Positions 1 to 64,000 of a DNA stretch of 64,000 nucleotides are shown in pieces. Both the position numbers and the translations under genes were made by a program. Under the pieces are notes generated by a model, which was not told the origin of the DNA, searched no databases, and was given only the letters and a program-made list of their open reading frames with translations. This DNA comes from Bacteroidia bacterium. GTDB taxonomy: Bacteria; Bacteroidota; Bacteroidia; CAIKAF01. How positions within the stretch are numbered: position 1 is the first letter of the stretch; each line of letters begins with the position of its first letter. The stretch spans positions 1-64,000 of the forward strand of contig JACVCJ010000008.1 of the NCBI GenBank assembly GCA_016742095.1. The letters are read 5' to 3'.

Positions 1-1433
1 TAGATGTGACCGATACGCTCGATTTTGTGAACTTCGAAAACCCGGTGATCGTTATGTCGGGAGGAAATGTGCAGACCGTGGACGGCTGGGGACGCTACAG
101 CGCGGCTACCCTTTCCGTGGTAACATCGGGCGGCAGCCAGATGCTGGAAGTGACCAGTTCGAACCCAACGCACGGTACGCATAAAGACTTTGCCGTAACG
201 CCTGGCCAGACCTATACGCTCAGCATGAATGTAGACATAGGCACGGCCGGTTCGGTGAACATCATCGTATGGCAGTTCGTAACGACCAGCAGCCTCAGCC
301 TCATGACCCCGGTGCCCTACCTGAACATGGCTTCCAACGGCACCTATACAGTAACGATAACGCCGACCATGCCCAATATTCGTATACAGATGCGTAACGG
401 TACCAGCGGCACCAAAACATTCCGCCTGGACAACATCTTCCTCAGAACTGCCGGCCGTGACCTGGTGGCGGATAAGAGTACGTACCGCTACGGTTACCAG
501 GGCCAGGAACGCGACGATGCCCTGAAAGGCCCCGGTAACTCCCTGAACTTCGGGTTCCGTATGCATGACCCGCGCATCGGCAGGTTCTTTGTGGCAGACC
601 CGCTGGAGGCCAAATATCCGTACAACTCACCCTATGCCTTCAGTGAGAACCGGGTAATGGACGGACTGGAACTTGAAGGCCTGGAACTGTTCCCCATCCA
701 CGGTACCTGGGGTTTTAATGATTCCTGGCTGGACAATAACAATCAGCCTACGCTTACCAACGCTATACAGGACATGTTCGGGAATTCCAGCACCATGATC
801 TTTAAAAACCCCAACCTGAAAGATGGCCGTCGTGACGATGTACATAAACGGCAGTCCTCTGTTGGCTGGACCGGAGCTAACACAGACCGGGCCCGCCGCA
901 GAGCCGCCAAAGACTATTACAAATTCATCAAAGACAATCATGTTCCGGGAGAGCCCATTACCATTGTGGGACACAGTCACGGGGGCAACGTAGGCATTAT
1001 GGTTATGAATATGCTGGCCGCAGATCCTGAATTTAAAGACACCGAACTGAACCTGCTTACCCTGAACACCGTTTCGAGGGAATACCAGCTGTCTGAGGAA
1101 GCGGCCGGCAGGGTGAATCACTATAACATGTATAACCGCAGAGACTTCGTGCAGATCTTCGCCGGAGGCATGCTTTCGGAATTCCTGGGAGACGGCGAGG
1201 AAAAACTGTTCGGAAAGATCCCTACCGGAGAGTTCGGCATAGGACGTCAGAAATTTAAAACGGCCACCAACATTAAAATGAGATCCAATTTCAAGGGGCT
1301 GGAAGGCCAACACCGGAGCTGGCTGGACGGCAACTTCCAGGAATGGCTGCCCAACCTGCAGAAAGCGAAAGAAACAAATGACAAGATAAAACTGGTCGGT
1401 CAGCTGGATAAGATCCTCAACCGGCCACAGTAA
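1..1433 (+). CDS. Rhs-family polymorphic toxin, C-terminal part with lipase-like tip (5' cut by window edge)
   Basis: The reading frame is open to the left edge (first full codon at position 3), so this is the 3' end of a longer gene. Numbering from the GTG at 6: residues 10-150 look like a beta-sandwich carbohydrate-binding module, and 160-225 carry the Rhs-core ending (YRYGYQGQERDD, then DPRIGRFFVADPL and YPYNSPYAFSENR). The remaining 250 residues form a variable tip with GHSHGG (nucleophile elbow, Ser324), NRRDFV (Asp380) and a late QHRSW (His436). That spacing fits an alpha/beta-hydrolase or class 3 lipase-like triad. In known Rhs proteins the variable tip after the core is the toxin; here a phospholipase or esterase activity is inferred. 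No immunity-like gene follows on the same strand. Rhs assignment is sure, enzymatic activity less so. Confidence 0.88.
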   Translation, partial: DVTDTLDFVNFENPVIVMSGGNVQTVDGWGRYSAATLSVVTSGGSQMLEVTSSNPTHGTHKDFAVTPGQTYTLSMNVDIGTAGSVNIIVWQFVTTSSLSLMTPVPYLNMASNGTYTVTITPTMPNIRIQMRNGTSGTKTFRLDNIFLRTAGRDLVADKSTYRYGYQGQERDDALKGPGNSLNFGFRMHDPRIGRFFVADPLEAKYPYNSPYAFSENRVMDGLELEGLELFPIHGTWGFNDSWLDNNNQPTLTNAIQDMFGNSSTMIFKNPNLKDGRRDDVHKRQSSVGWTGANTDRARRRAAKDYYKFIKDNHVPGEPITIVGHSHGGNVGIMVMNMLAADPEFKDTELNLLTLNTVSREYQLSEEAAGRVNHYNMYNRRDFVQIFAGGMLSEFLGDGEEKLFGKIPTGEFGIGRQKFKTATNIKMRSNFKGLEGQHRSWLDGNFQEWLPNLQKAKETNDKIKLVGQLDKILNRPQ

Positions 1434-1610
1434 GGTCCGTAGTATGGAGTCCGAGTCCGTAGTCCGGCCATAGTGCAGATGAATAGGCTATAAAATCCGG
1501 GGAATCCACTGCTGCCTTTTCAACGAAGCCCGGGCAAACCTACAGCCGGACTCTATACTTCGGACTCCGGGCTATCTGTAGAAAGCTATAAGCGAACAGT
1601 TCATAGCTTC
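1434..1610. repeat. Inverted-repeat spacer after the Rhs gene
   Basis: This 177-bp spacer separates two convergent genes. The segment near 1436-1455 (GTCCGTAGTATGGAGTCCG) is repeated, imperfectly and inverted, near 1551-1571 (CCGGACTCTATACTTCGGAC). Short GTCCG/AGTCCG units recur between 1436 and 1475. The arms could form a long stem. No ORF is seen. It may be a bidirectional termination region or an extragenic palindromic repeat. Confidence 0.5.
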
Positions 1611-2123
1611 CTACAGATCCGTCAGCGACTTGTGTTTTCTCTTACGGCGGTAGTAGGTCTGTTTCAGTTTTTCGTCGCCCGTGATGATGCTGATATTGCC
1701 GTCGATCTCGAACATGGCCAGTTTTACGTCTTTGAGCGTATCCACACCGTGTTCGCGCATGGCCTCTTCCAGTTCGTCGCGCGTGATGCCCAGGCGGTCC
1801 ATGGCCCTGGCATCGGGTTTACCTTCGTGCACCAGGATCACAGGTTTTTCCAGCACCAGTTCGCGCAATTTGCGGTTGCGGAAGACCACCCGTTTCAGGA
1901 AGAGGTTCAGCAGGAACAGGGAAGCGGCGGCGATAAGTCCGCCCAGCAGACTGGTATCGGGGCCCACCATCGCGTTCTGCACCGCATTGCTGATGAGCAG
2001 GATAAGCACCACGTCGGAGGTATTGAGCTGCGAAAGCTCCTTGCGCCCGCTGAGGCGGATGGCAATGACCATGAACAGGTACACGGCCGTGCTGCGCAGA
2101 ATGATGTCCAGGATCTCGTACAT
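1611..2123 (-). CDS. DUF421/YetF-family membrane protein
   Basis: A 170-aa protein. The N-terminal 75 residues hold about three hydrophobic helices with the family signature (IRLSGRKELSQLNTSDVVLI). A soluble C-terminal domain follows, including LRELVLEKPVILVHEGK and a basic tail. I chose the ATG at 2123 over the TTG at 2144 because MYEILDIILRS begins directly with the first helix. It lies 30 bp downstream of the CinA-like gene and is probably last in a three-gene operon. DUF421 proteins include B. subtilis YetF; their biochemical role is not settled. The family call is secure, the function unknown. Confidence 0.85.
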   Translation of the reverse strand: MYEILDIILRSTAVYLFMVIAIRLSGRKELSQLNTSDVVLILLISNAVQNAMVGPDTSLLGGLIAAASLFLLNLFLKRVVFRNRKLRELVLEKPVILVHEGKPDARAMDRLGITRDELEEAMREHGVDTLKDVKLAMFEIDGNISIITGDEKLKQTYYRRKRKHKSLTDL

Positions 2124-2153
2124 AGGTGCTGAATGATGAGGCAAAGTACAAAA

Positions 2154-2675
2154 TTATACCTCATCCTCATCCGGTATGGCCGAACGCAGCATTTTAAGCA
2201 CACTCCGCAATACCTGCCGGCAGTAGTCGGCCTGCACGACTTCGGGTTCTTTATGCCGGCTGCTGATGCGCCCGGTGGCCAGCAATATACCGTCGAGGGC
2301 CAGACCGTACCAGGCAAATATCTTCCGCACACCTTTTTCGGGCAGAGGCTCTGCATAACCGGTAACGCTGATGCCCACCATACTGCTGAACATGTGGGTA
2401 ACGCCCAGGGCCATCTGTCCGGCTACCTGTTCAGATACACAGTTATGCAGTTCGGCATGGATAGGCTCTACGCCCAGGTGCCGCGCTTTCTGCCCCAGGT
2501 TATAGCAGGTGATACCGCCCTGGAAAAAACGGCTGGCATCCACCGTATTGGCAAAGTTCCGCTGCATACAGCCACAGGTAACGCTTTCAGCTATCGACAG
2601 CGTATAGCCGGCCTTCAGCAGCAGGTCGCGGATCTCGTCCACGTAGTTCTGTATCTCATCATTCGGTCTCATCAT
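2154..2675 (-). CDS. CinA C-terminal-domain (PncC-like) amidohydrolase, divergent
   Basis: A 173-aa stand-alone CinA_C domain without the N-terminal MoCF half of full-length CinA. The family hydrolyses nicotinamide mononucleotide to nicotinate mononucleotide. The protein keeps the order of family motifs: IAESVT near residue 28, FFQGGITCYN near 51, an invariant-type K near 61 (GQKARHLGV), VSEQVAGQMALGV near 82 and TGYAEP near 106. Two motifs are altered: the usual AESCTGG reads AESVTCG, and TGIAGP reads TGYAEP, so activity is uncertain. Its start overlaps the upstream membrane-protein gene by 17 bp, indicating co-translation. A second Met directly follows the first. Confidence 0.8.
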   Translation of the reverse strand: MMRPNDEIQNYVDEIRDLLLKAGYTLSIAESVTCGCMQRNFANTVDASRFFQGGITCYNLGQKARHLGVEPIHAELHNCVSEQVAGQMALGVTHMFSSMVGISVTGYAEPLPEKGVRKIFAWYGLALDGILLATGRISSRHKEPEVVQADYCRQVLRSVLKMLRSAIPDEDEV

Positions 2676-3336
2676 ACGGCATATCTACGGGTTTGGATTG
2701 CGGCGAACCTTTCTGGCGGAGATAGATGGACAGGAAAATGAGGCAGGCCACCGACAGGAATTCGCTCTGCCAGTTCTGCAGCGACTCAAACCAGAAACGC
2801 GAGGAGCCCAGGTATTGCCACAGGGTGCCCGGATCGGATTTTTCGGCCGCACGCTGCTGCGCATGATCTTTCCAGCTGCCCCAGAGATGGGCCGCCCAGG
2901 AAAACGCAAACAGCAGGAACAACGCTATGGAAAGCGAATGTTTGTACAGGGCGAGCACAATACCGCCTTTACGGACGGGCCAGGGTGCGTCGGGTGATGG
3001 CTGCGGCTCACGGTCCACTTCGGTTTTTTCGCCGGGAGGCTTCGATTCCGAAGAGCCCTGCTGGTACAGGAAAATAGTAAATACCACAAAAATGCCCATC
3101 TGCAGGAACTCACTTTCCCAGTTCTCAAACGTAGCCTGGATAAAATGGCCGGTGTGCAGGTATTGCCAGAGACCGACGGCGGGCTGCCCGGCCTCGCGCA
3201 TATCGCGGTTGTGCTCCTGCATGCCGGTAAAAGCCTGGCCCAGCAGGAAAACAAGGGCCAGGAACATAAAGACGAGGGTAAGGCTGTTACGGTACAGGAA
3301 ACCGTACTTTCTTTTTTGTTCGTCCGGGTTTTTCAT
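2659..3336 (-). CDS. DUF6766-like four-helix membrane protein with internal duplication
   Basis: A 225-aa protein made of two similar halves. Each half has a hydrophobic segment after NSLTLVF or HSLSIAL, then WQYL, an NWxSEFL motif (NWESEFLQ and NWQSEFLS), a second hydrophobic helix, and ends in YxxQGSSESK or LRQKGSPQSK. The repeat unit is about 100 residues, so four membrane helices in total. This fits the uncharacterised DUF6766 family; no catalytic residues are obvious. First gene of the leftward set with the CinA-like and DUF421 genes. Function unknown. Confidence 0.75.
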   Translation of the reverse strand: MKNPDEQKRKYGFLYRNSLTLVFMFLALVFLLGQAFTGMQEHNRDMREAGQPAVGLWQYLHTGHFIQATFENWESEFLQMGIFVVFTIFLYQQGSSESKPPGEKTEVDREPQPSPDAPWPVRKGGIVLALYKHSLSIALFLLFAFSWAAHLWGSWKDHAQQRAAEKSDPGTLWQYLGSSRFWFESLQNWQSEFLSVACLIFLSIYLRQKGSPQSKPVDMPYDETE

Positions 3337-3420
3337 ACCGTAGCTAATACAAATTTCATGCGATAGCGACAGAAGTGCGGTACTATAATTGTGCTATATA
3401 ACGAAACAAATTTTAGTTAT

Positions 3421-3975
3421 ATGAAAACACAAAGTCAGAACAATCCGAAAAAAGGGGCTGCTTCTATGAACGGCCATGCAGAAGATCTGCAAAAATTACT
3501 CAAGGAACAACTCCGCGACGTGCTCAGTGCGGAGAAACAACTGGTGAAAGCCTTACCCAAAATGGTGAAAGCTTCCACATCCGGAGAGCTTCGTGATGCC
3601 TTTAACGAACACCTGGAGGTTACAAAAAAACAGGTGGAACGCCTGGAAGAAGTTTTTGAGATCCTGGGTGCCAAAGCCACGGCCAAACACTGCGAAGCCA
3701 TGGAAGGACTGGTAAAAGAGGCCCGGGAAGTGATCGACGATACCGATGACGGCTCTCTGCTGCGTGATGTAGGGCTTATTATTGCCGCCCAGAAAGTAGA
3801 ACATTACGAAATTGCCGCCTACGGTTCGCTGCGATCCGTGGCCAGCGTACTCGGCCAGGACAAAATTGCAGATATCCTGCAGGAAACCCTTGATGAAGAA
3901 GGCGAAGCCGATAAACTGCTTACCCGTATTTCGGATAACATTAACGTAGAAGCCTACGAGGAAGCGACCCGCTGA
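3421..3975 (+). CDS. DUF892/YciF-family ferritin-like protein
   Basis: A 184-aa helical protein of the YciE/YciF (DUF892) type, a four-helix ferritin-like fold often linked to stress. Visible hallmarks are LLKEQLRDVLSAEKQLVKAL near residue 20, AFNEHLEVTKKQVERLEEVF near 55, a C/E-rich segment (AKHCEAMEGL), and a late AQKVEHYEIAAYGSLR that supplies Glu and His metal ligands. I chose ATG 3421 rather than 3391 because MKTQSQNNPKK is a more typical soluble start and the earlier ORF part has no conserved content. It stands alone, followed by a terminator-like hairpin. Family secure, substrate unknown. Confidence 0.85.
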   Translation: MKTQSQNNPKKGAASMNGHAEDLQKLLKEQLRDVLSAEKQLVKALPKMVKASTSGELRDAFNEHLEVTKKQVERLEEVFEILGAKATAKHCEAMEGLVKEAREVIDDTDDGSLLRDVGLIIAAQKVEHYEIAAYGSLRSVASVLGQDKIADILQETLDEEGEADKLLTRISDNINVEAYEEATR

Positions 3976-4041
3976 TCTCTCACCCGTTATACCCTATCAC
4001 CGGTATCACCATGAAAACATCTGTTTATCCGCAATGGATAC

Positions 4042-4096
4042 AGGGGGAGCCGGTAACTTTTTACTACTTTTTCAAAAGCCGGCCCCCTATTTTTTT
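4042..4096 (+). terminator. Probable rho-independent terminator after the DUF892 gene
   Basis: A G-rich arm (AGGGGGAGCCGG) and the matching C-rich arm (CCGGCCCCCT) are separated by an A/T-rich loop of about 25 nt and followed by ATTTTTTT. It overlaps the end of the convergent gene. Confidence 0.55.
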
Positions 4097-4356
4097 GCTT
4101 CGTAATTTCCCCGTACATACTTATTTATATAGGTAGCCAGTCCCTGCCCGGCCTGTGCCAGCTTCTTCATTTTTTCCACATGCAGCCGCCCGGGTTTACG
4201 GTAACTGTATACATACGGCCCCGCATCGTGGAACCATATTTTTATGTACGCGTCCCCGATCTCATAACGCCGTACACCCGAATAATCACTGTTCCGATAC
4301 CGTTCCATACCCGAAATACCTGCAAAGGTTGTGCCTGTTGTGGAAAATTTACGCAT
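4087..4356 (-). CDS. KTSC-like small protein
   Basis: About 89 aa if started at the ATG at 4356; an ATG at 4308 (MERYRNSDYSG) would give 73 aa. The conserved-looking core is SGVRRYEIGDAYIKIWF, then YVYSYRKPG and YINKYVRGNY. It resembles KTSC domains (small domains that read a Ser-x-x-Ile start, an F-x-x-G-x-Y-x-Y strand and a final helix). The frame is open to 4569, but that extension is low-complexity and basic, overlaps the divergent SDR start, and is rejected. Function unknown; KTSC domains sometimes associate with RNA or with lysyl-tRNA synthetase fusions. Confidence 0.6.
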   Translation of the reverse strand: MRKFSTTGTTFAGISGMERYRNSDYSGVRRYEIGDAYIKIWFHDAGPYVYSYRKPGRLHVEKMKKLAQAGQGLATYINKYVRGNYEAKK

Positions 4357-4513
4357 GCCGGAAATCCGTCGTTTCGCAGTAAAAAAAAACTTTTTCCCGC
4401 AAATCCGCTTCGCGGCTGTGTTTCCGGCCGGTAAAAAAATATACGTGTATTTTTTCAACCCGGGGAATGAAGTTTGTGGTTTGAATAACAGGGATTTATA
4501 AAACAGTGTACAT

Positions 4514-5353
4514 ATGAAACAGAAAAACCGTACCAAAACCGTTCTCATCACCGGGGCGTCCTGCGGCATCGGGCTCGAACTAAGCCGTTTGTTTGCGAAG
4601 GACCATTACAATATGGTGATCGTGGCCCGTAACCACGGACACCTGGAACAGGTAGCCACCGGGTTCAGGCACCTGGGCGCAGCATCCGTACTGTGCATAC
4701 CGGCCGATCTTTCGGTAAGCGGTAATGCGCTGGCCGTGTATAATGAAACCCGTACGCGCGGAATTCACATCGACATACTGGTAAACGATGCCGGTGCCGG
4801 CGAACACGGACTTTTTGCCGAAACAGACCTGCAGCGCGAACTGGGCATCATTCAGCTGAACATTGCTTCGCTGGTGGTACTTACCAAACTGTACCTGCGC
4901 GAAATGCTCGCCCGTAACGAAGGTAAGATCCTGAACCTGGCTTCCATAGCCTCCTACCAGCCAACGCCGCGCCTGGCCGTTTACGCCGCGACCAAAGCTT
5001 TTGTGCTTTCTTTTTCAGATGCACTCAGTTACGAACTCGAAAACACCGGCGTAACCATCACGGCTCTTATACCACCGGCTACGAATACCTCCTTTTTCGA
5101 AAGCGCCGGGGCCGAACATACACGGGCCGCCACCGAAAACCCCGAAGATCCTTCCGTAGTGGCCGATGTAGGCTACGAAGCCCTGATGGCCGGCCGTTAC
5201 CATGCCACCCCTCCGGGCATCCGCCGGCAGATATTCATGAGTTCGATCATGAGTAACCATGCCGTAGCAAGCCGTGCCGCCAAACTGATGGAACCTGCCG
5301 AACCGTTCAAAGACGGTGTAAATACCCGCAACATACCGGTACAGAAACCATAA
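4514..5353 (+). CDS. Short-chain dehydrogenase/reductase
   Basis: A 279-aa classical SDR. The Rossmann cofactor motif is TGASCGIG near residue 14, the NNAG-equivalent is NDAGAGEHG near 90, the catalytic Ser lies in ASIASY, and the Tyr/Lys pair is YAATK near 157-161. The C-terminus has an extra tail ending NIPVQKP. Substrate cannot be inferred. It is transcribed away from the KTSC-like gene and ends at a strong bidirectional hairpin shared with the oxidosqualene cyclase gene. Confidence 0.88.
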   Translation: MKQKNRTKTVLITGASCGIGLELSRLFAKDHYNMVIVARNHGHLEQVATGFRHLGAASVLCIPADLSVSGNALAVYNETRTRGIHIDILVNDAGAGEHGLFAETDLQRELGIIQLNIASLVVLTKLYLREMLARNEGKILNLASIASYQPTPRLAVYAATKAFVLSFSDALSYELENTGVTITALIPPATNTSFFESAGAEHTRAATENPEDPSVVADVGYEALMAGRYHATPPGIRRQIFMSSIMSNHAVASRAAKLMEPAEPFKDGVNTRNIPVQKP

Positions 5354-5357
5354 CCCG

Positions 5358-5446
5358 GTGTACCCCGGACCTGGTCACGCTGGTCCGGCCGACCCGGTAC
5401 ACATACAGAAAGCCCGGCTACCAGGAGCGGCCGGGCTTTACTTTTT
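5358..5446. terminator. Bidirectional terminator between the SDR and oxidosqualene cyclase genes
   Basis: The main stem is AAAGCCCGG (5409-5417) and CCGGGCTTT (5431-5439), followed by a T-rich run on the plus strand and preceded by A residues that serve the minus strand. Just upstream, GTGTACC (5358) and GGTACAC (5396) form a second inverted repeat enclosing GGACC/GGTCC. Confidence 0.75.
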
Positions 5447-5462
5447 AAAATATATTCAGGGG

Positions 5463-7712
5463 CTATTCCGCCGTCTGCGCTGCATAGCGGTTCAGGGCCC
5501 AGATCGGGAACACGTTGCGGTAGGCCGTGTACGTGATCATACAGTTGTGATTGAAAAGTCCGGAAATGGCTTCCTGCTCCCAGTCGCCGGAGACCAGCTG
5601 TCGTTTTTTAATGAGTTCGATGCCCCGGTCGATCACCGTGCGGTCGGGGTAATTGGCTGCCATAAGCGCCAGCAGGGCCCAGGCGGTATTGATCACCTGG
5701 CCTTCACCGGTGCTCATGTATTCTTTGGTCACGCAGCTTTCGAATCGCTCGCCCCAGCCGCCGTCGGGCAGCTGTTTGGATACCAGGAACAGGCAGGCTT
5801 TGGTAATGGCCGGAGAAGGACCGCCCGGATCGCCATAACGCTTATGTCCGGCCGTGAGCAGACCTTCTACTCCGAACCAGCCGCCGTAACAGAAACATAC
5901 AGCCCAGGAGCCGTAGAACGAACCGTCGGCACGCTGCTTGCGGGCAATGAACTCTCCTCCGCGGCGGATCGCCTTCTTAATTTCTTCGCTGCGGTAATCC
6001 GGGTAATATTTGCTGAAGGTCTTGAGGCCCTGCATACAGGCCGAGCTGCATTCCACGTAGGAATAATCGATCATGATGTTCTCGAACACTTCCGAGGGAT
6101 TCATCTGTTCCAGCCATTTGGGGCCACGCGTGAGCTCGTAGGAAGCCCAGCCGCCGTCTTTGTTCTGGAACGAAAGTACCAGGTCGGCCGCCCCTTTCAG
6201 GCGCCAGTCCTCCAGCGGGGTGATCTCGTCGCGGAGCAGGCTGCTGTTCTGGAGCAGCAGGGCGGTTTTCATGCCTTCGCTGCTGCAGTCGGTAATGGGC
6301 CAGCCGTGTTCCACGGTAGAAAAAGGCCAGCCACACACGGAGGGATGCCGGTAGAACTCCGCCCGGTCGCGCACTTCCTCACGGACCTGCATGGCGTCCA
6401 CGAAAGAGAACATTTTCTTGAGTGCCGGTTTGGCCGCCTGCCGGGTAGCGTCTGTGCCTTCCATCATAGATTGCCCGGCAAACACCACGTCCCAGAGCTG
6501 TGAGCCGTTATAGCCCTGCATTTTCATACCGTCTTCGGCCACCCAGAGATAGTCGCTGCGGCGGTCCAGGTGTTTCTGAAAACGCTCAGAGTCTGCGCCG
6601 TAGGCATGCCATACACAAATGCCGTTAATGGCCTTGTTCACCGGCCCGATATCGATAAAATCCGTATGATCGTCCTCGGCGTCGATATAGGCCAGGACTG
6701 CGTCCAGGGCCTTGCGGCGGAAACGCTTGGGCGGACGTACCTCGTACAGGTTCAGGAATTTATTGGCCAGCTTCAGTACCGGCGGATGCGGGAAGTACAG
6801 ATCTTCCCCGTTGATGGTATTGCGGGCTTTTTTCCAGTCGATCTTCCCGTAGGGTTCTGCATAGATCTCTTCGCGCAGGCTGGCCACCAGGTCGGTGATC
6901 TTACCCACCACCTTGTGCCCGTAGCAATAGGCCATACCCAGGTACACCATGCGGGCATGGCACCAGTAATTACCGGGATGCACGGGCAGCCAGCGCGGCA
7001 GCAGCCAGAACTCGGGGAACAGGCTGTTCATTCCTTTCCATTCGTAAGCGCCCAGTACCGACAGGTAAAATTTACCCCAGGTAGGTATGCTCACGGCACC
7101 GCCATGGCTCTGTATCCAGGAACGGGCACGCTGCATTTCCGGTTCTCCGGGCTGCATACCCATGATACGCAGGGCCACGTACTGCATCACCGTACCGAAC
7201 ATGGTGGACTTGTCCTCGATATGCAGTCCCCAGCCGCCGTCGGCATTCTGCATATTCAGCATATAGCGTTTCATGAGGATCTGCTCTTCTTCGGCAAAAG
7301 GCGTATGGGTAACGTAGGCATTGATCACGATGCCGGGCAGCAGGAACAGGGGGCCACCGTAGTCCGAAGGCCAGTGCCCGTCGTCTTCCTGCAGGCGTGT
7401 GTAAAACTCAATGGCCTTCCGGGAAGCCTCTTCGGCCGTAAGCTGGCCGTTCTCATGCTGTGTGGCCGGCGCTCCCACTTTCGAATTGCGATACACGATA
7501 TCCGCACTGTTGGGATTTTGTGCCTTATTGTATACAAAAGCGTCCGAAAGCGCCTGTTTCAGTTCGCGGCCTTTGGCACTGCGCCAGAAGGCTTCGGCAT
7601 CGGTATAATATTCGGGATACAGGGCCGCATCGGGCTCAAAATGCCAGGTGTGACGTCCCTTGCGGTTTTCCAGTTTCCAGTATTGCTGCAGTATTTCTTT
7701 TTCAGTATTCAC
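5463..7712 (-). CDS. Oxidosqualene cyclase-type triterpene cyclase
   Basis: A 749-aa cyclase; human lanosterol synthase is about 730 aa. The sequence follows eukaryote-type oxidosqualene cyclases: DGHWPSDYGGPLFLLPG at 111-127, WCHAR at 250-254 (matching the sterol-synthase MWCHCR), the acid motif DCSSE at 475-479 (family DCTAE; Asp475 is the predicted proton donor), YVECSS at 552-557 (its Cys hydrogen-bonds that Asp in the human enzyme), and the ending GDWEQEAISG to YRNVFPIWAL. QW repeats lie at 155, 516, 592 and 646. The DxDDTA motif of squalene-hopene cyclase is absent. Predicted reaction: 2,3-oxidosqualene to a 3-hydroxy polycyclic triterpene such as lanosterol, cycloartenol or an arborane; the product cannot be told. 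No squalene monooxygenase gene is in view. It lies downstream of idi and a 66-aa gene, with a terminator-like hairpin between. Confidence 0.95.
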   Translation of the reverse strand: MNTEKEILQQYWKLENRKGRHTWHFEPDAALYPEYYTDAEAFWRSAKGRELKQALSDAFVYNKAQNPNSADIVYRNSKVGAPATQHENGQLTAEEASRKAIEFYTRLQEDDGHWPSDYGGPLFLLPGIVINAYVTHTPFAEEEQILMKRYMLNMQNADGGWGLHIEDKSTMFGTVMQYVALRIMGMQPGEPEMQRARSWIQSHGGAVSIPTWGKFYLSVLGAYEWKGMNSLFPEFWLLPRWLPVHPGNYWCHARMVYLGMAYCYGHKVVGKITDLVASLREEIYAEPYGKIDWKKARNTINGEDLYFPHPPVLKLANKFLNLYEVRPPKRFRRKALDAVLAYIDAEDDHTDFIDIGPVNKAINGICVWHAYGADSERFQKHLDRRSDYLWVAEDGMKMQGYNGSQLWDVVFAGQSMMEGTDATRQAAKPALKKMFSFVDAMQVREEVRDRAEFYRHPSVCGWPFSTVEHGWPITDCSSEGMKTALLLQNSSLLRDEITPLEDWRLKGAADLVLSFQNKDGGWASYELTRGPKWLEQMNPSEVFENIMIDYSYVECSSACMQGLKTFSKYYPDYRSEEIKKAIRRGGEFIARKQRADGSFYGSWAVCFCYGGWFGVEGLLTAGHKRYGDPGGPSPAITKACLFLVSKQLPDGGWGERFESCVTKEYMSTGEGQVINTAWALLALMAANYPDRTVIDRGIELIKKRQLVSGDWEQEAISGLFNHNCMITYTAYRNVFPIWALNRYAAQTAE

Positions 7713-7730
7713 GGCTCTCCCAAAGTTGTA

Positions 7731-7755
7731 TCAAAAAAAAAGCGCCTTGCAGCGC
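7731..7755 (-). terminator. Terminator or attenuator ahead of the oxidosqualene cyclase gene
   Basis: Read on the minus strand: AGCGC, a short loop (TGCAAG), GCGCT, then nine T residues. It lies after the 66-aa gene and before the cyclase start, so it either ends the idi transcript or tunes read-through into the cyclase. Confidence 0.65.
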
Positions 7756-7790
7756 TCTTGTGTTTTACTAAATATCCGTCTTTTCGTTGT

Positions 7791-7991
7791 TTAAATAACG
7801 TATTTCGGGTGCGTTCCGGCCAGGAAAAGTTCATCCTCGTGCAGGTCGCAGAAGTTCAGCAGGCGTGTCTCCGCTTCGGTTACGGGCGCCGACTTTCTTT
7901 TTCTGAAATACGTCTTAGCAAGGTAGGTTTCACTATCCGCCTTGGCGGCCAGTTCTTCTCTGTTGAAGGCTCTTAAATTGGGCTTTTTCAT
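7791..7991 (-). CDS. Uncharacterised 66-aa protein between idi and the cyclase gene
   Basis: A small charged protein with many Lys, Arg and Glu residues (KKPNLRAFNREELAAKADSE at the start, then TYFRKRKSAPVTEAE), one Cys in LNFCDLHEDE, and no signal peptide or membrane helix. It starts 16 bp after the end of idi on the same strand, so co-transcription is likely. No family is recognised. Its place in the isoprenoid cluster suggests, but does not show, a link to that pathway. Confidence 0.65.
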   Translation of the reverse strand: MKKPNLRAFNREELAAKADSETYLAKTYFRKRKSAPVTEAETRLLNFCDLHEDELFLAGTHPKYVI

Positions 7992-8007
7992 TCCTTTTGC
8001 TATTGAT

Positions 8008-9039
8008 TTATTTAATGCGTAAATAGGCTTCGGCCATGCGGTAGGCTTCCAGGCTTTTCTGAATGTAGTTGCGCACGTCCTCGTAACTCTGTGAGGCGCG
8101 TTTCAACAGTTCGTAGGCCTGTCCGTATACCGCGGGCATCTGTAATTTCTGAATGCAGTAAAATCCGTCGGAGAAATTTTTAATACCGCCGGATACGATA
8201 ATATGCTTACACTGAACCTTATCGCCCAGCTTTTCGATGGCCGCATTTACAAGATCGGTCATTTCGAAAGCCGTGTGGCCGGTGTACACCAGCGGTTCGT
8301 AAATTTCGTTGTAGGAATTGCTGTCGCGCAGGCGTTCCAGCAGGGAGAAATTGGTACCTCCGTAGGCTCCAAAGTCCAGCGCGGCGATGGGCAGCTGCAG
8401 CAGGGCCTCGATGCTCTGCGGACCGAACCCCTGTCCCACTTCCTTCACGATCACGGGAAACTTCACATGATCGAGCACGGCCAGGATGGTTTCCATGGGG
8501 GCACGTTTAAAGATATCGCCTTCGGGCTGAAAGAACTCCTGGAAGGGATTTACGTGTACGATGAGCCCGTCGGCCTGGAGGGCGCCTACCAGGTCCACCA
8601 CTTTCTGCAGTTCGTTGTTGTCGATCAGTTCTTCGAGCTGGGCAATACCCAGGTTGGCGAAGAAAGGCGCTTCATTGCCCATTACGGGGCGCAGGTCAAA
8701 ATCGGGGAAGCGTTCACTGCCTTCGAGCAGTACGCGACAGGAACCCAGTCCCATGCCCAGTCCGAATTCGGCACAGGCCCGGGCCAGGTTATGGTTGATC
8801 TTGTACGCGGCTTCGGTCCCCCCGGTCATGGAGCTTACCCAGATGGGCGCCTGCATGGTCTTACCGAGGAAAGAGAAGGGACGTGCCACTGTGGAAGGAT
8901 GCGCGGCAAACAGCGGCTCGTAGTTAAAACGACGGTCCAGCCCGTTACCGGCGGTCTGCGAATTGGCAGCCAGCTCAATGTGTGCCGATTTACGCTCTTC
9001 GCCCTGTTCAATTATATTTACTCCTTTTACGGATGACAT
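8008..9039 (-). CDS. fni: Type 2 isopentenyl-diphosphate delta-isomerase (FMN-dependent)
   Basis: A 343-aa protein with the IDI-2 layout: RKSAHIELA at the N-terminus, WVSSMTGGTE (FMN region) near residue 68, GMGLGSCRVLLE, HVNPFQEFFQPEGD (the HxNxxQE catalytic/Mg region), PVIVKEVGQGF, and the C-terminal IIVSGGIKN with a glycine-rich FMN-phosphate site. IDI-2 interconverts isopentenyl and dimethylallyl diphosphate, the feedstock for squalene. I chose ATG 9039 (MSSVKGVNIIEQGEERKSAH); the ORF extends upstream to a GTG, but that part is Cys-rich and not conserved. It heads a leftward set with the 66-aa gene and probably the cyclase. Confidence 0.92.
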   Translation of the reverse strand: MSSVKGVNIIEQGEERKSAHIELAANSQTAGNGLDRRFNYEPLFAAHPSTVARPFSFLGKTMQAPIWVSSMTGGTEAAYKINHNLARACAEFGLGMGLGSCRVLLEGSERFPDFDLRPVMGNEAPFFANLGIAQLEELIDNNELQKVVDLVGALQADGLIVHVNPFQEFFQPEGDIFKRAPMETILAVLDHVKFPVIVKEVGQGFGPQSIEALLQLPIAALDFGAYGGTNFSLLERLRDSNSYNEIYEPLVYTGHTAFEMTDLVNAAIEKLGDKVQCKHIIVSGGIKNFSDGFYCIQKLQMPAVYGQAYELLKRASQSYEDVRNYIQKSLEAYRMAEAYLRIK

Positions 9040-9116
9040 ATCTGCTTTTAAACAATAACAACAGCTAAGACGCTTCGTATGTACAAATGTTACAGGCACA
9101 AACGAAAAATCCACTG

Positions 9117-9143
9117 CAAAAGTATAACAAATTGAGCCTCAAA
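9117..9143 (-). promoter_or_regulatory. Possible Bacteroidota promoter for idi
   Basis: On the minus strand TACTTTTG (9117-9124) matches the -7 box TAnnTTTG. A TTTG lies 15 bp upstream (9140-9143), slightly closer than the usual 17-23 bp. Confidence 0.4.
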
Positions 9144-9152
9144 CCGGTTTAG

Positions 9153-9199
9153 GGCCTGTTAATTTTTACGGAAGGGAGCCGGCGGAAGGGTAACAGGCC
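9153..9199. repeat. 9-bp perfect inverted repeat in the idi/aminotransferase spacer
   Basis: GGCCTGTTA (9153-9161) and TAACAGGCC (9191-9199) enclose 29 bp that contains two GAAGGG units. The rest of the 9040-9333 spacer has no gene. Role unknown: operator pair or RNA hairpin. Confidence 0.5.
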
Positions 9200-9333
9200 A
9201 AAGTATGCAGGGCATTACAGAAAAAACCCTTCTTATTACAATACAGCCTCTTTTAACGCCCCTTAAACACTTTTTGCCGAAAAAGCAGGCCTATATCCCG
9301 GGCTTTTGTGGTATCTTGTCCCCCGGAATTTGA

Positions 9334-10602
9334 ATGAGCATGGAACAGAAAGTATCACATATGGCCGAGACCCTTATCGGCTCCGAAATCATAAAGCTGG
9401 GCGGAGAGATCAATAAACGTATCGCCGAAGGCGCCAAAATACATAACCTCACCATCGGGGATTTTAATCCCGCCATTTTCCCTATCCCCGAGCTGCTTAC
9501 CGACGAAATTGTGAACGCCTACCGCGAGGGCCAGACCAATTACCCGCCGGCAGACGGTATTATGCCCCTGCGCCAGTCCGTGGCCGACCTGCTGTGGGAA
9601 AAACAGAACCTGCGCTACTCCCCGAACGAGATACTGGTGGCCGGCGGCGCCCGTCCGCTCATCTATGCCATTTACCGCACCCTCATCGACCCGGAAGATA
9701 AAGTCATTTTCCCCGTTCCTTCCTGGAACAACAACCACTATACACACCTCTCGGCCGGGCAGCAGATCCTGGTGGAGACCAGACCGGAGAATCATTTCAT
9801 GCCCGTTCGCGCGGACATTGAACCCTACATACAGGATGCCGCCATGCTGGCCCTGTGTTCCCCGCTGAACCCTACGGGCACCATGTTCGGCAAAGAACAG
9901 CTGCAGGGTATCTGCGAACTGGTCATCAGCGAGAACAAACGCCGTGCAGCAAGCGGCGCCAAACCGCTGTACCTCATGTACGACCAGATCTACAGCCTGC
10001 TCAGCTTCGGCGAAAAAGAACACGTAGACCCCGTGAGCCTGTTCTCCGAACTGAAGGAATACACCATTTTCGTGGACGGCATCTCCAAATCCTTTGCCGC
10101 CACCGGCGTTCGCGTAGGCTGGGCCTTCGGTCCGGAATACGTGATCGGTAAAATGCGTTCCATACTGGGCCACGTAGGCGCCTGGGCCCCCAAGGCAGAA
10201 CAGGTCGCTTCGGCACGCCTGCTCGATAACAAAGAGGTCGTGAACACCTTTCTCGTACACATGAAAGAAGAGGTAAGCGCCCGTCTTCATGCCCTGTACA
10301 AAGGCTTTAAGGCCATGAAGGAACAGGGCCTTCCCGTGGACGCCATCGCGCCCGAAGGCGCCATTTACCTTTCCGTGAAGTTTTCGTTGCTGGGCCACAG
10401 CTACAAAGGCAAAAAAATAGAAAGTACCTTCGAGATCGCGTCCCTGCTTATCTCTGAAGCCTCCTTTGCCGTGGTACCTTTTACCGCCTTCGGCAATGCC
10501 CCCGGCACCGAATGGTTCCGCATTTCCGTAGGAACATGCACCGAGGAACAGATACCCGAAATGCTTGCGCAGTTAGAGAATTTTCTGAAGAATGTTGAAT
10601 AA
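9334..10602 (+). CDS. PLP-dependent class I/II aminotransferase
   Basis: A 422-aa fold-type I aminotransferase. Visible landmarks: Tyr in TNYPPADG near residue 69, the SPLNPTGTM segment with Asn179, YDQIY with Asp217, the SKSFAATGVRVGW motif with predicted Schiff-base Lys252, and a C-terminal FRISVGT with the carboxylate-binding Arg. This is the aspartate/aromatic aminotransferase (AspC-like) group; the amino donor cannot be told. It is followed 10 bp later by the GDP-mannose pyrophosphorylase gene, so the two may share a transcript. Confidence 0.88.
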   Translation: MSMEQKVSHMAETLIGSEIIKLGGEINKRIAEGAKIHNLTIGDFNPAIFPIPELLTDEIVNAYREGQTNYPPADGIMPLRQSVADLLWEKQNLRYSPNEILVAGGARPLIYAIYRTLIDPEDKVIFPVPSWNNNHYTHLSAGQQILVETRPENHFMPVRADIEPYIQDAAMLALCSPLNPTGTMFGKEQLQGICELVISENKRRAASGAKPLYLMYDQIYSLLSFGEKEHVDPVSLFSELKEYTIFVDGISKSFAATGVRVGWAFGPEYVIGKMRSILGHVGAWAPKAEQVASARLLDNKEVVNTFLVHMKEEVSARLHALYKGFKAMKEQGLPVDAIAPEGAIYLSVKFSLLGHSYKGKKIESTFEIASLLISEASFAVVPFTAFGNAPGTEWFRISVGTCTEEQIPEMLAQLENFLKNVE

Positions 10603-10612
10603 ATAAAGGGAC

Positions 10613-11704
10613 ATGAGTACTGAACACCGTTATTGTGTAATTATGGCCGGCGGCGTAGGAAGCCGTTTCTGGCCGATGAGCCGTACAGAAAAACCGAAAC
10701 AGTTCATAGATATCCTCGGCACCGGCGAAACCCTCTTACAGTCTACCTACCGCCGGGTAAGCGCCTTCTGCCCCCCGGAGAACATTATCATCGTGGCCAA
10801 TGCCCGCTATGCACGGCTTATCCGTGAACAGCTGCCCGCGCTGCCCGAAAGGAACATACTGGGCGAGCCTTCGCGCCGCGATACCGCTCCCTGCGTGGCC
10901 TACGCCTCGTACAAGATCTGGCTGCGCGATAAGGAGGCCGTGATCGCCGTAGTGCCCAGCGACCACCTCATTACCAAGGAAGACGCCTTCCGCCAGACCA
11001 TGGAAAGCGCCTATGCCTGCGCCGCCGATAACGGCAAACTGCTTACCCTGGGCATAAAACCCACCCGCCCCGATACCGGTTACGGGTACATCCAGTTCGA
11101 TTCGACCGAAAAGCCCAACCCGTACGGTTTTGTAAAAGTGAAGACCTTTACCGAAAAACCGAACCTCGAAATGGCGAACGTATTCGTAAATTCCGGCGAA
11201 TTTGCCTGGAACTCCGGCATGTTCATCTGGCGGGCCGAAAGCATACTCGATGCCTTCGATACATACCAGCCCGAGATCATTTCCCTGTTCAAGGAAGATC
11301 CCGAAGCCTACGATACCGACCGGGAACAGGCATTTATCGAAGGTGTATATGCCACCTGTACGGCCATTTCGATCGACTACGGCATTATGGAACACGCCCA
11401 GAACGTATACATGACCTCGGCCGACCTGGGCTGGAGCGACCTGGGCACCTGGGTATCCCTGTACGAGAACAGCGTTAAGGACAAAAAGAAGAACGTGGTC
11501 ATCGGCAAGAATACCATGCTGTTCGATACCAGGAACTGCGTCATTAACTGTCCCAACGAAAAACTGGTGGTGCTGGGCTCGGTAAAAGATCTTATCATTT
11601 CGGAATACGACGATATGCTGCTGATCTGTAAAATGGACGAGGAACAGAAGATCAAGCATTTTGTAAACGAGATCAGTATTGAAAAAGGAGATAAATTTTT
11701 ATAA
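10613..11704 (+). CDS. manC: Mannose-1-phosphate guanylyltransferase
   Basis: A 363-aa nucleotidyltransferase that makes GDP-mannose from GTP and mannose 1-phosphate for envelope glycans. The pyrophosphorylase signature MAGGVGSRFWPMSRTEKPKQ is at residues 11-30. Later parts include VVPSDHLI, PTRPDTGYGYI, VKTFTEKPN, WNSGMFIW and DLGWSDLGTW, all typical of GMP enzymes. At this length it lacks the C-terminal phosphomannose isomerase cupin of bifunctional ManC, so it is the short monofunctional form. It sits between the aminotransferase and a secreted-protein gene. Confidence 0.93.
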   Translation: MSTEHRYCVIMAGGVGSRFWPMSRTEKPKQFIDILGTGETLLQSTYRRVSAFCPPENIIIVANARYARLIREQLPALPERNILGEPSRRDTAPCVAYASYKIWLRDKEAVIAVVPSDHLITKEDAFRQTMESAYACAADNGKLLTLGIKPTRPDTGYGYIQFDSTEKPNPYGFVKVKTFTEKPNLEMANVFVNSGEFAWNSGMFIWRAESILDAFDTYQPEIISLFKEDPEAYDTDREQAFIEGVYATCTAISIDYGIMEHAQNVYMTSADLGWSDLGTWVSLYENSVKDKKKNVVIGKNTMLFDTRNCVINCPNEKLVVLGSVKDLIISEYDDMLLICKMDEEQKIKHFVNEISIEKGDKFL

Positions 11705-11716
11705 TTTAGTATAGTT

Positions 11717-12238
11717 ATGAAAACGTTCAGGTACATACTGCTGCTGATCCTGTCTTTACCGGCAGCAACGCTTATGCAGGCCCAGCTTACGCCCATGCCC
11801 GATTCCCTGATCGAGAAAGAGGCCATCAAGGCCCTGTATTTTGAAGATACAAAGCTTTCCTCCTCGAACACCTTCGGATTTTCGTATATTAATCATGCGA
11901 AGAATGAAGGATCTGTGTCCTTTTTTATCGAGTACCGCCACTCGCACAACAAGGCCATTATGGACGATGAATTCATCGAACAGTGGTATTTTATGATGCC
12001 CGCGGGCACGAAAAAGAGCTTTGAAATAAACTGTGGCGTCCCGAATTCACTAAAAACCAATGTGGTGACATACTGCAAACTCTGCTACTGTGTAGATGCA
12101 GGCTGCCACCCTGCCGATGGGGACTGGGGAATAAAAGGCCGCAAAAAGGGGAAAAAATGGCGTATAGAGATCAGTCACGGCTCAAAAATCTATAATTTCA
12201 GCGCCGTTCGCGAAAAATTTGAGAATTTTCCAAAGTAA
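11717..12238 (+). CDS. Uncharacterised secreted protein
   Basis: A 173-aa protein with a clear signal peptide (MKTFRYILLLILSLPAAT, cleavage probably after MQAQ or QA). The mature part has few recognisable features apart from a Cys cluster, YCKLCYCVDAGCHP, near residue 120, and a basic stretch (KGRKKGKKWRIE) near the end. It lacks an N-terminal lipobox Cys and a T9SS tail, so it is probably periplasmic. It is 12 bp after manC. Family not recognised. Confidence 0.65.
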   Translation: MKTFRYILLLILSLPAATLMQAQLTPMPDSLIEKEAIKALYFEDTKLSSSNTFGFSYINHAKNEGSVSFFIEYRHSHNKAIMDDEFIEQWYFMMPAGTKKSFEINCGVPNSLKTNVVTYCKLCYCVDAGCHPADGDWGIKGRKKGKKWRIEISHGSKIYNFSAVREKFENFPK

Positions 12239-12259
12239 ACCATAAATCACACAAAGGTC

Positions 12260-12910
12260 ATGATACACAACCTGGGGGAACAGAACAGCATTTTCAATAC
12301 CTACATTTCCGAATTACGCGATATCCACATCCAGAAGGACTCCATGCGTTTCCGCCGCAACCTGGAACGGATCGGTGAGATCATGGCTTATGAAATTTCC
12401 AAAAAACTGAATTTTGCGTCCGTTCCGGTGGAAACCCCGCTCGGACAGGCCGAAATGCAGCTGCCGCAGAACGAAGTGGTGATCGGTACCATACTCCGCG
12501 CCGGATTGCCCTACCACCAGGGTTTCCTGAATTATTTCGACCGTGCGCAGAACCTCTTCGTTTCCGCCTATCGTAAACATCACAAAGACAACAGCTTTAC
12601 CATAGAGATCGAATACCTGAGCGGCCCCGGCCTGCAGAACAAGACCCTGATCCTGGTGGATCCCATGCTGGCCACCGGTAGATCGATGGTACTGGCGCTG
12701 AAAGCCATTACCGAACACCTGGGCAAACCCGAACACATCCACGTAGCTTCGGTGATCGCCTCCGAAGAAGGTGTGGATTATACCCGCGCCCGCATCCCGG
12801 AGAACTGCACCCTGTGGATCGGCGCCATCGATCCCGAGCTTAATGCCAAAGCCTATATCGTACCCGGACTGGGCGATGCAGGCGACCTTGCCTATGGTAG
12901 TAAAATATAA
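12260..12910 (+). CDS. upp: Uracil phosphoribosyltransferase
   Basis: A 216-aa enzyme converting uracil and PRPP to UMP in pyrimidine salvage. The PRPP-binding motif is LILVDPMLATGRSM near residues 130-143, and the uracil-binding C-terminus reads IVPGLGDAGDLAYG. The length matches the family (about 208-216 aa). It begins 21 bp after the secreted-protein gene. Confidence 0.95.
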   Translation: MIHNLGEQNSIFNTYISELRDIHIQKDSMRFRRNLERIGEIMAYEISKKLNFASVPVETPLGQAEMQLPQNEVVIGTILRAGLPYHQGFLNYFDRAQNLFVSAYRKHHKDNSFTIEIEYLSGPGLQNKTLILVDPMLATGRSMVLALKAITEHLGKPEHIHVASVIASEEGVDYTRARIPENCTLWIGAIDPELNAKAYIVPGLGDAGDLAYGSKI

Positions 12911-12922
12911 CCTGCATTTCAC

Positions 12923-13375
12923 GTGACTCAGACCATACTGGCACTGCTCAGCGCCGCGCTTTTCTGTACGGTAAAATTTGCCATTGGCTTTCCCATTGCC
13001 ATCCATTCCTTTGATATGAACTTCTGGGAAAGCATCGTCTTTGGCTTTGCTTCCGGCACGCTGGGCAATATTGCCTTTATTTATGCCGGCGATTTCATCA
13101 ATCACCAGATCGACCGGCTGATCCGTAAACTGCGGGGCAAACGGCCCGCCAGACCCAAAAAGATCTTCAGTAAGAAGATACGCCGCTTCGTGCGCATAAA
13201 GAACCGCTTCGGACTGCCCGGACTGGCCCTGCTGACCCCTGTACTGATCAGTATACCCATCGGTAATTTCCTGGCCACCCGCTTTTTTCACAACAAAAAA
13301 GTGGTATTGCTGTACATGGAAGCTGCCGTACTGGTATGGACACTCATTATTTCCGCACTAAATACACTGTTTTGA
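12923..13375 (+). CDS. Uncharacterised four-helix membrane protein
   Basis: A 150-aa protein starting at GTG. Hydrophobic segments lie at about residues 1-22, 33-55, 97-118 and 126-147. Between the second and third is a strongly basic loop (IRKLRGKRPARPKKIFSKK) likely to lie in the cytoplasm. The second half contains GLPGLALLTPVLISIPIGN, which recalls small multidrug-export-like proteins, but the similarity is weak. It is 12 bp after upp and overlaps the next start codon (TTGA at 13372-13375), so it is translationally coupled to the HAD gene. Confidence 0.65.
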   Translation: MTQTILALLSAALFCTVKFAIGFPIAIHSFDMNFWESIVFGFASGTLGNIAFIYAGDFINHQIDRLIRKLRGKRPARPKKIFSKKIRRFVRIKNRFGLPGLALLTPVLISIPIGNFLATRFFHNKKVVLLYMEAAVLVWTLIISALNTLF

Positions 13376-14067
13376 CACGCATTGCCATAAAACATATCTT
13401 TTTTGACCTGGACCGTACGCTCTGGGACTTTGAGCAGAACTCCCGCAATACCCTGGCCGAACTGTACGGGGAATACAAACTGCAGGAACTCGGATACACG
13501 GATTTTGACCAGTTCTTTGATATTTACCGCGCCAAAAACGAGATATGCTGGGCCCTGTACCGCGAAAACCGCCTGAGCAAGGAGAGCATGCGTTCCAAAC
13601 GTTTTAAAATGAGCCTGCAGGAAGTAGGCCACACCGGCAATACCCTGGCGGCTACCCTGGGCGAGGAATACGTACTGCGCAGTCCGCGCCAGACCCTGCT
13701 GATGGACGGCAGCGCCGAAGTGCTCGAATACCTGGCGCCACGCTACAACCTGCATATCATCACCAACGGCTTTGAAGAGATACAGCACATCAAGATGAAA
13801 GCCTGTAAGATCGACCATTATTTCCGGGAGGTGATCACCAGCGAGCGGGCCGGCAGTAAAAAGCCGCAGCCCGGTATTTTTGATTTTGCGTTCCGGCTCA
13901 CCAAAGCGCAACCGGTAGAATCGGTAATGATCGGCGACGACCACGATATCGACGTGGCCGGGGCACAACGCGCCGGGATGACGGGTATACACTATGCGCC
14001 GGGCATCGATGTACCGCTTGCCGGCAATACCATACGCCACCTGCGCGAACTGATGGACATGTTCTGA
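13372..14067 (+). CDS. YjjG-like HAD pyrimidine-nucleotidase
   Basis: About 231 aa. HAD motif I is FFDLDRTLWDF, motif II lies in HIITNGFEEIQH, motif III has the Lys in GSKKPQPGIF, and motif IV is MIGDDHDIDVAGAQ. This matches YjjG/YfnB non-canonical pyrimidine nucleotidases (house-cleaning dephosphorylation of nucleotides). I chose the TTG at 13372, which shares bases with the preceding stop codon, since MTRIAIKHIFFDLDRTLW is the family-like start; an ATG at 13336 is possible. Substrate is inferred from family only. Confidence 0.85.
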   Translation: MTRIAIKHIFFDLDRTLWDFEQNSRNTLAELYGEYKLQELGYTDFDQFFDIYRAKNEICWALYRENRLSKESMRSKRFKMSLQEVGHTGNTLAATLGEEYVLRSPRQTLLMDGSAEVLEYLAPRYNLHIITNGFEEIQHIKMKACKIDHYFREVITSERAGSKKPQPGIFDFAFRLTKAQPVESVMIGDDHDIDVAGAQRAGMTGIHYAPGIDVPLAGNTIRHLRELMDMF

Positions 14068-14565
14068 TCAGCGTTTGGGCTTCGTCTTATCTTTTTTCGC
14101 TTTTTTTTTGCCGTGTTCGGCCACATAGGCCAGGGCAGGTAAGAGTTCCGCCACATCCAGCGGGGGCAGGTATACGTGCTGCAGAAAAGTTCCTGCGGTT
14201 TTCAGGGCCAGCATTCCCCGCGTTGCTGAAACGGCAATGCCCGCCATTATGCGCCGGGTATGCAAACCTGTGTTTTCCGGATCTTCCGGTACAAAACAGA
14301 AACGCCCGCTGAATTTCAGCAGCTCCTTGCGGTCTTTTTGAGGGACACCTTCCCGTACGTATGCCACCCGCACCCGCACTACGATCATACGGCCCCCGTC
14401 CTCTTCGCTGAGTTCCAGTTGCACATCGGCCCCCAGCTGTTCCCGGGAGGGCAGTGCCTGTCTCCGTTCCGGCTCCCTGTAAAAGAACTCCGTAACGTCC
14501 ATAGCCGTTATGGCAAATTCCGTGTCTTCGTCGTCGAAGCCGTAGTTCTTAGTATATGTACTCAT
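14068..14565 (-). CDS. SecB-like chaperone of a toxin-antitoxin-chaperone module
   Basis: A 165-aa protein that starts with a 17-bp overlap inside the antitoxin gene. Its C-terminal half (SGRFCFVPED, then MAGIAVSATRGMLALK, then LQHVYLPPLDVAELL) has the pattern of SecB (FPYARECI...G.FP.L.L.PVNFDAL in E. coli). A Lys-rich tail (GKKKAKKDKTKPKR) follows. SecB-like proteins downstream of a toxin and antitoxin stabilise the antitoxin in M. tuberculosis (HigB1-HigA1-Rv1957). Gene order and size match here. The SecB similarity is read by eye and moderate, so the alternative is an unrelated third gene. It ends adjacent to the convergent HAD gene. Confidence 0.55.
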   Translation of the reverse strand: MSTYTKNYGFDDEDTEFAITAMDVTEFFYREPERRQALPSREQLGADVQLELSEEDGGRMIVVRVRVAYVREGVPQKDRKELLKFSGRFCFVPEDPENTGLHTRRIMAGIAVSATRGMLALKTAGTFLQHVYLPPLDVAELLPALAYVAEHGKKKAKKDKTKPKR

Positions 14566-14974
14566 GGCTCTTTTTTTTGCGGGGCTCACCTGCGCGGGCA
14601 GTATACACGGCAGTATCAAATTTACGGATGGGTCTTACATCCTCTGCGGCAGCGGGAAAAGGTATGCGGATATGTATACCGGAATGGGGTTTATGTTGTA
14701 TGGCGTCTTCGGCAATATAGGTGTCCAGGTCTTCGAAACGGATAACGGGTACTTTACCGCAGGCCAGGGCCAGATCGGCCAGTTTGCTGATCTTGTGGTC
14801 AAAGTCTCCGTTCATTACCTGGCTAACGTATCCTTTGGTAACGCCCAGTTTTTCGGCCAGCTGGGTGCGGTTCAGGTTATTTTCGCGGCAGTAGGCGTCC
14901 ATCAGGCTGAACAGGCCGAGCTGCATCTGGGTAACCCAGTATTCACGGCTTTTTAAGAGTTCTTCGCGTTTCAT
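14549..14974 (-). CDS. XRE-family antitoxin with C-terminal extension (HigA-like)
   Basis: A 141-aa protein. Residues 34-74 form an XRE helix-turn-helix (NRTQLAEKLGVTKGYVSQVM). A 64-residue extension follows, rich in Ile, Pro and basic residues (HIRIPFPAAAEDVRPIRK). In chaperone-dependent antitoxins such an extension (the ChAD) makes the antitoxin rely on a SecB-like chaperone; its presence here fits that reading. It begins 4 bp after the toxin gene and overlaps the chaperone gene. Predicted to repress the operon through the palindromes at 15375-15475. Confidence 0.82.
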   Translation of the reverse strand: MKREELLKSREYWVTQMQLGLFSLMDAYCRENNLNRTQLAEKLGVTKGYVSQVMNGDFDHKISKLADLALACGKVPVIRFEDLDTYIAEDAIQHKPHSGIHIRIPFPAAAEDVRPIRKFDTAVYTARAGEPRKKKSHEYIY

Positions 14975-14978
14975 AATG

Positions 14979-15368
14979 CTACTTTGTTATAATGGTTTGT
15001 AAATATTGCTTCTTCAGGGAACGGAAGCGTGTGATGTCTTTTTTCTGGTCGTTCTTTTTGCCACCCAGTATGATCAGTTTGCCACCGGGATAGCGGCAGG
15101 CGTATATGCGCAGGTGCTTACTCTTGAACTCGTATTCCTTTACCGGATCTTTAGCCGGAGTAATATCCCGGAACCTGGTCTGAGGAAGGCTTCCGTTATT
15201 GGCCACATATTCCATGTATGTGAGCATCACCGCAAACTCGCGTTCGTAGGTGCTGCCACGCAGGCTTTCCTCAAAGGCATCGAGCTGACCTCTGCCATTA
15301 ATTTCCAGCTGAAGGAACTTTTGTACTCCTTCCACTGCCTCTATCTTTCTGACCGTAAATGTATGCAT
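14979..15368 (-). CDS. RelE/HigB-like toxin
   Basis: A 129-aa protein from ATG 15368; the frame runs to a TTG at 15386. The C-terminal part VKEYEFKSKHLRIYACRYPG, then KLIILGGKKNDQKKDI and RFRSLKKQYL, has the strand order and basic residues of HigB/Gp49-type ribosome-dependent mRNA interferases (the ElR..yRi and LlhgF.KK pattern). The N-terminus is diverged. It is first in the operon, before the antitoxin, which is the HigBA order and the reverse of most type II modules. Confidence 0.7.
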   Translation of the reverse strand: MHTFTVRKIEAVEGVQKFLQLEINGRGQLDAFEESLRGSTYEREFAVMLTYMEYVANNGSLPQTRFRDITPAKDPVKEYEFKSKHLRIYACRYPGGKLIILGGKKNDQKKDITRFRSLKKQYLQTIITK

Positions 15369-15374
15369 ACTTTT

Positions 15375-15475
15375 GTTTAGTTCCAACTAAACCGCTCATT
15401 TTTTTCAAAAAAAATCCTCTTTTCTGAGATTGGTTCAGAAACAAGCGGTTTAACCCGAACAATTATGAGTTAAAC
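15375..15475. promoter_or_regulatory. Operator palindromes upstream of the toxin-antitoxin genes
   Basis: GTTTAGTT-CC-AACTAAAC (15375-15392) is a palindrome with perfect 8-bp arms, 7 bp upstream of the toxin ATG. Two further pairs lie beyond it: AAACCGCT (15389) with AGCGGTTT (15444), and GTTTAAC (15448) with GTTAAAC (15469). All share a GTTTA core. This suits autoregulation by the XRE antitoxin. No clean TAnnTTTG box is seen. Confidence 0.6.
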
Positions 15476-15510
15476 AATAAAGTAAGATGGGTTATGGTCA
15501 GACCCTTATG

Positions 15511-16212
15511 CTATTCGTCGATCTCCAGCTTGAACCCTACGCCGTGAATGTTCACGATACGGATAGCCGGATCGATGCTCAGGTACTTGCGCAGTTTGGT
15601 TATGAACACGTCCATGCTGCGGCCCGTAAAATAGTCGTCCTTGCCCCATACGGCATTCAGCACCACTTCACGTTCCAGTACACGGTTCGGGCTCATGCCC
15701 AGCAAACGCAGTATTTTAGCTTCTTTGGCGGTGAGTTTCTGCTGCTCGCCATCCTTATGACTCAGCATCAGGTTTTTATGATCGAGCGTAAAGGTGCCGA
15801 TCTGTATAAAATCGGGCACAGGTTCTTCGCGCTTCTGTTTACCGGTGCGCTTCAGTACATTTTCGATGCGCAGGATAAATTCTTCGTTCTCGAAAGGTTT
15901 GGTGATATAATCGTCCGCACCGAGCTTAAGCCCGCGCACCTTGTCTTCGGTAACACCGCGTGCCGTAAGGAAAATGATGGGCATATCGGCTTTCAGGCTG
16001 CGGATATTTTCGGCCAGCGTAAAACCGTCTTTCAGCGGCATCATCACGTCCAGGAGGCAAAGGTCAAAGGCTTCTTCATTAAACTTCTGCAGGGCCATTA
16101 CGCCGTCTGTGCATAATTTTACAGTATATCCTTCGTCCTCCAGCAGGTCCTTGATCACAAAACCGAGGTTCGTATCGTCTTCAGCCAGGAGAATGCTTAT
16201 ATCTTTCTTCAT
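15511..16212 (-). CDS. OmpR-family response regulator (RprY-like)
   Basis: A 233-aa two-domain regulator. The receiver has the acidic pair EDD at 11-13, phospho-acceptor Asp55 in LLDVMMPLKDG, Thr in FLTARG and Lys in ITKPFE. The C-terminal winged helix has LTAKEAKILRLL, then NRVLEREVVLNAVWG and FITKLRKYL. It resembles RprY of Bacteroides. The cognate kinase lies 51 bp upstream on the same strand. Target genes are not visible here. Confidence 0.92.
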   Translation of the reverse strand: MKKDISILLAEDDTNLGFVIKDLLEDEGYTVKLCTDGVMALQKFNEEAFDLCLLDVMMPLKDGFTLAENIRSLKADMPIIFLTARGVTEDKVRGLKLGADDYITKPFENEEFILRIENVLKRTGKQKREEPVPDFIQIGTFTLDHKNLMLSHKDGEQQKLTAKEAKILRLLGMSPNRVLEREVVLNAVWGKDDYFTGRSMDVFITKLRKYLSIDPAIRIVNIHGVGFKLEIDE

Positions 16213-16263
16213 CCGGAATTTTAATTTTTATCAGGGTCCGGTTACAAATATGTAAAAGGGAAT

Positions 16264-17559
16264 TTACTTCTGCAAGGGGATATACACATTAAATGTGCTT
16301 CCCTGGCCCTGGACACTCTTCACATTTATTTTGCCACCGTGAGCCCGGACCATTTTGTATACATAGTGCAGGCCCAGGCCGAATCCTTTTACATTATGTA
16401 CATTACCTGTACTTACGCGGTAAAATTTCTCAAAAATGTGCCGTATGGCCTTCTTGGGAATACCGATACCGCTGTCTTTTATGGATACCAGTGCGTATTT
16501 ACCGTCTTTTTTCGAGGATATCTGAATGCGCGGCTGTCCCTCGCTGTACTTGATCCCGTTCTCGATCAGGTTGAAGAGGATGTTCTGTATATGATGCCGG
16601 TCGCCCTCTATGGGCAGGTCCACAGCCTGCAGGTTCAGTGTGATGCTGCCTTTCAGTTCCTCTACTTTTACCTGCAGCATTTCGGCGGCGGTACGCACGC
16701 TTTCGTTCATGTCGAAACATTCGAACTTCAGCTTGGGCTTTTCGGCGTCCAGTAAGGCAATTTCCAGTATTTTATCCACATGGGTGCGCAGCCTGCGCGA
16801 TTCGTCGGCAATAATGCCTGCATAACGCTGTATACGTTCGGGCCTCTCCAGTATATTGGGCTTCAGCAGGGCCTCGCTGCTGATGGAAATGGTACTGAGC
16901 GGCGTCTTGAACTCATGCGTCATATTGTTGATGAAGTCGTTCTTTACCTCGCTGAGCCGTTTCTGCTTCAGGATCACGTACAGGATATAGATAAAATAAC
17001 TGATGATCAGCAGGAGTCCGCAGGAGGTAATGATCATCAGCTGCATTTCGGAGAGCAGGTATTCTTTTTTCCCGGGAAAATACACGCCGAATTTGTGACT
17101 GTCGCCCGGCAGCATGTCCCTGGGCAGGTCGTCCCGCTTGAACAGGTAGTTCTCATCGGTCTGGGCCGCTTCGGCCGTGGCTCCCACGTACCCGCGCCAG
17201 ATCAGGCTGTCCATAAAACAGTCGTAGATCACGTATTCGTAGTCGATATTGATGTCGTACTTGGTAAACTCCAGGTTCAGCAGGTTCTCCAGGTAACCGA
17301 AGTTCACGGTATCGTTGATGTTCACCGCAAAATATTCGGGCGTTATCTGCTGTACGGCCTCTATGGACGAGGTGCTGTCGCGGTTCTTCTTATAAATTTC
17401 CTCGGCCACGGAGATCAGGGCCAGGTTCACTTTATCGTTGAAACGCGCCTCGGTAAGCACATAGGAACGCCGCAGGAAGAACAGCTGCATAAACAGCAGT
17501 CCCACGATGCAGAAAGCAGCTATAATGAGAATGGAACGTACGTTCTTGGTTTTAAGCAT
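16264..17559 (-). CDS. Membrane sensor histidine kinase (RprX-like)
   Basis: A 431-aa kinase. Helix 1 is at residues 9-28, a periplasmic sensor of about 140 residues follows, and helix 2 is at 172-196. The H-box is NNMTHEFKTPLST with His215. The ATPase domain has the N-box HHIQNILFNLIENGIKYSEG, the G1 box IKDSGIGIP and the G2 box GFGLGLHYVYKM. No HAMP domain is obvious. It is the first gene of a two-gene operon with the response regulator. TATTTTTG on the minus strand (17564-17571) resembles a -7 box but lies very close to the ATG. The signal sensed is unknown. Confidence 0.92.
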   Translation of the reverse strand: MLKTKNVRSILIIAAFCIVGLLFMQLFFLRRSYVLTEARFNDKVNLALISVAEEIYKKNRDSTSSIEAVQQITPEYFAVNINDTVNFGYLENLLNLEFTKYDINIDYEYVIYDCFMDSLIWRGYVGATAEAAQTDENYLFKRDDLPRDMLPGDSHKFGVYFPGKKEYLLSEMQLMIITSCGLLLIISYFIYILYVILKQKRLSEVKNDFINNMTHEFKTPLSTISISSEALLKPNILERPERIQRYAGIIADESRRLRTHVDKILEIALLDAEKPKLKFECFDMNESVRTAAEMLQVKVEELKGSITLNLQAVDLPIEGDRHHIQNILFNLIENGIKYSEGQPRIQISSKKDGKYALVSIKDSGIGIPKKAIRHIFEKFYRVSTGNVHNVKGFGLGLHYVYKMVRAHGGKINVKSVQGQGSTFNVYIPLQK

Positions 17560-17634
17560 GGTGCAAAAATATCCTAAAATTCGTCAGCCGGGGCTTCTGC
17601 TAACAAAATCTAAACAATTCGGGTGTGGCGGGTT

Positions 17635-18336
17635 TTATTTTCCCTTCATTTTTGTCTTCCAGAAGTCCAGGAATTCGCGCCGGGTCTCAGGCTTGCCAAT
17701 GATATCGCGCATTACGCGCCACAGGCTCTGTGCTTCTCCGGTTTCTCCCTCAGGGGCCGAGGCTTGCTCCGTACCGGCTGCGGCCTCTTCGGCTTCCATA
17801 TCCTGTATCACGGCATTTTTCAGTCCTTCCAGGGCATCGGCCTGGCGGTAGTTCATCCGGGCCTTATCGTTCCAGCCGGCCTGTTCCTGCAGCAGTCCCA
17901 GGTTATTGTAGGCCACGCTGTCTTCCGGGTCCAGGGCTACGGCCTTTTCATAATCGGCAATGGCTTCCTGTACCATCCCGAAGGAAGAGCGTATATAGGC
18001 GCGGCTGCTGTAACGGTACGGGTTCTGCGGCTCCAGTTCCAGGGCTCTGTCCATGTGGAAGAGGCTCAGGTCCCGGTTTTTCAGGTGAAAATGTACCACG
18101 CCCATTTCACTGATGTAATTGGCGTTACCCGGCTCAAAGAACAGGGCCTGTTCCATGTGGCCCAGGGCTTTCTGCGGATCTCCCTCCTGCAGGCAGGCCA
18201 TGGCCAGGTACCAGTGCAGTTCGCCCTTGTGCGGGTATGTGCTCAGCAGGGCCGAAAAGGCGGCGTAGGCCTCGGCCGGTTTACCGTTCCTGAATATTTC
18301 GTAAGCAGCCTGGAAGGCTTTATCTGTCTGGTTCAT
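17635..18336 (-). CDS. Tetratricopeptide repeat protein
   Basis: A 233-aa protein with no signal peptide. About five TPR-like helical pairs run from residue 1 to 170 (AYEIFRNGKPAEAYAAFSAL, then GDPQKALGHMEQALFFEPGN, then ALELEPQNPYRYSSRAYIRS, then AIADYEKAVALDPEDSVAYN). An Ala/Glu-rich linker and a C-terminal tail (RREFLDFWKTKMKGK) follow. It is probably a cytosolic protein-protein scaffold; its partner is unknown. It is divergent from apbE, with TACTTTTG (18388-18395) on the minus strand as a possible -7 box. Confidence 0.85.
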   Translation of the reverse strand: MNQTDKAFQAAYEIFRNGKPAEAYAAFSALLSTYPHKGELHWYLAMACLQEGDPQKALGHMEQALFFEPGNANYISEMGVVHFHLKNRDLSLFHMDRALELEPQNPYRYSSRAYIRSSFGMVQEAIADYEKAVALDPEDSVAYNNLGLLQEQAGWNDKARMNYRQADALEGLKNAVIQDMEAEEAAAGTEQASAPEGETGEAQSLWRVMRDIIGKPETRREFLDFWKTKMKGK

Positions 18337-18495
18337 AAAAATTTACTGCAGAATTCCTGCGGGTGGGTCCGGCCCTCTTCTGCCCTGCAAAAGTACGCTA
18401 AAAATCCTGTATGCCATGCAGAAAATACCACCGTTCCTCCTGTCATTTTATACAAAAAACAGGGTATTTTTTACGGCAGAACGCATCCGATTAGC

Positions 18496-18503
18496 TACCT
18501 TTG
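18496..18503 (+). promoter_or_regulatory. Bacteroidota -7 box before apbE
   Basis: TACCTTTG matches TAnnTTTG and lies 5 bp before the ATG at 18509, so the transcript would be nearly leaderless. No clear TTTG is found at -33. Confidence 0.4.
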
Positions 18504-18508
18504 CCCGC

Positions 18509-19531
18509 ATGAAGCGCTATAGTTTTCTCATAGTCATCCTGTTGTTTGCCGCCTGCGGACAGCAGCCCTTCCGTAAAATGAACGTATACGGCGGTTATGC
18601 CCAGGGTACTACCTTCAACATTGTTTACGACAGCAATGCCGGTGACCTGCAGGCCGATATCGACGCCATCTTTAAGACCATGGACGCCTCCATGTCACTC
18701 TGGGATTCGGCCTCGATCATCACCCGCATCAACAACAGCGTGCCGGGCACGCCCGTTACGGCCGACGATCATTTTGCAAAGGTATACGCGCTCAGCGACC
18801 GCATTCACAAAGAGACCGACGGGGCCTTCAACCCCTGTGTATATCCCCTCATTAAATTCTGGGGCTTTTCGAAAGAACGTTTTTCCGAAGACAGTCTTAA
18901 AAGTAAGCAGTTCTCGGTAGATTCCCTGCGCCGGCACAGTGTCTGGGGCATGGTAAAACCTGCGGGCGGACTCAGTTACGTACGCATGAGTTCCAAAGCC
19001 GGAATCGACTTTAATGCCATTGCACAGGGCTATACCGTGGATGTGATCTGCGACCTGTTCCAGGCAAAGAACGTACAGAACTATATGGTGGAAGTAGGCG
19101 GCGAAGTACGCGCCAAAGGCACCAACCAGAAAGAAAAAACCTGGAAGATCGGTATCGATAAGCCCATCAGCGACTCCGGCACGCGACAACTGCAGGCCAT
19201 CGTAGACCTGGACGGACTGGCCCTGGCCACTTCGGGGAGTTACCGTAAATTTTATGAAAAGAACGGCCGCCGTTACAGTCATACCATCGACCCGCGCACA
19301 GGCATGCCGGTAGAACACAAGCTGTTAAGCGCCAGCGTGTTTGCCCCCACCTGCGCCGAAGCCGACGCCTATGCCACCGCCTTTATGGTGATGGGGGCCG
19401 GTAAGGCCGTACATTTTGTAGAACGCCATCCTTCGCTGATGGTATACCTGATCTCCGACGCATTTAACGGCGAATACGAAATTTATATGTCGCCCGCCCT
19501 GAAAAACAAAATATCCGATCCATCGAAATGA
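18509..19531 (+). CDS. apbE: FAD:protein FMN transferase lipoprotein
   Basis: A 340-aa ApbE that attaches FMN to Thr residues of flavoproteins such as NqrB/C or RnfG/D in the periplasm. The N-terminus is a lipoprotein signal (MKRYSFLIVILLFAAC, lipobox LFAAC). Family motifs include YAQGTTFNIVYDS, the DASMSLWDSAS region, FNAIAQGYTVDVI, MVEVGGEVRAKG, TSGSYRKFY and HTIDPRTGMPV, with metal-binding residues near the end (ADAYATAFMVMG). I chose ATG 18509; the ORF is open from 18416 but that part is not conserved. It overlaps wecB by 4 bp (ATGA). Confidence 0.93.
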   Translation: MKRYSFLIVILLFAACGQQPFRKMNVYGGYAQGTTFNIVYDSNAGDLQADIDAIFKTMDASMSLWDSASIITRINNSVPGTPVTADDHFAKVYALSDRIHKETDGAFNPCVYPLIKFWGFSKERFSEDSLKSKQFSVDSLRRHSVWGMVKPAGGLSYVRMSSKAGIDFNAIAQGYTVDVICDLFQAKNVQNYMVEVGGEVRAKGTNQKEKTWKIGIDKPISDSGTRQLQAIVDLDGLALATSGSYRKFYEKNGRRYSHTIDPRTGMPVEHKLLSASVFAPTCAEADAYATAFMVMGAGKAVHFVERHPSLMVYLISDAFNGEYEIYMSPALKNKISDPSK

Positions 19532-20658
19532 CAAAGAGTATACTGACTATCGTAGGCGCACGTCCGCAGATCATTAAGGCTGCCGCTTTTTCACGGGCCA
19601 TCCGCAAAGGCTCCGGTGCAAAGATCAAGGAATACCTGCTGCATACCGGTCAGCATTACGACGCCAATATGAGCCGGGTATTTTTTGAAGAAATGGGTAT
19701 TCCGCAACCCGATTTCCAGCTCAGCACGGGTTCGGGCGGACACGGACGCCAGACCGGCTCCATGCTCGAAGCCATTGAGAACGTACTGAACGACCTGCGG
19801 CCCGACGGACTGCTCGTATACGGCGATACCAACAGCACCCTGGCCGGCGCACTGGCAGCCGCTAAAATGCATATCCCGGTGATCCATATCGAAGCCGGGC
19901 TCCGCAGTTTCAACAAGAACATGCCCGAAGAGATCAACCGGATCTGCACCGATCATACCTCCACTTTCCTTTTTGCACCCACCGCCACCGCCGTTAAAAA
20001 CCTGGAGAACGAAGGTTTTGCGTTCGACGGCAACAAGCCCGTCAGCATCGATAATCCCCTGGTAAAACACACCGGCGATATCATGTACGATAACTCGCTG
20101 TATTTCGCTTCCATGGCCGAAGAAAAGAGCAGCGTACTGGAACAGAACGGACTGAAAAAGGACGGGTTCCTGCTCTGCACCATCCACCGCGATTTTAATA
20201 CCGACAACGAAGAACGCCTGCAGAACATCTTCAGCGGACTGAACGAGGTATGCAGCGTTTCGGGCATTCCGCTTGTACTGCCCCTGCACCCGCGTACGCG
20301 CAACCGCATCGAACAGTCGGGCCGGATCAACGTACACAAAAATATACGGATCATAGAACCGGTCTCCTTTTTCGACATGATCATGCTGGAGAAATACTGC
20401 CGTATGATCATTACCGACAGCGGCGGCGTACAGAAAGAAGCGTATTTTTTCCGCAAAGGCTGTGTGGTACTGCGCCCCGAAACGGAATGGGTAGAAATTA
20501 TGGAAACCGGGAACGGCGTACTGGCCGATGCCGATCCGCAGAAGATACTGGAAGGTTACCGGCACTTTTCAGCCGGCCACGAAAGAAATTACCCTTCGAT
20601 ATACGGGAACGGCAAAGCGGCCGAAGACATCAGCAAAACCATACGGAAACACCTGTGA
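19528..20658 (+). CDS. wecB: UDP-N-acetylglucosamine 2-epimerase
   Basis: A 376-aa non-hydrolysing epimerase converting UDP-GlcNAc and UDP-ManNAc for surface polysaccharide. Landmarks: VGARPQIIKAAA at the start, HTGQHYD, VYGDTNSTLAGAL, HIEAGLRSFNKNMPEE, LPLHPRTRN, and TDSGGVQKEAYFF in the UDP-binding half. The gene starts inside the apbE stop codon and its own stop shares bases with the GTG of the next gene, so all three are likely co-translated. A WecC partner is not seen in the window. Confidence 0.94.
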   Translation: MTKSILTIVGARPQIIKAAAFSRAIRKGSGAKIKEYLLHTGQHYDANMSRVFFEEMGIPQPDFQLSTGSGGHGRQTGSMLEAIENVLNDLRPDGLLVYGDTNSTLAGALAAAKMHIPVIHIEAGLRSFNKNMPEEINRICTDHTSTFLFAPTATAVKNLENEGFAFDGNKPVSIDNPLVKHTGDIMYDNSLYFASMAEEKSSVLEQNGLKKDGFLLCTIHRDFNTDNEERLQNIFSGLNEVCSVSGIPLVLPLHPRTRNRIEQSGRINVHKNIRIIEPVSFFDMIMLEKYCRMIITDSGGVQKEAYFFRKGCVVLRPETEWVEIMETGNGVLADADPQKILEGYRHFSAGHERNYPSIYGNGKAAEDISKTIRKHL

Positions 20659-21926
20659 TAAGTATTCATATATATACGAAAAAAATTACGGCGCGGCAAC
20701 TGTACGTTTTTCGTATATTATTCGATGAATATTTCAGTATTCACGACAATTACGATGAATATACGCAGCAATCGGGGTATAAAATTGCGTATACAGATGA
20801 ATTATTTCCGGATACTCATCTGCATATAGTCCCCGACGGACTTTTACACGGTACGGCCATCCTGCCCGATGCCGATTACCTGCCGGGAACTCCCTGGACC
20901 ACAGAACGCCTGCCCGAACGTACGGATATTTTTTCCCTGGCCTTTTTTATGCTCAGCCGCATGGAAGAGTACAACTCGCCGCATACCGATGTACACGGAC
21001 GTTTTCAGCCGCAGAAGAGCATCCTGGCCGTGCACGGTATCGGGCTGCCCTGGGTGGACGTATGGCGTACACTGCTCTGGGACGATATCCTGTACCGGGT
21101 ACCGGATGCCGTTTTCAATAAGCCGGAATTCCTTGTGCTGCCGACCTTCGATATCGACCATGCCTACGCCTACCGCGGTAAGGGATGGTTGCAGAATACC
21201 GGCGGATGGCTGCGGGACCTGCTCTCCGGCAAAAGCCGGGCCGCTGCGGCACGTATGCGCTACTTCCGCACGCATGAAGACCCCTACGATACTTACGTTT
21301 ACATCAGTCAGCAGCTGCGCATCCATAACCTGAAAGCCGTTTTCTTCCTGCTCTGCGGCGAACGCAATCCGCCCTACGACACGCCTGTGCCCCTGCATTC
21401 AGCCGCCTATAAGATCCTGCTGAACGAACTGCGCGCGGCCGGCACCATCGGGCTGCATCCGTCCTATGCCAGTCACGGCGATTTCCGCATACTGCAGGGT
21501 GAATTCCGCAGGTTACAGGAAGCCGTTCCGACGGTGGTTTCACAGACCCGGCAGCATTTCCTGCGTCTCTCCTGGCCGGAGACCTACCGCCGTATGCTGC
21601 AGCTGGGCATAAAAGCCGATCACACCATGGGATACGCCCACGCAACGGGCTTCCGGGCCGGCACCTGCCGCCCTTTTCCCTGGTTCGACCTGGAGAACAA
21701 CCTGGAAACGGAACTCATACTGTATCCCTTCAGCTGTATGGACGGTACCCTGAACGAACACCTGGGCCTGAGTCCGGCAGAGGCCATAGAGGAAGTGCGC
21801 AGGCTGCGCGCCGTTACACGTAGCTACGGGGGCGTGTTCGTACCGCACTGGCACAACCACAGCCTCAGTGATAAGGACCACTGGCAGGGATGGCGCCCGG
21901 TATTTGAAGAAACGCTCCGTTCCTGA
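20655..21926 (+). CDS. Polysaccharide deacetylase-like protein (DUF7033 type)
   Basis: A 423-aa protein starting at GTG 20655, which overlaps the wecB stop (GTGA). The frame is open further upstream inside wecB, but that part is a shadow. The N-terminal 160 residues look like the DUF7033 module seen in Bacteroidota. The C-terminal half has NodB-like features: LPTFDIDHAYA (metal Asp), IGLHPSYASH (His pair), FRAGTCRPFPWFD and a late VFVPHWHNHSLSD. It probably acts on a cell-surface glycan and may serve the WecB pathway. Substrate unknown; no signal peptide, so a cytosolic place is possible. Confidence 0.78.
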   Translation: MISIHIYTKKITARQLYVFRILFDEYFSIHDNYDEYTQQSGYKIAYTDELFPDTHLHIVPDGLLHGTAILPDADYLPGTPWTTERLPERTDIFSLAFFMLSRMEEYNSPHTDVHGRFQPQKSILAVHGIGLPWVDVWRTLLWDDILYRVPDAVFNKPEFLVLPTFDIDHAYAYRGKGWLQNTGGWLRDLLSGKSRAAAARMRYFRTHEDPYDTYVYISQQLRIHNLKAVFFLLCGERNPPYDTPVPLHSAAYKILLNELRAAGTIGLHPSYASHGDFRILQGEFRRLQEAVPTVVSQTRQHFLRLSWPETYRRMLQLGIKADHTMGYAHATGFRAGTCRPFPWFDLENNLETELILYPFSCMDGTLNEHLGLSPAEAIEEVRRLRAVTRSYGGVFVPHWHNHSLSDKDHWQGWRPVFEETLRS

Positions 21927-21976
21927 GCCTTTTATACCGATTTCTGCATGGCGCAGTGTCGGCCTGATCAAATTGT

Positions 21977-21984
21977 TATCTTTG
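21977..21984 (+). promoter_or_regulatory. Bacteroidota -7 box before fbp
   Basis: TATCTTTG fits TAnnTTTG, 14 bp before ATG 21999. No clear -33 TTTG. Confidence 0.4.
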
Positions 21985-21998
21985 CGCAAAAAAGCGGG

Positions 21999-23000
21999 AT
22001 GGAAATTATTACCATAAACGAGTTTATCCACCTTCAGGAAAAGAATTTCCCTTATTCCAAGGGCGATCTGTCCAGTTTGCTGTACGATATGGCCATTGCC
22101 GCCAAGATCGTACACCGCGAAGTGAACCGGGCCGGTCTGGCAGATATTCTCGGTGAAATGGGCAGTACCAATATCCAGGGCGAAGACCAGAAAAAGCTGG
22201 ACGTAATTGCCAACGACCTTTTTATACGCGCCCTGCGCGCGGGCGAAAAATGCTGCGGCGTGGCCAGTGAAGAACTCGACGATTTTGTGGCTTTCGGCCG
22301 TAAAGGCATGTCGCACGGGCATTACGTGGTTTGTATCGACCCGCTCGACGGTTCCAGCAATATCGACGTAAACGTTTCCATCGGCACCATATTTTCCATT
22401 TACCGCACCCTGGAAGCCGACCGCCCCGCTGTGGAGGCCGATTTTTTACAGCCGGGCCGTAAACTGGTAGCTGCCGGGTACGTACTGTACGGTTCCTCTA
22501 CCATGCTGGTGTATACCACGGGCAATGGTGTGAACGGCTTTACGCTGGACCCTTCCATCGGCGAGTTCCTGCTTTCACACCCCAATATGCGCATCCCGGA
22601 AAAAGGCGCCATCTATTCCACCAACGAAGGCAATGTTTCGGGCATGAGCAAAGGCATGCTGGCCTATCTCGACCATTGCAAGAGCAAGAACAACGACAGC
22701 GGCAAACCCTACGCCGCACGCTATATAGGCTCCCTGGTAGCCGATTTTCACCGCAACCTGCTCAAGGGCGGTATTTACATCTACCCCGGCACTACCAAAG
22801 ACCCCAACGGCAAGCTGCGCCTGCTGTACGAATGCGCCCCCCTGGGCTTCATCTGCGAACAGGCCGGCGGTAAAGCCACAGACGGCATAAACAACATATT
22901 GGACATACAACCCGTTGAACTGCACCAGCGCTGCCCCCTGTTCATAGGCAATGCGGCCATGGTTGACAAAGCAATGGAATTCATAAAAACGCATGGATAA
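21999..23000 (+). CDS. fbp: Fructose-1,6-bisphosphatase, class 1
   Basis: A 333-aa enzyme that hydrolyses fructose 1,6-bisphosphate in gluconeogenesis. The metal-binding motif is [12 protein letters not shown] near residue 110, with [16 protein letters not shown] and ASEELDD earlier, and substrate contacts in [13 protein letters not shown] and GGIYIYPGT. The ending [18 protein letters not shown] is typical. ATG 21999 was chosen over 21948 because [10 protein letters not shown] is the conserved type of start and a -7 box lies just before it. It overlaps the next gene by 8 bp. Confidence 0.95.
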
Positions 23001-24156
23001 TTTTCCCTATATAGCGGTTACCACTCTCCAGGGACTGGAAGAAGTACTCCAAAACGAACTTACGGCCCTGGGCGCCGAAAATGCCGAAATTCAGTCGCGG
23101 GCCGTTACGGTTTCGTATACGCCTGAAATGGTATACAAAATAAACATGTTCTGCCGCACCGGACTGCGCGTGCTGCTGCCCTTCCATTCATTTAAGGCTG
23201 AAAATAACGATCAGCTGTACGAAGAGGCAAAAAAGATCGACTGGGAAAAATACCTGAAACCCCAGGGCACGTTCGTGTTCGACTTTTCGGGCCGTTCGTC
23301 CCATTTTACCCACCTGCAGTTCGCCTCCCTGAAAATTAAGGACGCTCTTTGTGACCTGATGCGCGAGAAGCACGGTAAACGTCCGTCGGTAGACAAAATG
23401 CGCCCCGATGCCCGTTTTGTGATCCATTTTCACGAAGACGACGTTCGTATATCCATCGACACTTCGGGACAATCGCTGCACATACGCAACACACGTTCAC
23501 AGCGTAACGAAGCGCCGATGAGCGAAGTACTGGCTGCCGGCATGATACGCCTGAGCGGCTGGGACCCCGCCACACCTTTTGCCGACTACATGTGCGGTAC
23601 CGGCACCCTGCTGATGGAAGCCTACGCATTTGCCACCGATATGGCGCCCTGCCTGCACCGCACCGAATACGCCTTTATGCGTTTCGACGATTTTAACCAG
23701 GAACTGTACTACCAGTACAAGACCGAGGCCCGCAAACGCCGCAAACGCCTGGAAACACGCATCTTTGGCGGAGATATAGACGCCAAAAGCGTGCAGGTAT
23801 CCCAGACCAACCTGGAAACCATGGGCGCCCTGCGCGATGTGGAAATGGTACGCGGCGACTTTAATAAAATAAAAGCGCCCATGAAAAAGGGCCTGCTGAT
23901 GATGAACCCGCCCTACGGCCTGCGCATCGGCGATAACGTAGAAGAACTGTACCAGAATATCGGTTCCACGCTCAAAAACCAGTTCAGCGGCTGGACGGCC
24001 TGGATCCTGAGCGGAAATCCCGAGGCCATGAAACAGATCGGCCTGAAACCTTCGGCAAAAATCACCCTGCTGAACGGGAATATCGAGTGTAAATTTGCTA
24101 AATTTGAACTCTTTGAAGGATCGTTGAAAGAGTTTAAAAGCATAGAAAATGAATAA
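22993..24156 (+). CDS. THUMP-domain RNA (guanine-N2) methyltransferase
   Basis: A 387-aa class I SAM-dependent RNA methyltransferase of the RlmL N-terminal/YpsC type. An N-terminal ferredoxin-like region and THUMP domain (to about residue 160, ending [18 protein letters not shown]) are followed by a Rossmann fold: [15 protein letters not shown] (SAM motif I), [11 protein letters not shown], and the catalytic [13 protein letters not shown] (NPPY). Target predicted to be an rRNA guanine. Starts within the end of fbp and overlaps the CoA-binding gene by 8 bp. Confidence 0.9.
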
Positions 24157-24514
24157 GAAAACACTGGTGATCGGAGCAAGTCCCAACCCGGAGCGCTATG
24201 CCAACAAAGCCGCACGCCTGCTGGCACAATACGGGCACAGTACCGAGCTGTTCGGCCAGAAAAAAGGCGATATCGACGGAAAGGTGATCCAGAACCGTTT
24301 CCCGGAACAGATCGAAGACCTGGATTCCGTGACCCTGTACCTGAACCCGGACAATCAGAAGACACTGGAAGACAAAATCATAGCGCTTAAACCGAAGCGC
24401 ATCATCTTTAACCCGGGTACCGAAAATCCGGCCTTCGTGGAAAAAGCACAAAAAGCCGGTATCCACACCGAAGAGGCCTGCACCCTGGTGCTGCTGCACA
24501 CGGGCCAGTATTAG
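24149..24514 (+). CDS. CoA-binding-domain protein
   Basis: A 121-aa single-domain protein with the CoA-binding Rossmann-like fold of the YccU/succinyl-CoA-synthetase alpha type: VIGASPNPERYANKAARLL near the start, SVTLYLNP in the middle, IIFNPGTENPAFVEKAQ, and EEACTLVLL with the Cys near the end. Overlaps the RNA methyltransferase gene by 8 bp. Role unknown. Confidence 0.82.
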   Translation: MNKKTLVIGASPNPERYANKAARLLAQYGHSTELFGQKKGDIDGKVIQNRFPEQIEDLDSVTLYLNPDNQKTLEDKIIALKPKRIIFNPGTENPAFVEKAQKAGIHTEEACTLVLLHTGQY

Positions 24515-24570
24515 GCAAATACTGCATTTGCGGCATCTGTTTTCTGCACGGAATGCCGTACCTTTATACC

Positions 24571-24966
24571 ATGGAAGATGTAGTTCTGTTTGACGGTGTG
24601 TGCAATCTCTGTAATTCCTCGGTACAGTTCATCATACGGCATGATACCAAAGGACATTTTAAATTCAGTGCCCTGCAGAGTGAAGCCGGCCAGGCCTTAC
24701 TGGGCAAATTCGGTATGGACCTCCGGAAATTCGATTCCATCGTACTGTATTCCAACGGCAAATATTACACCAATTCAGGAGCGGCCCTGCGCATTGCACG
24801 CCGGCTTTCAGGTCTGTGGCCGTTGTTGTTCTATATTTTTTACCCGGTCCCTTATTTTATCCGCGATGCCGTGTATCTTTTCATCAGCCGGAACCGTTAC
24901 CGCTGGTTCGGTAAGCAGGAAAGCTGCATGATACCCACACCGGAACTGCGGGCCCGGTTTTTATGA
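24571..24966 (+). CDS. DCC-family thiol-disulfide oxidoreductase-like protein (DUF393)
   Basis: A 131-aa protein with VVLFDGVCNLCNSSVQFI near the start; the DGxCxxC motif defines the DCC family, a thioredoxin-like fold. A hydrophobic segment (WPLLFYIFYPVPYFI) and YRWFGK follow, and a second Cys (ESCMIPTP) lies near the end. I chose ATG 24571 rather than 24553 because a -7-like box TACCTTTA occupies 24559-24566. Its stop overlaps the murF stop (TTATGA). Redox partner unknown. Confidence 0.87.
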   Translation: MEDVVLFDGVCNLCNSSVQFIIRHDTKGHFKFSALQSEAGQALLGKFGMDLRKFDSIVLYSNGKYYTNSGAALRIARRLSGLWPLLFYIFYPVPYFIRDAVYLFISRNRYRWFGKQESCMIPTPELRARFL

Positions 24967-26250
24967 TATCCAGTCTGTTACGATCTTTTCCAGGGCGATA
25001 CCACGGCTGCCTTTCAGTAATACCTGCCAGCCGCTGAGGTCTTCTTTTCGTATATGCATAGCTGCCTCTCCGGCATTACTGTAATTCTCAAAAGGGAATT
25101 CTTTCCCGGCATTCTGAAACTCAGGCCCCACCAGCACCACACGGTCAAACCCGAGGTCTTCCGCCAGGTTCAGCATCTGGTAATGTTCGTCGTGGCTGTA
25201 GCTTCCCAGTTCCAGCATATCGCCGAGGATCACCATGCGCGGAGCCTCTCCCGAAACGGCAAAACTGCGCAGGGCGGCTTCCATACTGGCCGGATTGGCA
25301 TTGTAGCAATCCATCACCAGGGTCATTTCCCCGGTCTGTATGATCCGCGAACGGTTCGATGATGGCACATAAGCCTCAATGGCAGCGGCGATCGCCTCCG
25401 CAGGCACTTCAAAATTCCGGCCCACCGCCACGGCAGCCAGTACATTGCCGAGGTTGTAACTGCCGAACAGCTGCGTTTTTATCTCTATGGCCGGGCGCGA
25501 ACAGGCCACGGTAAGCGTATTTCCGCCCGGGACCTCACGGCCGCTCACATTATTTTCCGTTCCTTCTCCGTAGGTATATACGCGCAGGCCTTCGGCCATT
25601 TCCACGAGGTCGAACTCATCGGTGTTCAGAAAGGCCATACCACCGTTCTCCCGCAACCAGGTATAGAGTTCTCCGTTGGCCAGGCGCACATTTTCGATGG
25701 AGCCGTAACCTTCGAGATGATCTTTCCCGTTATTGGTGATCAGGCCTGAATCGGGTGCGGCAATGCGGCAGAGGGCAGCCGTTTCGCCCAGGTGATTGGC
25801 TCCGATCTCGATCACGGCAATATCGGTGTCCGGCTCTACCGAAAGCAGGCTCAGGGGCGTACCGATGTGGTTGTTCAGGTTGCCGCGGGTGGCAAAGACC
25901 TTGTAGCGTGTAGAAAGTACGGCATGGATCAGTTCTTTGGTCGTCGTTTTCCCGTTGCTGCCGCATACCGCGATCACCGGGCATTTCAGCTGGCGGCGGT
26001 GATAGGCGGCCAGGTCCTGCAGGGCGGTCAGGGTATCTTCCACCAGGATATAGCGGTGTCCGTTCACTACCGAAGGGTCGTCCACTACGGCATAGGCCGC
26101 GCCTGCTTCGAGCGCCCGGGCGGCAAAACGGTTACCGTCGAAACGTTCGCCATGCAGGGCAAAGAACAACATGCCCTGTTCCACCGTGCGCGTATCCGTG
26201 GATATCTTTCCACAGTGCCTGAAAACATTATATAAAGCAACTACATCCAT
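24961..26250 (-). CDS. murF: UDP-MurNAc-tripeptide-D-alanyl-D-alanine ligase
   Basis: A 429-aa ATP-dependent Mur ligase adding D-Ala-D-Ala to the peptidoglycan precursor in the cytoplasm. The start has the STDTRTVEQGMLFFALHG uridine-binding region, the P-loop is CGSNGKTTTKELI near residue 106, ATP-site residues follow in IEIGANHLGE, and MVILGDMLELG lies in the C-terminal domain. It is a stand-alone gene, away from the usual mur/fts cluster, and divergent from queA. Confidence 0.95.
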   Translation of the reverse strand: MDVVALYNVFRHCGKISTDTRTVEQGMLFFALHGERFDGNRFAARALEAGAAYAVVDDPSVVNGHRYILVEDTLTALQDLAAYHRRQLKCPVIAVCGSNGKTTTKELIHAVLSTRYKVFATRGNLNNHIGTPLSLLSVEPDTDIAVIEIGANHLGETAALCRIAAPDSGLITNNGKDHLEGYGSIENVRLANGELYTWLRENGGMAFLNTDEFDLVEMAEGLRVYTYGEGTENNVSGREVPGGNTLTVACSRPAIEIKTQLFGSYNLGNVLAAVAVGRNFEVPAEAIAAAIEAYVPSSNRSRIIQTGEMTLVMDCYNANPASMEAALRSFAVSGEAPRMVILGDMLELGSYSHDEHYQMLNLAEDLGFDRVVLVGPEFQNAGKEFPFENYSNAGEAAMHIRKEDLSGWQVLLKGSRGIALEKIVTDWIS

Positions 26251-26333
26251 GCGTTCTCAAAAATGCATAAAAACGGTAACTCTTTACGGTACCGCCGCAT
26301 TTTTTTTTCATGCAGTCATGTTGAAAAAGAGCG

Positions 26334-26341
26334 TACTTTTG
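26334..26341 (+). promoter_or_regulatory. Bacteroidota -7 box before queA
   Basis: TACTTTTG matches TAnnTTTG. Transcription would begin a few bases later, at about 26348, which favours ATG 26354 over 26345. Confidence 0.4.
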
Positions 26342-26353
26342 CGCATGATCTCC

Positions 26354-27523
26354 ATGGATATATACGACTATCCCCTGCCGGACGAACGTATTGCACGTTT
26401 CCCGGTAAACCCGCGGGATACGTCCAGATTGCTGGTATACAAAAAAGGTGCCATAGAACACCGTATCTTCTCGGAGCTGCCCGCCCTGCTTCCTGCCGGT
26501 TCGCTGCTGGTGCTGAACGAGACCCGGGTGGTGCCGGCGCGCCTTTTCCTGCAACATCCCAAAGGAAAGAACATCGAGGTTTTTGTGCTGAGTCCGGCCG
26601 ATCCGGAACTGAACGCACACCTGGCCCTGCAGCTGAAAGGCGAATGTACCTTCCACTGCCTCATCGGCGGACGGAAGACCTGGAAAGACGGCGAGGTACT
26701 GCAAGCCTCCTTTGGAAATATCACCCTGCAATGCCGTTATGCCAACCGGGAACAGAATCATGTACATTTCAGCTGGCAACCTGCCGCACTGAGTTTTGCC
26801 GAAGTGCTCGAAAGCGCCGGGAACATTCCCCTGCCTCCCTACATAAACCGCGAATGGGAAGAAAGCGACCGGGAAACGTACCAGACCGTATATTCCCGCC
26901 TGGAAGGTTCCGTTGCCGCCCCGACCGCCGGGCTCCATTTTACGCCTGCCGTTTTCGAAGCCCTGCGCGCAGGCGGCATACACAGCGAGTACACGACCCT
27001 GCACGTAGGAGCCGGTACGTTTATGCCCGTAAAGACCGATAATGCCCTGGAGCATACCATGCACAGCGAACAGATCGTGATCAGCGATACCCTGCTGCAA
27101 CACGTCCTTGCGCAGGAGGGGCCGGTAATTGCCGTAGGCACTACTTCCTGCCGTCTGCTGGAAAGCATGTACTGGTTCGGGGTAAAACTGGAGAGCGATC
27201 CGCAGGCCGCATTCCGCATTTCGCAGGACGATGCCTATACGTTACAGCCCCTGCCCCGCGAAAAAGCGCTGCAAAACATCCTGAAAGCCATGCAGGAACG
27301 CAATATCACGGAATGGACCGGACATTCGGCCCTGTACATACTGCCGGGCTATACGTTCCGGGTGGTGAACGGACTTATCACCAATTTTCATCAGCCTAAG
27401 TCTACATTACTGTTGCTGGTAAGCGCCCTGATCGGGGACGACTGGAAAAACGTATATACATCAGCATTAGAGAACGATTACCGTTTCCTGAGTTACGGCG
27501 ACAGTTCGCTGCTGCTGCCTTAG
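26354..27523 (+). CDS. queA: S-adenosylmethionine:tRNA ribosyltransferase-isomerase
   Basis: A 389-aa enzyme making epoxyqueuosine in tRNA from preQ1 and SAM. The start MDIYDYPLPDERIARFPVNP matches the family opening; conserved parts include LVLNETRVVPARLF, GNIPLPPYI, TYQTVYSRLEGSVAAPTAGLHFT, LHVGAGTFMPV, GTTSCR and TNFHQPKSTLLLLVSAL. The frame runs back to 26171 across the murF promoter region; I reject that extension. It ends with a stop shared with the dprA stop (CTTAG). Confidence 0.94.
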   Translation: MDIYDYPLPDERIARFPVNPRDTSRLLVYKKGAIEHRIFSELPALLPAGSLLVLNETRVVPARLFLQHPKGKNIEVFVLSPADPELNAHLALQLKGECTFHCLIGGRKTWKDGEVLQASFGNITLQCRYANREQNHVHFSWQPAALSFAEVLESAGNIPLPPYINREWEESDRETYQTVYSRLEGSVAAPTAGLHFTPAVFEALRAGGIHSEYTTLHVGAGTFMPVKTDNALEHTMHSEQIVISDTLLQHVLAQEGPVIAVGTTSCRLLESMYWFGVKLESDPQAAFRISQDDAYTLQPLPREKALQNILKAMQERNITEWTGHSALYILPGYTFRVVNGLITNFHQPKSTLLLLVSALIGDDWKNVYTSALENDYRFLSYGDSSLLLP

Positions 27524-28629
27524 ATCATGCGGTAACGTTTGCCGGGCAGGCTGCGTACCAGGCCCTGCATTTCCATCGACAACAGCAGGGTGGATAATTT
27601 GGCGGGAGAAAAGGCCGTATTGGCCATCAGTTCATCGATATGCCACTGTTCCTTGCGCAGCAGCAGTTCTGCCACCCGCGTTTCTTCGGCCGAAAGTTCC
27701 GGCAGCAGTTTGCGCTGTACGGCGACGGGGGTCTGTGCCTGTTCCCAGCCCATAAAGCGTGCCACGTCCGCAGCGTTCTCCACCAGGCTGGCCTTATTTT
27801 CCCGGATAAGCCGGTTGCAGCCTCTCGAATATTCATCCGCCGGGCGGCCCGGTACGGCAAATACCTCCCGGTGATAGTCCGAAGCCAGTTCAGCCGTAAT
27901 ATGTGCACCGCCTTTTTCGGCCGCTTCGATCACGATAACGGCATCACAAAGTCCGGCGATAATGCGGTTCCGCTCCGGGAAATTTCCCTTGTCGGGCCGG
28001 GTCTGCGAGCGGTATTCAGAAAGCAGTCCGCCCTGCTGTTCCAGCATGCTTTTTGCAATGGACTTATGCTGTGCAGGATACAGGGTATCGAGCCCGTGCC
28101 CGAGTACGCCTACGGTAGGCAGGCGGGCATACAGCGCACTTTTATGGGCCGTGATGTCGATACCGGCGGCCATTCCGCTTACGATCAGGGGCCGGTAAGC
28201 GGCCAGTTCACCGATCATCTGCCGGCATACGTCGCGGCCCTGTTCGGTGGCCCTGCGGGTGCCCACTATGGCCAGGGCATGACGGGGATTAAGGTCCGGG
28301 CTGCCTTTACAGAAAAGAAAAAGCGGGGCATCTTCACACCGTTTGAGCCTATACGGATAATCTGTGTCGAAAAAAGTTATCATTCGTATACCATTTTGTT
28401 CCATAAATGCTATCTCCCGGGCGGCAGCAGCTAAATTGGCAGGGGCTGAACGAAGTTTTTCGACGAGTTTTTTACGCACGCCCTCGATGGCGTACAATTC
28501 GCTGTCTTCCGCCTCCATCAAGGCAAGCGGAAGGGCGTTGAAGTAAGGCAGCAGGCTTTTCAGTATCTCGCGGCCTATACCATGGCAATAATACAGGGAA
28601 ATAAGGGCCTGTAAATTTTTTGTATCCAA
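27520..28629 (-). CDS. dprA: DNA-processing protein DprA
   Basis: A 369-aa protein that binds incoming single-stranded DNA and loads RecA in transformation. An N-terminal helix-hairpin-helix (LPYFNALPLALMEAEDSELYA) is followed by the Rossmann-like DprA core: AIVGTRRATEQG, IVSGMAAGIDITAHKSAL, PDKGNFPERNRIIAGL and REVFAVPGRP. The C-terminal winged helix (SPAKLSTLLLSMEMQGLVRSLP) is the usual DML1-like end. Tail-to-tail with queA. Confidence 0.95.
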   Translation of the reverse strand: MDTKNLQALISLYYCHGIGREILKSLLPYFNALPLALMEAEDSELYAIEGVRKKLVEKLRSAPANLAAAAREIAFMEQNGIRMITFFDTDYPYRLKRCEDAPLFLFCKGSPDLNPRHALAIVGTRRATEQGRDVCRQMIGELAAYRPLIVSGMAAGIDITAHKSALYARLPTVGVLGHGLDTLYPAQHKSIAKSMLEQQGGLLSEYRSQTRPDKGNFPERNRIIAGLCDAVIVIEAAEKGGAHITAELASDYHREVFAVPGRPADEYSRGCNRLIRENKASLVENAADVARFMGWEQAQTPVAVQRKLLPELSAEETRVAELLLRKEQWHIDELMANTAFSPAKLSTLLLSMEMQGLVRSLPGKRYRMI

Positions 28630-28630
28630 G

Positions 28631-28659
28631 TTGATAAAAATGTAATAATTGCTAATTTG
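28631..28659 (+). promoter_or_regulatory. Promoter of the TonB-dependent receptor gene
   Basis: TTG (28631-28633), 19 bp, then TAATTTG (28653-28659), one base shorter than TAnnTTTG. It is about 38 bp upstream of the ATG. Confidence 0.5.
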
Positions 28660-28697
28660 GCGGAGCTAAAAGTAACAATTCAAACGCAAAGAACCTC

Positions 28698-31172
28698 ATG
28701 AAGAAATGGAAAATCCTCCTTCCAGCCCTCCTTATCTCTACTTTTACGTATGCCCAGCAGGCTACGCTAAAAGGTAAAGTTACTTCAGAAAACGAACCCG
28801 TGCCATTTGCAAACGTATTGCTGAATCCCGTGAAAAAAGGGGCCACTACGGATGCCGACGGCAATTTCACCCTCAGCGTTGACCCGGGCACCTACTCCAT
28901 CACCGTATCTTATGTAGGCTGCAAACCGCACAACGAACAGATCACCCTCAATGCCGGAGAAACTCTCACAAAAGACATTGCCCTGGTTAAAATGACCCTG
29001 GGAACTGTTGTAAAAACAGAAGGGAAGTACGAAAAGAAGGTGGAGGAACTTACCGTTTCCCTGGATGTAATAAGACCCAACATTATTGAGAACAAGAACG
29101 TAACATCGGCCGATCAGGCCCTGCAACAGACACCGGGCCTGGTGATCGTGGACAGCGAGCCCCAGCTCCGCGGAGGAAGTGGTTACAGCTTTGGTGCAGG
29201 TTCCCGCGTGATGGTGCTGGTAGACGACCTGCCCCTGCTTTCGGGGGATGCCGGGCGCCCCAGCTGGGGATTTATCCCGGTGGAGAACGTAGAGCAGATC
29301 GAGGTGGTAAAAGGCGCCTCTTCGGTACTGTACGGTTCGGCGGCCCTCAACGGGGTTATCAACGTACGTTCGGCCTATCCTACCAGCAAACCCAAGACCA
29401 AGGTGACCTTTTTTGCCGGTATATACGATATTAAGAAAAGTCAGCGCTGGTACGACTCACGTACCATGCCCTACAATACGGGTATCAGCTTCCTGCATGC
29501 ACGCCGCCTCGGTAAAAAGCAGGAGTTCGACCTGGTGATCGGCGGTAACCTCTATTCCGAGAACGGTTACGTGGGTTACGGTAAAGTAGCGGGCGACAGC
29601 ACCGGTACCATGGCCGACCTGAAAAACCGCGAATTTGAACGCCGCGGCCGTATCAACTTCAACTTCCGCCACCGTGTGCCTAAAAAAGAAGGCCTTACCT
29701 GGGGCGTTAACGGTAACCTGATGTACAGCGCCAGCGGTTCTACCTTTATATGGCAGGGATTCGGCGCCGATTCCATTTACCGCGGTATGCCGGGCACCAC
29801 CACGCGCACGCTGCAGACCATCTTTCACATCGACCCTTTTATCACGCACACCAACAAGAACGGAAGCACCCAGTCGCTGCGCCTGCGCTATTTCTACCTG
29901 GACAATAACAACGACAATAACCAGGGCAACAGCAGCCAGTATATCTACGGCGAGTACCAGTACCGCATGGTTTTCCCCAAGATCAAGGACTTCTCCATCA
30001 CGCCGGGTGTAATGGCATCCTATACCATCGGTAAGGCCCAGCTCTTTGCAGGCAACCAGCCAACGATACCCAGCGGGTTCGACAGTATCCGTACCGACAG
30101 GATCGGCACCTATGCGCTGAACTCGGCCATTTACCTGCAGGTAGAGAAAAAATTCATCGACCGCATCACGATCTCCGGAGGTTTCCGCCTGGAGTACTTC
30201 CAGATCGGCAAAAGAGACCAGTATACCTTCGTAAACTCCAATACACAGGCTACCCAGCCTTTCGATACCCTCCTTAAAAAGCAGAACCTGCAGCCGGTTT
30301 TCCGTCTCGGTACCAATTTCCGGGTGGCCAAGGCTACGTATATCCGGGCTTCTTTCGGACAGGGTTACCGCTTCCCGACCATCGCCGAGCGTTTCATCAA
30401 GACCACGGTGGGCCCGGCCCAGGTATACCCGAACCCGGACCTGGCGCCTGAAAGGTCATGGAGCACCGAACTGGGTCTGAAACAAGGCTTTAAAGTAGGC
30501 GAATTCATGGGTTATTTCGACATTGCCGGTTTCTACCAGCGTTACCAGAACACCATCGAATTCGTAGCGGCCCAGTGGGGTACCTTCAGCGATCCGCTGT
30601 TCGGATTTGGTTTCCGTTCTGTGAACATCGGCCCTTCGCAGGTATGGGGTATCGATGCCTCTGTTATGGGTACGGGACAGTTCACCAAAGATTTCGGCAT
30701 GAATGTGCTGGTAGGTTACACATACAGCAACCCGACCGTACTGAACCCCGATTTCGTATATGCTACCAGCAATACCGGCGTAGAGCTCACCAACCGCAAT
30801 ACCAGCGACACGGCCAACGCGAAGCCCAACGAGATGAAGTACCGCTTCCGTCACCTGATCCGCGCCGACGTAGAGTTCAACTACAAAAAGCTCTCCCTGG
30901 GTGTCAGCGCCCGTTACAACAGCTTTATGCGTAACGTGGACAACATCTTCCTGATCTTCGACGATCTGAACGTACTGAACGGCGTACATCAGTCCCGCCA
31001 GTGGCACCGCAAAGGCGACTACGTGATCGACCTGCGCGCCGCCTACCAGGTACACCAGGGCCACCGTGTAAGCCTCATCGTGAACAACATCCTGAACCGG
31101 ACCTATTCCTTACGTCCGCTCAGCGTAGAGGCCCCGCGCCAGTTCATTCTGCAATACCAGGTGCAGTTTTAA
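28698..31172 (+). CDS. TonB-dependent outer-membrane receptor
   Basis: An 824-aa outer-membrane protein. Signal peptide MKKWKILLPALLISTFTYAQ; a carboxypeptidase-regulatory-like domain at about 22-105 (LKGKVTSENEPVPFANVLL, then VGCKPHNEQITL); a plug domain from about 130 (ADQALQQTPGLVIV, then LRGGSGYSFG and EVVKGASSVLYGSAALNGVI); then a beta-barrel ending in QYQVQF with the usual final aromatic residue. At this length it is a classical receptor (siderophore, vitamin or small solute), not a SusC of about 1000 aa, and no SusD follows. Ligand unknown. Confidence 0.93.
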   Translation: MKKWKILLPALLISTFTYAQQATLKGKVTSENEPVPFANVLLNPVKKGATTDADGNFTLSVDPGTYSITVSYVGCKPHNEQITLNAGETLTKDIALVKMTLGTVVKTEGKYEKKVEELTVSLDVIRPNIIENKNVTSADQALQQTPGLVIVDSEPQLRGGSGYSFGAGSRVMVLVDDLPLLSGDAGRPSWGFIPVENVEQIEVVKGASSVLYGSAALNGVINVRSAYPTSKPKTKVTFFAGIYDIKKSQRWYDSRTMPYNTGISFLHARRLGKKQEFDLVIGGNLYSENGYVGYGKVAGDSTGTMADLKNREFERRGRINFNFRHRVPKKEGLTWGVNGNLMYSASGSTFIWQGFGADSIYRGMPGTTTRTLQTIFHIDPFITHTNKNGSTQSLRLRYFYLDNNNDNNQGNSSQYIYGEYQYRMVFPKIKDFSITPGVMASYTIGKAQLFAGNQPTIPSGFDSIRTDRIGTYALNSAIYLQVEKKFIDRITISGGFRLEYFQIGKRDQYTFVNSNTQATQPFDTLLKKQNLQPVFRLGTNFRVAKATYIRASFGQGYRFPTIAERFIKTTVGPAQVYPNPDLAPERSWSTELGLKQGFKVGEFMGYFDIAGFYQRYQNTIEFVAAQWGTFSDPLFGFGFRSVNIGPSQVWGIDASVMGTGQFTKDFGMNVLVGYTYSNPTVLNPDFVYATSNTGVELTNRNTSDTANAKPNEMKYRFRHLIRADVEFNYKKLSLGVSARYNSFMRNVDNIFLIFDDLNVLNGVHQSRQWHRKGDYVIDLRAAYQVHQGHRVSLIVNNILNRTYSLRPLSVEAPRQFILQYQVQF

Positions 31173-31194
31173 TACGCACAATCTAAAATACAAA

Positions 31195-31224
31195 AACACC
31201 TTCCGTTGCGGGAGGTGTTTTTTT
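31195..31224 (+). terminator. Rho-independent terminator after the TonB-dependent receptor
   Basis: AACACCTTCC, loop GTTGC, then GGGAGGTGTT followed by seven or more T residues. Confidence 0.85.
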
Positions 31225-31243
31225 GTGCGGAAAATACGGACAT

Positions 31244-31275
31244 AAAAAAAGGGTAACTGCATGAGGCAGATACCC
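31244..31275 (-). terminator. Rho-independent terminator after the 53-aa membrane protein
   Basis: On the minus strand GGGTATCTGC, loop, GCAGTTACCC is followed by TTTTTTT (31244-31250 on the plus strand as A residues). It faces the previous terminator back to back. Confidence 0.75.
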
Positions 31276-31332
31276 TGTATACGTTTTGCACCTGCACGCG
31301 GGCAGATGCGGTATATTTTCAGGAGAACCGGT

Positions 31333-31494
31333 TTAATGTTCTTTAGGGTGACGGGCCATCTGAGCCATCCACCAGATGGTCATAGCGGCTCCGATCACGA
31401 TGAGGACCACGTTGAAATAATGCTCACCGAGCCATGTAAGACCTTTGAAAGACCAGAGGAAAAAATCTCCAAGGGGTTCAAAAAACCAGTTCAT
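31333..31494 (-). CDS. Small (53-aa) single-helix membrane protein
   Basis: A short ORF from ATG 31494 to TAA 31333. It starts MNWFFEPLGDFFLWSFK and has a hydrophobic helix (YFNVVLIVIGAAMTIWWMA) and a charged end (RHPKEH). Its own promoter-like boxes and its own strong terminator frame it, which supports a real gene despite its length. It is divergent from the DUF6427-like gene. Family not recognised; possibly a subunit-like or regulatory membrane peptide. Confidence 0.7.
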   Translation of the reverse strand: MNWFFEPLGDFFLWSFKGLTWLGEHYFNVVLIVIGAAMTIWWMAQMARHPKEH

Positions 31495-31523
31495 ATCTAT
31501 TAGTTTGTTTTGTTTCTTTGTGA

Positions 31524-31553
31524 CAAAATTAGAAATAATATCAAAACACCCAA
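31524..31553 (-). promoter_or_regulatory. Promoter of the 53-aa membrane-protein gene
   Basis: On the minus strand TTG (31551-31553), 19 bp, TAATTTTG (31524-31531). This is a full match to TAnnTTTG with normal spacing. Confidence 0.55.
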
Positions 31554-31568
31554 TTTTAGGTGCTCAGT

Positions 31569-32558
31569 ATGTTTCAAAATAGAATTTCGGGGTATATAAC
31601 GGGGATCGTTCTGCTGTTCCTGCTGTTCATTCCCGATTTTCTGCAACCCGCACCCGATACAGAATACAGCAACCAGTTGTTCTGGCAGCTGCTGCATACC
31701 GGGTCCTGGTCGGCCGCCTGGCGCAGCATTGCCGCCATGTGCCTGATCCTGGCGCAGGCCTTTATCCTCGATTCCCTGCTGGGCATCCGGAACATCTACG
31801 AAAAAAACACGGGCATCCCCTTTGTACTTTTTATCCTGTTCTATGCCGCTCATCCGGCACTGCATACCTTTTCGCCCGCCCTGGCCGCGCAAACCCTGCT
31901 GCTGGTCGGTTTGTGGAACCTGCTGGAGATGTACCAGCGCAAAAAAGTGATGTTCGCCGCCTTTAATTCGGGTATCATCACTACCATTGCCGCCCTGTTC
32001 TGGCTGCCGGCACTGGTGTTTCACATCTTTAATATCGTAGCCTGCGCCATTATCCGGCCGCTGAACTACAAAGACGTGATCGCCTTCCTGATCGGCGGCT
32101 CCCTGCCCCTGCTCTACATCGTGTGTGCCTATACGGCCCTGCCCTTCGAATTTCACTATTTCCCCGAACTTATTGTACGCCATCCCAACGAAAGTTTTGC
32201 CTCCCTGCGCTTCTCTCCCGCCATCTGGGGATATGCCTCCTGGATCTTCCTGCTGCTGAACATTGCACTGCTGCATACATTCCGGGCCTACAGCCGCATC
32301 AAGATCATCAGCCGCCGCTTTTTTACCATCGTTATCATTATACCGCTTTTCCTGCTGGCCGGTATTGCCCTGGCCGAAAGCCCGGCAGGTTCGCACTTTG
32401 TACTCCTGGGCATTCCCTTTACCCTGCTTATGACGCAGCTTATGCTCGATACCAGGGACCAGCGCCCCCTGAAAATAGGCTTGGTGCTCTTTTTACTGAT
32501 GCTCATCTGGCTGCAGACCGACTGGTATTTCGATATTTCTTTTTCGCTCATTCCGTAA
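31569..32558 (+). CDS. DUF6427-like multi-pass membrane protein
   Basis: A 329-aa protein with about eight to nine hydrophobic helices spread over its whole length. Motifs include MFQNRISGYITG at the start, PLNYKDVIAFLIGGSLPL in the middle and WLQTDWYFDISFSLIP at the end. The pattern matches DUF6427, a Bacteroidota membrane family of unknown role. ATG 31569 was chosen over GTG 31560. It is followed by purQ after 53 bp, but purQ has its own -7 box. Confidence 0.72.
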   Translation: MFQNRISGYITGIVLLFLLFIPDFLQPAPDTEYSNQLFWQLLHTGSWSAAWRSIAAMCLILAQAFILDSLLGIRNIYEKNTGIPFVLFILFYAAHPALHTFSPALAAQTLLLVGLWNLLEMYQRKKVMFAAFNSGIITTIAALFWLPALVFHIFNIVACAIIRPLNYKDVIAFLIGGSLPLLYIVCAYTALPFEFHYFPELIVRHPNESFASLRFSPAIWGYASWIFLLLNIALLHTFRAYSRIKIISRRFFTIVIIIPLFLLAGIALAESPAGSHFVLLGIPFTLLMTQLMLDTRDQRPLKIGLVLFLLMLIWLQTDWYFDISFSLIP

Positions 32559-32581
32559 GCCTTATTTCCTTATCATTTTAT

Positions 32582-32589
32582 TACCTTTG
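32582..32589 (+). promoter_or_regulatory. Bacteroidota -7 box before purQ
   Basis: TACCTTTG matches TAnnTTTG, 22 bp before the ATG at 32612. Confidence 0.45.
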
Positions 32590-32611
32590 CAGCATAAATT
32601 CTGTAACGATC

Positions 32612-33304
32612 ATGAAATTTGGGGTAATCACCTTTCCGGGAAGTAACTGTGACCAGGACCTGATTTATGCACTGGAAAAGACCGGCGGACGACCGGTAGC
32701 ACAACTCTGGCATAAAGACCACGACCTGCAGGGCTGCGATATGGTTTTTTGTCCGGGCGGCTTTTCGTACGGCGATTACCTGCGTTCCGGCGCCATCGCC
32801 CGCTTTTCACCGATCATGCAGGAAGTGATCGCTTTTGCCCGCAAAGGCGGTTATGTAATGGGCATCTGCAACGGTTTCCAGATCATTACCGAGGCCGGAC
32901 TGCTGGAAGGCGCCCTGCTGCACAACAATACGCAGAAGTTCATCTGTAAGAACGTATACCTGCGCACCGAGACCAGCAACTCCCTCATTACACAGAATAT
33001 TGCCAAAGGCGAAGTACTGCAGGTCCCGATCGCCCATGGCGAAGGCAACTATTTCTGCAGCGACGATACCCTGAAACAACTGCAGGACGAAGACCGTATC
33101 CTGTTCCGCTACTGCGATAAGGACGGAGAGATCGGCAACGGCGCTAATCCCAACGGTTCGCTGGATAACATTGCCGGTATCACCAACAAGGGCCGCAATG
33201 TATTCGGTATGATGCCGCACCCCGAAAGAGCCTGGCATAAAGAACTGAACAACGAAGACGGTAAAAAACTGTTCGAAAGTATCCTGAATACCGTGCTGGC
33301 TTAA
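32612..33304 (+). CDS. purQ: Phosphoribosylformylglycinamidine synthase subunit PurQ
   Basis: A 230-aa glutamine amidotransferase that supplies ammonia to PurL in purine synthesis. It has KFGVITFPGSNCDQD, FSYGDYLRSGAIA, the nucleophile elbow GICNGFQ with Cys86, and the His-Glu pair in MMPHPERA. The small separate form implies a small PurL and a PurS elsewhere in the genome. The longer frame starting at 32123 is a shadow of the upstream gene. Its stop overlaps the folA stop (TTAA). Confidence 0.95.
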   Translation: MKFGVITFPGSNCDQDLIYALEKTGGRPVAQLWHKDHDLQGCDMVFCPGGFSYGDYLRSGAIARFSPIMQEVIAFARKGGYVMGICNGFQIITEAGLLEGALLHNNTQKFICKNVYLRTETSNSLITQNIAKGEVLQVPIAHGEGNYFCSDDTLKQLQDEDRILFRYCDKDGEIGNGANPNGSLDNIAGITNKGRNVFGMMPHPERAWHKELNNEDGKKLFESILNTVLA

Positions 33305-33789
33305 GCCTTACGGTCCCAGATCTCAAATGTGAACGCGTAGGCGTGTTTTTCGTCGGCGGCATGCATCTCTGAAGAAGTGCAGGTCCACCCGGCCGTGTCC
33401 CATTCCGGGAAAAATGCGTCGCCATCTACATGCGCGTGTACGCGGGTAATGTACAGGCGGTCGGCGATGGAAAGCGACTGCCGGTAAATATCAGCTCCGC
33501 CCACGATCATGATCTCCGGAACGTCTTTTACCATATCGATGGCCTGCTGAATGGAAGAAGCGTGCTCAAAACCCTCCGGGGCCTCCTGCAGGCTGCGCGA
33601 AATAACAATATTGCGGCGGTTGGGCAGCGGACGGCGGTTGATGCTGTCCATGGTATTGCGGCCCATGATCACGGGCTTGCCGAGGGTCTGCTGTTTAAAC
33701 CATTTCAGGTCCGCAGGTAATTTCCAGGGCAGATCGTTGTGCAGACCGATCACCCGGTTCTCGGCCATGGCGGCAATGAGTGAGATCAT
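33301..33789 (-). CDS. folA: Dihydrofolate reductase
   Basis: A 162-aa enzyme reducing dihydrofolate to tetrahydrofolate with NADPH. Motifs: SLIAAMAENRVIGLHNDLPW at the start with Trp and the acidic position replaced by the usual DLPW loop, LPADLKWFKQQT with the substrate Asp, VIMGRNTMDSI, and IMIVGGADIYRQ. Length is normal. It lies 3 bp downstream of thyA, a common pair since thymidylate synthase makes its dihydrofolate substrate. Confidence 0.95.
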   Translation of the reverse strand: MISLIAAMAENRVIGLHNDLPWKLPADLKWFKQQTLGKPVIMGRNTMDSINRRPLPNRRNIVISRSLQEAPEGFEHASSIQQAIDMVKDVPEIMIVGGADIYRQSLSIADRLYITRVHAHVDGDAFFPEWDTAGWTCTSSEMHAADEKHAYAFTFEIWDRKA

Positions 33790-33792
33790 AGG

Positions 33793-34587
33793 CTATACGG
33801 CTACCGCAGCCTTGATATGCGGATGCGGATCATAGTTCAACAATTCGAAATCTTCGTAGCGGAAGCCGAAAATATCCTTCACTTCCGGGTTTATTTTCAT
33901 CTGTGGCAGCGGACGCAGGTCACGGCTCAGCTGCAGGCGGGCCTGCTCCAGGTGATTGGCGTACAGGTGCGCATCGCCCAGGGTATGTACGAACTCGCCG
34001 GGCTGCAGGTCGCACACCTGGGCCACCATCTGCGTTAACAGTGCGTAGGAGGCAATATTGAAGGGCACGCCCAGGAAAATATCGGCGCTGCGCTGGTACA
34101 ACTGGCAGCTGAGTCTGCCGTTGGCTACGTAAAACTGAAAAAAGGCGTGGCAGGGCGGCAGGGCCATCTGGTCCACTTCGGCCGGGTTCCAGGCGGTTAC
34201 GATAAGGCGGCGGCTGTCGGGCGATCGTTTGATCTGCTGTATCACTCTGGCGATCTGGTCGATGCTTTCGCCGGAGAGCGTCTGCCAGGAGCGCCACTGC
34301 GAGCCGTACACCGGCCCCAGGTCGCCGTTCTCATCGGCCCATTCGTCCCAGATGCTTACCCCGTTCTCCTTCAGGTAGGCAATATTGGTCTCGCCTTTCA
34401 GGAACCAGAGCAGCTCATGAATAATGGAACGCAGGTGCACTTTTTTGGTCGTTACCAGCGGAAACCCGTCCTGCAGGTTAAAACGCATCTGGTAACCGAA
34501 AATGCTGTATGTGCCGGTGCCGGTGCGGTCTTCTTTAAAAACCCCGGTATCCAGCACGGTCTTCATTAAATCATGATACTGTTGCAT
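33793..34587 (-). CDS. thyA: Thymidylate synthase
   Basis: A 264-aa enzyme, the same length as E. coli ThyA, converting dUMP to dTMP. Catalytic Cys146 sits in [13 protein letters not shown], matching the E. coli position. Other landmarks: [44 protein letters not shown] and [20 protein letters not shown]. First gene of a two-gene thyA-folA operon behind a good promoter. Confidence 0.97.
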
Positions 34588-34591
34588 AGAA

Positions 34592-34625
34592 CAAAGGTAC
34601 GGCTAATGCCCGTATAAAACACAAA
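34592..34625 (-). promoter_or_regulatory. Promoter of the thyA-folA operon
   Basis: On the minus strand TTTG (34622-34625), 22 bp, TACCTTTG (34592-34599), a full match to the Bacteroidota consensus. The ATG is 4 bp beyond the -7 box, so the leader is very short or absent. Confidence 0.6.
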
Positions 34626-34643
34626 AGCCGCTGAACGCGGCTT
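34625..34643 (-). terminator. Terminator hairpin between the lipoprotein gene and thyA
   Basis: AAGCCGC (34625-34631) and GCGGCTT (34637-34643) form a short stem; the minus strand continues with TTGTG. It ends the lipoprotein transcript and partly overlaps the thyA -33 box. Confidence 0.65.
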
Positions 34644-34672
34644 CTCAATTTTTAAACAGATTATCTACAGTC

Positions 34673-35113
34673 TTAATTCACAAGTATATTCTTGAACGAG
34701 CCCGAAATGGTCTGGCTGGCACCCTGTGAATTGGTGGCCGTTATGCTGAACGTACCCGTAAGACGGTTGCTGGCTACCGTCTGGATGATGATGGAACCGC
34801 CCGAACCCACATAGGTGTTCTGCGGACTGCTGAGACTGGGCGTATATACAAATGGTTGCACATTACCCGAGAATACGTCGGTATTGTACGTGCCTACGGC
34901 ATTGCCGTTCGGACTGAGCACAATGCTCGATGATGTGGTGCTGCCCGTGATCACGAAGCGGTTCTGCACCGACACGGCTCCCTGCGCCGTAGCTGTCCAT
35001 TGGGTGCCGCCGATATCAGCGGTCATGGTTCCGAGGATCTCTTCTTTGGAGCAGGATGAAAAGCCCGCAGAGACGGCGACTAATCCTGCCAGTAACAAGT
35101 GTTTGTGTTTCAT
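34673..35113 (-). CDS. Lipoprotein, DUF6252-like
   Basis: A 146-aa lipoprotein: MKHKHLLLAGLVAVSAGFSSC with lipobox FSSC, mature part starting SKEEILGTM. The rest is a Ser/Thr-rich beta-strand domain with IGGTQWTATAQ and VASNRLTGTFSITATN, reminiscent of the DUF6252 family in Bacteroidota. It follows the coiled-coil membrane protein by 6 bp on the same strand, so it may act with it. Function unknown. Confidence 0.75.
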   Translation of the reverse strand: MKHKHLLLAGLVAVSAGFSSCSKEEILGTMTADIGGTQWTATAQGAVSVQNRFVITGSTTSSSIVLSPNGNAVGTYNTDVFSGNVQPFVYTPSLSSPQNTYVGSGGSIIIQTVASNRLTGTFSITATNSQGASQTISGSFKNILVN

Positions 35114-35119
35114 ACGTGT

Positions 35120-36064
35120 TTATTTGAGTTGAATAAGGCTCTCGGCCGTTTTATTCTTGTCGATATATACCTGCATCAGGTATTTACCGGGTTTGAGGTC
35201 TTTTTCAGTATCGAAGGGAATGCACAGGTTCTGGTTGCCCCCGTTGAAGTCGAAGCCGGCCGAAGCCGAATAATTCTGCAGACCCGAGGCGGATTCGAAC
35301 GTTTCGCGCGTGGCGCCGCTCAGCACATCGCCGGCCGGGTTCTTGATCACCAGGTAGGCCTCTTTGCTGCCTTTACCCGCCAGCTGGTTCCTGAACACGG
35401 TAAAACAGCATTCCAGGCGGTTCACCTTTACGGCTTTGGCCTGGTCCTTCTCTTTTCCTTTCTTGTTCACGGACACCGCTTTGCACTGTATACTGGATAT
35501 CTGCAGCACCGCAGCCGTTTTCACCTGCTCGCCGAGCTTGGCCGTATCGGCCGCCAGCTGCCGGTTCTCGGTCTCTTTGTCCAGCAACTGCTGCTTCAGT
35601 TTCTCCATGGCCTGGTTCCAGTCCTGTTCTTTTTTAAGCCATTCGGCCAGCTGGTTGTTCTTTGTTTCCAGTTCTTCTTTCAGAAGTTTGATTTCTCTTT
35701 TCAGGGAAGAAGAATTTCCACCGCCGCCGGGGTTCGAGTTCAGGCGGACCTTCAGACTTTCGATCTGGCCCATATAATCGTCCACCTCCACATTATGGAA
35801 GTCTTTCTGGCGACGCAGTTCGTCCTCAATATTCTTTATTTCCAGGGCCAGGCTGTCTCTTTCGGCTTTGGCAGCCACCACGGCCTTCTCCTTTATGCCC
35901 ACTTCCTTGTTCAGGGCCAGGTATTGCCAGCCAAGGAACACCGCGGCAAACAGGAGCAGTATACTCAGCGCTCCCAGCAGAATGGTAAGTACGGGAACGA
36001 TCGATGAGGAGGACGTTGACCTTCCCTGGTCGGGAGCAGGTGCAGAAACTTTGGTTTGGGCCAT
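35120..36064 (-). CDS. Single-helix membrane protein with long coiled coil
   Basis: A 314-aa protein. A Ser-rich N-terminus precedes a membrane helix (about 24-46, VLTILLGALSILLLFAAV); a coiled coil spans about 50-185 (ERDSLALEIKNIEDELRRQ, then KREIKLLKEELETKNNQ); the last 130 residues are a beta-rich soluble domain with Cys pairs (IQCKAVS, LECCFTVF). A glycine-serine break (PGGGGNSSS) interrupts the coil. It lies 51 bp downstream of the NtrY-like kinase, same strand. It could be a periplasmic or cytoplasmic scaffold; no family recognised. Confidence 0.72.
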   Translation of the reverse strand: MAQTKVSAPAPDQGRSTSSSSIVPVLTILLGALSILLLFAAVFLGWQYLALNKEVGIKEKAVVAAKAERDSLALEIKNIEDELRRQKDFHNVEVDDYMGQIESLKVRLNSNPGGGGNSSSLKREIKLLKEELETKNNQLAEWLKKEQDWNQAMEKLKQQLLDKETENRQLAADTAKLGEQVKTAAVLQISSIQCKAVSVNKKGKEKDQAKAVKVNRLECCFTVFRNQLAGKGSKEAYLVIKNPAGDVLSGATRETFESASGLQNYSASAGFDFNGGNQNLCIPFDTEKDLKPGKYLMQVYIDKNKTAESLIQLK

Positions 36065-36115
36065 ACTGGTTTTTGATTACAATATAGGGTACTTTTTTGA
36101 ATTCCGGATCAGTTT

Positions 36116-39100
36116 TCAGGAAACAGGCAGTTCCACGAAGAATGTAGTCCCTTCGGTATCAGCTGTTTCAAAATAAATGCGGCCGCCGAACTGTTCAATG
36201 ATATTTTTACACATGGCCAGTCCCAGACCGCTTCCCGTGGTTTTGGTGGTAAAATTCGGCTTAAAGATATTCTCCCGCACGTCGGCCGGTATACCCGCCC
36301 CGTTGTCCTGGAAGCGTATCTCCCAGTATTTGCCCAGCTGGGCGGCCGATATCTCGATCACCCCGTCGGGCTGTTCCCCGATGGCCTGGCAGGCATTCTT
36401 CACCAGGTTGTTGAAGGCCCGCAGCAGGTGGTCCTTATCGCCGTACACCCACATGGCCGTTTTCGGCAGGGACACCTTTACCCGTATATTGGGCATGTAG
36501 CCGTCGAAGATCGAAGCCACCGATTTAAGCACCACCCCGGCATCGAATTTTTCATTGCTTTCGTTCGACCATTTGGCAAAGTGACTGAAATCGGAAGCGA
36601 TGCGCGCCATTACGTCGATCTGTTCCAGCATGCTGATGGTGAACTGCCTGAGACGTTCCGGGAAATCGGGCTTGCCGTCCAGGTACGATCTTTCGAGCAG
36701 CTGCACGTTCAGCTTCATGGGCGTAAGCGGGTTCTTGATCTCGTGCGCCACCTGTTTGGCCATCTCGCGCCAGGCTTTTTCCCGTTCTGATTTGGCCAGC
36801 AGATCGGCGCTGTTCTCCAGGTCGGCCACGGCAATATTGTAGGCTTTTACCAGGGAAGCGATCTCGTCGGTACCGCTGTATTCAATGGGATCGAAACGTT
36901 CGCCCAGGCGCAGGCTGCTTATTTTCTCACGCAGTTCCTGCAAAGGCTGCGTGAAGCGGTTGGTGGCGATGAGGGCCACAATGAACACGATGGAAATGAT
37001 CACGGCATAATAACGGAGCACGATCCCCAGCGATTCGGATACGTCGGCTTCGCGCTGGGCGTTCTGTGCAAAATAAGGCACCTGGAAATAGCCCACGGTG
37101 CGGCCGGCCGAGTTCACCACGGGCGAAAAGGACGAAATAAAACGTACCTCGCCGATCGACTCGTCCATATTGTACATGTTGCGATACCCGTAACGCAACG
37201 CCTGGAAGGCCCGGGGGTCCATCAGCATATTGCGCAGCTGGTTCGAATACAGCTCAGGCCGCGTGGAGGCCATCAGTACGCCCGAACTGTCGAAATAGTT
37301 CACGTCCACCAGGTAGGATTCGGATACGCGGTGCAGCTTACGCTCGATGGACAGCACAGAATCCGGCGAAACCTGGTACGAAGGGTTATTGAAATAGTAG
37401 TCGAGTTCTTTCTTTACATTTTCACTGGTCATGAGCAAACCCTTGTTATCAAAGGTGTTGAGCATGTTCCGCGTAAAGTAGAGCGAATTGGCCAGGATAG
37501 CGATAAAAGCCATGGAAATGGCAGTAAGGATAAAAAAGCGGAACTTGCCACCCAGCGAAAGTACGCGCATCGAAGGCCGGAAAGCCAGTATGCTCACCTG
37601 GAATATGCCGGTAAAGCCCACACTGATAAGGAACAGCATGGACACGTAATTGAGCAGGGATACAAAATAGCGGTTGCTGTCGAGGATCACCACCTTGTTG
37701 GAACCGTTCTGCAGGTAGTAATACCGCAGTTTACTGTTCTCAAACTCGTTGCGTATGATCTCCGGCTTCAGCACCGGCGGGAAAAGGAATTGCTCCGTGC
37801 GTTCTTCCAGGCGGTTGTTCACGTAACGGGCCGACTGAAAGCCTTTCTGAAGGATCTCGAGCTGGTAGGGCCTTTTGATGAGGAATTCGGGCAGACCTAC
37901 GGTACGCAGGAAACTGCGGCCCTCAAAGATGAGAAAAAGCGTGCCTACCGGAGCGTCCCGTATATCGTAGAGGTCGATCCGTCCCATATAGGTGGCCAGC
38001 GCCGAATCGGACGAAAGCGACACGAAACCGCTGATGTTGGACATAGCCCCCTGCGAGAAGATATGTTCGTAGTAATCTCTGCCGGGCCCCTGTACCTGCT
38101 GGTTCTTGCGGCTGTCTTCATAAAAAAGATGGGGCGATATGCTGTAATTGAGCCAGTAACCCCTGAAATGTTCCGTAATGATGCTTTCGAGCAGTTCGGG
38201 ATCTTCCTGCGTGGCCAGGGAAATGGAATTCAGCAGGATGGTATCTTTTTCGAACGACTGCACCGACTGCTGGAAAAAATATTCTGCCGCCGGGTCGTAC
38301 TGGTACAGAATTTTAGAAGCATAGTACTTCATTTCTTCGTTGCGCTTGGTCCCTACCGCGTCCAGCAGCAAAAGGCCCAGCAATACCGAAGAAGCAAAGG
38401 AATACAGGAAAGGGTGGTACGATACCGGCAGGTTTATTTTGCGTTCCCAGGCATTGTAGGTATACAGGATCACCAGGGCAGCAAACAGCAGCGCCACCAG
38501 GTTCTCGTACAGCGGAAAACGCCCCACCGCCCACACCGTAATAACCGTTGCCAGGGCCCCGGTAATAAAGTAGCTGAACTTGCCATTGGTCTGCACCAGG
38601 AAATAGATGGACGAGATGGAGATCAGGAAAAAGCTGAAAAGGGCAAAGAAGATCACGCCCAGTCCGGCCACACTGTAGCGGTCGAAAGACGTAAGATAGT
38701 TGATATCGAGCAGGATGATCGAATTCTGGATAAGGTCGTGGATAATGTAGCTCAGCGGAAAGATCGAGAGGGCGCTGAGCGTACCGAGGAGCACCCAGAA
38801 CCAGGGATGCCTGGAAAAGTAGCTGCGGTATTTTTTGCGTCCGAAACGCCACAGGAACAGGGCATACATACCGGCCCAGCCCATGTATACCAGGGCCCAG
38901 TTGAACAGGTCGCCCAGGGAGGGAAAAACAATACCGCTGGCATAGAGCGATGAATCGAAAAGCCCTACACCATAGTTCTTGCCCGAAATATTGTATACGG
39001 AGTCCAGGTAACGGAAACTGGCCGATATCACCAGGAAGAACAGGGTATACAATCCCTGGCGCAGCGGCGTTTTAAAAACGGGCTGAAAGGCAAAGCCCAC

Positions 39101-39790
39101 AAAGAACACACAGTAGCCCATGAACCCGAGCAGGAAGTTCTCCAGGCCCAGGTCGCCCGAGGTATAGGAAAGCGGTATGTACAGGGTGGCCACTTCGTTC
39201 CCTTCTTCGTTCAGCAGCGGGAATACCTGTCCGTAGGCATTTTTGTACCCTACCGGCTGGATCTCTACTTCGGGAGGTATTTTCTGTGAATCGCTGAAAC
39301 GGAAGGCCGGTCCCTCCGAAGGCAAGGCCTTATCCGTCTGCAGGGCGGTGAGCAGTACGATCTTGTATTCGTCCTTATCGAAAACACTGCTGGTGTACCA
39401 GCCTCTTTTTTTCTGGATGACCGGGTTCGTATATACATTGTAGATGTAGCGCGTTTCGATGGAAATGTCGGAGTTGTTCCAGAATACCAGCCGGTTATTG
39501 CGGTAGACAAACACCCCGGTCTTACTGGAATTGTACAGGTCGCTCCAGGAACTGTAACGGTTCAGTTCCACATTGGCAATGTCCAGCTGGGGCAGCAGGT
39601 CCTGTTGTATGCGGTCTTTCAGTACCTCCTGGAAATCTACCTGGCGTGAAAAAAGTTCCTGTACCCTTCCGGCGATCTTTTCAGGAGAATAGTAGTTTTT
39701 GTTGAGCGTGCGGAACGAAAGATAGGAGATGGTTACGAACACTAACAGAATAAAGGAGATATGTCGGATATTGATTTTCACCCGGTACAA
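36116..39790 (-). CDS. Large NtrY-like sensor histidine kinase
   Basis: A 1224-aa kinase, longer than most. The N-terminus has a membrane helix (ISFILLVFVTISYLSFRTL), a sensor segment to about 215, then about nine helices (roughly 220-490), a large extracytoplasmic region, further helices near 720-770 and 930, a HAMP domain (LREKISSLRLGERFDPIEYS), the H-box KQVAHEIKNPLTPM with His1016, and HATPase boxes FNNLVKNACQAI, FQDNGAGIP and GSGLGLAMCKNI. The NPLTPM H-box is NtrY-type. No NtrX-like regulator is adjacent. It starts 1 bp after glpD ends. Confidence 0.9.
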   Translation of the reverse strand: MYRVKINIRHISFILLVFVTISYLSFRTLNKNYYSPEKIAGRVQELFSRQVDFQEVLKDRIQQDLLPQLDIANVELNRYSSWSDLYNSSKTGVFVYRNNRLVFWNNSDISIETRYIYNVYTNPVIQKKRGWYTSSVFDKDEYKIVLLTALQTDKALPSEGPAFRFSDSQKIPPEVEIQPVGYKNAYGQVFPLLNEEGNEVATLYIPLSYTSGDLGLENFLLGFMGYCVFFVGFAFQPVFKTPLRQGLYTLFFLVISASFRYLDSVYNISGKNYGVGLFDSSLYASGIVFPSLGDLFNWALVYMGWAGMYALFLWRFGRKKYRSYFSRHPWFWVLLGTLSALSIFPLSYIIHDLIQNSIILLDINYLTSFDRYSVAGLGVIFFALFSFFLISISSIYFLVQTNGKFSYFITGALATVITVWAVGRFPLYENLVALLFAALVILYTYNAWERKINLPVSYHPFLYSFASSVLLGLLLLDAVGTKRNEEMKYYASKILYQYDPAAEYFFQQSVQSFEKDTILLNSISLATQEDPELLESIITEHFRGYWLNYSISPHLFYEDSRKNQQVQGPGRDYYEHIFSQGAMSNISGFVSLSSDSALATYMGRIDLYDIRDAPVGTLFLIFEGRSFLRTVGLPEFLIKRPYQLEILQKGFQSARYVNNRLEERTEQFLFPPVLKPEIIRNEFENSKLRYYYLQNGSNKVVILDSNRYFVSLLNYVSMLFLISVGFTGIFQVSILAFRPSMRVLSLGGKFRFFILTAISMAFIAILANSLYFTRNMLNTFDNKGLLMTSENVKKELDYYFNNPSYQVSPDSVLSIERKLHRVSESYLVDVNYFDSSGVLMASTRPELYSNQLRNMLMDPRAFQALRYGYRNMYNMDESIGEVRFISSFSPVVNSAGRTVGYFQVPYFAQNAQREADVSESLGIVLRYYAVIISIVFIVALIATNRFTQPLQELREKISSLRLGERFDPIEYSGTDEIASLVKAYNIAVADLENSADLLAKSEREKAWREMAKQVAHEIKNPLTPMKLNVQLLERSYLDGKPDFPERLRQFTISMLEQIDVMARIASDFSHFAKWSNESNEKFDAGVVLKSVASIFDGYMPNIRVKVSLPKTAMWVYGDKDHLLRAFNNLVKNACQAIGEQPDGVIEISAAQLGKYWEIRFQDNGAGIPADVRENIFKPNFTTKTTGSGLGLAMCKNIIEQFGGRIYFETADTEGTTFFVELPVS

Positions 39791-39791
39791 A

Positions 39792-41429
39792 TTAAGCGAA
39801 AATCAGCGCTGTATCGTAATCCGATACAAATTCCTTCATAAATAGCGCGTTCTGTGAGGCGTCAAAGCCCGAGACCTGTTCGTACACTTTCCCGAAACGT
39901 TCGCGGTGTGCCGGTATGGTATGCCTGCGGAAATACAGCATGCCGGTGCGGCGTATGTAAAAATCGGCCGGTTTGCATACCCATTCCTCCGCCATACAGA
40001 AGCGCAGTTCGGCCTCGGCCAGCGGATCGGGGTGCTGCCGGTCGGCATTGTACAGTTCGTAGGCGTCGGCAATGATGCGTTCGGTTTCGGAACCGTAACG
40101 ATACACCAGGTCTTTCACCTGCTGCGGGGTATGGGGAATCTGGGCACACTCTTCGGCCCGGGCATAGGCATATTTGTCCAGCGGCAGCGGAATTTCCGCA
40201 CCTGTCAGTCTCAGGTCCGCGGTGATGCAGGGTCCGGCCTTCAGTCCGCCCTTCTGCACGGCCATGTCCACCGCGCGTTCGGCCATTTTACGGTAACCCG
40301 TAAGCTTACCGCCGGCAATGGTGATCAGGCCCGATGGCGACAGCATCAGTTCGTCCTTCCTCGAAAGTTCGGTGGAGGGCTTACCTTCTTCGTAGATCAG
40401 CGGTCTTACCCCGCTCCAGGCGCCCGTAATATCTTCCCGTTTCAGCGGATAGGCCGGGAAATGGGCATTCACTGCATTCAGCAGGTATTCTACATCCTTT
40501 AACGTAATATCCGGATGTTCGGGATCTTCGTAAAACGTATCCGTTGTTCCGATATACGTACATCCGTCGCGGGGGATCACAAAGATCATGCGGCCTTTCT
40601 GGCTGAATACGTCCAGGTAGCAGGACTGTTTCACGGGCAGTTTTTCGTAGGGTACCACCAGGTGTACGCCTTTGGAAAGCACGAGGCGTTTGCCGCTGAG
40701 CGAGCCGTCCATTTTCCGGATATCGTCCACCCAGGGCCCTGCGGCGTTGATCACTACGCGGGCCTGTATATCAAAACGGGCATCGTTTATTTCGTCGTGC
40801 ACCCGGAAACCCCGCAGTTTACCGCCTTCCGTAAGCGGTTCCACGGCTTTGCAGTAGTTCAGGCACAGGGCACCGCGGGTGGCGGCGGTCTTCATGATTT
40901 CTACGGTAAGGCGGGCATCATCCGTGCGGTATTCGTGGTACAGGGCGCCTCCCAGCAGATGGTCCCTGCGGAAAGCCGGTTCCAGTGCGGCGGTTTTTTC
41001 GGCGGAGAGCATTTTACGCCGTTGCCCGGAAGGTACACCGGCCAGGCGGTCATAGATATAAATGCCCAGCGATGCGGCCCAGTAGGAGAGTGAACCGCCT
41101 TTTACCACCGGCAACAACATATGTTCGGGATATACCAGGTGCGGCGCGTTGGCACAGGCGATACGCCGTTCGTGCCCGGTTTCGCGTACCAGTTTCCATT
41201 CCAGGTTCTTAAGATAACGAAGTCCTCCGTGGATCAGTTTGGTGCTTTTGCTGCTGGTGCCTGAAGCAAAGTCCTGCTTTTCTACCAGGGCCACCTTCAG
41301 TCCTCTTGCCGCCGCGTCCAGGGCTATTCCCGCCCCGGTTATCCCGCCTCCTATCACCAAAATATCAAATACGCCCGTCTTCAGCATACCGATATGCTGC
41401 TCCCGGCATGCCCTTACTGTTTGTTGCAC
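39792..41429 (-). CDS. glpD: Glycerol-3-phosphate dehydrogenase, FAD-dependent
   Basis: A 545-aa membrane-associated flavoenzyme oxidising sn-glycerol 3-phosphate to dihydroxyacetone phosphate, feeding quinones. The FAD motif is VIGGGITGAGIALDAAARG at about 26, followed by FASGTSSKSTKLIHGGLRYL, VINAAGPWVDDIRK and IAGGKLTGYRKMAE. The C-terminal GlpD-specific helical domain is present. An alternative start at the internal Met (MLKTGVFDIL, 42 bp later) also gives a complete Rossmann fold. Just before the kinase gene. Confidence 0.95.
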   Translation of the reverse strand: MQQTVRACREQHIGMLKTGVFDILVIGGGITGAGIALDAAARGLKVALVEKQDFASGTSSKSTKLIHGGLRYLKNLEWKLVRETGHERRIACANAPHLVYPEHMLLPVVKGGSLSYWAASLGIYIYDRLAGVPSGQRRKMLSAEKTAALEPAFRRDHLLGGALYHEYRTDDARLTVEIMKTAATRGALCLNYCKAVEPLTEGGKLRGFRVHDEINDARFDIQARVVINAAGPWVDDIRKMDGSLSGKRLVLSKGVHLVVPYEKLPVKQSCYLDVFSQKGRMIFVIPRDGCTYIGTTDTFYEDPEHPDITLKDVEYLLNAVNAHFPAYPLKREDITGAWSGVRPLIYEEGKPSTELSRKDELMLSPSGLITIAGGKLTGYRKMAERAVDMAVQKGGLKAGPCITADLRLTGAEIPLPLDKYAYARAEECAQIPHTPQQVKDLVYRYGSETERIIADAYELYNADRQHPDPLAEAELRFCMAEEWVCKPADFYIRRTGMLYFRRHTIPAHRERFGKVYEQVSGFDASQNALFMKEFVSDYDTALIFA

Positions 41430-41508
41430 CTATGTTAAAAATTAGGTTTATCCCACAAATATGTGGTAAATTTGTATCAAATTTAGTAGAATTAAAAGAG
41501 TTTAAAGG

Positions 41509-41718
41509 ATGGATGCTACAATTTTAGCCACACTGGGTTTAACCCTCGGCTTACTGTTACTTGCTTTTGCCGGTATTGCCATCAAGCTGATCGTAAAGAA
41601 AAACGGCAAATTTGCCGGTACATGCGCCAGCCAGAGTCCTTTTCTGAACAAGGACGGAGAGGCCTGCAGCCTTTGTGGCGCCAAGCCTTCGGAGCAATGC
41701 AACGCTCCCTCAAAGTAA
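41509..41718 (+). CDS. Small membrane protein with Cys-rich tail
   Basis: A 69-aa protein. The N-terminus is a membrane helix (ATLGLTLGLLLLAFAGIAIKL), followed by a basic stretch (IVKKNGKFAGTC) and the Cys pattern C-x14-C-x2-C-x7-C (TCASQSPFL, ACSLCGAKPSEQCN), which could bind a metal ion or a cluster. Similar small proteins occur next to Bacteroidota housekeeping genes. It overlaps the radC end by 9 bp. Confidence 0.7.
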   Translation: MDATILATLGLTLGLLLLAFAGIAIKLIVKKNGKFAGTCASQSPFLNKDGEACSLCGAKPSEQCNAPSK

Positions 41719-42420
41719 CCCTTCGTCGGTAAAACTGAAATACGAATTCGTCTTCGGCGTCACGATAATGTGATCGAGCAGGCGCACTTCCATAAGCGCT
41801 CCCGCATCTTTTATTTTTTTGGTAAGTACAATATCGCTGCGGCTGGGATTTTTATTGCCGCTGGGATGGTTATGACCCAATACCAGGGCTGAGGCTTCCA
41901 GCATAAGGGCTTCCTTGAACAGCAGACGCACGTCTACAATAGTACCTGCAATACCGCCTGTGGAATGTATTTTCTGACCGATCACCTTATTGGCACGGTT
42001 CAGGAACAGCGCCAGGAAAACCTCGTGGCGCAGGTCAGACAGTGCGGGCTCTATAATGTTATAGGCGCTCTGGCTGCCGTCGATCACCGGATGTTCCATG
42101 GCCTCAGCATGCCTGCGCCGGGAACCCAGTTCCAGGGCCGCAGCCAGTGCAGCCGCTTTCCGGGGACCGATCCCGTGGATACCTTTCATATCGCGCGGGT
42201 CTGTACGTGCCAGTTCCGCCAGGTTGTTACCGGCCGTTTCCAGCAGGCGCCGGGCAATATCCAGGGCCGATGTGCCTTTGGGACCATTATTGATAAGTAT
42301 GGCCAGCAGTTCCGCATTGCTGAGCGCACTGCTGCCGCGTTCGATCAGTTTTTCTCTCGGGCGTTCAGATTCAGCCCAGTCTCTGATGGGGATATAAGGG
42401 ATCTCGGTAATTTTTTTCAT
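41710..42420 (-). CDS. radC: RadC family JAB-domain protein
   Basis: A 236-aa RadC. The N-terminus reads IPIRDWAESERPREKLIERG, then helix-hairpin-helix residues IHGIGPRKAAALAAALELG, and a JAMM zinc motif LGHNHPSGNKNPSRSD at about 182-196. Despite the name, DNA repair by RadC is doubtful; the role may lie in recombination or genome maintenance. It begins just after the rpsT terminator and is preceded by its own short spacer. Confidence 0.93.
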   Translation of the reverse strand: MKKITEIPYIPIRDWAESERPREKLIERGSSALSNAELLAILINNGPKGTSALDIARRLLETAGNNLAELARTDPRDMKGIHGIGPRKAAALAAALELGSRRRHAEAMEHPVIDGSQSAYNIIEPALSDLRHEVFLALFLNRANKVIGQKIHSTGGIAGTIVDVRLLFKEALMLEASALVLGHNHPSGNKNPSRSDIVLTKKIKDAGALMEVRLLDHIIVTPKTNSYFSFTDEGLL

Positions 42421-42449
42421 AAAAAAAGCCCACCGTTACCGGCAGGCTT
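42421..42449 (-). terminator. Terminator of the tRNA-Glu/rpsT transcript
   Basis: On the minus strand AAGCCTGCCG, loop GTAA, CGGTGGGCTT, then seven T residues. The stem has ten pairs (two are G-T wobbles). Confidence 0.85.
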
Positions 42450-42474
42450 AAATATAGTAAAAAAGCGTTTTCGA

Positions 42475-42729
42475 TTAATTGAGTCCGGCAACGAATTTAG
42501 CCAGTTTCCCTTTAATATTGGAAGCTTTATTCTTGTGAATAATGCTGCGTTTCGCCAGTTTGTCAACCATAGAAACCACGTTCGACAGCTGCGCTTCGGC
42601 TTCCGATTTCTTACCGGTAGATTTCAGACGCTTGATGAACGTACGGGCAGTTTTGTGCTGGTAACGGTTACGTGCTCTCTTGGCAGCGTTTGAACGGGTT
42701 CTTTTTATTGCAGACTTGTGATTTGCCAT
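42475..42729 (-). CDS. rpsT: Ribosomal protein S20
   Basis: An 84-aa basic protein, MANHKSAIKRTRSNAAKRAR, with the LKSTGKKSEAEAQLSNV and IIHKNKASNIKGKLAKFVAG segments expected of S20, which binds the 5' domain of 16S rRNA. The ORF starts upstream at 42795, inside tRNA-Glu, but ATG 42729 is the family start. It lies 34 bp downstream of tRNA-Glu and shares its promoter and terminator. Confidence 0.96.
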   Translation of the reverse strand: MANHKSAIKRTRSNAAKRARNRYQHKTARTFIKRLKSTGKKSEAEAQLSNVVSMVDKLAKRSIIHKNKASNIKGKLAKFVAGLN

Positions 42730-42763
42730 AATAATTTGTTGGGTTTTTAACCCTTGATTTTTG

Positions 42764-42835
42764 TAGCCCATAGGGGAATCGAACCCCTGTTTCAAGAATG
42801 AAAATCTTGCGTCCTAACCCCTAGACGAATGGGCC
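42764..42835 (-). tRNA. tRNA-Glu (TTC)
   Basis: A 72-nt cloverleaf on the minus strand. Acceptor GGCCCAT pairs with ATGGGCT (one G-T pair), the D-loop part reads TCTAGGGGTTAGGA, the anticodon arm is CAAGA-TTTTCAT-TCTTG with anticodon TTC at 42800-42802, and the T-arm is GGGGTTCGATTCCCC. CCA is not encoded. Confidence 0.95.
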
Positions 42836-42855
42836 GTCATTTGTTTTTCGGGCTG

Positions 42856-42886
42856 CAAATATAAGGGCACTTTTCGAAAAGACAAA
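42856..42886 (-). promoter_or_regulatory. Promoter of tRNA-Glu and rpsT
   Basis: On the minus strand TTTG (42883-42886), 19 bp, TATATTTG (42856-42863), an exact match to the Bacteroidota consensus spacing. The predicted start is about 14 bp upstream of the tRNA. Confidence 0.72.
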
Positions 42887-42947
42887 CAGTATATTCAAAA
42901 AAAACTTCATTTTTTTGCAAAAGCCTGATTCACAAACGGAAAAAAAT

Positions 42948-42979
42948 TTTGTTTTGCATCGTTTTTACCCGTTCTTTTG
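42948..42979 (+). promoter_or_regulatory. Possible promoter before rlmB
   Basis: TTTG (42948), 20 bp, TTCTTTTG (42972-42979), one base off TAnnTTTG. It ends 5 bp before the ATG at 42985. Confidence 0.35.
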
Positions 42980-42984
42980 TACCG

Positions 42985-43743
42985 ATGCAAGAGAGCAAAG
43001 ATACACTATACGGAATATACCCGGTACTGGAAGCGCTGAAAGCAGGTGAAAAACCTGAAAAAATACTCATTAAGAAAGGGTTATCGGGCTTTAATGTGGC
43101 CGAGATACTCCGTATCTGCAAAGAGACTGAAACCGTGGTGCAGGAAGTTCCGGTAGAGAAACTGGACCGTACCGTGCGCGGTAATCACCAGGGGATCGTG
43201 GCTTTTATGAGCCCGGTGGAACTGCTGAAGGCCGAAGAGACCATCGATGCCCTGCTGCGTGAAAAAACCGACCCGATGGTGCTGGTGCTGGACCGTGTAA
43301 CCGATGTACGCAACTTCGGGGCGCTCTGCCGCACGGCCGAATGTGCCGGTTTTGATGCGGTGATCGTACCTGCCAAGGGCGCCGCCCGTATCGGGGCCGA
43401 TGCCGTGAAATCGAGCGCAGGCGCCATGCACCTGATCCGTATTGCCCGCAGCAGTCACCTGCGCAATACGCTTAAATACCTGTCTGACAAAGGATTTGAT
43501 GTGATCGGCTGTACCGAAAAGACCGAGGACGACCTGTTCGACCTGCAGGTAGGGTCCAAAGTGGCGCTGGTACTCGGTTCCGAAGAGACCGGTATCGCCC
43601 CTGAAAATCTTAAATTCTGCAATAAACGGGCACGTATCCCCATGTTCGGGAAGATCGGCTCACTGAACGTATCCGCCGCCGGAGCGGTGGCCATGTACGA
43701 GATCGTGCGTATTAAACGCCCGCGATCTTCGGAGAACGCTTAA
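42985..43743 (+). CDS. rlmB: 23S rRNA (guanosine-2'-O-)-methyltransferase, TrmH/RlmB family
   Basis: A 252-aa SPOUT methyltransferase. The N-terminal L7Ae-like substrate domain has LYGIYPVLEALKAGEKPEKI, and the C-terminal knot has LVLDRVTDVRNFGALCRTAE, LVLGSEETGIA and SLNVSAAGAVAMYE, the three SPOUT motifs. RlmB methylates G2251 in the peptidyl-transferase centre; other TrmH members act on tRNA, so the exact site is inferred. ATG 42985 was chosen over 42949 from the family start. Its 3' end overlaps the convergent uspA by 32 bp. Confidence 0.9.
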   Translation: MQESKDTLYGIYPVLEALKAGEKPEKILIKKGLSGFNVAEILRICKETETVVQEVPVEKLDRTVRGNHQGIVAFMSPVELLKAEETIDALLREKTDPMVLVLDRVTDVRNFGALCRTAECAGFDAVIVPAKGAARIGADAVKSSAGAMHLIRIARSSHLRNTLKYLSDKGFDVIGCTEKTEDDLFDLQVGSKVALVLGSEETGIAPENLKFCNKRARIPMFGKIGSLNVSAAGAVAMYEIVRIKRPRSSENA

Positions 43744-44584
43744 AGGACAATACAGCTACCTTGTTATTGAACAGCATCTGTTTGGTATAACTGGCATTGA
43801 TCAGTTTTTCGAACCAGTTGCGGCGTGTATAGAACATCACCAGCAGGTCGGGATTGTGCTTTTCTACGTATTGCTGCAGTCCGCCCGTGATATCGTTCTC
43901 CACTTCCGTTACCACATTTACCCAGTTAAAGGCCAGACCGGTCTGTTCGTGCAGCGCGGCCAGCAGTTTCTGCGGAGAAAATTCTGCCATTTCCACCTTT
44001 TCGGGGAAAACCGGCGATACGTATACCAGGTCGAACTTATCGTCGAGGCGGCCGATAAAGGGCGCGGCAATGGCAATGTCCTGCTCCACGGTAACCAGGT
44101 CGGTACCGATGGCCACATTACGCCAGTCGGCCCGGATACTGCCCACAGGTATGGTACACACGGGAATTTCGGCCTTGTCGAGCACGGCCGTGGTAGTGCG
44201 GCCCAGCAGCATGGTAGAAATGTTGGATTCGCCGCGGTTACCCATTACAATAATGTCGGCGCCCCAGCTCCGGGCATATTCCACGATCCCGGTCGAGTTC
44301 ACGGCATTATTCACCGCTTTGCAGGTGTAGCGTTCCGGATCTGCCTGCACGCCCAGCTCTGCAAATACCTTATCCATTTCGGCCTTGAGTTCGGCGCTGC
44401 GGGAGGCCAGGTGTTCGGCCTCCGTTTCAACGGATACGCCGTACATAACGCTGCCCGTGGGCGAAAGCACCTGTGATACATACAGGAACGTCACTTCGGC
44501 CTTTCTCTTCTCTGCCCACAGGATAGCCTGCCCGGCGGCGTGTGTACTATTGCCGGAAAAATCGACCGGTACCAGAATTTTCAT
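43712..44584 (-). CDS. Universal stress protein, tandem UspA domains
   Basis: A 290-aa protein with two Usp folds (about 1-146 and 147-285). The first ends with VMGNRGESNISTMLLGRTTTAV, a Usp nucleotide-binding glycine motif; the second has lost the canonical GxxG pattern and reads LLVMFYTRRNWFEKLINAS. The start is MKILVPVDFSGNSTHAAGQA. A minus-strand TAACTTTG (44599-44606) could be its -7 box. Role is a stress response; the ligand is unknown. Confidence 0.9.
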   Translation of the reverse strand: MKILVPVDFSGNSTHAAGQAILWAEKRKAEVTFLYVSQVLSPTGSVMYGVSVETEAEHLASRSAELKAEMDKVFAELGVQADPERYTCKAVNNAVNSTGIVEYARSWGADIIVMGNRGESNISTMLLGRTTTAVLDKAEIPVCTIPVGSIRADWRNVAIGTDLVTVEQDIAIAAPFIGRLDDKFDLVYVSPVFPEKVEMAEFSPQKLLAALHEQTGLAFNWVNVVTEVENDITGGLQQYVEKHNPDLLVMFYTRRNWFEKLINASYTKQMLFNNKVAVLSFKRSPKIAGV

Positions 44585-44629
44585 AAAGTCTCTTTTTACA
44601 AAGTTACAAATCGTAGTATTAGCTGATTG

Positions 44630-46513
44630 TTATTTCACAATTTTATCCAGGGTCTGCCAGGTAACCGCATGGTATCCCCCGCGGGCCTTTGCATACACTT
44701 CTTTTGCCATTTCCGTAGTGGCCGGGTTCTTCATCATGGCCTCGTACAGGGGTTTTACAAATTTGCGGCGGCCTACGTGCAACAGGAATTTCTCCAGCTC
44801 GGGGTAGGCGTCGGCGTAGTTGTTCTCCACGGCCATCATCAGCCATACGAACAGCACCTCGTTATTACCGCTCTGTGTAAATTTGTACTGTGCATCCAGT
44901 GAGGCCATCAGGGCCGGAGAGTTCTTGGCCGGCAGCGAACGCAGGAAGTATACCCACTCGTGCGAGGTCCAGGCAGCCGTTTGTTCAGCCGGTATTTTTC
45001 CGCCGCCCGCAGCCAGGTCCGCCGCCTGTTTTACTTTTTCGAAACGTTCTGAAACGGGCGCTTTTACACCGGCCGGAAGGTCTTCTTCGTAGATCCAGCG
45101 TTTAGGCTCTACTTTTTTATCTTCTTCCGAACCTTCGGCAAAGAGATTGGCGTACAGGAACTCGAGGAATTCCTCGGTATCCGCGCCTTTAAACGCTTTT
45201 TCGGCGAACCATTTCTTTACAAAGGGATCGAATTTATCGCGGCCAACGGCATCCTCAATGGTACGCAGCAGCAGGTAGCCTTTTTCGTAGGCGATATCGC
45301 TCACGCCGTCGTCCGGATCGCGATCTTCGAGATCGAGTTTCAGGCGGCTGTCCTTCATATTCCCGTCGGCCTTCATATCGGCCAGGGTCTGACTAAGGTC
45401 TCCGTAACCCAGCACGGCCAGCATATCGGCATAGGACCTTCCGTAGAGTTCTTCCATGATGCGGCGTTCCAGGTACACGGTAAAGCCCTCGTTGAGCCAG
45501 AAATCGTTCCAGGTGCGGTTGGTGACCAGGTTGCCGCTCCAGCTGTGGGCCAGTTCGTGTGCTACCAGGGAAGTAAGCGAGCGGTCGCCGGCAATGATGG
45601 TAGGCGTGGCAAAGGTAAGGCAGGGGTTTTCCATACCGCCGAAGGGGAAGGACGGCGGCAGCACCAGCAGATCGTAACGGCCCCAGTCGTACGGACCGTA
45701 CAGTTTTTCGGCCGCCACCAGCATTTTGTAGGTGTCCACGAACTCGTACGAAGCCGCTTTCATGGTCTCGGGCTCGGCATATACCCCGGTTTTATCGTCG
45801 TATCTATGAAAGGCCAGGTTACCGGCGGAAAGGGCCATCAGGTAAGCCGGGATCGGGCGTTTCTGTTCAAAGGTATATACGCCGTCGGCAGAAAGCTGCT
45901 GCGGGTTAGAGGCGCTCATCAGGGCCATCAGGCCTTTGGGTACGCGTACGGTGGCATTGTAGGTGAAACGGATACCCGGACTGTCCTGCACGGGGATCCA
46001 GGTGCGGCACAGGATGGCCTGCGACTGGGTATACAGGAAGGGATGCTTCCCGCCCGCCGTCTGTTTGGCGTCCATCCACTGCAAAGCCGCTGCATCGGAA
46101 GAGGTCTCATAATAGATACGTACTTTGCGGGTGCCGGGTTTCAGTTTTACGGTGAGGGCCGCGCCCAGCACATCGTCGGGGATACCCGTGCTGAAAACCG
46201 CCGGCGTGGTATCTTCGTCCAGCGTGATCTTTGAAATGACCAGGTCGCGCACGTCAAAGATCACTTCCTTAGCGTCGGGAGCGGTCTGCAGGGTATATTC
46301 GGCATATCCTTTCAGGATGTGTTTGTCAAAATCAACGGCCAGGTCCAGGTCCAGATGCCGGATCACCGCTTCCTGCGGTCTGGCATAGGAATGCGGGTCG
46401 CGCGTTACTTTCGTTTCCATTTTCTTTTCTTGTTCTTGCGGTTTTTTTCCTGAACAGGCCACCAGAGTACAAATCAACACAACAGGTGTGATCGCGGTTA
46501 TGACTTTCCTCAT
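44630..46513 (-). CDS. M1-family metallo-aminopeptidase lipoprotein
   Basis: A 627-aa peptidase, similar in plan to leukotriene A4 hydrolase-type M1 enzymes. Lipoprotein signal MRKVITAITPVVLICTLVAC. The substrate-binding GGMENP is at 292-297, and the zinc motif HELAH at 319-323 with the distal Glu342 (WLNEGFTVYLERR). The C-terminal alpha domain follows. It is predicted to trim N-terminal residues from peptides at the periplasmic face or cell surface. It is 17 bp downstream of the SDR gene on the same strand. Confidence 0.94.
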   Translation of the reverse strand: MRKVITAITPVVLICTLVACSGKKPQEQEKKMETKVTRDPHSYARPQEAVIRHLDLDLAVDFDKHILKGYAEYTLQTAPDAKEVIFDVRDLVISKITLDEDTTPAVFSTGIPDDVLGAALTVKLKPGTRKVRIYYETSSDAAALQWMDAKQTAGGKHPFLYTQSQAILCRTWIPVQDSPGIRFTYNATVRVPKGLMALMSASNPQQLSADGVYTFEQKRPIPAYLMALSAGNLAFHRYDDKTGVYAEPETMKAASYEFVDTYKMLVAAEKLYGPYDWGRYDLLVLPPSFPFGGMENPCLTFATPTIIAGDRSLTSLVAHELAHSWSGNLVTNRTWNDFWLNEGFTVYLERRIMEELYGRSYADMLAVLGYGDLSQTLADMKADGNMKDSRLKLDLEDRDPDDGVSDIAYEKGYLLLRTIEDAVGRDKFDPFVKKWFAEKAFKGADTEEFLEFLYANLFAEGSEEDKKVEPKRWIYEEDLPAGVKAPVSERFEKVKQAADLAAGGGKIPAEQTAAWTSHEWVYFLRSLPAKNSPALMASLDAQYKFTQSGNNEVLFVWLMMAVENNYADAYPELEKFLLHVGRRKFVKPLYEAMMKNPATTEMAKEVYAKARGGYHAVTWQTLDKIVK

Positions 46514-46530
46514 TCTTTTGATCTAAAATG

Positions 46531-47280
46531 CTATTTTTTTCGAAGAATACCCGGAGCCGCCTGCGCGGACGGGAAAACGGTAAGATCGGCAATATTCACG
46601 TGTGCGGGCATATGGATCATAAAGCTGATGATCTCGGCCACATCTTCGGGTTTCAGGGGTTTATAGCCTTTGTACACCGTTTTGGCGCGGTCTTCATCGC
46701 CTTTGAAACGTACCAGGGAAAATTCCGTTTCCACCAGTCCGGGATTCACGGCGCCCACGCGTATGTTGTATTCGTTGAGATCGATGCGCAGTGCGCGGTT
46801 GATGGCATCTACGGCAAATTTACTGGCACAGTACACATTGCCCATGGGATACACTTCCTTGCCGGCCACGGAGCCCAGGTTGATGATGTGTCCCTCGTTC
46901 CGTTCGATCATGCCCGGCAGGATCTCTTTGGTAATGTATAAAAGACCTTTGATATTAATGTCGATCATGCTTTCCCAGTCGTCCAGGTCGCCGTCCTGTA
47001 TGGTAGAAAGCCCGTGGGCATTACCGGCATTGTTGATCAGGATGTCGATATCGCGGTAGTTCTCCGGAAGGGATAAAAATGCGTTCTGCACTTCCTGGCG
47101 TCTGCTGATGTCAAAGCAAAGGGTGAAAACCTCGGTCTTGCGGTTCAGTTTCTTGGCTATTTCCTGCAGTCTGTCGGCACGGCGGCCGCAGATAATGAGG
47201 CGGTATTCCTTATCGGCCAGGATCTCGGCCGTTGCTTTTCCTATTCCACTCGTAGCCCCGGTGATCAGTACAGTTTTCAT
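46531..47280 (-). CDS. Short-chain dehydrogenase/reductase, YdfG-like
   Basis: A 249-aa SDR: TGATSGIGKATAEIL at the start, INNAGNAHG in the middle, LGSVAGKEVYPMGN with the catalytic Ser, and YCASKFAVD with Tyr and Lys. The ending (MPAHVNIADLTVFPSAQA) resembles YdfG-type serine/3-hydroxy acid dehydrogenases. An NADP preference is suggested by CGRRADR after the second strand. It is upstream of the M1 peptidase gene. Confidence 0.93.
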   Translation of the reverse strand: MKTVLITGATSGIGKATAEILADKEYRLIICGRRADRLQEIAKKLNRKTEVFTLCFDISRRQEVQNAFLSLPENYRDIDILINNAGNAHGLSTIQDGDLDDWESMIDINIKGLLYITKEILPGMIERNEGHIINLGSVAGKEVYPMGNVYCASKFAVDAINRALRIDLNEYNIRVGAVNPGLVETEFSLVRFKGDEDRAKTVYKGYKPLKPEDVAEIISFMIHMPAHVNIADLTVFPSAQAAPGILRKK

Positions 47281-47347
47281 ATTTCAGAATCCTTAAATTT
47301 TGGTCTAATGTACCCAAAATCCCCGAAGGCCCCAAATTACCTTTGTG

Positions 47348-48007
47348 TTACAAATGCTTTAATGCTTCTCTTCTGCTGAGCGGCTTTAAGGGGTATTCGT
47401 CGCAGAAATCCGCTACCCACAGGGCATCTGTGCGTGCGTACTGACGCAGGGCCCAGCCTATGGCCTTTTGTATAAAAAATTCCTTCGATCCCAGTTGCGG
47501 AACAATGGTTTCGCGCAGCCATTCCGTATCGGTCCTTTTCTTATAGCCCAGCTGGTGCAGAATAGCTGCCCGGTTGAACCAGAGATCGGGTGAAACGATC
47601 CATTTTTTCAGGGTCTTTTCCCTTTTTCCGGGGAATTTTAAAAAGTACTCCCCGGCACATTTCCCGGCCAGGGTATCTACCGTGTCCCACCAGGCGTCGC
47701 GGGCAATGGCATGTTCGATCAGGGCCAGCGTGCCCTCCGTCCATTTTTTGCGGGTCGCGTACAGCAGTTCCAGTGCGGTATAGCAGAATTCGCGTTCGGG
47801 CTGCCGCCACAGTTCCCGGAAAACAAGGGCGATCTCTTCCATCTCCCGCTGTTTCCAGAGGCTGATAAAATCCTTTTCCAGGGCCTTGCGGATGGGATTA
47901 GGCAGGCCCACGTAGGGATAGCGGTCCTTCATATAGTTCTCCATCCATTCCCTTTTGCTGAGGTCCGGGTAGGAAAAGAACCGTTCGCGGAGCTGGTCTA
48001 TCTGCAT
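47348..48007 (-). CDS. AlkD-like DNA alkylation repair protein
   Basis: A 219-aa all-helical HEAT-like protein of the AlkC/AlkD family, which excises alkylated purines. Landmarks: YMKDRYPYVGLPNPIRKALEK at the start, DAWWDTVDTLAGKCAGEY (the Trp-Asp pair used by AlkD), DLWFNRAAI, and KEFFIQKAIGWALRQYARTD. Residue roles are by analogy. It begins 4 bp after tex on the same strand. Confidence 0.87.
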   Translation of the reverse strand: MQIDQLRERFFSYPDLSKREWMENYMKDRYPYVGLPNPIRKALEKDFISLWKQREMEEIALVFRELWRQPEREFCYTALELLYATRKKWTEGTLALIEHAIARDAWWDTVDTLAGKCAGEYFLKFPGKREKTLKKWIVSPDLWFNRAAILHQLGYKKRTDTEWLRETIVPQLGSKEFFIQKAIGWALRQYARTDALWVADFCDEYPLKPLSRREALKHL

Positions 48008-48011
48008 AGGA

Positions 48012-50138
48012 TCAGAGTTTCATCGTAAGTGAAATACGCTTCCGGGCCACGTCCACTTCGGTCACTTTTACGCGTACCTGCTGCTGCAGGTGTACCACCT
48101 CATTAGGGTCTTTAATAAAGCGGTCGGCCATCTGTGACAGGTGTACCAGCCCGTCCTGCTTTACGCCGATATCTACAAAAGCGCCGAAATTGGTGATATT
48201 GCTCACGATGCCGTTGAGTTCCATGCCCACCTGCAGGTCTTCGATGCTGCGTACGTTACGGTCGAATTCCATCACCTTTATGCGTGCCCGCGGGTCGCGG
48301 CCGGGTTTGGAAAGTTCGGCCATAATGTCCCTGAGAGTGGCCTCACCGGCTTTTTCAGAAATGTAATTCTTTACGGGAATGGCCTTGCGCAGGTCTTCAC
48401 GGGCCAGCAGATCGCTCACGTTCACCTTCTGGTCGGCGGCCATCTTCTCTACCAGTTTGTACTGCTCGGGGTGTACGGCGCTGTTATCCAGCGGGTTCTT
48501 TGCACCGGGGATACGTAAAAAGCCCGCACATTGTTCAAAGGCCTTCGGGCCCAGGCGGGGTACTTTGTGCAGCTCGTCGCGGGAGGCGAAGGTGCCGTTC
48601 TTTTCGCGGTATTCCACGATATTGGAAGCGATGGACGGCCCCAGTCCCGACACATAAGACAGCAGCCATTTGCTGGCCGTGTTCAGGTTTACGCCCACGG
48701 AATTCACGCAGGAGATCACCACCGCATCGAGTTCGTCCTTCAGCAGGGTCTGGTTCACATCGTGCTGGTACTGCCCCACCCCGATCGATTTGGGGTCGAT
48801 CTTTACCAGCTCGGCCAGGGGATCCATGAGACGGCGGCCGATGGAAACGCTGCCCCGCACGGTTACGTCGTACTGCGGGAACTCTTCGCGGGCAATGGCC
48901 GAAGCCGAATAGATACTGGCGCCGGCCTCGTTCACCATGAACACCTGCAGACTGGTATCCTGCGGAAATACGATGCGCTGTATAAAATCTTCGGTTTCGC
49001 GGCCTGCCGTACCGTTCCCGATGGCAATGGCCTCAATTTTATAGGCTTCGGTAAGCGATCTTATCTTTTTGGCGGCCTGGGCCGTTTCTTTCTGCGGCGG
49101 ATGCGGGTAAATGGTCTCGTTGTGCAGCAGGCGGCCCTGTTCGTCGAGACACACCACCTTGCAGCCCGTACGGAAACCCGGGTCTATGGCCAGGATGCGT
49201 TTGGGGCCCAGGGGCGCGGCCAGCAGCAGCTGACGCAGGTTGGAACCGAATACTTTTATGGCTTCTTCATCGGCTTTTTCGCGGGCCATTTCCAGGCATT
49301 CCTTTTCAAAATGTGGCTGCAGATGCTTGTCGAAAGCCAGTCCGCAGGCTTCTTCCACCCAACCGGCACAGCCTCCGCGGCCCCGCACGAATTTACGGGT
49401 CACGAACTGCATGCTGCGTTCGGTATCCACCTGTACACTTATGTTCAGGTGTCCTTCGGCAGCACCGCGCATACAGGCCAGGAAGCGGTGTGAGGGTATC
49501 TTCTGCCAGCGCTCGGTGTATTCAAAATAATCGCGGTATACGTCCTCACCTTCGCGGGTGCCGCGCTTTTTTACGGCAGAAAGTACACCGTGACGCACGA
49601 ATACATCGCGCAGGTATTCGCGTACGGGCTTGTCTTCCGACACCCATTCGGCCATAATTTCCAGCACGCCGTCCTTTACTCCGGCACTGCTTTTGTATAC
49701 CTCATTGGTGTATTGTTCTGCCAGGGTTTCCGGGGTGTCGTTGCCCTGTTTCCAGATGCGCTGTGCCAGGGGCAGCAGTCCGTTCTCGATGGCCTGCTGG
49801 GCTTTGGTCTTCTTTTTGGGTTTATAGGGCAGGTACAGGTCTTCCAGTTCGGACAGGGTGGCGGCATCCTGTATGGCTTTTTCGAGCTGGGGCGTCAGTT
49901 TTTCCTGTTCGCGCACCGACTTCAGGATAGCCTCTTTACGTTTGGTCAGCTCTTCGAAGCGGGTGGCTTCTTTTTTTACCCGGGCGATCTGTACCTCGTC
50001 CATGCCGCCCGTCGCTTCCTTGCGGTAACGGGAAATGAACGGAATGGTGGCGCCTTCGGCAAGCAGGTCCAGGGTATTCTGTATGTATTTAGGGGCAAGA
50101 CCGGTGAGGGCCGCCACCTGGCTAATGAGCGTATTCAT
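48012..50138 (-). CDS. tex: Tex-family RNA-binding protein
   Basis: A 708-aa protein, slightly shorter than the usual 720-780. An N-terminal helical/HTH part (LAEGATIPFISRYRKEATGGMDE) is followed by a YqgF-like RNase H-fold domain (ILAIDPGFRTGCKVVCLDE, then AIAIGNGTAGRETEDFI), two helix-hairpin-helix segments (NTASKWLLSYVSGLGPSIA, then VPRLGPKAFEQCAGFLRI) and a C-terminal S1 domain (GIVSNITNFGAFVDIGVKQ). Tex proteins bind nucleic acid and affect transcription; the detailed role is open. Confidence 0.95.
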   Translation of the reverse strand: MNTLISQVAALTGLAPKYIQNTLDLLAEGATIPFISRYRKEATGGMDEVQIARVKKEATRFEELTKRKEAILKSVREQEKLTPQLEKAIQDAATLSELEDLYLPYKPKKKTKAQQAIENGLLPLAQRIWKQGNDTPETLAEQYTNEVYKSSAGVKDGVLEIMAEWVSEDKPVREYLRDVFVRHGVLSAVKKRGTREGEDVYRDYFEYTERWQKIPSHRFLACMRGAAEGHLNISVQVDTERSMQFVTRKFVRGRGGCAGWVEEACGLAFDKHLQPHFEKECLEMAREKADEEAIKVFGSNLRQLLLAAPLGPKRILAIDPGFRTGCKVVCLDEQGRLLHNETIYPHPPQKETAQAAKKIRSLTEAYKIEAIAIGNGTAGRETEDFIQRIVFPQDTSLQVFMVNEAGASIYSASAIAREEFPQYDVTVRGSVSIGRRLMDPLAELVKIDPKSIGVGQYQHDVNQTLLKDELDAVVISCVNSVGVNLNTASKWLLSYVSGLGPSIASNIVEYREKNGTFASRDELHKVPRLGPKAFEQCAGFLRIPGAKNPLDNSAVHPEQYKLVEKMAADQKVNVSDLLAREDLRKAIPVKNYISEKAGEATLRDIMAELSKPGRDPRARIKVMEFDRNVRSIEDLQVGMELNGIVSNITNFGAFVDIGVKQDGLVHLSQMADRFIKDPNEVVHLQQQVRVKVTEVDVARKRISLTMKL

Positions 50139-50186
50139 TCGGCAAACCTACATTTTTTATGCAAATTTGCAGGAAAATACCTTTTG

Positions 50187-50687
50187 ATGATGACCTACGG
50201 CACAACGGTACCGGCGTTCTACCAGAATTATGTGGACCTGCTGAACGGGCGGAATTTTTACGATGTACTGCAAAACACGGATATCTGGGACTTCCTGGCT
50301 TCCCTGCCGGAAGAAAAAGCCGCTTACCGCTATGCGGAAGGCAAATGGAGCGTAGCACAGGTGATCGCCCATATGTGCGATGCCGAACGGGTCTTCCAGT
50401 ACCGGGCCCTGCACATGGCGCGTACACCGGGCATTGAGCTCCCCGGCTTCGATGAAAATGCCTGGGCCGACCGCAACAACGCCGAAGATCAGAGCCTGGC
50501 CGAAGTAACGGCTGATTTCCGTACGGTACGCAACAGCAGCCTGGCCCTGTTCGGCCGTTTCAGCGAGGCCGAACTTCTTTCCAAAGGAAAAGCGAACGGT
50601 TACGAAATGTCGGCGGGTTTTATCGGCATCTGTACGGCCGGTCACCAGCTGCACCATACACGCATTTTACAGGAACGCTATTTATGA
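50187..50687 (+). CDS. DinB-family protein
   Basis: A 166-aa four-helix bundle of the DinB/YfiT type. The metal triad is His in QVIAHMCDAERVF and the HxxxH in AGHQLHHTRIL near the end. An alternative start is the second ATG at 50190. Some relatives are thiol transferases or metal-dependent hydrolases; substrate unknown. Overlaps tadA by 4 bp (ATGA), so probably co-translated; it is divergent from tex. Confidence 0.85.
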   Translation: MMTYGTTVPAFYQNYVDLLNGRNFYDVLQNTDIWDFLASLPEEKAAYRYAEGKWSVAQVIAHMCDAERVFQYRALHMARTPGIELPGFDENAWADRNNAEDQSLAEVTADFRTVRNSSLALFGRFSEAELLSKGKANGYEMSAGFIGICTAGHQLHHTRILQERYL

Positions 50688-51136
50688 GCATGGAAACGGA
50701 GAACATACACGAACGTTACATGCGCGAGGCCCTGCGCGAGGCGCATAAAGCGTATGAACGCGACGAAGTGCCCATCGGCTGTGTCATCGTTTCGCACAAC
50801 CGCATCATTGCCCGGGGCCACAACCTTACCGAAACCCTGAACGATGTGACCGCCCATGCCGAAATGCAGGCCATTACCTCCGCAGCCGAATACCTGGGCG
50901 GCAAATACCTTACAGACTGCACCCTGTACGTAACGCTGGAGCCCTGTATCATGTGCGCCGGGGCCTTAAAGTGGGCACAGATCAGCCGTATCGTTTTTGG
51001 TGCGGCCGATGCCAAAGGCGGCTACGCGCGACTGAACGCACCCGTGCTGCATCCCAAAACGGAAGTGATACCGGGCGTACTGGAAGAGGAATGCCGCAGC
51101 CTGCTGCAGGAGTTCTTCCGGGGCAAAAGGGCTTAG
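50684..51136 (+). CDS. tadA: tRNA(adenosine-34) deaminase
   Basis: A 150-aa cytidine-deaminase-fold enzyme that makes inosine in tRNA-Arg(ACG). The zinc motif is HAEMQAI and PCIMCAGAL, with the TadA-type flanks REALREAHKAYERDEVPIGC and RIVFGAADAKGGY. Other nucleoside deaminases share the motif, but length and flanks favour TadA. Starts in the DinB stop; its end overlaps the TM2-protein stop. Confidence 0.92.
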   Translation: MSMETENIHERYMREALREAHKAYERDEVPIGCVIVSHNRIIARGHNLTETLNDVTAHAEMQAITSAAEYLGGKYLTDCTLYVTLEPCIMCAGALKWAQISRIVFGAADAKGGYARLNAPVLHPKTEVIPGVLEEECRSLLQEFFRGKRA

Positions 51137-51444
51137 GACGGATCTACTCCATTGTTGTTATTCTGCGAACGCGTGATCATAAGCTGCCGTTCGAATTCCT
51201 CCGCTTTTTCGCGGCGTTCGATATCGGCGATCTGGTTGGCCAGCACAAGATTGTGTTTATTTACCCTGGAAGGGATCAGGAAGAGGTCCACGATGGTCCA
51301 TATACCGCAGCCGCCGGCCGTAAGCCAGTACAGTACCTGCCAGCCCCACTGGCCCAGGTAGGCATAATGTACGCCGAAAAAGAACCAGCACAGGTAGGCG
51401 GTTCCCGAAGATTTCATCTGTGATTGTAGATAATGTTTGTTCAT
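51133..51444 (-). CDS. TM2-domain membrane protein
   Basis: A 103-aa protein with two hydrophobic segments separated by a short polar turn (GTAYLCWFFFGVHYAYLGQW, then LYWLTAGGCGIWTIVDLFLIP), the TM2 pattern, and an amphipathic C-terminal helix (ADIERREKAEEFERQLM). ATG 51444 was chosen because the upstream frame to 51483 is not conserved. Role unknown. Confidence 0.85.
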   Translation of the reverse strand: MNKHYLQSQMKSSGTAYLCWFFFGVHYAYLGQWGWQVLYWLTAGGCGIWTIVDLFLIPSRVNKHNLVLANQIADIERREKAEEFERQLMITRSQNNNNGVDPS

Positions 51445-51475
51445 GAGCGATAAAACGATGTAAAACCGGAAGGAA

Positions 51476-51499
51476 AGCCCCATCTTTTACGATGGGGCT
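51476..51499 (-). terminator. Hairpin between the two small membrane-protein genes
   Basis: AGCCCCATC (51476-51484) and GATGGGGCT (51491-51499) form a perfect 9-bp stem. The T-run after it is weak (TTTCC). It probably ends the transcript of the 161-aa membrane protein. Confidence 0.55.
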
Positions 51500-51525
51500 A
51501 CCAGGTTACAGAGGGCTTTTCAACA

Positions 51526-52011
51526 CTAACTTTCTGTAGTGGTTGACGATGAAGATGAGCCGTAGATCATAGGAATGATAAGGGTATACAGCGGCAGTAA
51601 AAGAGATACGAGGAACTGCACGGTAAATTCATGTTGCAGCACTTTCTGATCACCTGCGGGCCCTCCGAACGAAAAAGCCCAGAGTACGAAAGCAAACATA
51701 CTGCATACGATCTGTCCCCATTTAGTAACACCGGCCATTTTATAGAGGTATACCGGGGTCAGTATCAATATGAGCGAAAAAACGATCCATTGCAACAGTT
51801 GCTTGTCGTCCGCACCGTACGAAGTACTTTTTATCGTAGTGTATATTCCCAGGTACACACTTACGATCTCTGCCGGGATAAGCTTGATGAGCTTATCGGT
51901 GTATTTGTCTTCTTTTTTGGGTGCGGCAGCAGGATCAGGTGTTCCATCTGCCAGCGTCTTAAACGCGGGGGAAGCGGCCACATCGGCCCGGGTTACGATA
52001 TTTCTTGACAT
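51526..52011 (-). CDS. Uncharacterised membrane protein with three to four helices
   Basis: A 161-aa protein from ATG 52011 (MSRNIVTRADVAAS). A polar, Lys-rich N-terminus leads to KLIKLIPAEIVSVYLGIYTT, then hydrophobic helices near 75-100, 100-122 and 133-157, and ends in a Ser/Thr tail (YGSSSSSTTTES). A longer frame to 52071 exists. Family not recognised. Stands alone between the TM2 gene and a Cys-rich lipoprotein gene. Confidence 0.62.
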   Translation of the reverse strand: MSRNIVTRADVAASPAFKTLADGTPDPAAAPKKEDKYTDKLIKLIPAEIVSVYLGIYTTIKSTSYGADDKQLLQWIVFSLILILTPVYLYKMAGVTKWGQIVCSMFAFVLWAFSFGGPAGDQKVLQHEFTVQFLVSLLLPLYTLIIPMIYGSSSSSTTTES

Positions 52012-52221
52012 AGTTAAAGGATTTAAATACAGGTAAGGCGGCAGGTCGGCCGCGTTTACCCGAGAGTCCAAAACTGGCAGGAATATCGGAATTAAAAAAG
52101 AGGAAAAAGCCTGAAATTGAACGGGATTTACCCTGTATACATCTGCAAGCCGTGTACAAAAAAGGCAGAACCCCTTTTCAGAAGCTCTGCCGCCTATTAA
52201 AAACGATCGGGTTATTCTCTG

Positions 52222-52431
52222 TTAAGAACCGCCTACCAGGAAATCGCAGCCATTATCTTCGCAGGCTTTTTTAGCGTCCTGGAAATCCTGTTTATTATCA
52301 TACTCCTGTTCCGGGGTCACAATTTCGAACCCGCCCATCATACACCGGCAGCGCCCTTTACGGGTACACGACGCGAACGTAAGCAGCAGTGTGCTCACAA
52401 ACATTACAAAAATCAAGGATTGTCTTCTCAT
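52222..52431 (-). CDS. Small Cys-rich lipoprotein
   Basis: A 69-aa protein with a lipoprotein signal (MRRQSLIFVMFVSTLLLTFASC, lipobox FASC), then RKGRCRCMMGG and a second Cys pair (KACEDNGCDF) that may form disulfides. A stretch (QEYDNKQDFQDAKKACED) is strongly acidic and helical. Family not recognised. The 210-bp spacer upstream of the previous gene (52012-52221) holds no other gene. Confidence 0.65.
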   Translation of the reverse strand: MRRQSLIFVMFVSTLLLTFASCTRKGRCRCMMGGFEIVTPEQEYDNKQDFQDAKKACEDNGCDFLVGGS

Positions 52432-52516
52432 ATCTATTACTTTTGGTATATTACAAATATGCGATTTTTTCCTGAATTCCCTGCCCACTTTTCCACGAAC
52501 AGCCCTGCCGTTCTCT

Positions 52517-53767
52517 TTAAAGCGTTTCTATAAAACCGGCGGCCACCGTATTGTTGCTGAACTCGTCCACCAGTATAAAAGCCCCGTTGTGCGGATTCTG
52601 GGCGAAGGTATCTGCAAAAAGCGGCCGGGCCGTCTTCAGGTGCACCCGACCTATATCGTTCAGGCCGAAGCTGCTCACTCCTTCTTCATTCTCCAGGGTA
52701 TCGATATTTACCCGGTTCTCTATAGCGCTGATCTTTGCTTTTACCGTGTGTATCCCGTGTTGCAGCAGGTACGCGCTTCCCGGGGTCAGCTTTTTGTCGT
52801 CCATCCATGCCAGGGTGGCCTGTAAAGAGGCCGAACCGTTGCAGGCGGCATCTGTGGTCACGATCATATTGCCGCGGCTGATGTCCAGGTCGGCATCCAG
52901 TTCCAGGGTGATGCTCTGTCCGGCCGAAACTTCGTCCACTTCCTGTGCGGCGGCGTAGAGCGCGCGGATCACAGCCGTACGTCCCGACGGCAGGGCCATC
53001 ACCTCCTGCCCTTTGCGCAGGCAGCCGCTCTCCAGTTTACCGGCGTAGCCGCGGAAATCGTGGTGTTCGTCGGAATGCGGACGGATCACGTACTGCACGG
53101 GGAAACGGGCCGGCAGCAGGTCCTGGTTCTTCTGCACGGGCAGCTCTTCCAGGTGTTGCAGCAGCGTTTTGCCGGTGTACCAGGACATACGCTCCGAAGC
53201 CAGGGCAATATTATCGCCGTCTTTGGCCACGGCCGGTACGAACTCCAGGGTACTTTCCAGTCCGATGGTCTCTGCCAGGCGCTTTACATCGGCACGGATC
53301 CCTTCAAAAACCGTTTCACTGAAGCCGGCCAGGTCCATTTTATTGATGCACACGAACACCGTACGTATCCGCAGCAGGCGGGCAATGAACAGGTGACGGC
53401 GGGTTTGCTCGATAACGCCCTTGCGCGCGTCGATCAGTACGATAAAAGCCTCGGAATGAGAAGCGCCCGTGATCATGTTGCGGGTATATTCCACGTGACC
53501 CGGCGAATCGGCAATGATGTACTTGCGGCTGGGCGTGGCAAAATAGATATGCGCCACATCGATGGTGATCCCCTGTTCCCGCTCGGCAATAAGTCCGTCG
53601 GTAAGCAGCGAAAGATCGGTAAAGTCGAGCCCTTTACGGCGGCTGCCGGCTTCCACGGCCTCGAGACGGTCTTTGGTGATCGATTTGGTATCGAACAGCA
53701 GGCGGCCGATCAGGGTACTTTTACCATCGTCTACACTGCCTGCAGTGGCTATTTTCAGAACATCCAT
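52517..53767 (-). CDS. cysN: Sulfate adenylyltransferase GTPase subunit
   Basis: A 416-aa GTPase that drives ATP sulfurylase (sulfate to APS) with CysD. GTP motifs: ATAGSVDDGKSTLIGRLLFD (P-loop), the switch part DSPGHVEYTRNM, and CINKMDLAG; EF-Tu-like domains II and III follow. This is CysN alone; a fused CysC APS kinase is absent. ATG 53767 was chosen over 53803. Last in the operon, 5 bp after the exporter gene. Confidence 0.95.
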   Translation of the reverse strand: MDVLKIATAGSVDDGKSTLIGRLLFDTKSITKDRLEAVEAGSRRKGLDFTDLSLLTDGLIAEREQGITIDVAHIYFATPSRKYIIADSPGHVEYTRNMITGASHSEAFIVLIDARKGVIEQTRRHLFIARLLRIRTVFVCINKMDLAGFSETVFEGIRADVKRLAETIGLESTLEFVPAVAKDGDNIALASERMSWYTGKTLLQHLEELPVQKNQDLLPARFPVQYVIRPHSDEHHDFRGYAGKLESGCLRKGQEVMALPSGRTAVIRALYAAAQEVDEVSAGQSITLELDADLDISRGNMIVTTDAACNGSASLQATLAWMDDKKLTPGSAYLLQHGIHTVKAKISAIENRVNIDTLENEEGVSSFGLNDIGRVHLKTARPLFADTFAQNPHNGAFILVDEFSNNTVAAGFIETL

Positions 53768-53772
53768 AGTAT

Positions 53773-54720
53773 TTATATGCTTTTTAAGATCATGCGTATG
53801 CACCAGATTATGATCATGATGCCTACGGCGATCATCATTGTTTTTCTCGGTAATTTACCGGCCAGGCGCGCAGCCAGCGGCGAGGCCAGTACGCCGCCCA
53901 GCAGCAGACCGGCGATCACGTTCCAGTTGCCCAGGCCCACACTTATAAAAAAGGTAAAGGCACTGGAAAGCGTGATAAAAAATTCGGTAAGGCTTACGGT
54001 GCCCACGGTGTATTTGGGAGAACGTCCTTTGGCAATAAGGGTGCTGGTAACAATGGGGCCCCAGCCTCCGCCGCCGAAAGAATCCATAAATCCGCCGAAC
54101 CAGGCCAGTATACCTACACGCTTTACCTTTTGTGGGGACTGCTCCTGCTTGAAAGCCTTGATGAGTATACGTACTCCCAGTATCAGGGCGTACAGGGCTA
54201 CGGCAGGCATAAGCCACTGACCATACTTTTCGTCGAGGAACACCAGCAGCAGGGCTCCGCATATGGCGCCGATCACGCCCGGGATCACCAGGTGACGGAA
54301 CAGCTTTTTGTTTACGTTGCCAAATTTATAATGACTGTAGCCCGAAGCGGCCGACGTAAAAATTTCAGAACTGTGGATGGCCGAACTGATGGAGACCGGG
54401 TTTACGCCGAACGACATGAGGCAGGTGGCCGAAGTAACGCCGTACCCCATGCCCAGCATACCGTCTACCATCTGGGCCAGGAAGCCGGCCAGTACATACA
54501 GCAGCAGTTCGCGGTTGAGGTGCGGACGTATCTCTGACCAGAGATCGGCACCGGGAGCCAGCGGGAACACCTGTCCGGCCAGGTAACCGATGACCACGGC
54601 CACAAAGGCCACCACGCCGATCTGCACCAGGCGGCGGGACCCGCGTTCCGGGATCTCGGGCGATGCATCACGTGCCAGCGGTGGCGCGATCTTTTTTTCG
54701 GCTTTGGTCTTCAGCTCCAT
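53773..54720 (-). CDS. TauE/SafE (TSUP) family transporter
   Basis: A 315-aa membrane protein. After a basic cytosolic N-terminus (to about residue 30), about eight hydrophobic helices follow, with the family's glycine-rich stretches GMLGMGYGVTSATCL and MDSFGGGGWGPIVTSTLIA. TSUP proteins move sulfur compounds such as sulfite, sulfonates or sulfate. Its place between cysD and cysN suggests sulfate uptake or sulfite export in this operon. Confidence 0.9.
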   Translation of the reverse strand: MELKTKAEKKIAPPLARDASPEIPERGSRRLVQIGVVAFVAVVIGYLAGQVFPLAPGADLWSEIRPHLNRELLLYVLAGFLAQMVDGMLGMGYGVTSATCLMSFGVNPVSISSAIHSSEIFTSAASGYSHYKFGNVNKKLFRHLVIPGVIGAICGALLLVFLDEKYGQWLMPAVALYALILGVRILIKAFKQEQSPQKVKRVGILAWFGGFMDSFGGGGWGPIVTSTLIAKGRSPKYTVGTVSLTEFFITLSSAFTFFISVGLGNWNVIAGLLLGGVLASPLAARLAGKLPRKTMMIAVGIMIIIWCIRMILKSI

Positions 54721-54728
54721 CCGCCAGC

Positions 54729-55637
54729 TTAAAAATATCCTACCTGTTTGCGTTTCTCCATGGCCGCTTCTGAACGTTTATCGTCGATGCGGGCGCCGCG
54801 TTCCGAGATCACGGCCGATTCGATCTCACCGATCACCCCGTCCAGCGTATCGGCTTCCGACAGTACGGCGGCCGTACAGGTCATATCGCCTACCGTACGG
54901 AAACGTACCGTGGCCTCAAAAGGCACTTCGGATTCAGTGGTGTTCAGGTAAGGCGATGCGGGCCAGTACAGTCCGTCGCGTTCGATCACAAAGCGTTTGT
55001 GGGCAAAATAGATGGAAGGCAGGGCCAGTTTTTCCTCGCGGATGTAGTTCCACACGTCCAGTTCGGTCCAGTTCGAAATGGGGAATACGCGTACGTTCTC
55101 CCCGATATTGATCTTGCCGTTGAGCATATCGAACAGTTCGGGGCGTTGTTTTTTGGCGTCCCACTGCCCGAAATCGTCCCGCACGGAAAAAATGCGCTCC
55201 TTGGCACGGGCCTTTTCCTCGTCGCGGCGCGCCCCGCCCATACAGGCGTCCAGCTTCAGTTCGCTGATGGCGTCGAGCAGTGTGGTGGTCTGCAGCATAT
55301 TGCGGCTGGCATATTTTCCGGTCTCTTCCTGTACCTTGCCGGCATCGATGGAATCCTGTACATAGCGCACCAGCAGCTGTATACCGGTCTCCGCAGCCAG
55401 GCGGTCGCGGAATGCAATGGTCTCCGGGAAATTATGCCCCGTATCGATATGCAGCATCGGGAAAGGCACGGGAGCCGGGTAAAAGGCCTTGCGGGCCAGG
55501 TGCACCAGCACAATGGAATCTTTTCCGCCGGAAAAAAGCAGGGCCGGGTTCTCGAACTGGGCCGCCACCTCGCGGATGATATAAATGGCTTCGTGCTCCA
55601 GGGCACGCGGAAATACAGATGAAGTCGGAATACTCAT
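54729..55637 (-). CDS. cysD: Sulfate adenylyltransferase catalytic subunit
   Basis: A 302-aa PP-loop adenylyltransferase: the ATP-binding motif is LLFSGGKDSIVLVHLARKAF, with YVQDSIDAG, CMGGARRDEEKARAKERIFS, FPISNWTELDVWNYI and MTCTAAVLSEADTLDGVIGE. It acts with CysN to make APS from sulfate. 2 bp after cysH, 8 bp before the exporter gene. Confidence 0.95.
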   Translation of the reverse strand: MSIPTSSVFPRALEHEAIYIIREVAAQFENPALLFSGGKDSIVLVHLARKAFYPAPVPFPMLHIDTGHNFPETIAFRDRLAAETGIQLLVRYVQDSIDAGKVQEETGKYASRNMLQTTTLLDAISELKLDACMGGARRDEEKARAKERIFSVRDDFGQWDAKKQRPELFDMLNGKINIGENVRVFPISNWTELDVWNYIREEKLALPSIYFAHKRFVIERDGLYWPASPYLNTTESEVPFEATVRFRTVGDMTCTAAVLSEADTLDGVIGEIESAVISERGARIDDKRSEAAMEKRKQVGYF

Positions 55638-55639
55638 AC

Positions 55640-56338
55640 TTATTTAACTAAATGAAGACCACACTCTTTATGCGAAAGTTCCCACCACCAGCGGCCGGCG
55701 CGCGGATCTTCGCCCGGGCTTACGGCACGCGTGCAGGGAGCGCAGCCTATACTTATAAAACCTTTGTCGTGCAGGGGGTTATAGGGCACCGAATACCTGT
55801 CGAGATGGGCGGTAATATCGGCGTAGCTCCAGTTGAGGAGCGGATTGATCTTGTACATTTTTTTCTCCGGCAGCCACTCTACCACCGGCAGGTCCCTGCG
55901 GTGCTCGGTCTGTTCGTTACGCAGGCCCGTGATCCATACTTCGGCGCCTTCCAGCGCGCGGTTCAGCGGCTCTACCTTACGTATGTGGCAGCAGCTTTTA
56001 CGGTTTTCCACCGATTCGTAAAAAAGATTGATCCCTTTTTCGGCCACCATCCGCTGTACAGGCTCCGCCTGCGGAAAATAGACATCGATGGGAATACGGT
56101 ATTTGGACTGTGTAAGATCGAGCGTACTGTAGGCCTCGTTGAAAAGGCGGCCCGTATCGATGGTAAAAATGCGTACAGCAATGCCGTGGCGCCCGATGAT
56201 ATCGGTGAGGACCTGGTCTTCCTGGCCCAGTGAAGAGGAAAACTTCACCTTGCCGGGAAACATTCCCGCTACTTTTTGCAGAGCTTGTTCAACAGGGTAT
56301 TTCGTGAAAATATGCTCCAGTTCTTCCAGTTGTTCCAT
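55640..56338 (-). CDS. cysH: APS/PAPS reductase
   Basis: A 232-aa reductase that reduces adenylyl sulfate to sulfite. The N-terminal signature is FSSSLGQEDQVLTDII. Two Cys pairs, Cys116-117 (ENRKSCCHIRK) and Cys199/202 (IGCAPCTR), are the [4Fe-4S] ligands of the APS-reductase subtype; E. coli PAPS reductase lacks them. The C-terminal catalytic Cys is in KECGLH (Cys226). The operon has no APS kinase gene, consistent with APS as substrate. First gene of the operon. Confidence 0.94.
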   Translation of the reverse strand: MEQLEELEHIFTKYPVEQALQKVAGMFPGKVKFSSSLGQEDQVLTDIIGRHGIAVRIFTIDTGRLFNEAYSTLDLTQSKYRIPIDVYFPQAEPVQRMVAEKGINLFYESVENRKSCCHIRKVEPLNRALEGAEVWITGLRNEQTEHRRDLPVVEWLPEKKMYKINPLLNWSYADITAHLDRYSVPYNPLHDKGFISIGCAPCTRAVSPGEDPRAGRWWWELSHKECGLHLVK

Positions 56339-56386
56339 CCTAAAGATCCTGTTCGGGAGTCATGCCCCCGGTTTGTAATTACGGCA

Positions 56387-56417
56387 CAAAGATACAGGAA
56401 TTTATTAGCCCACCAAA
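56387..56417 (-). promoter_or_regulatory. Promoter of the cysH operon
   Basis: On the minus strand TTTG (56414-56417), 19 bp, TATCTTTG (56387-56394), an exact consensus match. The leader would be about 40 nt. It contains CCGGGGGCATGACTCCCG, which could fold weakly; I found no known riboswitch. Confidence 0.72.
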
Positions 56418-56525
56418 CAAGTAGGATAACAGACAGTTAAAGGCCCTGCTGAAAATTTTAACACTAAGAAAACCCCGGATACCCCCGGTCTTTCGTACCT
56501 TGATCTTTTAAAAAACAACACAATC

Positions 56526-57104
56526 ATGGCAAAGAAAATACTGATGCTTGCGGGCGACTTTGTGGAAGATTACGAAGTAATGGTGCCTTTCCAGGCGCTG
56601 CTTTCGGTGGGACTGGAAGTACACGCCGTATGTCCCGATAAAAAAGCGGGCGAATCCATAGCTACGGCCGTGCACGATTTTATCGGTTTCCAGACCTATG
56701 CCGAGCTGCGCGGACACAATTTTACGCTGAACCACAGTTTTGCAGACGTAAACCCCGCCGATTACGACGGCCTGTACGTATGCGGCGGACGTGCTCCCGA
56801 ATACATCCGCCTGAATGAAAAAGTACTGGAATTTACCCGGCATTTCTTCGAACACAACAAGCCGGTGGCCGCCATCTGCCACGGCATACAGATACTCACC
56901 GCGGCCGGCGTGGTACAGGGACGCACGCTTACCGCCTACCCGGCCGTAGGTCCCGAAATTACCCTGGCCGGCGGCACCTACCGCGAAATCAGCGCCAGCG
57001 ACGCCCTTACCGACGGCAACCTGACCACTTCCCCAGCCTGGCCCGGGCATCCCGCCATCCTGAAAGAATTTTACAAACTACTGGGTATACAAATCTCCCA
57101 CTAA
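56526..57104 (+). CDS. DJ-1/PfpI-family protein
   Basis: A 192-aa flavodoxin-like protein. The conserved acid near the start is Glu15 ([14 protein letters not shown]), the nucleophile elbow is AAICHGIQ with Cys118, and VCGGRAPEY precedes it. The arrangement matches PfpI/YhbO-type proteins. Reported activities include chaperone, glyoxalase and deglycase; which applies here is unclear. It is followed by a strong terminator. Confidence 0.9.
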
Positions 57105-57106
57105 TG

Positions 57107-57135
57107 AAAAAGGGCATACGGAATATGCCCTTTTT
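57107..57135. terminator. Bidirectional rho-independent terminator between PfpI-like and AI-2E genes
   Basis: AAAAGGGCATA, loop, TATGCCCTTTT, followed by more T residues (plus strand) and flanked by A residues that serve the minus strand. Confidence 0.88.
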
Positions 57136-57136
57136 T

Positions 57137-58285
57137 TTATTCTTTTTCGTTTTCTTCTTCTTCTGCCTCGCGCTGTTTCGAACGCCGCATCCAGCGCAGC
57201 AGAATACTGTGTTTGCGCCGGAAATCATGGTCCTCCTCACCCAGCAGGAAACCGTACACCTCGGTGGCCGGTGAAAGTTCGAGCAGTTTTTTGAGGATGG
57301 CCGCAGCCGGTATAAACAGGATCATGCCCACCACGCCCCACATAAAGCCGCCGATAAGCAGGGCCAGCAGCGAGGCAATGGGATTCAGGCTTACATTGGA
57401 ACCCACGATCTTGGGCGTAAGAAAATTACCTTCGATGGTCTGTATCACGTTCATGGCTATGAACACGCCCACCGGGTACCAGAGGCTGTCTTTCGTAAGC
57501 AGCGCGTAGGCAATGGGAATAATGGAACCCACCAGCGGACCCACATAGGGAACAATATTCAGTATAGCGGCAAACACGGCAAAGAAAAGCGCGTGTTTTA
57601 TGCCCAGGGCGTAAAAGGCAATGGCATTCATAATGGCCAGGATCACCATTACTTTCAGCACGCCGCTTATGTATTGCTGAATTACGCGGCGCAGGTCGCT
57701 CACCACTTCCACCACACGGGTAGATGTCTGGTTCCTGAAAAGGCGTATGCAGAACTGTGTAAAATGATCGCGGTACAGCAGGAACATGAACAGGTACACG
57801 GGGATCAGCACCAGCAGGCTCAGGCTGCCCAGCGTATTGAAGGCCATGCCCGATATCGTGCTGGCGTTGCGCTGCAGGTATTCAAAGACTTTTTTGTCCA
57901 GGTCGTTGAATTCGAGCGCATCTTTCACGCCCAGGTTCTCGCTTATCCACACGGTAAGCTCGTCCGAAAGCTGCTCAAAACGGGCCTGTATGTCCGAAAG
58001 GTCGTTGGCAAAGCCCCGTATCTGTTCGGTAAAGAACCAGCCCACACCGCCGATCACGGCCACGGAAAGCAGGATGGCCAGTATAATAGCAATGATACGC
58101 GGTACTTTCTTTTTTTCCAGGAAAGACACCAGCGGGAACAGCAGCATGGCCAGGTACGCGCTTACCACAATAGGCATCAGCAGTGATCTTGCATAGATCA
58201 GGAACAAAACAATCCCCGCAGCGCCTATGGTAAAGGCCGCCAGCCTGTACAAGCCCGAAATACGATTATTCTCCGTTTCATTCAT
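57137..58285 (-). CDS. AI-2E family transporter
   Basis: A 382-aa membrane protein of the PerM/AI-2E type, with about eight helices: a pair near residues 15-60, one at about 70, a long polar region (GFANDLSDIQARFEQLSDEL), then helices from about 160 with the family elements VIQTIEGNFLTPKIVGSNVS and GLMWG-like GGFMWGVVGMILFIPAAAI. A charged C-terminal tail ends EREAEEEENEKE-like. Name reflects one member that exports autoinducer-2; substrate here unknown. ATG 58285 chosen over 58372. Confidence 0.88.
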   Translation of the reverse strand: MNETENNRISGLYRLAAFTIGAAGIVLFLIYARSLLMPIVVSAYLAMLLFPLVSFLEKKKVPRIIAIILAILLSVAVIGGVGWFFTEQIRGFANDLSDIQARFEQLSDELTVWISENLGVKDALEFNDLDKKVFEYLQRNASTISGMAFNTLGSLSLLVLIPVYLFMFLLYRDHFTQFCIRLFRNQTSTRVVEVVSDLRRVIQQYISGVLKVMVILAIMNAIAFYALGIKHALFFAVFAAILNIVPYVGPLVGSIIPIAYALLTKDSLWYPVGVFIAMNVIQTIEGNFLTPKIVGSNVSLNPIASLLALLIGGFMWGVVGMILFIPAAAILKKLLELSPATEVYGFLLGEEDHDFRRKHSILLRWMRRSKQREAEEEENEKE

Positions 58286-58410
58286 AGCCGAAAAGATAGT
58301 AAAAACTGCCGAGTATACAAGACTGTTCAAAAAATGATAAAAAAACCGGGCGTACACTGTACTCGACAGCATACGCCCGGCAAAACGACTTTATTTTAAG
58401 AAAAGACGGC

Positions 58411-60375
58411 CTATTTACCGGCTTTTACCAGACGGAGCGTTTCCTGTCCGTTCACGGTGTTGATGCGTACCACATACGTACCGGCAGCCAGGTCAGCGAT
58501 CGGCAGGTTGATGTTGTAAACACCGGCTTCCATCTGCTGGTTACGGATCACAGAGATCACGTTCCCGTACATGTTCACCAGTTCGATGTTTACGTTACCG
58601 GCTTTCTCTGTAGTGAAGGCCAGGGTTACGTTATCAACGGCAGGATTCGGGTAAACCTGTGACTGGTACTGACGCACAGAACCCTGTGTAGCCGCAGCGC
58701 GGGCAGCAGCTTCTGTTCCGCAGGTATCAAAGATAACGAAGGCACCGGTTTCGGTAGGACAGTTGTTGAACGTGCAGAACACCGCGCTCACACCTACTAC
58801 GGTTTCGCCTTCACCTACTACGATCTGAGCGCATTTTCCGGACTCAGAAGCGATAACAGATGTACCTGAAACGATGCTAAAGTCCGTGGACGTACCGATA
58901 GAGTGTGTACCCAGACCGGTTATATCATCGGTAGTGAGCGTGTCCCACTCGGTGGTAAGTGTCGGGAAACCGCCGATACCGGCCAGGTTCGGGTTCACGG
59001 TAATACCGGAATAAACGCAGGCTTTACGTACCAGGGTCAGATCTTCTGTAGACCAGCCAAAGGTAGGGCTCAGCGGGTTGTTGTCTCTCCATGAAGAACC
59101 CGGATTGTTGCCCAGGGACCCGAAGATGTCTACAAAAGCATTCGTGGCTTTTCTTACGAGAACGAAAGCATCGTTACCGTTCACCTGGAAGTTGGTCGTG
59201 GACAGGTCCGGTGTGCCGCTTGTCCAGGCTGTGGCAGACGGGTGTGCGATCACGAAGGCAGCACCTACGTTGAGCGTGCCCGACAGCGGAATGGTAAAGG
59301 ACGGCGTACCGCTCAGCAGGGCACCGTTGTGGTACAGGCGGATCTCATACAGGGACAGGTCGATGGGCAGACATGTACCGTTGAAAAGCTCCAGGTACTT
59401 GTTGAAACCGGAACCTTCAACATACTGAGAGAAGATCAGGTCGGCAGCCTGCAGGTTTACACAAACGTCCAGGGTATCACCTTCACAGCCTTCCAGGTCG
59501 CTTACGCAGTAAGACGGCTGGGGATAAACCAGGATGTACACAGAGGCCGAAGTAACGTCGCAGCCGCTTTCGTTGCTCACGTGTACATAGTAAGAACCGG
59601 ATTCGGTAGGCAGGTAGGTTGCGTTGGTTGCATCAACGATCTCACCGTTCTGATCGTACCACTGGTAGATCGGGTTTGAAATGTTGGTAGAAACGGTCAG
59701 GCTGGTGGAACCGGCGCCTGCGCAGTACGTGGTAGGACCGGTAACGGTGATCTCGGCCGTAGCGCTGTCGCACAGAACGTCAGAGCCACAGGCCAGGTTC
59801 AGGTCGTCGATGCGGAACTGCGGGTTCGAAGAAGGGTTACCCACCAGTGTGCTGCGGAAACGGATCCACAGGTTGGCAGACTGGGCAGCAGCCGGGATGG
59901 CCACCGCTCTGCGGTACCATTCAGAAGTACCTGGACCTGTGGGAGCGGCAGCAAACGGCATATTGGTCCAGGAAAGACCATTGTCGATGCTGAACTCAAC
60001 TACCAGGAAATCGATGATCGTAGAAGCGTTGGTCGACTTGAACACACCGAAGTAAAGAGAATCGGCCGGATTTGTACACAGAGCGGCATTCACTACCTGC
60101 ACCTGGAAGGTCTCCTGGGCCTGTATCAGTACGTTGTACCCGCCCGAAGCGCCCGGGTAACCGGTAGAAGGAACGGTGTTGCGTACATCGGCTGTTCCGG
60201 AATAGGTAAGCGCTACCATATCGAAACGGTTATTGGCTTCGCGGGTAGCAATGGTCTCGGTGCTGGCACCCGTAGTTCCCATTGTCTCAATAAGCTGGGC
60301 ATTGGCCATACCCATGGTAGCCAGGGCAAATAAAGAGCCCAGTACATACTTTAATTTCAGGTTTTGCTTTTTCAT
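58411..60375 (-). CDS. T9SS-secreted protein with lamin-tail domain
   Basis: A 654-aa secreted protein. Signal peptide (LGSLFALATMGMANAQ), a jelly-roll part to about 200, an Ig-like/PKD-like segment (ATEITVTGPTTYCAGAGS, then YQWYDQNGEIVDATNATYLP), a lamin-tail domain from about 325 (YVEGSGFNKYLELFNGTCLP), and a type A sorting domain at the end (SQVYPNPAVDNVTLAF, then LAAGTYVVRINT, then GQETLRLVKAGK). Probably released or surface-attached via T9SS. ATG 60375 chosen. Confidence 0.93.
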   Translation of the reverse strand: MKKQNLKLKYVLGSLFALATMGMANAQLIETMGTTGASTETIATREANNRFDMVALTYSGTADVRNTVPSTGYPGASGGYNVLIQAQETFQVQVVNAALCTNPADSLYFGVFKSTNASTIIDFLVVEFSIDNGLSWTNMPFAAAPTGPGTSEWYRRAVAIPAAAQSANLWIRFRSTLVGNPSSNPQFRIDDLNLACGSDVLCDSATAEITVTGPTTYCAGAGSTSLTVSTNISNPIYQWYDQNGEIVDATNATYLPTESGSYYVHVSNESGCDVTSASVYILVYPQPSYCVSDLEGCEGDTLDVCVNLQAADLIFSQYVEGSGFNKYLELFNGTCLPIDLSLYEIRLYHNGALLSGTPSFTIPLSGTLNVGAAFVIAHPSATAWTSGTPDLSTTNFQVNGNDAFVLVRKATNAFVDIFGSLGNNPGSSWRDNNPLSPTFGWSTEDLTLVRKACVYSGITVNPNLAGIGGFPTLTTEWDTLTTDDITGLGTHSIGTSTDFSIVSGTSVIASESGKCAQIVVGEGETVVGVSAVFCTFNNCPTETGAFVIFDTCGTEAAARAAATQGSVRQYQSQVYPNPAVDNVTLAFTTEKAGNVNIELVNMYGNVISVIRNQQMEAGVYNINLPIADLAAGTYVVRINTVNGQETLRLVKAGK

Positions 60376-60875
60376 TTTGAGTAAACTTTTTAAAAATTTG
60401 AAGTACAAGGAGTTTCATGAAACAGTTCAAAATTAGGCCATTGCCGACTCCCCAGCTTAAACAGAAACTTACCGATTTGTAAACTTTAGCAGCCCGGAAC
60501 ACGCCAATATTTCCCCCGCATTTTGTTTTAGTTAAACATCGTACATACTTGTAATAAAACTATTTAAAAGCCAATAAATTAACTTTTTCGGCCTTTTAAT
60601 AAACCCATAGTTTAGCATTTTGCGGCCCGGTTTTTGCATTAAATACAATTAGCCGGAACGTGTGCTTGCAGAACATCCCGGTCTGCCCTGTAAAAAGCGC
60701 CGGGGGCATTGTTATTAAGTACCGGTTTCTTAGCAGAAACTTGATGCGTACTTTACCGTTTTTCCCGTTTTTTTATATAACAGTATACTGTACCTGCGGC
60801 AGATACATTTTTTTTATCGCCGGAAAATGAACCTAAGCTCTTTACGTTTGTATATCACTTAAACAACATATACCT
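60376..60875. other. 500-bp spacer between the T9SS protein and the DUF4139 gene
   Basis: A/T-rich in its centre, no ORF with coding character. TAATTTTG on the minus strand (60428-60435) may be the -7 box for the secreted protein, and TACGTTTG (60843-60850) serves the DUF4139 gene. Nothing else is recognised. Confidence 0.5.
60843..60850 (+). promoter_or_regulatory. Bacteroidota -7 box before the DUF4139 gene
   Basis: TACGTTTG matches TAnnTTTG, 25 bp before the ATG at 60876. No clear TTTG at -33. Confidence 0.4.
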
Positions 60876-62798
60876 ATGCGATTTTTCCTATCCATGCTAT
60901 GCTGCATGCTGTTTTCAGGCGCTTTTGCAGCCGAACCCCAGAAGGTTTCGTCCGAAATAAAACAGGCCACCGTATTCCTGCAGGGGGCCGTACTCCGCAA
61001 CACGGCCACGGCCACGGTCTCCGAAGGGCGCTCCGTGCTGCTGTTCACCGGGCTTTCGTACAATATCCTGCGCGAAAGCATCCGCATCAAACCCGAGAAC
61101 TGCCGTATACAATCGGTGACCCTGCGCAAAAATTTCCTGGACCTGGAGCTGCAGGACAAAAAAATAAAGGCCATGCAGGAAGAAATGCAGAAGCTGAACG
61201 ATAAAAAGACCGCCCTGAACCAGGAACTGGACGTATATGCCCAGGAAAAGGAAATGGTACTGAGCAACAAGTCCATCGGCGGACAGGATAACGGCGTGGA
61301 CCCGGAGAAACTGAAGGCCGCCGCCGAATTTTTCCGCCAGCGCCTGAGCGACATCCTTACACGCGTGCAGGCCATACAGGCCGAAATAGCCAAGGCCGAC
61401 AAACGCATTGCCGAACTCGGTGTACAGATCAACGAAAGCGCGGCCAAAAATATTTACCCCACTTCCGAGATCGAGGTAAGCATCCTGGCCGACAGAGCCG
61501 GTACCGCCCGTTTCGATATCGAATACTTTATTTCCGAGGCCGGCTGGTTCCCCGCGTACGATTTCCGTGTGAACGACCTCAGCGCGCCCATGGAGCTGGG
61601 TTACATCGCCCATATTTACCAGAACTCAGGACTGGACTGGAAGAACGTGGACATTACCGTTTCTTCGGCCGACCCGGGCAATAACGGCGGCGCACCCATA
61701 CCCAAGACCTGGTTCATTTCACAATCGGGCTACCGCCTGCAGTACGACGTACAGAAACCCCAGTCGGAAATGAACCGCGTAAGCGGCCGCGTGGTGGACG
61801 AGAACGGGTATCCCGTGGCCTTTGCCAATGTACTCATCGAAAACAGCAGCGCCGGCACCAGTACCGACTTCGAAGGCCGCTTCAGCATGGCCCTGCCCCA
61901 GGGCGCCACTACCCTCCATATAAATTACGTAGGGTACGAAAAACAGAGCCTGCCCATTCAACAGGGCGAAATGTACATTGTGCTGCAACCCAGCGTAAAA
62001 CTGCTGGAGAGCATTGTGATTGCACAGAACAAATCCGTTGCCGCCGATTATGCCGCAGCAGAGACCATTGCAGGGTTCTCCTCCCCACGCGGCAGCCGCG
62101 GCCGTAACTATGCCTACGATATAGATACCAAGCAGAAGAAGGAAAGCGGCAAGGTGACCGCATCCAACGTGAACATCGGTACTACCGCCGTAAGCGTGGA
62201 ATATACGCTGAAAGACAAAATGAACGTACCCAGCGACGGACGTCCCTACACGGCCGATATCCTGAAACGCGAGATCCTGGCCGAGCACAAATACTCCGCC
62301 ACGCCTAAGATTTCCAAGGACGCCTACCTGAGCATCTTTATCCCCGAATGGGAAAAACTGAACCTGCTGGAGGGCGAAGTAAGCCTGTACTTCGGCAATT
62401 CGTACACGGGCAAAACGGCCATCAGCCTGGCCAACCTGAAAGACAGCCTCGAATTCTCCATGGGCAAGGACCCCAACATCAAGATACAACGTACGCTTAC
62501 TTACCAGAAAACCACCGGCGGCGGCATCCTGCCCAACAAGACCGGCAGTTACGAGTGGAGCTCCGAGATACGCAATACCGGTAAAATGCCGGTGCGTCTT
62601 ACAGTAACGGAGCCCTTCCCGGTATCTACGGAAAAAGAGATCAAGGTAGACCTGGCCAGGGAACTGAGCGGCGCTACGGTGGATAAAGAAAAAGGCCTGC
62701 TTACCTGGGAACTGAACCTGCAGCCCGGCGAACAGAAAAAACTCCAGTTCGGGTTCAGCGTCACCTATCCCAAAAACCTGAACATGCGCTTCGAGTAA
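60876..62798 (+). CDS. DUF4139 protein with inserted carboxypeptidase-regulatory-like domain
   Basis: A 640-aa exported protein (signal MRFFLSMLCCMLFSGAFA). Residues 20-200 are the N-terminal DUF4140-like part with a coiled coil (QDKKIKAMQEEMQKLNDKKT). DUF4139 starts with SEIEVSILADRAG, then EAGWFPAYDFRVNDL and SSADPG. Between DUF4139 halves sits a carboxypeptidase-regulatory-like domain (about 310-385: VSGRVVDENGYPVAFANVLI, then FEGRFSMALP, then INYVGYEK), ending in a TonB-plug-like LLESIVIAQNKS, and a linker rich in Gly/Ser. DUF4139 resumes to the end (GEVSLYFGNSYTGKTAISL). Function unknown; MuiA-type relatives link to envelope polysaccharide. Confidence 0.87.
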   Translation: MRFFLSMLCCMLFSGAFAAEPQKVSSEIKQATVFLQGAVLRNTATATVSEGRSVLLFTGLSYNILRESIRIKPENCRIQSVTLRKNFLDLELQDKKIKAMQEEMQKLNDKKTALNQELDVYAQEKEMVLSNKSIGGQDNGVDPEKLKAAAEFFRQRLSDILTRVQAIQAEIAKADKRIAELGVQINESAAKNIYPTSEIEVSILADRAGTARFDIEYFISEAGWFPAYDFRVNDLSAPMELGYIAHIYQNSGLDWKNVDITVSSADPGNNGGAPIPKTWFISQSGYRLQYDVQKPQSEMNRVSGRVVDENGYPVAFANVLIENSSAGTSTDFEGRFSMALPQGATTLHINYVGYEKQSLPIQQGEMYIVLQPSVKLLESIVIAQNKSVAADYAAAETIAGFSSPRGSRGRNYAYDIDTKQKKESGKVTASNVNIGTTAVSVEYTLKDKMNVPSDGRPYTADILKREILAEHKYSATPKISKDAYLSIFIPEWEKLNLLEGEVSLYFGNSYTGKTAISLANLKDSLEFSMGKDPNIKIQRTLTYQKTTGGGILPNKTGSYEWSSEIRNTGKMPVRLTVTEPFPVSTEKEIKVDLARELSGATVDKEKGLLTWELNLQPGEQKKLQFGFSVTYPKNLNMRFE

Positions 62799-62833
62799 TC
62801 GCTTTTCTCAATATATGTTATCAGTGCTTCAGC

Positions 62834-62867
62834 GCCTGTCGTTCCCAGCGGACGGCAGGCATTTTTT
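62834..62867 (+). terminator. Rho-independent terminator after the DUF4139 gene
   Basis: GCCTGTCG, an 11-nt loop, CGGCAGGC, then ATTTTTT. The T-run overlaps the -33 box of the next promoter. Confidence 0.85.
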
Positions 62868-62895
62868 GTGCTGTAATAGCTGCTTCTTACTTTTA
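62865..62895 (+). promoter_or_regulatory. Promoter of the 188-aa membrane-protein gene
   Basis: TTTG (62865-62868), 19 bp, TACTTTTA (62888-62895), one base off TAnnTTTG. It begins in the tail of the preceding terminator. Confidence 0.6.
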
Positions 62896-62918
62896 CGGCC
62901 CTTACACATATCACACCT

Positions 62919-63485
62919 ATGACAAAAAAAGAAATACGCAGCCGGGCCCTGTTCCTGATGCAGGAAGGAAAAAGTAAACAGGAAGCTTTTGACGAACTGT
63001 TGCCCACAGCCGGCCACACGGCCGACGAACTTGCCGGGATCATGCGGTTTGTTCCTTCGCCCAGAGCGCGGGAAAAGTATCTTACGGTACATATTTTCCT
63101 CATCATTGCCATGTGCATTGTTATTCTTCTCAAAATGCTGGCAGGCGTAAGTATGTTCCTGGATAAACCCGGTGCCTCGTTTATTCTCATATTTCTTCTA
63201 CCGGCGCTCAATGTCTGGTTTACGTACAGCCTTATCCGGTATCAGGGCAGCGCATACCGGCTCGTGGCCATCCTGGCACTGCTTTCTTTTATACGCAGCG
63301 CTCCCGCTGTCATCAGGGATTTTAATATACTATCCCTGCCCGAACTGGTCCTTATCGTTGTTATAGCCGGACTGGGATTTTTTCTCAACAAACGCATGGT
63401 ACCGGCAGTTACCGAAACCCGTGAAAATTATACGGATGAATACGGCCGGATACGTCTTCGCAAAAAATTCATTCTCCCGGATTAG
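62919..63485 (+). CDS. Uncharacterised multi-pass membrane protein
   Basis: A 188-aa protein. A soluble N-terminus of about 50 residues (KKEIRSRALFLMQEGKSKQE, then FDELLPTAGHTADELAGIM) leads to about four helices (57-80, 87-105, 112-128, 138-155) and a charged tail (VTETRENYTDEYGRIRLRKK). The N-terminal segment is helical and could be a regulatory or HTH-like part. Family not recognised. Stands alone with its own promoter. Confidence 0.65.
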   Translation: MTKKEIRSRALFLMQEGKSKQEAFDELLPTAGHTADELAGIMRFVPSPRAREKYLTVHIFLIIAMCIVILLKMLAGVSMFLDKPGASFILIFLLPALNVWFTYSLIRYQGSAYRLVAILALLSFIRSAPAVIRDFNILSLPELVLIVVIAGLGFFLNKRMVPAVTETRENYTDEYGRIRLRKKFILPD

Positions 63486-63547
63486 AAAATTTACATATTG
63501 AAAATCAGATAACTACCACTATTTAACATTTTCACAACTTTAAATTG

Positions 63548-63579
63548 TTTGCAAATTAATTGTGCACAATATAAATTTG
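63548..63579 (+). promoter_or_regulatory. Promoter and operator of the OhrR-like gene
   Basis: TTTG (63548-63551), 20 bp, TAAATTTG (63572-63579): exact consensus. The spacer holds the 12-bp perfect palindrome ATTGTGCACAAT (63559-63570), a likely binding site for the MarR-type regulator encoded just downstream. Confidence 0.68.
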
Positions 63580-63600
63580 TGCTGTCAAAAAAGAGAAGTC

Positions 63601-64000
63601 ATGAATCCGCTCGCACTTTCGAACCAGTTATGTTTCCGGGCCTACGCCCTCTCCCGGCATATAACGGCCATGTACCAGCCCCTGCTGAAAAAGCTGGAGC
63701 TTACCTACCCGCAATATCTGGCCATGCTGGTGCTCTGGGAAAGTGACGGCGTTTCCGTAAAACAGATGGGCGAACAGCTGATGCTGGACAGCGGCACCCT
63801 TACGCCCCTGCTGAAACGCATGGAAGAAGCCGGTCTGCTGCAGCGTAAACGTTCTGCCGAAGACGAACGGGTAGTGCACATCAGCCTTACGGATAAAGGA
63901 AAGAAACTAAAGAGCAAGGCGGCGGCCATACCGGGCGAACTGCAGAAATGCATGGGCTTTAGTGCCGAAGATTACCTGGAATTTATGCAGGTAAGCGCCC
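63601..64000 (+). CDS. OhrR-type MarR family regulator (3' cut by window edge)
   Basis: At least 133 aa; the gene runs off the right edge. The start MNPLALSNQLCFRAYALSRH, then LLKKLELTYPQYLAMLVLWE, matches organic-hydroperoxide sensors of the OhrR group, with the peroxide-sensing Cys at residue 11. The winged helix follows (SVKQMGEQLMLDSGTLTPLL) with the wing DERVVHISLTDKG. In family members the reduced protein represses ohr and itself; oxidised Cys releases DNA. The partner ohr gene would lie beyond the window, if present. Confidence 0.88.
   Translation, partial: MNPLALSNQLCFRAYALSRHITAMYQPLLKKLELTYPQYLAMLVLWESDGVSVKQMGEQLMLDSGTLTPLLKRMEEAGLLQRKRSAEDERVVHISLTDKGKKLKSKAAAIPGELQKCMGFSAEDYLEFMQVSA

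What the first reader, a model, noticed from the sequence alone, without database searches (positions are those of the whole stretch)
5463..7712. Eukaryote-type oxidosqualene cyclase in a Bacteroidota genome
Seen: DGHWPSDYGGPLFLLPG, WCHAR, DCSSE, YVECSS and the GDWEQEAISG to FPIWAL ending, each lining up with lanosterol/cycloartenol-type cyclases. The DxDDTA of squalene-hopene cyclase is absent. Known: bacterial oxidosqualene cyclases are rare (Methylococcus, Gemmata, some myxobacteria, and the arborane-making enzyme of the Bacteroidota species Eudoraea adriatica). Inferred: this organism makes a 3-hydroxy triterpene. The acid motif reads DCSSE rather than DCTAE, so the product may differ.
Basis: partly seen in the sequence, partly recalled or inferred. 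Interest (0 to 1): 0.82.

Follow-up and report, generated by a model that had tools for sequence, protein, structure and literature searches.

The report
Probable cycloartenol synthase in uncultured Bacteroidota
This bacterium carries a close relative of the animal and plant enzyme that starts steroid synthesis, plus the two enzymes that supply its substrate, so it can probably make a simple sterol (best guess cycloartenol), as one bacterium of the same phylum is already known to do.

Summary
Window 5463-7712 (-) encodes an intact 749-aa oxidosqualene cyclase (OSC): TIGR01787 683 bits, nearest solved structure human lanosterol synthase (47% identity), aligned catalytic residues kept, no DxDDTA. 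A tree puts it with human and plant OSCs, apart from squalene-hopene cyclases (100/100). No separate hopene cyclase was found in the genome. On another contig lie a eukaryote-type squalene synthase and a squalene epoxidase side by side, so the substrate route is present. Of 16 genomes held from its order, the same 10 have OSC and epoxidase; one genus of six genomes lacks both. In most relatives the three genes form one divergent cluster.

The 'DCSSE' argument is weak: D and C are kept, and the T/A positions drift among relatives. The three positions known to steer product read Tyr/His/Ile, the cycloartenol-synthase triad. No P450 and no ERG24-type reductase were found, so the pathway probably stops at a 4,4,14-trimethyl sterol, most likely cycloartenol, as already shown for the bacteroidete Fluviicola taffensis. 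New member of a known kind; product unproven without GC-MS. In passing: SQS-SQE fusions in a sister genus, and SQE-OSC fusions elsewhere in the phylum (that type already reported).

The parts
5463..7712 (-). Oxidosqualene cyclase, 749 aa, GTG start; most likely a cycloartenol synthase
6276..6290 (-). Acid motif DCSSE, residues 475-479; D475 = human D455 (proton donor), C476 = human C456
   Evidence: alignment with human LSS
6510..6512 (-). Tyr401 = human position 381, first of the cycloartenol triad
   Evidence: rule from PMC5101207 and PMC4919349
6306..6308 (-). His469 = human position 449, second of the triad
6294..6296 (-). Ile473 = human position 453, third of the triad; Ile goes with cycloartenol, Val with lanosterol in the bacterial strains tested in PMC4919349
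7717..7721 (-). GGGAG, likely ribosome-binding site of the cyclase gene
   Evidence: sequence
8008..9114 (-). Type 2 IPP isomerase-like gene upstream on the same strand, about 300 bp away; possibly isoprenoid supply (link to the cyclase inferred only)
   Evidence: TIGR02151 194 bits, below its cut-off of 281

Best explanation
The gene encodes an oxidosqualene cyclase. The organism makes squalene from farnesyl diphosphate with a eukaryote-type squalene synthase, epoxidises it with a squalene epoxidase, and the cyclase protonates the epoxide with Asp475 (human D455) and folds the chain into a 3-beta-hydroxy tetracyclic sterol. The Tyr401/His469/Ile473 triad makes cycloartenol the most likely main product. 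With no P450 and no ERG24-type reductase found, the product is probably left as a 4,4,14-trimethyl sterol and used as such, presumably in the membrane. Shown here: family, tree position, catalytic residues, triad, presence of genes for the two supply enzymes, absence of P450 and ERG24 matches. Inferred: activity, product, membrane role. The confidence is for the whole statement with cycloartenol as main product; for an OSC making some 3-hydroxy triterpene it would be about 0.93.
For: OSC family scores and SHC model far below its cut-off; catalytic residues and triad; tree; fold nearest to human OSC, Z 43.9 against 37.8 for hopene cyclase; SQE and SQS side by side in the same genome with clear matches to solved squalene monooxygenase and squalene synthase; OSC and SQE present in the same 10 of 16 genomes of the order and usually clustered; no P450 and no ERG24 with ringing controls; I453 goes with cycloartenol in all tested bacteria, and F. 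taffensis makes only cycloartenol (PMC4919349).
Against: No enzyme or lipid of this lineage has been tested. The triad rule comes from few bacterial enzymes. Other cavity residues differ (for example Leu719 where human LSS and the other OSCs compared have Val, save Ala in Streptomyces), and the model is of low confidence at 717-726. Genes for Rieske C-4 demethylase, C-24 reductase and ERG25-type enzymes were not searched for, so later modification is not excluded. OSC and SQE can be present without sterol in culture, as in Corallococcus coralloides (PMC4919349).
Confidence: 0.75

Rival explanations
1. An oxidosqualene cyclase whose main product is not cycloartenol but another 3-hydroxy triterpene (lanosterol, parkeol, or a pentacyclic such as the arboranes that Eudoraea is reported to make).
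For: Product cannot be read with certainty from sequence; PMC5101207 notes that triad patterns and products do not map one to one in lanosterol synthases. Leu719 and the two Ser of DCSSE are unusual in the set. A related Bacteroidota genus, Eudoraea, carries an OSC classed as LAS by residue (PMC4919349) that is cited as making arboranes (reference in PMC10070321).
Against: Full Y/H/I triad, which PMC5101207's introduction calls invariable in cycloartenol synthases (one later sentence there prints Y,H,V for CAS, which its other text contradicts); I453 matched cycloartenol in every strain tested.
Confidence: 0.18
2. A squalene-hopene cyclase or other squalene cyclase that works on squalene itself.
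For: Same superfamily and fold.
Against: No DxDDTA, SHC model 242 bits against a cut-off of 431, tree excludes it at 100/100, SQE in the genome and in all OSC-bearing relatives examined.
Confidence: 0.02
3. A contaminant from a eukaryote, or a non-functional relic.
For: Closest solved homologues are eukaryotic. One database relative, L013 in a 'Verrucomicrobiaceae' MAG, looks like such a contaminant because its reading frame is interrupted as by introns.
Against: Uninterrupted ORF with a GGGAG site in a 64-kb stretch of ordinary bacterial genes. GC3 0.71 is at the top of, but within, the range 0.61-0.71 of ten other genes of the genome. Recurs in 10 of 16 genomes of the order and in named Bacteroidetes MAGs. 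Catalytic residues intact.
Confidence: 0.03

Closest known systems
Cycloartenol synthase of Fluviicola taffensis (Fluta_3214), Bacteroidota (PMC4919349, PMC5101207)
   Same: OSC in a bacteroidete, Y/H/I triad, squalene epoxidase in the genome, no downstream sterol genes found by the authors; cells make cycloartenol
   Different: Different lineage; sequence not available here, so identity and common descent were not tested; in most of our lineage the OSC is next to SQS-SQE, while Fluta_3214 and Fluta_3221 (SE) are seven locus tags apart
Human lanosterol synthase (1w6k)
   Same: Fold (Z 43.9), 47% identity, acid motif D/C, catalytic residues
   Different: Triad T/C/V in human, Y/H/I here
Eudoraea adriatica OSC (G504DRAFT_2316), reported to make arboranes
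   Same: OSC with neighbouring SE gene in a bacteroidete (PMC4919349)
   Different: Classed as LAS type by residue in that paper, ours has Ile453; sequence not available here; arborane product known from a cited title only
Bacterial OSC clade with Planktothrix and the SQE-OSC fusion proteins
   Same: OSC with DCTAE, in bacteria, some in the same phylum
   Different: Separate clade (97/89), 32-36% identity, triad A/H/V, fused to SQE and clustered with demethylation genes in the Bacteroidota-phylum cases

Membership tests
Oxidosqualene cyclase | Squalene/oxidosqualene cyclase family score and fold | tested here: met
   TIGR01787 683 vs 322.7 bits; human OSC Z 43.9, 2.3 A over 696 residues
Oxidosqualene cyclase | Acid motif with catalytic Asp and Cys (D455, C456), second Cys (C533), His232 | tested here: met
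   D475, C476, C555, H252
Oxidosqualene cyclase | Groups with known OSCs, not SHCs, in a tree | tested here: met
   100/100 split from SHC; with human and plant OSC 95/97
Oxidosqualene cyclase | Squalene epoxidase in the genome | tested here: met
   C49:64384-65142, 284 bits; match to squalene monooxygenase 6c6n 6e-95
Oxidosqualene cyclase | Turns oxidosqualene into a 3-hydroxy triterpene | not testable with these tools
   needs enzyme assay
Cycloartenol synthase | Tyr, His, Ile at human positions 381, 449, 453 | tested here: met
   Y401, H469, I473; rule
Cycloartenol synthase | Makes cycloartenol | not testable with these tools
   needs GC-MS
Lanosterol synthase | Val at human position 453 | tested here: not met
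   Ile473
Squalene-hopene cyclase | DxDDTA acid motif | tested here: not met
   pattern absent; DCSSE instead
Squalene-hopene cyclase | TIGR01507 score over the curated cut-off | tested here: not met
   241.6 vs 431.1 bits
NCBIfam TIGR03463 osq_cycl (2,3-oxidosqualene cyclase subfamily) | Score over the curated cut-off | tested here: not met
   677.2 vs 851 bits; none of the Bacteroidota OSCs found passes it
Arborane-type OSC (Eudoraea) | Clusters with the Eudoraea enzyme | not tested
   No Eudoraea sequence could be fetched; the only lead is that Eudoraea was classed as LAS by residue, ours has I453

The most novel reading that the evidence does not exclude
A family-level lineage of uncultured Bacteroidota inherits a compact three-gene sterol module (squalene synthase, squalene epoxidase, cyclase) and makes an unmodified cycloartenol-type sterol, or a yet undescribed triterpenol, as its main polycyclic membrane lipid in place of hopanoids: a group of simple-sterol producers so far without any lipid record.
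Probability: 0.3. Interest if true: 0.5.

Novelty: new member of a known kind. Interest (0 to 1): 0.33.

Why it matters
Sterols and their fossil steranes are read as signs of eukaryotes, so each bacterial lineage able to make simple sterols affects that reading. A lineage with a compact gene set of eukaryote-type SQS, SQE and OSC also adds data to the question of who passed sterol synthesis to whom. The principle (cycloartenol in Bacteroidota, OSC genes in several bacterial phyla) is already published, so this is an extension: more taxa, a conserved gene arrangement and a clear product prediction.

Tried and rejected
Two papers (PMC5240688 on Eudoraea arboranes; the 2021 PNAS evolution paper) were not held, and neither Eudoraea nor Fluviicola sequences could be fetched (the one genome-contig scan returned only near relatives). 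Hence no direct tree with product-proven Bacteroidota OSCs. A search for hopene cyclases in the phylum found no true SHC for an outgroup; plasmid-borne SHCs were used instead. DCSSE as a sign of a different product: rejected as unsupported. Contamination: rejected. The ERG24 negative had a silent control, so it was repeated with genomes that carry the family. The one P450 in an OSC-bearing genome of the order (G406) was checked as a possible CYP51: its best solved matches are a putative P450, P450-BM3 and plant LUT5, with no CYP51 named among the 60 shown. Paper searches for OSC with 'Bacteroidota' or Chitinophagales found nothing relevant.

Full report
Observation. It scores 683 bits against the squalene/oxidosqualene cyclase model (cut-off 322.7) and 242 against the squalene-hopene cyclase model (cut-off 431). 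Its best solved relative is human lanosterol synthase (E 2e-210; 47% identity over 649 aligned residues). An AlphaFold model built from the protein and 14 relatives (pLDDT 86.8, pTM 0.89) superposes on human OSC with Z 43.9, 2.3 A over 696 residues; hopene cyclase comes behind at Z 37.8, 606 residues. Residues 542-548 and 717-726 are of low confidence in the model.

Active site. On an alignment of 27 cyclases that includes human LSS, a plant OSC (8j5z) and three SHCs, the human residues Y98, W192, W230, H232, W387, F444, D455, C456, E459, Y503, C533, W581 and F696 are all kept in the window protein. SHCs show DxDDTA at the acid motif; the window protein and the other OSCs do not. The acid D and the C are unchanged; the next two positions read TA, TS, SA and TG among relatives, and AS in the eukaryote-like L013. 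I know of no product rule tied to them. The three known product positions (human 381, 449, 453) read Y401, H469, I473. PMC5101207 gives Y, H, I as the triad of cycloartenol synthases, and PMC4919349 reports that in the bacteria tested I453 went with cycloartenol and V453 with lanosterol. All 16 sequences of the window's lineage and its near MAG relatives have Y381 and I453; two have Q instead of H at 449.

Tree. With 27 cyclases (IQ-TREE, LG+C20 PMSF, 698 columns), SHCs split off at 100/100. A clade of Planktothrix, Streptomyces and the SQE-OSC fusion proteins is separate (97/89), and the window protein lies with its relatives in a group (87/89) next to human LSS (89/86) and then the plant OSC (95/97). 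Branches inside the lineage are weakly resolved and the reference set is small, so the direction of any transfer between eukaryotes and bacteria is left open.

Substrate supply. The same genome (G000, 3.7 Mb, 98.6% complete, 70 contigs) has one squalene epoxidase (284 bits, C49:64384-65142) directly downstream of one squalene synthase (C49:62852-63670). The synthase passes TIGR01559 (435 vs 287 bits) and falls far below the HpnC and HpnD cut-offs; it matches the solved squalene synthase 3vj8 at 2e-93. The epoxidase matches squalene monooxygenase 6c6n at 6e-95, including GDSLNMRHPLTGGGMTVAF. The second SQS_PSY hit, on C31, adjoins a phytoene-desaturase-like gene (sequence) and is below every cut-off including TIGR01559, so I take it for a carotenoid gene. 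The only cyclase of this superfamily found in the genome is the window gene. No P450 was found (controls ring) and no ERG24-type reductase (four genomes of the phylum ring). Rieske C-4 demethylase, C-24 reductase and ERG25-type genes were not searched for.

Distribution. Of 395 genomes sampled across the phylum, five have an OSC: this one and four from two other families listed only as 'same phylum', which carry the other OSC clade. Within the order 16 genomes are held, all of one family with six genera: 10 have the OSC, and the same 10 have the SQE; the six without both are one genus. The match is perfect but may reflect a single loss or gain. All nine genomes behind the loci from genome contigs also hold an SQE.

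Gene order. In L006, L007, L009, L012, L014 and in G395-G398, G406 and G407 the SQS-SQE pair is divergent from the OSC next to it. In the window's genome and in G405 the cyclase is on another contig. In the window it follows an IPP isomerase 2-like gene on the same strand. In L007 an HMG-CoA reductase adjoins SQE, and in G405 a polyprenyl synthetase does. These placements fit a dedicated sterol supply line (inference).

Mechanism, stated as likely: FPP to squalene (SQS), squalene to 2,3-oxidosqualene (SQE, needs oxygen), then protonation by Asp475, cyclisation to the protosteryl cation, shifts and loss of a C19 proton to give cycloartenol (established OSC chemistry, my own knowledge). The last step rests on the triad only. 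Without CYP51 and ERG24 matches the C-14 methyl group should stay. This parallels F. taffensis, for which only cycloartenol was seen and no downstream genes were found (PMC4919349).

Relatives with more. Genomes G392, G301 and G270 of other families carry an SQE-OSC fusion; in G392 it is next to a P450, an ERG4/ERG24 protein, a Rieske protein, a 3-beta-HSD-like protein and a methyltransferase with a Sterol_MT_C domain. Fused SMO/OSC proteins are mentioned in PMC10070321, so the type is known. In genus g176 of the window's own family, SQS and SQE are one chain; I found no report of that, after one paper search only.

Verdict. Observation confirmed; interpretation partly supported; a new member of a known kind. 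It would gain interest if lipid work showed a sterol as the main polycyclic lipid of this family.

Noticed in passing
L046:134-2677:- (847 aa) and L047:615-3152:+ (845 aa): Squalene synthase and squalene epoxidase fused in one reading frame, beside a divergent OSC, in two genomes of one genus of the window's family; the two fusions are 60% identical to each other, so not an assembly slip.
   Followed up: partly
L017:1405-4824:-, L019:37-3462:+, L020:7-3513:+ (neighbourhoods L051-L053): Squalene epoxidase fused to OSC (1139-1168 aa) in other Bacteroidota-phylum genomes; in L051 clustered with P450, ERG4/ERG24, Rieske, 3-beta-HSD-like and sterol methyltransferase genes. Fused SMO/OSC is already mentioned in PMC10070321.
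   Followed up: partly
L013:7695-10250:+: OSC in a 'Verrucomicrobiaceae' MAG whose frame is broken by intron-like inserts with stops: probably a eukaryotic contaminant contig. It reads DCASE with Y, H, I at the triad positions.
   Followed up: partly
L068:2980-7015:+ (Streptomyces sp. YIM 121038 plasmid): A divergent OSC-like protein (33% identity to the window OSC, Cys where the others compared have Phe696) followed by squalene/phytoene synthase and FAD oxidoreductase genes on a linear megaplasmid.
   Followed up: no
window 4514-5353 (+): Short-chain dehydrogenase convergent with the OSC; an SDR 33% identical to it also lies next to the OSC in G408 (L046:5634-6449). SDRs are common, so this may be chance.
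   Followed up: no
window 6-1433 (+): C-terminal part of an RHS-repeat-like protein with a lipase-like GHSHGG stretch at the edge of the window; seen by eye only.
   Followed up: no
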